NCBI GenBank assembly: GCA_030613045.1
Contig: JAUWMS010000007.1
Location: 1-15,293, forward strand
Direction: 5' to 3'
DNA from: Candidatus Latescibacterota bacterium
GTDB lineage: Bacteria > Latescibacterota > 4484-107
DNA length: 15,293 bases
Below are positions 1 through 15,293 of this stretch, in pieces. The notes under the pieces are model-generated. The model was not told where the DNA came from. It worked only from the letters and a program-made list of their open reading frames with translations, and ran no database searches. Position numbers and translations under genes: made by a program. Each line of letters begins with the position of its first letter. Within the stretch, counting starts at the first letter, position 1.

Positions 1-1081
1 CTTTGAAGGTGAGTACTGGATCTCGTTCAACCGTCTGTTTGACCCGATAGATCTCGCGAATACGAGATGGGAGAATTTCATGAATCTCCCCTGTGATCCG
101 CCAAGCGGCGTTTGAACTTTCGAAGAAAATCATGGAAAGAGTAATGCTATCACGATCTCCGGACACTTTGGCTAAGTCGTCCAAAATTTCGTACTCCGAA
201 TTGGTAATCTTCTTGAGGGCTTCGTTGCGCAGAGAAGGGCCTTTTTTGCGTCTCTGCAGAAGTTGGACCACGAATCTACGAAGTTTTGGATCCTGGACGT
301 GGGGCAATAACAGATACCGTTCTCCAGCCAATGGGAAGGTCAGATGCGTATTGACAAAATCCCATCCACTGGACACACGCAACATGCACGCGTCACAAAC
401 CGGAAAGTTATTCGGTGCGGACGGATAATCCATACCCCCGGTAATGACCCCTCGCTTATCCAGATTGTAACAGGCGATAAGGGAAAAATTTCCTACGATT
501 CTTTCTGCGGGCTTTCCGCAGATGGAACACACTCTGTTTTCTGCGGTAAGTTTTATGTCCTTTACTGTACTATAACCAGCAAGCGCATAAGATACCATAA
601 AATCCTGGACAGCCGGATGGCTATACAGAGGTTGTATGCCGTCGGCATCCAGCCAAGCTATATATACAAAGGGATACTGCTCTTTTGTATCAAGCTCCGC
701 AATATGATCCGCCACCTCTTTGCTGATCTCATTGGTGTCGAAACTTTCTACAATGGCTTTGATTCGTTCTGAAATGGCCTCACAAGCATCTGACGCTTCG
801 AGCGCTTTCAGGGATCGCAAAAGGCGGCGTACTACATTCTCGGCTTTCCCCGGATACTTGGAGATAGCGGTGGGATCGAACCCATTGGGCGGTCCCGATC
901 TATAGACCACTCCTTTATTTCCCCGCGTCAGTCGCACACCCAGATACGCTCCCGATGGATTAAAACAGATCGCAATCCCGTGCTGATAAGACTCTGGTAG
1001 CCCCTGATTCAGCATAGCCACCGGATCATCCTTCGACTCTCCGGACATTACCTGATGAATATGCGACAATCGCTCAAACAT
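1..1081 (-). CDS. cas8b: Cas8b/Csh1 (TM1802 family) type I-B CRISPR effector subunit, C-terminus cut by window edge
   Basis: The minus strand is open from an ATG at 1081 to base 1, giving 360 complete codons with no stop. A good ribosome site (GGAGGAG) lies just upstream. Residues 185-232 form a split zinc ribbon: CSIC at 185-188 and CDAC at 229-232. Between and after these come NLDKRGVITGG, NNFPVC, a 'SSGWDFV' helix and 'GERYLLLP'. This arrangement is the hallmark of the TM1802/Cas8b (Csh1) large subunit of type I-B Cascade, which in this family recognises the PAM and helps hold the crRNA complex. It would act in the cytoplasm with Cas5, Cas7 and Cas3, none of which is visible here; they should lie to the left. 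The gene appears to be first in its operon. The family call rests on remembered motifs, not a search. Confidence 0.8.
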   Translation of the reverse strand, partial: MFERLSHIHQVMSGESKDDPVAMLNQGLPESYQHGIAICFNPSGAYLGVRLTRGNKGVVYRSGPPNGFDPTAISKYPGKAENVVRRLLRSLKALEASDACEAISERIKAIVESFDTNEISKEVADHIAELDTKEQYPFVYIAWLDADGIQPLYSHPAVQDFMVSYALAGYSTVKDIKLTAENRVCSICGKPAERIVGNFSLIACYNLDKRGVITGGMDYPSAPNNFPVCDACMLRVSSGWDFVNTHLTFPLAGERYLLLPHVQDPKLRRFVVQLLQRRKKGPSLRNEALKKITNSEYEILDDLAKVSGDRDSITLSMIFFESSNAAWRITGEIHEILPSRIREIYRVKQTVERDPVLTFK

Positions 1082-1223
1082 AGCTCCTCCACTTTTTTTA
1101 AGTCTATATGGCGCTCTGTCTCAATTCCTCCGCCGCCAGCACCTCGCCTTCCGGGCCACAAATTCAAATCCCCATCTTCATCCCCCAAAACGAGTTCAAT
1201 TACCTCAAGATTTTAATGGATAT

Positions 1224-1252
1224 ATAGTACAATCAAACACCCGACTTGTCAA
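1224..1252 (-). promoter_or_regulatory. Sigma-70-like promoter for cas8b
   Basis: On the minus strand a perfect -35 box TTGACA (1252-1247) is followed by a 17-bp spacer and TACTAT (1229-1224). Transcription would begin near 1217 and leave a leader of about 135 nt before the cas8b ATG. It is the best promoter match in the window. Confidence 0.65.
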
Positions 1253-1317
1253 GCAAAATTTTTACAAATCACCTCTCCACCAGCCCCTCTCTTCTCTCAC
1301 CCTTCCTCGAAAACCCC

Positions 1318-1346
1318 TTGCCTTTTCACCTTCCGAGTGGTATATT
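1318..1346 (+). promoter_or_regulatory. Probable sigma-70-like promoter for the EIIB gene
   Basis: TTGCCT (1318-1323), a 17-bp spacer and TATATT (1341-1346) lie 83 bp upstream of the EIIB start. The promoter diverges from the cas8b promoter about 65 bp away. The predicted leader is about 75 nt. Confidence 0.5.
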
Positions 1347-1428
1347 TGAACAAAATTGTCCCACCTTTCCTCCCCGACTTGCGAGGAGAAATAGCACGAT
1401 TGCGATCCGCCTTCCGATTGGAGAACCT

Positions 1429-1944
1429 ATGATCCTCATGACACGCATTGACGACCGGCTCATCCACGGCCAGGTGACCGTAGGCTGGGGAGACGCGCTC
1501 AAACCGGATCGGATCATTCTGGCCAACGACCAAGTGGCCTCCAACGAATGGGAACAGGAGCTTTACCAGGCAGCGGTTCCGCCCGAGATCGAGGTCTGCG
1601 TGACCTCCGTGGAGGATGCCCCGGCGATGCTTTCCGAGGAGGAGCACAACGGGAAACGCACGATCCTGCTCGTAGATTCTCCCCAAGATGTTTTGCGCCT
1701 CGTCCACAACGGCGCGCACCTTGAGAACCTCAACGTCGGAGGCCTGCACTTCCGGGAAGGCACGCGTCAACTCCTTCCCTTTGTGTACGTAGACGACGAC
1801 GATCTGGACGCGGTCACAACGCTTTGCCAGGGGGGCGTCTGCGTGGAATGTCAGGACGTGCCCACGTGTCACAAGATCAAAATGGAGAAGCTGTTGAAGT
1901 CCGACCGGAAGAACAGGAAGCAGTCCGGTAAGGAGATGCAGTAA
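1429..1944 (+). CDS. PTS system mannose/fructose/sorbose family EIIB component
   Basis: The 171-residue protein opens with RIDDRLIHGQV, the signature of the sorbose/mannose-type EIIB domain (PTSIIB_sorb). His13 is the expected phosphorylation site, taking phosphate from EIIA and passing it to sugar entering through EIIC/EIID. The domain fills about residues 1-155, followed by a short Lys/Arg-rich tail. The start at 1429 is chosen because GGAG (1420-1423) sits 5 nt upstream and the family motif begins at once; the reading frame is open further upstream but that part looks non-coding. No EIIA, EIIC, EIID, HPr or EI gene is nearby, so the protein either works with unlinked partners or belongs to a regulatory PTS. 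It converges on the heparinase-type gene. Cytoplasmic. Confidence 0.88.
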   Translation: MILMTRIDDRLIHGQVTVGWGDALKPDRIILANDQVASNEWEQELYQAAVPPEIEVCVTSVEDAPAMLSEEEHNGKRTILLVDSPQDVLRLVHNGAHLENLNVGGLHFREGTRQLLPFVYVDDDDLDAVTTLCQGGVCVECQDVPTCHKIKMEKLLKSDRKNRKQSGKEMQ

Positions 1945-2000
1945 AGCAGCAGGAAGGCCCCTGGTCCCGATGCATGGCTGGGCACGCCATACGGCATAAG

Positions 2001-5000
2001 TCATTTCTCCCGTGGGTGCTTTGTCCCGCTCTTCCAATAGGCGCACAAGGGGATCACGAACCGGTCGTCTTCCGCGATCTCGTATAAGTTTCCCCGGCTG
2101 TAATCCCGCTCATCCACCATCCCTCGCACGAAGTCCACGTCTCCTACCTCCAGTATAGTCTGACCGCCCTTCCGATGCACCTCCCGAATCCGATAGCACG
2201 CATCCCGTTCGTTGTCGTTATCCACCATCACCCATCGTCCGATCAGGGAGCCGTCCGTGGGAAGAGGGGCCTCGGTGTAGATCCGTCCCCGATCGAACCG
2301 CGCCACGGATCCGGTCCAGGCCCGCCGTATCGTCCGGAGGGGTTCAAAATCTTGACCCCCACCCTCCGGGCCGATCCGGGTTCCGTTGACCAGGAAGGCG
2401 TTACGGAGTTGGCCATCCACCTCCGAGTAGAAACCGAACGATCCACGGAACGCGATTCGATCCTCTACGCGGCGCATCCGATCCGGATCGAGGGAGAACA
2501 TCAGATAATCTGTGCGCCCGCCGGCCAGGGTGATCTTGAGCGCGCGGGCCTTCAGATGCGTCCCCGGTTCGTCGTCCGGCTCCACCGCGACCGGCTCGAT
2601 GCGCCGGATGGCGGGTTCTCCCCGGTAGGACTCGATCACCGAAAGGAATCCCGTGGAAGCGGGTGCGCCCTTGCTGTGCACCATGGCGTATTTCAGCCGT
2701 CGGGGATTGCCCGGTTTGTTTTGAGGCGGATCGCCGTCGCACAGGGCCACCTCGCCCGGTGGATCGAGCATGGTCCACCGCAGGTGCACGTCGGAGATGC
2801 GATTTCGGATTTCGGATTGCGGATTGCGGATTGAACCCCGAAGCACGCCGAGCTCCGCCGAGGACTTCTCCGGGATTTCTTCGTGATTCTTTGCGTCCTT
2901 CGCGGCTGCATCGGGTTGCGGCAGCATGCGCCACGTGTCCTTCACCTGCCAGTCCAGTGCGATCAAGTCTTTTGGCGCAGGACATCGCCGGACGTTGTAG
3001 AGATACTGGAAGCCGCTGCCCCGATAGTTTGTGCTGAACGGTTCGTCGGCAAATTCCCCGAAAGGTACGTCCTCACCCGCATACGTCCCTTGGCTTTGCA
3101 GGATCAGATCCAATCCCTCCGTCGAAAGGTTTCCCTCCGGCCCATGGAAGGAGAAGTGGTGCTCCTCTCCGCCTTCGACGCGGAACAGATCCACGAGGTA
3201 GGATGCGGTCGGGGAAATGTCCACTAATACGGTGGTGCGCCGATAGACCGGGCACTGGGGATAAACGTCTTCGCTTGCGATTTCTACCATCTGCACGTTG
3301 GGCGAGGTTCCGAAAAGACGCAGGTTCCCGGAATAGTTAGGATGCTGCGGCGTGTGATCCACCATCACCGTATTGTGGCTGACCGTGTGGTGCGTCCATC
3401 CGAATCGTTTGGGCCACGCCGAAGCGTATTCGGGATACCCCAGATCGGGCAGAAGATCCAGCCCATGCGCGTAAAGTCCGAGATTTCCCGTGTCGAGATG
3501 CCCGTGTCCCATAGTGCGACCGTAATAGATCCACGCCGCGCGTTGGTGTTCCCCTTCGCCGCTTCGGAGGAGCGCCAATCCGTATCCTCCCAACACGTCC
3601 GAATGCTCCGGTCGCATTCCATGCCGGGCGATGACTTGTTTCACCTGTTCTCCAACCTGCTCCGGTTCGGGATGGAAGAGGGAACTGTGCATCCCCTCTG
3701 TGGTGTTCCCGTTCAGCCAATAGGCGGTCTGAGCAAACTCTGGATCGCCGAACCGCTCGAAGGCTTTGAGGTACAGATCCACCGAGGCCACGTTGAGTCC
3801 GGGCGATCCGGTCATTCCCGAGTCGCCGATGTCGGGCGTGTAGCGTCCGAGGCAGATAAGACGGGCCGGGGCGCGGAACATCTCCCGAAATTTGGGGAAA
3901 TCCCTCTGGACGTTGTGCCGGGTGTACGAGGCGCGTTTTGAGATGACCTCGTCCAACTCCATCATTCCCATCAGCCACCAAAAGCTATATCCCGGCGCGG
4001 CCTCGGAGCCTATTCCGTCCCGATCCATTTTTCCGGCAAAGAGCGTGGGGATATGTCCTCCGCTCCCTTCCCACCTTCTCCGCCCCGATGGGGAGAGAGG
4101 GGGAGGGGGAGGGGGAGAGGGGGAGACCTCGTCTCCATGTCCCTCTGTCTGCTGGTCTCCTGGTCTGTTGTTCTCTTTGTCGCTCGATCTCGGCGCGAAG
4201 ACCCAGTCCAGCATGCGGTCGCTTTCGTTCGGATCGTTCAGGACCACGGCGGCTGTGGCCATGGTAAGCTGGGTGAGTGGTTCGTTCACGCGGATGTCAC
4301 GTCTGAGGATCGCCGGCTCGATCCGGCGCAGGATGTGCTCCTCGATGTGTGCCCGAAGCGCCTGACCGTTTCCCTGGGGCGGGAGTCCAAATCGTTTCGC
4401 CTTTTCGCTCAGAAAAACGGATAGCTCCTCGTCGTCCAACCCGTCCCGGATGGCATCGTAGGCCCGGGCAAATCGGGATACCAGACCCGCCTCCCAGATG
4501 CAGCCGAAGACCTTGCCTTGTCCGCTGAGTCCGTCCGAGTTCTCGAAGCCCCATTTTGCCCAGAAAGAGTAGTCCATATCCGGATAGAGGTCCGCGACGC
4601 GAGCCAGTAAAATCGCGGCTTTGTGGGCATATCGTTGCTCTCCGGTGAGGACGTAAGCCTCCGACAGAGCCGACAGCGCATCGGAGACGGCCGTCCACGT
4701 CCCATAATGTCCGTAGTACCCGATAAAGCGATACATGTTTCCTTCCGGGTCCTTCCAGCCATAACTGTCATCTACGCCAAAGCTGTGGAGCGGATCGTTC
4801 GGATCGGGATGGTCCGTGTTGCAGAGCAGGGAGGCGTCGGCCCGCTCGCGTCGGAAAAGCCCATCCGGGCCTTTGCCGCTTCGGTAGTACGCCTCGAAAT
4901 CGTTCTTGGGATAACGCTCCCCGCAGTTCGGACATTGGATTTTCCACGGGTCGTTTATCACGTCCACTTTCCAGGGATAGTTCCCGAACCCGTCTATCCC

Positions 5001-5207
5001 GTGCCCACAGTTGGGACAGCCCCGCTCCTTGTTCACGTGGATGCCCCGTGGGATGGATTGCTCGGTGGGCAGATGCCACAATGCCTCGTCGCTCAGAACC
5101 GCCCATTGTTCGGTTTGCTCCACCGCTCGATCCCGGATGGCCCGCGCCCACTCATATCGCTCGATATTTCTCCGGGCGTTCGTTCTTTCCTCTTGGGTAA
5201 TCAGCAT
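2001..5207 (-). CDS. Heparinase II/III-like family protein (putative polysaccharide lyase) with two in-frame repeat insertions
   Basis: This 1068-residue protein has the layout of large heparinase II/III-like proteins: an N-terminal helical toroid (about residues 1-510) and a beta-sandwich heparinase domain. Motifs include GHGHLDTGNLGLYAHG (567-582), followed by a 'DLGYPEY' turn, and SHNTVMVDH (610-618). Such enzymes cleave uronic-acid-containing polysaccharides by beta-elimination. The exact substrate and catalytic residues cannot be assigned here; His568/His570/His611 and Tyr165/166 are candidates. Two CxxC pairs (Cys64/67 and Cys92/95) suggest a small zinc ribbon. No signal peptide is visible, so it may act on imported oligosaccharides. 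Residues 341-388 (Pro/Gly/Ser-rich) and 768-806 look foreign and correspond to DNA repeats. GGAG lies 10 bp upstream of the ATG. The gene lies downstream of the Gfo/Idh gene on the same strand. Confidence 0.85.
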   Translation of the reverse strand: MLITQEERTNARRNIERYEWARAIRDRAVEQTEQWAVLSDEALWHLPTEQSIPRGIHVNKERGCPNCGHGIDGFGNYPWKVDVINDPWKIQCPNCGERYPKNDFEAYYRSGKGPDGLFRRERADASLLCNTDHPDPNDPLHSFGVDDSYGWKDPEGNMYRFIGYYGHYGTWTAVSDALSALSEAYVLTGEQRYAHKAAILLARVADLYPDMDYSFWAKWGFENSDGLSGQGKVFGCIWEAGLVSRFARAYDAIRDGLDDEELSVFLSEKAKRFGLPPQGNGQALRAHIEEHILRRIEPAILRRDIRVNEPLTQLTMATAAVVLNDPNESDRMLDWVFAPRSSDKENNRPGDQQTEGHGDEVSPSPPPPPPLSPSGRRRWEGSGGHIPTLFAGKMDRDGIGSEAAPGYSFWWLMGMMELDEVISKRASYTRHNVQRDFPKFREMFRAPARLICLGRYTPDIGDSGMTGSPGLNVASVDLYLKAFERFGDPEFAQTAYWLNGNTTEGMHSSLFHPEPEQVGEQVKQVIARHGMRPEHSDVLGGYGLALLRSGEGEHQRAAWIYYGRTMGHGHLDTGNLGLYAHGLDLLPDLGYPEYASAWPKRFGWTHHTVSHNTVMVDHTPQHPNYSGNLRLFGTSPNVQMVEIASEDVYPQCPVYRRTTVLVDISPTASYLVDLFRVEGGEEHHFSFHGPEGNLSTEGLDLILQSQGTYAGEDVPFGEFADEPFSTNYRGSGFQYLYNVRRCPAPKDLIALDWQVKDTWRMLPQPDAAAKDAKNHEEIPEKSSAELGVLRGSIRNPQSEIRNRISDVHLRWTMLDPPGEVALCDGDPPQNKPGNPRRLKYAMVHSKGAPASTGFLSVIESYRGEPAIRRIEPVAVEPDDEPGTHLKARALKITLAGGRTDYLMFSLDPDRMRRVEDRIAFRGSFGFYSEVDGQLRNAFLVNGTRIGPEGGGQDFEPLRTIRRAWTGSVARFDRGRIYTEAPLPTDGSLIGRWVMVDNDNERDACYRIREVHRKGGQTILEVGDVDFVRGMVDERDYSRGNLYEIAEDDRFVIPLCAYWKSGTKHPREK
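2790..2906 (-). repeat. In-frame composite low-complexity insertion inside the heparinase-like gene
   Basis: On the plus strand this stretch contains tandem ATTTCGGATTGCGGATTG-type units (about 2801-2835). An AAGGACGCAAAGAATCACG-type unit follows (about 2880-2903, read on the minus strand). The encoded peptide (about residues 768-806, including SIRNPQSEIRN) looks unlike the rest of the enzyme. A related CGCAAAGGCGCAAAGAACG sequence lies at about 8367-8390, between genes, which supports a dispersed repeat family. Confidence 0.6.
4044..4187 (-). repeat. In-frame purine/pyrimidine-skewed insertion inside the heparinase-like gene
   Basis: The plus strand has a GGGGGAGGGGGAGGGGGAG tract preceded by a CTTCTCCGCCCCGATGGGGAG stretch, then a run of short CTCCTGGTCTG-like units. 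It encodes SPSPPPPPPLSPSG and a hydrophilic D/E/N/Q segment, about residues 341-388 of the lyase. Flanking residues (VFAPR before, GGHIPTLFAGKMDRDG after) look like ordinary enzyme sequence, so the tract behaves as an inserted linker. Confidence 0.55.
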
Positions 5208-5250
5208 GCTGGGGGTCTCCTTTGGGATGCGACCGTGAATCGCTTATTGC

Positions 5251-5384
5251 ATTATTCACAAATTCGCCCAAAATACTCTTTTGCTCTTGTGCGGCAATAT
5301 CTTTTGGAGTGCGCAAGCAAGCTTGCGCACTCCATAGACCTGTGCCCTGAGACCTGTGCCCTAAATCAGAGATTTGTGAATAAT
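5251..5384. repeat. MITE-like element with 13-bp terminal inverted repeats
   Basis: ATTATTCACAAAT at 5251-5263 is repeated in perfect inverted form at 5372-5384. The 134-bp unit contains a perfect 13-bp-arm palindrome (5306-5318 and 5321-5333, arms GGAGTGCGCAAGC, 2-nt spacer) and a doubled ACCTGTGCCCT unit (5338-5361). GCTTATTG occurs outside both ends (5242-5249 and 5390-5397), as a possible imperfect target duplication. It has no coding capacity and sits between the Gfo/Idh and heparinase-like genes. Confidence 0.5.
5270..5297 (-). promoter_or_regulatory. Weak candidate promoter for the heparinase-like gene
   Basis: On the minus strand TTGCCG (5297-5292) is followed by a 16-bp spacer and TATTTT (5275-5270), about 65 bp upstream of the heparinase start. 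The match is only moderate. If real, it lies inside the MITE-like element and would uncouple this gene from the Gfo/Idh gene. Confidence 0.3.
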
Positions 5385-5396
5385 CCAGGGCTTATT

Positions 5397-5467
5397 GGAC
5401 ACGGATGCCCGCGGATGCACATGGGTTTTTTGATTGTTTTTTGTTCTATCCGTGTTTATCCGTGTCC
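5397..5467. repeat. Inverted repeat built on ACACGGAT units
   Basis: GGACACGGAT (5397-5406) pairs perfectly with ATCCGTGTCC (5458-5467) across a 51-nt loop. A second CCGTGTTTATCCGTGT unit lies in the right half. The right arm touches the last base of the Gfo/Idh stop codon, so on the minus strand the repeat immediately follows that gene and could act as an mRNA 3' structure. It lacks a U-tract expected of an intrinsic terminator. Confidence 0.55.
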
Positions 5468-6516
5468 TATTTCAGCGGCAGTTCCACGACCTTCCCCTCA
5501 TCCGCGGACCGATACATCGCCAGCGCGATCTCCAGCGATCCACGGCCGTCGTGCGCGGTGATGCGGGGAGGGCGATCCTCCCGAATGGCCGTGATCATAT
5601 CCTCGATCAAATACTGGTGCTCGAAATAGGCGAAGTCCGCCGCGCCGGTGGCGGCCGTGCCGATGCTCTCGCTGCCGATTTTCCGGATGGCCTCGTCCTC
5701 CGCTTTCTCCTCCCGGAACGCCCACTCGATGATCCGCTCGCCCTGCATGATGGCGGTCCCGTTTTCCCCGTTGATCTCGATGCGGATGTCCGTGCCGGGA
5801 TAAAGCGCGGTGGAGGCCTCCACGATACCCTGGGCGCCGTTGGCGTAATCCAGAATGGCAATCACCGTGTCCTCCAGCGTCACCTCCGGATGCGCCAGAT
5901 TGGACATCCGGGCCTGCACCTGCTTCACCGGGCCCATCAGGTGATGCAGCAGATCGATGTAGTGGAACGCATGCTGGATGGTCACGCCGGCACCCTGCTC
6001 GCGGGAGCTGCGCCACGTATCCGGGGCATAATATTCCTTGGACCGAAACCATTTCATATAGGCATCCCCGTGCAAAAGGCGACCGAATCGCCCCTCGTCC
6101 ATCGCGTGTTTGATGGCCTCGATCGCCTTTCGGAACCGGCATTGGAGCACTATGCCAAATTGGACCCCCGCCTGCTCACACGCCGCGATCATCCGATCCA
6201 CCTTCTCCAGCGTCATCTCCGGAGGTTTTTCCACCAACACGTGCTTGCCCGCCTGAGCGGCCTTGACCACGTATTCCTCGTGGTACGCGTTGGGCGTGAG
6301 CACGTTGATCACGTCCACGTCATCGCGGGCAAAGATCGCATCCATGCTGTCCAGCGCCTCGCCGCAGTAAGTCCCGACGAACTCCTCCGCCCGCTCCGGA
6401 ACCATGTCCACAGCCGCCGCCAGCCTCGCGCCCGAAGCCGCCTGAATCGCCTTCCCATGAAACTGCGAGACCAGCCCGCAGCCGATCACGCCGAATCCAA
6501 AGACCTTCTTCTCCAT
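5467..6516 (-). CDS. Gfo/Idh/MocA family NAD(P)-dependent oxidoreductase
   Basis: This 349-residue protein, of normal family length, starts with a Rossmann fingerprint GFGVIGCGLVSQFHG (GxGxxG region at residues 9-14). It carries the family EKP motif at Glu96-Lys97-Pro98, where the lysine contacts cofactor and substrate. The C-terminal alpha/beta substrate domain includes QHAFHYIDLLHH (181-192), supplying the expected catalytic Asp/His positions (His185, Asp188, His191/192). Members oxidise or reduce sugars, inositols or sugar acids, or remove glycosidic groups; the substrate cannot be read from sequence. A strong GGAGG ribosome site lies 5 nt before the ATG. It is transcribed toward the heparinase-like gene, 259 bp away, which suggests a role in processing the sugars that enzyme releases. 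Cytoplasmic; no signal peptide. Confidence 0.9.
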   Translation of the reverse strand: MEKKVFGFGVIGCGLVSQFHGKAIQAASGARLAAAVDMVPERAEEFVGTYCGEALDSMDAIFARDDVDVINVLTPNAYHEEYVVKAAQAGKHVLVEKPPEMTLEKVDRMIAACEQAGVQFGIVLQCRFRKAIEAIKHAMDEGRFGRLLHGDAYMKWFRSKEYYAPDTWRSSREQGAGVTIQHAFHYIDLLHHLMGPVKQVQARMSNLAHPEVTLEDTVIAILDYANGAQGIVEASTALYPGTDIRIEINGENGTAIMQGERIIEWAFREEKAEDEAIRKIGSESIGTAATGAADFAYFEHQYLIEDMITAIREDRPPRITAHDGRGSLEIALAMYRSADEGKVVELPLK

Positions 6517-6582
6517 CTCGACCTCCTCTTGTGTGGTGTTAGAACGAGTTACTGATTTCTCTTGGTAAATGTCCTGATTTGT

Positions 6583-6588
6583 ATTATA
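6583..6588 (-). promoter_or_regulatory. Consensus -10 box upstream of the Gfo/Idh gene
   Basis: The minus strand reads TATAAT here, about 66 bp upstream of the ATG. A matching -35 at normal spacing is not evident; TTGCAA lies 20 bp away. This is a plausible start site with a weak or activator-dependent -35. Confidence 0.4.
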
Positions 6589-6604
6589 TTAACTATCTCA
6601 TGAG

Positions 6605-6748
6605 GCTCTTGCAAAAATCATAAAGGTACAGTCATCACGCAGGGGTTGGTAGGTCAGACATTCTTGTCTGACCAAGCTGACCAAGCCTGACTTGGATGAC
6701 CATAAAGCTGAACAGACAGGAATGTCTGTTCTACCAAGCTCTTGCAAA
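6605..6748. repeat. Nested palindromic repeat block flanked by 11-bp direct repeats
   Basis: GCTCTTGCAAA occurs at 6605-6615 and 6738-6748. Between them, a 25-nt arm at 6646-6670 (TTGGTAGGTCAGACATTC...) is repeated in inverted form at 6713-6737 with three mismatches. Each arm is part of its own perfect hairpin: GGTCAGACA/TGTCTGACC (6652-6660 with 6665-6673) and GAACAGACA/TGTCTGTTC (6710-6718 with 6723-6731). A small CCAAG/CTTGG hairpin (6681-6695) lies between. The block is non-coding and upstream of the radical SAM gene. Confidence 0.6.
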
Positions 6749-6871
6749 TAATTTTTTCGACAAGTTTTTCAAACTTTTCCAAGAGGCTCTCATGACCGCA
6801 AAAATCTCAAGATTTACAAATTTTTCGAGCTATCACATTACAGCCCGAAGCCCTCTATGAAAGGAGACCTC

Positions 6872-8350
6872 ATGAACGTTTTATTGCTCTACCCCGAATT
6901 TCCGGATACCTTCTGGAGTTTCAAACACGCGCTTAAATTCGTACGAAAAAAGGCCGCCTCGCCCCCACTCGGCTTACTGACCGTGGCCGCGATGCTGCCG
7001 CCGGAATGGGAAAAACGCCTCGTGGACGTCAATGTGGCAAAGCTCACCGAGAAAGACCTCGCGTGGGCCGATTACGCCTTTATCAGCGGGATGGTGGTGC
7101 AAAAAGAATCCGCGCGTCAACTCATCGCCCGGTGCAAGGAAGTGGGACTTACGGTTGTCGCAGGCGGGCCGCTTTTTACGAGTGAGCACGAACAGTTTGA
7201 GGAGGTGGATCATTTCGTGCTGAACGAAGCCGAGGGGACGCGCGCGCCCTTCCTAACCGATTTGGAGCAGGGGTGCGCCAAACGCGTGTACGAGACCTCC
7301 GAGTTTCCCGACATCCGGGAGACGCCGATTCCTCTGTGGGAGTTGGCCGATCTGAAACGGTACGCCTCGATGAGTATCCAGTATTCCAGAGGCTGCCCGT
7401 TCAATTGCGACTTCTGCAACGTAACAGCGCTCTTTGGTCACCGGCCGCGCATCAAAACCTCTGGGCAGATTGTTGCTGAATTGGACGGTCTTTATAGCTC
7501 AGGGTGGCGTGAGAGCGTCTTTTTTGTAGATGATAACTTTATCGGCAACAAAAGGCGCCTCAAAAACGAGCTGTTGCCCGCGCTCATCGAATGGCGGAAG
7601 GATAAGAGGGGAATCACGTTTAACACCGAAGTCTCCATCAATCTGGCCGACGACGAACCCTTGATGCGGATGATGGTCGAGGCAGGATTTAATTCGGTCT
7701 TTATCGGGATCGAGACGCCGGATGAAGAGAGCCTAACCGAATGCAGCAAGATACAGAACAAAAACCGGAATCTGGTCGAAGACGTGAAATGTATCCAGCG
7801 AGCCGGAATGCAAGTCTCGGGAGGCTTCATCGTCGGATTTGACAATGATACCCCCTCTATCTTCCAGCGACAAATTGATTTTATTCAGAAAAGCGGCATT
7901 ACGACCGCGATGGTCGGCCTGCTTCAAGCTCCTATTGGAACAAGGCTCTACGAACGGTTGAAGCGAGAGGGCCGTCTGCTGGGTCACATGTCGGGGGATA
8001 ACGTAGATGGCACTACGAACATTATTCCTACCATGAACCTGGACACGTTGCGCGAAGGATACAAGAAAATATTGCGGGACATCTATTCGCCAAAAAACTA
8101 CTATCGGCGGGTCAAGACCTTCCTGCGGGAGTACAAAGCGCCCAAGTTCAAGGCTTCGCTGGATATGGGCCGCATTATGGCATTCTTTCGCTCCAACATC
8201 CGTCTCGGCATTTTTGGCAAAGAGCGCATCCACTATTGGAAGCTCTTGTTGTGGACCATGTTTCGTCGTCCCAAGTCGCTCGCGTTAGCCACGCAATGTG
8301 CGATTTACGGGTATCATTTCCGTAAAGTCTGCGAATTACATGTTCGGTAA
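6872..8350 (+). CDS. B12-binding-domain radical SAM protein with DUF4070-type C-terminus (HpnP-like family)
   Basis: The 492-residue protein has an N-terminal cobalamin-binding-type Rossmann region (about 1-140; NVLLLYPEFP, then AASPPLGLLTVAAMLP and AWADYAFISGM). A radical SAM core follows with the [4Fe-4S] motif CPFNCDFC (Cys175, Cys179, Cys182). The basic, aromatic C-terminal region resembles DUF4070. This is the architecture of the hopanoid C-2 methylase HpnP and many uncharacterised relatives, which use S-adenosylmethionine and cobalamin to methylate unreactive carbons. No hopanoid or squalene gene lies nearby, so the substrate is unknown. The start at 6872 is preferred over 6857 because AAGGAG (6861-6866) lies 5 nt before it. 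It is the only plus-strand gene among the minus-strand sugar genes. No transmembrane helix is obvious. Confidence 0.85.
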   Translation: MNVLLLYPEFPDTFWSFKHALKFVRKKAASPPLGLLTVAAMLPPEWEKRLVDVNVAKLTEKDLAWADYAFISGMVVQKESARQLIARCKEVGLTVVAGGPLFTSEHEQFEEVDHFVLNEAEGTRAPFLTDLEQGCAKRVYETSEFPDIRETPIPLWELADLKRYASMSIQYSRGCPFNCDFCNVTALFGHRPRIKTSGQIVAELDGLYSSGWRESVFFVDDNFIGNKRRLKNELLPALIEWRKDKRGITFNTEVSINLADDEPLMRMMVEAGFNSVFIGIETPDEESLTECSKIQNKNRNLVEDVKCIQRAGMQVSGGFIVGFDNDTPSIFQRQIDFIQKSGITTAMVGLLQAPIGTRLYERLKREGRLLGHMSGDNVDGTTNIIPTMNLDTLREGYKKILRDIYSPKNYYRRVKTFLREYKAPKFKASLDMGRIMAFFRSNIRLGIFGKERIHYWKLLLWTMFRRPKSLALATQCAIYGYHFRKVCELHVR

Positions 8351-8362
8351 ACCCTCACATTC

Positions 8363-8478
8363 TCACCGCAAAGGCGCAAAGAACGCAAAGGACTTCAAAA
8401 AGGCAAAAGTGAAATCCTCTTGCCGTGCGATAACCGCACGGTTCGGCAGCTGAGCTTGAATCTGGTCGCCGAACCGTG
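8363..8478. repeat. Repeat cluster with competing hairpins between convergent genes
   Basis: A CGCAAAGGCGCAAAGAACGC unit (about 8367-8390) is followed by two overlapping hairpins. CCGTGCG (8423-8429) pairs with CGCACGG (8435-8441). CACGGTTCGGC (8437-8447) pairs with GCCGAACCGTG (8468-8478, 11 bp). The two share bases 8437-8441, so they exclude each other. The cluster lies between the convergent ends of the radical SAM and dehydrogenase genes. Neither hairpin is followed by a T-run, so intrinsic termination is not supported. Confidence 0.5.
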
Positions 8479-8546
8479 ACGTTTACGTCCCGGCGGGGAG
8501 GATTACGCAGCACGCCGCACCACTCACCACTCACCAATTCCCCCGC

Positions 8547-9581
8547 CTACGGAATCAACACGGCCTTCAACGCCCGCAACTGCTCCACATCCTCAAAAAC
8601 TTGCTCCCAGTTCGTCAGCGGCTCACGGTGCGTGATAATCGCATCCACGTTGATCTTGCGCTCCGCAATCAGGCTGATGGCCCGATCCCAGCTCGTGTAG
8701 CTCGTGGAGAGGTTGAAGATCAGATCGCACGCTTTGAAGATGGCTTTGTCCCACGGGAACGCGATGTCCGCTTTGCCCGTCATGCCGATGACGGTGATGC
8801 GTCCCTTCTTGCGCACCAGATCCACCGTGGTTCGGATGGCGGGTTCGGCGCCTGAGGCCTCCACCACGAGATCGGCTCCCAAACCATTCGTCAGATCCAA
8901 CGTCTTTTGAATTGGATCCTCCTCTGTTAGATTGACCACGTAGTCTATCCCTACCTCGCGTGCCACTTTCAGCCGCAATGCCTCATCTCCGGGCGTTCCC
9001 ACGATCATCACCTTCCGAGCACCCTCCGCCTTCGCGCACATCGCCGCGAGCAGACCAATGGGGCCGGGTCCGAGCACGACCACGAAATCCTCCGCCTCGA
9101 CGCGCCCGCGCTCCAGGACGTCATGCACCACGTTGGCGGTGGGTTCCACGAGAGCCGCCTGTTCAAAGGACACGTGATCCGGAATGCGGTGCAGGAGTTT
9201 CTCCGGCATTTTGAGATATTTGGTGAACGCGCCGTCTATACCCCAGCCTGGGGAACGCTTGGACGGGCAAATCTGGATGTTCCCGGTGCGGCAAAAATAA
9301 CACTTTCCGCACGCCTTGGTATGCGGCTCCCCCACCACCCGGTCTCCCTCCCGGTAGTGCTCGACTTCCGGTCCGACCTCCACGATTTCTCCCGAAAATT
9401 CGTGCCCCAACACCACCGGGGGCCAATACGGAAATTCGTCATGTTTGATGTGGATGTCCGTGCCGCAGATGGCCGCGGCTTTGATCTCGATCAACACCTC
9501 ATCCGGCGCGATCTTCGGCGCTTCCACTTCGCGAAGTTGCAGATGGCCCACGCCCTTTTGGGTTTTAACTAAGGCTAACAT
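8547..9581 (-). CDS. Zinc-dependent medium-chain alcohol/polyol dehydrogenase
   Basis: The 344-residue protein is a standard-length MDR enzyme of the sorbitol/threonine dehydrogenase type. The catalytic zinc site is Cys39 (in CGTDIH), His60 and Glu61 (in VLGHEFSGEIVEVG) and Glu146. The structural zinc cysteines are Cys91, Cys94, Cys97 and Cys105. The NAD(H) Rossmann motif is GPGPIG (171-176). Such enzymes oxidise a secondary hydroxyl of polyols, threonine or sugar acids with NAD; the exact substrate is not readable. AGGAG lies 6 nt upstream of the ATG. The gene follows an SDR gene by 116 bp on the same strand, separated by an inverted repeat, and the pair probably shares a transcript. The context suggests sugar or uronate catabolism. 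Confidence 0.9.
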   Translation of the reverse strand: MLALVKTQKGVGHLQLREVEAPKIAPDEVLIEIKAAAICGTDIHIKHDEFPYWPPVVLGHEFSGEIVEVGPEVEHYREGDRVVGEPHTKACGKCYFCRTGNIQICPSKRSPGWGIDGAFTKYLKMPEKLLHRIPDHVSFEQAALVEPTANVVHDVLERGRVEAEDFVVVLGPGPIGLLAAMCAKAEGARKVMIVGTPGDEALRLKVAREVGIDYVVNLTEEDPIQKTLDLTNGLGADLVVEASGAEPAIRTTVDLVRKKGRITVIGMTGKADIAFPWDKAIFKACDLIFNLSTSYTSWDRAISLIAERKINVDAIITHREPLTNWEQVFEDVEQLRALKAVLIP

Positions 9582-9599
9582 GTCAGACTCCTTTCGGTG

Positions 9600-9693
9600 G
9601 GCGCCACGGAGAACAAGAGAAGAACCCGTAAAACGTGAAACGTAATGCGGGAATGATCGCTTTCCGCTCTATGCACCGGTTCTTCGTGGCGCC
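9600..9693 (-). repeat. Long inverted repeat in the SDR-dehydrogenase intergenic spacer
   Basis: GGCGCCACGGAGAAC (9600-9614) pairs with GTTCTTCGTGGCGCC (9679-9693) with one mismatch in 15. On the minus-strand transcript it would close a 64-nt loop that starts just after the SDR stop codon and ends shortly before the ribosome site of the next gene. The loop holds an ACGTTTCACGTTTTACG low-complexity unit. It may stabilise or attenuate the mRNA, or be a mobile repeat. Confidence 0.55.
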
Positions 9694-9697
9694 GGTT

Positions 9698-10465
9698 TTA
9701 TCCCATAAATCGTCCGCCGTTCACGTCAATCACGACTCCGGTGACGTAGCTGGCGTCGTCCGAGGCTAAAAACAGCACGACGTTGGCTAACTCATCCACT
9801 TCGCCGAGGCGTCCCAGGGCGATTTCTTTCATGAGCTGCTCTTTGATCTCCTTCGGTCTCGACTCCCACAGGTTCTCGATCCGCTCTGTGCTGAGGAACA
9901 GCCCCGGAGCTACCGCATTGACCGTGATGCCGTAGCGGCCATATTCCCACGCCAACTGGCGGGTCAGGCCCACGACCCCGGCTTTGGCGCTGACGTAGTG
10001 CGCGCCGGCGATGGTTCCGTATGTGCGGCCCGCTTTGGACGACACGTTGACGATCCGGCCACAGCCCTGCGCCTTCATGGAAGGCAGGACTTCCTTCGCG
10101 CAGAGGAAGGCGCCCTTCAGATTGGTGTCCACCACGAGGTCCCAGTGCTCCTCCTCCAGTTGATCCATCGCCACCGGGGTGAACAGCGCGCCGCCCGCGT
10201 TGTTGATCAGGATGTCAATCCGTCCGAATGCGGCGAGCGTCTGATCCACCATCTCCCTGACCTGCCCGGCTTCCCGCACGTCCGCCGGAGCCATCAGCGA
10301 TTTCCGCCCCATCGCCTCGATCTGTCGGCACACCTCCTCCATCGCCGGGATGTCCCTGCCGTTGATCACCACGTCGGCGCCCTCCCGGGCGAAGGTGAGC
10401 GCGACGGCGTGTCCCAGTCCTTTGGAAGAGCCGGTGACGAGCGCGACTTTGTCTTTGAGTTTCAT
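9698..10465 (-). CDS. Short-chain dehydrogenase/reductase (SDR), classical type
   Basis: The 255-residue protein carries all classical SDR motifs: cofactor-binding TGSSKGLG (11-18), NNAGG (88-92), the catalytic Ser143 in NVSSKAG, and YVSAK with Tyr157 and Lys161. After Tyr157 the usual 'PG' segment (VAPGLFLSTE) and C-terminal 'YVTGVVIDVNGG' follow. Arg37 after the second strand hints at NADP(H) preference, a weak inference. The family includes gluconate 5-dehydrogenase, 2-keto-3-deoxygluconate-type oxidoreductases and FabG-like ketoreductases; with a lyase and two other dehydrogenases nearby, a sugar or uronate role is likelier than fatty-acid synthesis. AGGAG lies about 12 nt before the ATG, rather far. 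It is the first gene of a pair with the downstream zinc dehydrogenase. Confidence 0.9.
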   Translation of the reverse strand: MKLKDKVALVTGSSKGLGHAVALTFAREGADVVINGRDIPAMEEVCRQIEAMGRKSLMAPADVREAGQVREMVDQTLAAFGRIDILINNAGGALFTPVAMDQLEEEHWDLVVDTNLKGAFLCAKEVLPSMKAQGCGRIVNVSSKAGRTYGTIAGAHYVSAKAGVVGLTRQLAWEYGRYGITVNAVAPGLFLSTERIENLWESRPKEIKEQLMKEIALGRLGEVDELANVVLFLASDDASYVTGVVIDVNGGRFMG

Positions 10466-11124
10466 AGCGGCATCCTCTCCTTTTTTTCAATCCGTAATCC
10501 AGCACCGCGTATCGAATCCGAGGTAAAGAAAACACATTATCGAGCGAATTGCAAGCTATTTTTCTGCAGGGGGGCCGTGCTCCTCCAAGGAGATTCTTCT
10601 CCGGGCCGGCGTATCTTCGGAACCGGAGAAGACGAAGAGATTGTCAGGAAATAAGTTGTTTATTTGGGATGTTTCACCATTCTCCCAGTTGGAGTAGCTT
10701 TCGCGGTTGGTTCGGAAAATTGCTTTCCAGAACTTGGGAAATTGTTTACCCGAACCATTGAATTCTTGATACCACAAGGCTGAGCATCGGGATTACAAAA
10801 TCCCGATGCAACGAGGTTATTGAAGGATGGAAGGACTGATGGCGGAAGGATGCAGCGGGCAGGAAGTTCGAATCGGCAAGAGGTGGGCGCGGTCGGACAC
10901 AGATTTGAGTCGAGCGGAATAGGAAGGCCAAGGAGGGGACGTTGAAGCGAAGATGGGAGATAAGAAAGAGGGAAACAGGGGAAAGGGCGTTATGTGCTCC
11001 AGCCAGCGTTTTTTGAAGCGTTCTCCGTCTGTGTAAGCGCGCAGGAAAGTGAGAAAGTGAGGACACACAGGAGGCTCACCGTCACACTTTCTCACTTTCA
11101 CATAGTCTTGTTCCGCGGCGGAGA
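10466..11124. other. 659-bp non-coding stretch with several hairpins
   Basis: I see no convincing gene here: the open frames are short, biased and lack ribosome sites. It holds three perfect hairpins: CTTCTCCGG/CCGGAGAAG (10596-10604 with 10623-10631), GCATCGGGATT/AATCCCGATGC (10784-10794 with 10799-10809, ACAA loop), and a 15-bp one near the tRNA listed separately. A GGAAGGATGGAAGG-like purine-rich stretch lies at about 10824-10860. Confidence 0.5.
11045..11099. repeat. Perfect 15-bp inverted repeat just downstream of tRNA-Arg
   Basis: GAAAGTGAGAAAGTG (11045-11059) pairs perfectly with CACTTTCTCACTTTC (11085-11099) around a 25-nt loop. Its right arm ends 25 bp from the encoded CCA end of the tRNA. 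In the tRNA's direction no T-run follows, so it is not a standard intrinsic terminator, though it could protect or mark the 3' end of the transcript. Confidence 0.55.
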
Positions 11125-11201
11125 TGGTGAGCTATACAGGACTCGAACCTGTGGCCTTTGGTTCCGGAGACCAACGCTCTATCCACCTGAGCTAATAGCC
11201 C
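11125..11201 (-). tRNA. tRNA-Arg (anticodon CCG), with encoded CCA
   Basis: The minus strand folds into a complete 77-nt cloverleaf. The acceptor is GGGCTAT/ATAGCTC (one G-U), the D stem GCTC/GAGC, and the anticodon stem TTGGT/ACCAA with loop CTCCGGA, giving anticodon CCG (reads CGG, Arg). The variable loop is 5 nt and the T arm ACAGG-TTCGAGT-CCTGT. Discriminator A is followed by a genome-encoded CCA. It is on the same strand as the small ribosomal protein gene upstream. Confidence 0.97.
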
Positions 11202-11467
11202 ACATTTTTTTCCTTCTTCTGCCTCAAAATCAAGATGTAACCGTGTGTCGTAGAGAAAGTCCAGAATGGTCCGAATGAAAGCCTGCCCCAAAACCGCACG
11301 CTCATAAGGAATTGACGCTTCAGGGTTCCAACCGGTCGCAGCTAAAGGGGGATCCCCGCCCGCTTGAGGATGTGGTTTTCGGATCAGCTCCGGCCCCGGT
11401 GAAACCCACATCGAACACAGCATATCAAGGACTTCGACACGCGATCCACCAGGTTCTACCGAAACCT

Positions 11468-11563
11468 CTACTTCTTCTTATGACGATCTGCTCTCAGCCG
11501 TTTTTTTCGTTTATGGGTAGCCATCTTTTTGCGTTTTCTCTTTTTCCCACTCGGCAAAGACAT
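11468..11563 (-). CDS. AURKAIP1/COX24-domain small ribosomal protein (bS22/mS38-like), 31 residues
   Basis: A 31-codon gene encodes an extremely basic peptide that starts MSLPSGKKRKRKK, continues MATHKRKKRLR and ends RHKKK. This matches the tiny AURKAIP1/COX24-domain proteins of Bacteroidetes and relatives, which are homologous to mitochondrial mS38 and mycobacterial bS22; in those ribosomes the peptide binds rRNA on the small subunit. About half its residues are Lys or Arg. AAAGGAGG ends 3 nt before the ATG, an unusually close but strong ribosome site. It lies between the HU gene and tRNA-Arg, all on the minus strand, as expected for translation and nucleoid housekeeping genes. It is easily missed because it is so short. 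Confidence 0.8.
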   Translation of the reverse strand: MSLPSGKKRKRKKMATHKRKKRLRADRHKKK

Positions 11564-11669
11564 CCACCTCCTTTCCGAAGGTTTTCGTTTTTTCCCCCGA
11601 ACCAGGAAAGGGGGACGAACAGAGGAACGAAAAAACCGTACTATGGAAAAACACGTACCTACTTGGGTC

Positions 11670-11760
11670 GTCAGAAGTCAGGAGCAAAGAGCCTGCGCAT
11701 CGCACTCAGACGTACCGGTGCAGCAAGAGGTTCACGTTCCAGGCTGGATTCTGAATTCTG
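11670..11760. repeat. Low-complexity repeat units between HU and the small ribosomal protein gene
   Basis: GTCAGAAGTCAGGAGC (11670-11685) and CTGGATTCTGAATTCTG (11744-11760) have internal 7-8-nt repetition like the units seen inside the heparinase-like gene. No open frame here looks real. Confidence 0.35.
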
Positions 11761-11818
11761 CATACGTGTGTAGTTTCGCCTTATCCCTCTGTTCTCAGTG
11801 TACACTCGTTCATCCAGC

Positions 11819-12094
11819 CTATTTTTCCACCTGTGCCCGAAATATCCGGGAAGGCACGAATACCGGCACCATCCGCTCTCCGATCTGCACGACCTCGTTC
11901 GTCCTGGGATTCCGGGCGGTCCTCGGCGCACGCCGGACGACCTTGAAGACCCCGAATCCCCGAATCTCAATCCGCTCTCCCTCCGCCAATGCCTCGCGGA
12001 TGCTATCCAATACTCCGTTTACGACCAATCCCACGTCGGTCTTCGTCATCCCCGTGGATTCCGAAATTCCGTTCACAATGTCCGCTTTCGTCAT
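11819..12094 (-). CDS. HU family DNA-binding protein
   Basis: The 91-residue protein is a normal-length HU/IHF-type histone-like protein. It has an N-terminal helical dimerisation half (MTKADIVNGISESTGMTKTDVGLVVNGVLDSI region). Then come the turn GERIEIRGFGVF (39-50) and a basic DNA-binding arm with RTARNPRTNE (58-67; Arg61-Asn62-Pro63 at the arm tip). The VPVFVPSRIFR end is typical of HU. It bends and compacts DNA as a dimer in the nucleoid. The ribosome site (AAAGGA, 8 nt before the ATG) is moderate. The upstream region on this strand contains the tandem nested hairpins at 12146-12277, which would form the mRNA leader if transcription starts before them. Whether it is HU or an IHF-like variant cannot be settled. 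Confidence 0.93.
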   Translation of the reverse strand: MTKADIVNGISESTGMTKTDVGLVVNGVLDSIREALAEGERIEIRGFGVFKVVRRAPRTARNPRTNEVVQIGERMVPVFVPSRIFRAQVEK

Positions 12095-12145
12095 CGCCTT
12101 CGTCCTTTCTTTGAGAGGGTGTTTGAAAAGGTGCTAAACCGCCTC

Positions 12146-12277
12146 GTCGATTCAGCCCAATAGGTCGAGGCAGTCCGATAAAAGGAGCCTCGACTAAAGG
12201 AGAATCGACTTGGTCGAGGCAGCCCAATAGGTCGGCACAGTCCAATAGAAGGAGTGCCGACTAGAAGGAGCCTCGAC
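12146..12277. repeat. Two tandem nested double hairpins with compensatory stem changes
   Basis: Unit 1 has outer stem GTCGATTC/GAATCGAC (12146-12153 with 12202-12209) and inner stem GTCGAGGC/GCCTCGAC (12164-12171 with 12187-12194). Unit 2 has outer stem GTCGAGGC/GCCTCGAC (12213-12220 with 12270-12277) and inner stem GTCGGCAC/GTGCCGAC (12231-12238 with 12254-12261). All four stems share GTCG/CGAC ends but differ inside, always with matching changes. The terminal loops are AGTCCGATAAAAGGA and AGTCCAATAGAAGGA. The outer linkers (AGCCCAATAG on the left, TAAAGGA or TAGAAGGA on the right) equal the same loop split by the inner hairpin, with TAG/TAA on both sides. The units are 64 and 65 bp, separated by TTG. 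Confidence 0.85.
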
Positions 12278-12390
12278 CTAATTGAACACTGAAAAACACC
12301 GAAATACACCGAAAGAACCCCAATATCCGGTTTTTCGATGTGGGACATGCAGGCTTTAGAACGCCCTCTTAGAGAGGCCACACACTTCTT

Positions 12391-12603
12391 CTATCTACAC
12401 GTACTGCACGATGTTGCAGAACAAGAGGCACAGGAACGCCCCGTACCCGAACGTGTTCCGCTCATCCCAAACATAGAGAATTGCCGTTTTACATCAGCAC
12501 TCCCACAATTCGTACACTTCAACGCCCGCTCGTCGTTCCCGCTTCGAATCAACTCCTCAAACGCTCGCGCGCACGCTACGCACTGATACTCGTAGATGGG
12601 CAT
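12391..12603 (-). CDS. FmdB-type zinc ribbon protein
   Basis: The 70-residue protein starts MPIYEYQC, the standard opening of the FmdB/CxxC_CxxC_SSSS family. One zinc ribbon is formed by Cys8, Cys11, Cys30 and Cys33. The tail is rich in Ser and Cys (Cys58, 61, 66, 69), as often seen in the family, which is named for a putative regulator of formamidase. Its true role is unknown; many copies sit beside housekeeping genes. No strong ribosome site precedes the ATG (only AGAAAGAG, about 11 nt away). It lies 150 bp after sppA and 296 bp before HU on the same strand. Confidence 0.88.
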   Translation of the reverse strand: MPIYEYQCVACARAFEELIRSGNDERALKCTNCGSADVKRQFSMFGMSGTRSGTGRSCASCSATSCSTCR

Positions 12604-12753
12604 CGAACATGCTCTTTCTGCCGCGGATTCCCGAAGGTCTCCGAAGGTTCGGTGTCTCCGGGGAGGTTATCCATTTTCACGTTCATAAATTGGCAACAAG
12701 AGGAGCGATTTGCTTTACACGCAAGCGCGAAGCAGGAATCCGATCATGTCAAG

Positions 12754-13641
12754 CTAAAACGACATCATGTAGGAGACCATCGGAGGCGGCTGCACCGAGG
12801 AGAATGGAAACGAGACCAGCCGCCCGAAAAGGAGATCGAGCGCATGGAAGCGTTTTTTCTCCTGCGTCGTCGTCGGCGGTTTCTTCAAGCCCACCATCTC
12901 TGCCGCCAGGTCCACAGCCTCTTCGTACGTCCCCAATACATCCACCAGCTTGTATGCCACCGCTTTTCGCCCCGTAAAAATGCGGCCGTCGGCGAACCGG
13001 AGCACTTCTTCCTTCGGTAGATTCCTCTGAGTCACAATCGCTTCCACGAACTGCTCGTACGTATCGTCCACCACTTCCTGAAACATCGCGCGCTCGCGCT
13101 TTGTCATCTCACGCATCGGGGAACCCATATCCTTGTAATCGCCGCTTTTCACCACCTGAAGCTCCACACCGATCTTCCGAAAGAACGCCCCCGTATTCGG
13201 CACGTTTGCAATCACCCCGATGCTGCCGGTAATCGAACCCGGATTGGCTACGATGGTATCCGCCGCCGCAGCTATGTAATATCCCCCCGAAGCGGCCACA
13301 CTTCCCATCGAAGCCACTACTTTCTTCCCCTGCGCCCGCACCTGCCTGATTTTCTCATAGATCTCCTGGGAGGCAGCCACGCCCCCTCCCGGGCTTTCTA
13401 TGCGAAGCACCATAGCCGGCACCGAGCGATCTTCGGCGTACTTTTTCAACTGCCGGACGATGGGCCTGGCATCGAAAATCGTGCCCCTCACCTCGATCAA
13501 AGCGATCCGCTTTTCCCCCCCAGCGACCGAAATCCCACGCCCGGAGAATATTCCGGACCCGGCGACCAGCAAAAGCACAACAGAGAGCAAGACGCTGATT
13601 CCGATCACAACAGCGATGATCCGATCTTTTCTTCTAACCAT
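12754..13641 (-). CDS. sppA: Signal peptide peptidase SppA (S49 family), short single-domain form
   Basis: The 295-residue protein has an N-terminal membrane anchor (about residues 8-29) after a basic start (MVRRKDR), followed by an S49 protease domain. The catalytic serine is Ser118 in SVAASGGYYIA, and the catalytic lysine is probably Lys170 in SGDYKDMGSP; the ESPGGG loop (82-87) is conserved. It is the short SppA type found in Gram-positives and many deep lineages, about half the length of E. coli SppA, and works as an oligomer cutting leftover signal peptides in the membrane. A promoter match lies at 13730-13758. No clear ribosome site precedes the ATG, so the exact start is less certain. 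The C-terminal tail (about 265-295) is atypical and probably disordered. Confidence 0.92.
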   Translation of the reverse strand: MVRRKDRIIAVVIGISVLLSVVLLLVAGSGIFSGRGISVAGGEKRIALIEVRGTIFDARPIVRQLKKYAEDRSVPAMVLRIESPGGGVAASQEIYEKIRQVRAQGKKVVASMGSVAASGGYYIAAAADTIVANPGSITGSIGVIANVPNTGAFFRKIGVELQVVKSGDYKDMGSPMREMTKRERAMFQEVVDDTYEQFVEAIVTQRNLPKEEVLRFADGRIFTGRKAVAYKLVDVLGTYEEAVDLAAEMVGLKKPPTTTQEKKRFHALDLLFGRLVSFPFSSVQPPPMVSYMMSF

Positions 13642-13729
13642 GGGATTCTCATTGCTGAAAAGGTCCGCACACAGTCATGACTTGCCCTTTCCCGGTTTTT
13701 TTCAAAAAAAACGACGTTGGGTCTGTTCA

Positions 13730-13758
13730 AAGATACAACAATCAAATCCATTAATCAA
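13730..13758 (-). promoter_or_regulatory. Probable promoter for sppA
   Basis: On the minus strand TTGATT (13758-13753), a 17-bp spacer and TATCTT (13735-13730) lie about 90 bp upstream of the sppA ATG. It diverges from the plus-strand promoter at 13822-13850. Confidence 0.45.
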
Positions 13759-13821
13759 GAACGTTTTGGACGATGGGCAGCGATTCTTCATAGAAAATCG
13801 CCAAAAGAAGAAAAGAAACAC

Positions 13822-13850
13822 TTGCCAAACGACGAAAAAAGTGGTATCTT
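13822..13850 (+). promoter_or_regulatory. Sigma-70-like promoter of an orphan plus-strand transcript
   Basis: TTGCCA (13822-13827, 5 of 6 to consensus), a 17-bp spacer and TATCTT (13845-13850) predict a start near 13857. No gene follows until after the strong terminator at 14079-14125. Confidence 0.5.
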
Positions 13851-13856
13851 TTTGCC

Positions 13857-14125
13857 TCGAAAGGACAACTCTTCCATCCGGCATAAAAGGAGGAAGAAGA
13901 CGAAAAGGATCGGGGAACATTAAGATACGAAATTTTGGGGAAGGGCGCAAGAAGTTTTTGCGAGGGGATTGTAGGGTATGCCCACCATTCGGAAGATGAC
14001 CATGATATTGATTTTTTTCAGAGATAGGCAAGGCCCTTGTTCATCCAAGGGCAAGAGCACTGATCACGGAGTCTGGGAACCCGCAAGCGATGCGTGAAGG
14101 TACGCAGACGTTGCGGGTTTTTTTT
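13857..14125 (+). ncRNA. Candidate small RNA between a promoter and an intrinsic terminator
   Basis: About 270 nt lie between the promoter at 13822-13850 and the terminator at 14079-14125. No convincing protein is encoded. Visible local structure includes CGCAA/TTGCG (about 13947-13962) and GCCCTTG/CAAGGGC (14033-14039 with 14046-14052, 6-nt loop). I do not recognise 6S, SRP, tmRNA, RNase P or T-box signatures. Boundaries are inferred only. It could instead be a regulatory leader for the downstream zinc-ribbon gene, but that gene has its own promoter. Confidence 0.4.
14079..14125 (+). terminator. Strong intrinsic (Rho-independent) terminator
   Basis: CCCGCAA (14080-14086) pairs with TTGCGGG (14111-14117), followed at once by eight T (14118-14125). 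An inner TGCGT/ACGCA stem (14091-14095 with 14102-14106, loop GAAGGT) extends the structure. It is by far the clearest intrinsic terminator in the window, and no plus-strand gene precedes it. Confidence 0.85.
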
Positions 14126-14169
14126 GGGGAGGCTTCGGGGGAGAAAAAGTTTTTTTGTGAAAAATGGGG

Positions 14170-14198
14170 TTGACTCTCCCGGAACAATGTATTACATT
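14170..14198 (+). promoter_or_regulatory. Sigma-70-like promoter for the zinc-ribbon/RNase HI pair
   Basis: TTGACT (14170-14175), a 17-bp spacer and TACATT (14193-14198) predict a start near 14206 and a leader of about 190 nt. The leader contains a CAGAGGA/TCCTCTG hairpin (14286-14306). Confidence 0.5.
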
Positions 14199-14394
14199 AC
14201 AAATTACTCAGAATAGGGGGGGCAGCAAGGCAACTATCCGGTACCGTTTGGCGGTTTCATTTCGAACTACTGCACCGAGCGTGCGCAGAGGAATTTGTCT
14301 CCTCTGTTGCGATCTCTGTGGCAAAAAAAAGAAGACAAACCCAGCCGAGTATAAGCAGATCGTTCTGGATCCCAAACAGGAAGGGGGTACCATC

Positions 14395-15105
14395 GTGGAA
14401 GAAGATCTGATCATCTTGCTGGATCTTCAAACCGTTGACCATAGAATCAACCAACTAAGGAGGGACAAAGGGGATTATCCGAAACGCATAGAAGTTTTGG
14501 AGGAAGCACTGCAAGAGGCCGAAGAACTTTTGCAGACGCAGCAGGACCGCGTTACCGAGTTGAAGAAAGTGGGGCGTCATTACGAACGCGAGTTGGCGCA
14601 GGCGAACGAAGCGCTGAAAAGTCATGAGGCGCGGCTTTACGAGGTGAAGACCAATAAGGAATACGATGCGCTTCAACACGAGATCGAGGCGTGGCGCGAC
14701 ACTGTGGATCAGAACGAGACGAGTCTCGTGGAGACGATGACGGAACTGGAAGGGCTGACGGCCAAGACCGAGGGGGAGGCGGAGGCATCGGAAGAGGTAA
14801 AGCAGGCCAGGCGCGTTGAGATTGAATCGCTGAAGTCGAAATTAGATGTGATCGAGACCCAGATCGAGCAGGAGCAGCAAGCGCGTGAGAAATTGACCCA
14901 GGGGGTGAAACCTCGATTGCTTGCGGGGTACGAACGCATCCGGAAGGCCAAAGGAGACGCCGTGGCAAGGGTGACGAGACAGGCCTGCGGTGGGTGTTTT
15001 ACCCGGCTGCCCCCCCAGCTTATGGCGGAACTTCGAAAACGAAGCCGGATCATTCACTGCGAGAATTGCGGCCGCATGTTGGTATGGGATGAAAGGAGTA
15101 CCTGA
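14395..15105 (+). CDS. C4-type zinc ribbon coiled-coil protein (zf-RING_7 / CT398-like)
   Basis: With the GTG start at 14395 the protein has 236 residues, the usual family length. Residues 2-190 are mostly a long charged coiled coil (EEDLIILLDLQTVDHRINQLR at the front; KTNKEYDALQHEI at 86-97 is a family hallmark). The end is a C4 zinc ribbon with Cys198, Cys201, Cys222 and Cys225 (ACGGCF and HCENCGRMLVW). The frame is open upstream to 14164, but that extension is unlike the family and crosses the predicted leader; a GGAAGGGGG ribosome site supports the GTG. The family is widespread and its biochemical role is uncertain (nucleic-acid or chaperone-like functions have been proposed). It is followed by RNase HI with one base between stop and start, a pairing seen in many bacteria. 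Confidence 0.9.
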   Translation: MEEDLIILLDLQTVDHRINQLRRDKGDYPKRIEVLEEALQEAEELLQTQQDRVTELKKVGRHYERELAQANEALKSHEARLYEVKTNKEYDALQHEIEAWRDTVDQNETSLVETMTELEGLTAKTEGEAEASEEVKQARRVEIESLKSKLDVIETQIEQEQQAREKLTQGVKPRLLAGYERIRKAKGDAVARVTRQACGGCFTRLPPQLMAELRKRSRIIHCENCGRMLVWDERST

Positions 15106-15106
15106 T

Positions 15107-15293
15107 TTGGAGCGCTGTACGATCTACGTGGACGGTGCGTCGAAGGGAAATCCCGGTCCGGCCGGGATCGGAGTAGCGATCCATGAAGCGGACCGCACGG
15201 TATTCGAGGAAGGTCGGTACGTGGGGGAAATGACCAACAATATGGCCGAATATCGAGCGCTGGTGTTTGGTTTGGAGAAAGCCATTGAATTGG
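15107..15293 (+). CDS. rnhA: Ribonuclease HI family protein, C-terminus cut by window edge
   Basis: Sixty-two codons are visible from a TTG start at 15107, which is set by AAAGGAG (15092-15098) 8 nt upstream. The frame reads YVDGASKGNPGPAGIGVAI (7-25), the first active-site strand with catalytic Asp9, then NNMAEYRALVFGLEKAIEL (44-62) with catalytic Glu48. The other two catalytic Asp residues lie beyond the window. The enzyme degrades the RNA strand of RNA-DNA hybrids, acting on R-loops and primers in the cytoplasm. The start lies one base past the stop of the zinc-ribbon gene, with the ribosome site inside that gene, so translation is probably coupled. Confidence 0.93.
   Translation, partial: MERCTIYVDGASKGNPGPAGIGVAIHEADRTVFEEGRYVGEMTNNMAEYRALVFGLEKAIEL

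Follow-up and report, generated by a model that had tools for sequence, protein, structure and literature searches.

Introduction

The small dispersed repeats of cyanobacteria, a subject connected with the name of Elhai et al. 2008, are reportedly very small mobile repeats in bacteria. For the hairpin described here, the nearest bacterial kinds are the REP and RPE palindromes. REP and REPIN sequences (GTAG) are dispersed palindromes of 20–40 nt which occur in genomes with Y1 transposases. The REP transposase of E. coli is described as cutting REP in its single-stranded form, at CT next to the hairpin (PMC8266576). For P. fluorescens the authors argue, in the portion of the text available, that the REP doublet is the mobile unit (PMC3116915). 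The CGTC REPs and the Rickettsia elements RPE-4 and RPE-6 have stems of 8–9 bp, are inserted into genes in frame and have no known dedicated transposase; the accessible text mentions insertion of REPs into other palindromes, but not self-nesting (PMC3733652).

The organelle palindromes of the green alga Volvox carteri are described as inserted into each other, which results in elaborate arrays. They have an average length of 50 nt and loops of usually 3–5 nt, and the available part of the article gives neither a fixed point of insertion nor empty sites or a net length (PMC2670323). Yeast mitochondrial GC clusters and sponge mitochondrial hairpins are small, have conserved stems and are treated as mobile, with the short flanking repeats AG or ACT for the GC clusters; the accessible parts of both articles describe no fixed self-loop target (PMC4478555, PMC2800124).

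The window analyzed here, i.e. the whole stretch of 15,293 nt, is contig C288 of a Latescibacteria genome (G000; assembly of 3.14 Mb in 580 contigs). It contains an array that probably consists of clustered copies of a miniature mobile element, which is non-autonomous, about 33 bp long and composed of a purine, a 31-nt hairpin and a pyrimidine. The behaviour is like that of a REP/RPE-type miniature mobile hairpin, although the element does not pass the tests that define these families. As with REPs, the palindrome is short, dispersed and present in many copies (54 covariance model matches at E ≤ 1 in G000, the weakest few being marginal). Insertion is seen for single units, in contrast to the doublet argued for in P. 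fluorescens; unlike the REPs, the hairpin nests in its own loop and has no linked transposase that could be found. The GTAG tag is absent in the 68 listed copies and outer hairpins, in which the stem G(T/G/C)(C/T)G starts directly after the flank. The CGTC tag, the loop of 4–5 nt and the CCA-like tail of the CGTC REPs were not found either; the loop has mostly 15 nt, and 13 nt in the GGCG units. The mitochondrial hairpins differ in sequence as well as in location.

An earlier note on this DNA knew no named repeat family of such recursive form. For the bacteria this agrees with the literature searched, mostly outside subscription journals, in which no bacterial family was recognised as nesting in its own loop; the accessible parts of PMC12306157 and PMC2229807 do not mention nesting. 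Beyond the bacteria, the Volvox palindromes within palindromes are a described case.

The Hairpin Array of the Window

The earlier note had described two tandem hairpins, each with a hairpin of the same family at the same loop position, and all four hairpins could be located between positions 12146 and 12277 (Table 1). In this 132-nt array six perfect inverted pairs of 8 bp were identified, whereas four were reached by 2 of 2,000 shuffles, in which the base counts alone were kept. Both inner units begin after AATAG, as had been noted; the proposed right boundary TARAAGGA does not fit the first outer loop, in which the right remnant is TAAAGGA (7 nt). The complete GCAC stem of inner unit 2 is the sole one in the 66 aligned rows. 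In the search of the window against Rfam at the gathering score, only a tRNA (11128–11201) was matched, and the hairpin has no Rfam family. From its sequence, the neighbour gene is presumed to encode an HU/IHF-type DNA-binding protein.

Table 1. Positions of the hairpin array and its neighbouring features in the window.
Feature	Position	Strand	Details
Neighbour gene	11819..12094	−	Array 51 bp upstream of the gene start
Outer hairpin 1, stem class ATTC	12146..12209	+	Arms GTCGATTC 12146–12153 / GAATCGAC 12202–12209; loop split by inner unit 1
Inner unit 1, class AGGC	12163..12195	+	G + 31-nt hairpin + T = 33 nt; model E 2.0e-8
Hairpin of inner unit 1	12164..12194		Arms GTCGAGGC 12164–12171 / GCCTCGAC 12187–12194
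TTG spacer	12210..12212	+	Tandem join of both outer hairpins
Outer hairpin 2, class AGGC	12213..12277	+	Arms GTCGAGGC 12213–12220 / GCCTCGAC 12270–12277; loop split by inner unit 2
Inner unit 2, class GCAC	12230..12262	+	G + 31-nt hairpin + T; model E 1.3e-7
Hairpin of inner unit 2	12231..12261		Arms GTCGGCAC 12231–12238 / GTGCCGAC 12254–12261; flanks exact TAG...TAG
Right flank	12278..12345	+	End of a different dispersed repeat (AATTGAACACYGAAAAACACCGAAA...); other copies have empty and single-hairpin states of the window context

The repeat on the right flank (window: 12280–12345; L178–L194) is a dispersed palindromic sequence, AATCGAACACCGAAAAACACTGAAA...TTTTCGGTGTTTTTCGGTGTTCG, which was found by pattern at 13 places in G000 and at 4 places in G001, the sister species. 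A separate dispersed repeat of approximately 120 nt (CCTCTCCTGGTTTCCTGGATTCCTGATAGAAAACACGCTCTG...GCCCGAAGGGCGCTAA) has at least 16 copies in G000 and G001 (L125, L127, L129, L131, L137–L146, L108 and L110).

Distribution of the Hairpin Family

The common unit is 31 nt long and consists of the 8-bp stem GTCGNNNN, the loop AGYCCRATARAAGGA and the matching arm N'N'N'N'CGAC. The GGCG units are a shorter sister form with the stem GGCGACAC. For the search of 60 genomes, a covariance model built on 15 units was used. At E ≤ 0.05, 51 copies were found in G000, 12 in G001, which is the one genome of the same genus, and none in the 58 others, which were sampled from the phylum. The array is therefore not a local duplication, the alternative raised in the earlier note. 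Of the pattern proposed there for a search of this genome and its relatives, the left half was matched exactly 38 times in G000 and 8 times in G001 (reversed control: 0 in both). The small hairpin is scattered through the genomes of two species of the same genus, and its copies were found between genes, inside genes and in the loops of earlier copies.

With the strict pattern, eight stretches were obtained from the genome collection. Seven belong to the sister species and one to a Clostridia MAG (L060, JAGADB010000128.1: 1925–1955), which is the one strict-pattern match outside the genus. The same pattern had no match in the viral collection, on which ground a phage-borne repeat was rejected. 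Six other genomes of the phylum have one match each to a loose pattern, but these matches are not recovered with the covariance model at E ≤ 0.05; the match in G011 (L055) has no second arm after it. A loop-only pattern with one mismatch yielded no more clear members by eye in G000, the surplus matches being within the range of the reversed control.

Insertion Into New Sites and Into Genes

The element was inserted into new sites, and a net gain of 33 nt (31 + 2) is common to the six clean sites L031, L043, L019, L052, L033 and L034. Empty counterparts, which the earlier note had suggested to look for, could be identified in three cases. For L031 the empty counterpart is located in the sister species (149 bp, 96% identical), and L043 has 16 empty paralogues (14 in G000, 2 in G001). 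L019 has one empty counterpart (L132, with one base unresolved), and no further empty copy of its context was found. That the hairpin is a mobile element is regarded as almost certain. Other comparisons gave different lengths or no clean junction: the gap was 36–37 columns instead of 33 for L021 against three diverged paralogues (L134–L136) and 35 columns instead of 33, with an unclear junction, for L024 against L133, and for L044 and L023 the aligner returned no clean junction.

Genes are entered as well, in frame in several cases and with a stop in one. The proteins of L052 and L033, which from their sequences we take to be a Gfo/Idh-type oxidoreductase and an amidase, carry an exact in-frame insertion of 11 residues (VDSPSIGLNRP), which is absent in all 11 aligned homologues of each protein; out of the matches found, the alignment covered the loci that the search returned. 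The in-frame insertion described for the CGTC REPs and RPEs is thus seen against homologues in L052 and L033, and in L031 it is indicated by the empty sister site and the open frame. L034 is the counter-case, in which the hairpin brings a stop; the frame (130 + 284 codons) is open again once exactly 33 nt are taken out, but stays closed with 31, 32 or 34 nt.

In a frame test on 10 copies, the reading frames with the hairpin were compared to those with different lengths removed. L031, L033, L052 and L064 have a long open frame in the presence of the hairpin as well as after removal of 33 nt; in the first three, other removal lengths also keep some frame open. For L038, L069, L022, L021 and L037 no frame exceeded the set length limit. 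The in-frame insertions are a bacterial case, outside Rickettsia, of palindromes writing new peptide into proteins. Further proteins were presumed from their sequences to be BNR/sialidase-like, SWIM-type and IS3 proteins. Two loci (L069: 1062–1092; L068: 474–534) contain copies inside apparent parts of IS3-family transposases, presumed from the motif FYNTERPHQSLG; insertion-sequence DNA would therefore also be a target.

Nested and Tandem Copies

Eight nested units were found in seven outer hairpins at five loci, namely two in the window, three in L027 and the remaining ones in L041, L046 and L066. Under random placement, with the assumption of independent insertions, 0.029 nested units are expected. 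The resulting probability is 1e-17 for eight nested units and 2.8e-8 if just four are independent. Six of the eight units immediately follow ATAR in the outer loop. Of the units of L027, the GGCG unit is located behind another nested unit within one loop, and a third unit was found in the loop of the GGCG unit itself, after AAAAG. Copies in the loops of earlier copies and directly beside them occur far beyond chance, and repeated insertion of the element into its own loops is very probable.

Removal of the purine, hairpin and pyrimidine restores an exact known un-nested loop in three of the seven outer hairpins (window outer 1, L027 outer and L027 GGCG); the restored loop is one base too short in L041, L046 and L066. 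Window outer 1 without 12163–12195 has AGCCCAATAAAAGGA, the loop of the un-nested L023, L034, L043, L044 and L050, among others. Without 12230–12262, the loop of window outer 2 exceeds the longest un-nested loop of its kind by one base.

The insertion of hairpins into loops of their own family, as claimed in the earlier note, is borne out by sibling loci, which were found in the empty, the single and the nested state. At the 3′ end of one gene, L133, L147 and L148 are empty, L024, L026 and the degenerate L072 contain a single copy, L046 and L066 are nested and L040 is a tandem of three; of the empty loci, only L133 retains both flanks well. The window context, represented by copies of the right-flank repeat with a similar left flank, is empty in L178, L179, L181 and L184. 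In L050 of the sister species it contains a single un-nested ATTC hairpin, the loop of which equals that of window outer 1 without inner unit 1. The sibling loci are paralogues with short shared flanks and therefore show states, not dated events. The family provides a very small mobile element with empty-site evidence, for which the empty, single and nested states are found side by side in one genus.

The start-to-start distance at eight neighbour joins is 33 nt in five (L030, L035, L040, L041 and L067), 34 nt in two (L018 and L040) and 32 nt in one (L068, with a 30-nt unit). The tandem spacers at loci other than the window are TG, CA or CAA, and the stem class can differ between neighbours (L035, L046 and the window). 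In L035 and L064 a second right half (TAAAGAAGAATCGAC and TAAAGGAGCATCGAC, respectively) without a left half is located after the hairpin. These halves may be remnants of lost outer hairpins or partial duplications.

End Bases, Flanking Repeats and Alternative Explanations

In 59 of the 66 rows, a set which was compiled with a local script and contains some chance hairpins, a purine precedes the hairpin and a pyrimidine follows it (G..T in 32, A..C in 20 and A..T in 7 rows). The simplest unit is therefore a purine, 31 nt and a pyrimidine. After normalisation to G..T ends, the base before the purine was T in 15 and A in 7 of 22 contexts. These contexts represent 47 copies, either single or first in a tandem, which were grouped by the similarity of their flanks with one representative each; nested, later tandem and contig-end copies were excluded. 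The nested insertions lack the preference for T seen at the other sites, an argument against one simple rule for all targets.

The TAG or TAA on both sides of the inner units had been likened to a 3-bp target-site duplication. At the second nest of the window a duplication of 2–3 bp fits exactly; this is the only place with an exact 3-bp TAG flank repeat, and TG..TG is found in L031. A 3-bp TAR duplication as the general rule was rejected, since the clean sites gain 33 nt and the left copy of L043 differs from the empty site (CTCTGCT|TATC to CTG..TTA). The appearance of a TAG/TAA duplication can arise from G..T ends placed between TA and A (TA|A), and most of it can be explained by the element's own end bases beside TA|A. 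In L053 (G001: C155, 976–1010, minus strand; loop AGTCCAATAGATAGAAGGA) TAGA is doubled at the nesting position, which could be the footprint of a departed inner unit or a slip.

The flanks bear directly on the possibility that the hairpin is a miniature inverted-repeat element moved in double-stranded form by a DDE transposase, with a target duplication of 2–3 bp (YNR or TAR). The exact repeats at the second window nest and L031, several flanks of the type TAA..TAG or TAG..TAA, and the net gain of 33 nt, which also equals 31 nt plus a 2-bp duplication, would agree with such an origin. However, the left copy often mismatches the known empty site, as in L043, and the exact duplication of constant length that marks a MITE of a DDE insertion sequence was not found at L043, L019, L052 and L033. 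In addition, a length of 31 bp is very short for an element of a DDE transposase. No longer element with the same ends was present among the fetched half-unit matches (580 contigs, 78% complete assembly), only one of which, at a contig end, was without a nearby second arm. We consider movement by a DDE transposase unlikely.

The nests could also be one or two old composites that were spread by duplication or gene conversion, with hairpin-in-hairpin insertion as a rare event. Copies are often located within larger dispersed repeats, and the nests of L046 and L066, both with a GGCG unit within the same host repeat, may go back to a single event that was duplicated together with this repeat. As a general explanation this is improbable, because several stem classes (AGGC, GCAC, TCAC/ACAC, GGCG), different loops and both orientations are found among the inner units (inverted in L041 and for the GGCG unit of L027, forward in L046 and L066), and the outer classes vary as well (ATTC, AGGC, GGCG). 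Hairpins are hot spots for template switching, and the hybrid stem of L018 and the repeated right halves of L035 and L064 resemble products of switching or slippage at a replicating hairpin. A nested array built locally in this way, without any mobile element, is nevertheless extremely improbable in view of the dispersed copies, the empty counterparts, the insertions in unrelated genes and the different inner and outer stems of the window. A transcribed hairpin that is reverse-transcribed or reverse-spliced into DNA would be compatible with a structure-dependent spread, a rising copy number and the lack of a regular duplication, and according to the accessible text an RNA route was proposed for the yeast mitochondrial GC clusters (PMC4478555). 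Nothing specific points to RNA here, and this origin is rated as highly improbable.

Stem Pairing and Loop Variants

In an alignment of 53 distinct rows, made with the covariance model, which favours pairing, 96.1% of the cells are paired and both-side changes are found in 5 of the 8 pairs. Four of five pairing measures were reached by none of 500 shuffles, a result that copying kinship alone can also give without selection; the fifth, the number of further pair types, was reached by 125 of 500. The earlier note was right that stem pairing is kept and that the changes are paired. Its further idea that pairing is regenerated is too strong, because nearly all stem variation falls into a few discrete classes: ATTC (30 of the 66 rows), AGGC (21), ACAC (4) and rarer ones with 1–3 rows each.

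All four main combinations of stem class and loop variant are present (ATTC-CAG 11, ATTC-TGA 5, AGGC-CAG 3, AGGC-TGA 11). The stems therefore look as if they were exchanged between copies as whole units. Changes in one arm, as in the L018 hybrid, L027 (TCAC/GTGT) and L041 (GGCGACAC/GTGCCGCC), indicate that stepwise change via mismatches occurs too.

The loop variant and the end bases tend to co-occur. Loop bases 11 and 14 (Y and R) are complementary to end bases 1 and 33, with mostly C/A or T/A loops for G..T ends and mostly T/G loops for A..C ends. This association could be due to plain shared descent of two subfamilies. It is doubtful that the loop serves as a guide, in which case the element would read its own cut and target sites from the loop, prefer its own loop for landing and tolerate any pairing stem.

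Proposed Movement as a Folded Single Strand and Y1 Genes

The reading preferred here is that the element would move as a folded single strand. A cut next to the hairpin would be followed by rejoining at a short target, and no true target-site duplication would be made. The enzyme would act in trans and might be, for example, a Y1 (HUH) transposase of the IS200/IS605/REP-transposase kind. The element's own end would recreate the target and so give rise to tandem copies, and nested copies would result from the extruded loop, which would be exposed single-stranded DNA with a TA|R site. As the hairpin would be required by the enzyme, the pairing of the stem would be preserved. A landing site in the element's own loop, if fixed and strongly preferred, would be a natural assay of the movement of REP-like palindromes as folded single strands.

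The conserved hairpin, the lack of a regular duplication, the tandem growth at the element's own end and the loop preference fit Y1 single-strand mobility. The cutting by the E. coli REP transposase is an analogy for the Latescibacteria hairpin, not evidence. The proposal that a Y1 enzyme drives the movement is a tentative guess. Loops were found in both orientations relative to the G..T ends, and it is not obvious that a strand-specific enzyme would permit this. In a similar context rich in purines and pyrimidines (CTCACTTG..TTCTCAC), the loop orientation is opposite between two sets of loci, as if flipped between the arms (L016, L030, L042, L045, L048, L049, L051, L054, L073 and L076 versus L020, L028, L032 and L036).

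Genes with Y1_Tnp above the cut-off were identified in 18 of the 31 genomes searched, with five in G000 and one, which has a stop, in G001. The other 16 genomes have Y1 genes but no hairpin, and three genomes of the same class have neither a Y1_Tnp gene nor the hairpin. By the covariance model, the hairpin is absent from the contigs of all six Y1 genes in G000 and G001. None of the six genes is flanked by the hairpin, as a REP transposase gene would be by its repeat; one flank is cut by a contig end. Two of the Y1 genes, L171: 1247–1759 (G000: C489) and L176: 1351–1881 on the reverse strand (G001: C43), are located between short hairpins of the GTCCCGTTAGGGAC type, some of which are followed by GGATATTTGTAG. 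The Y1 gene and these hairpins look like a separate pair of REP and transposase. The G001 copy (L176) contains an in-frame TAG.
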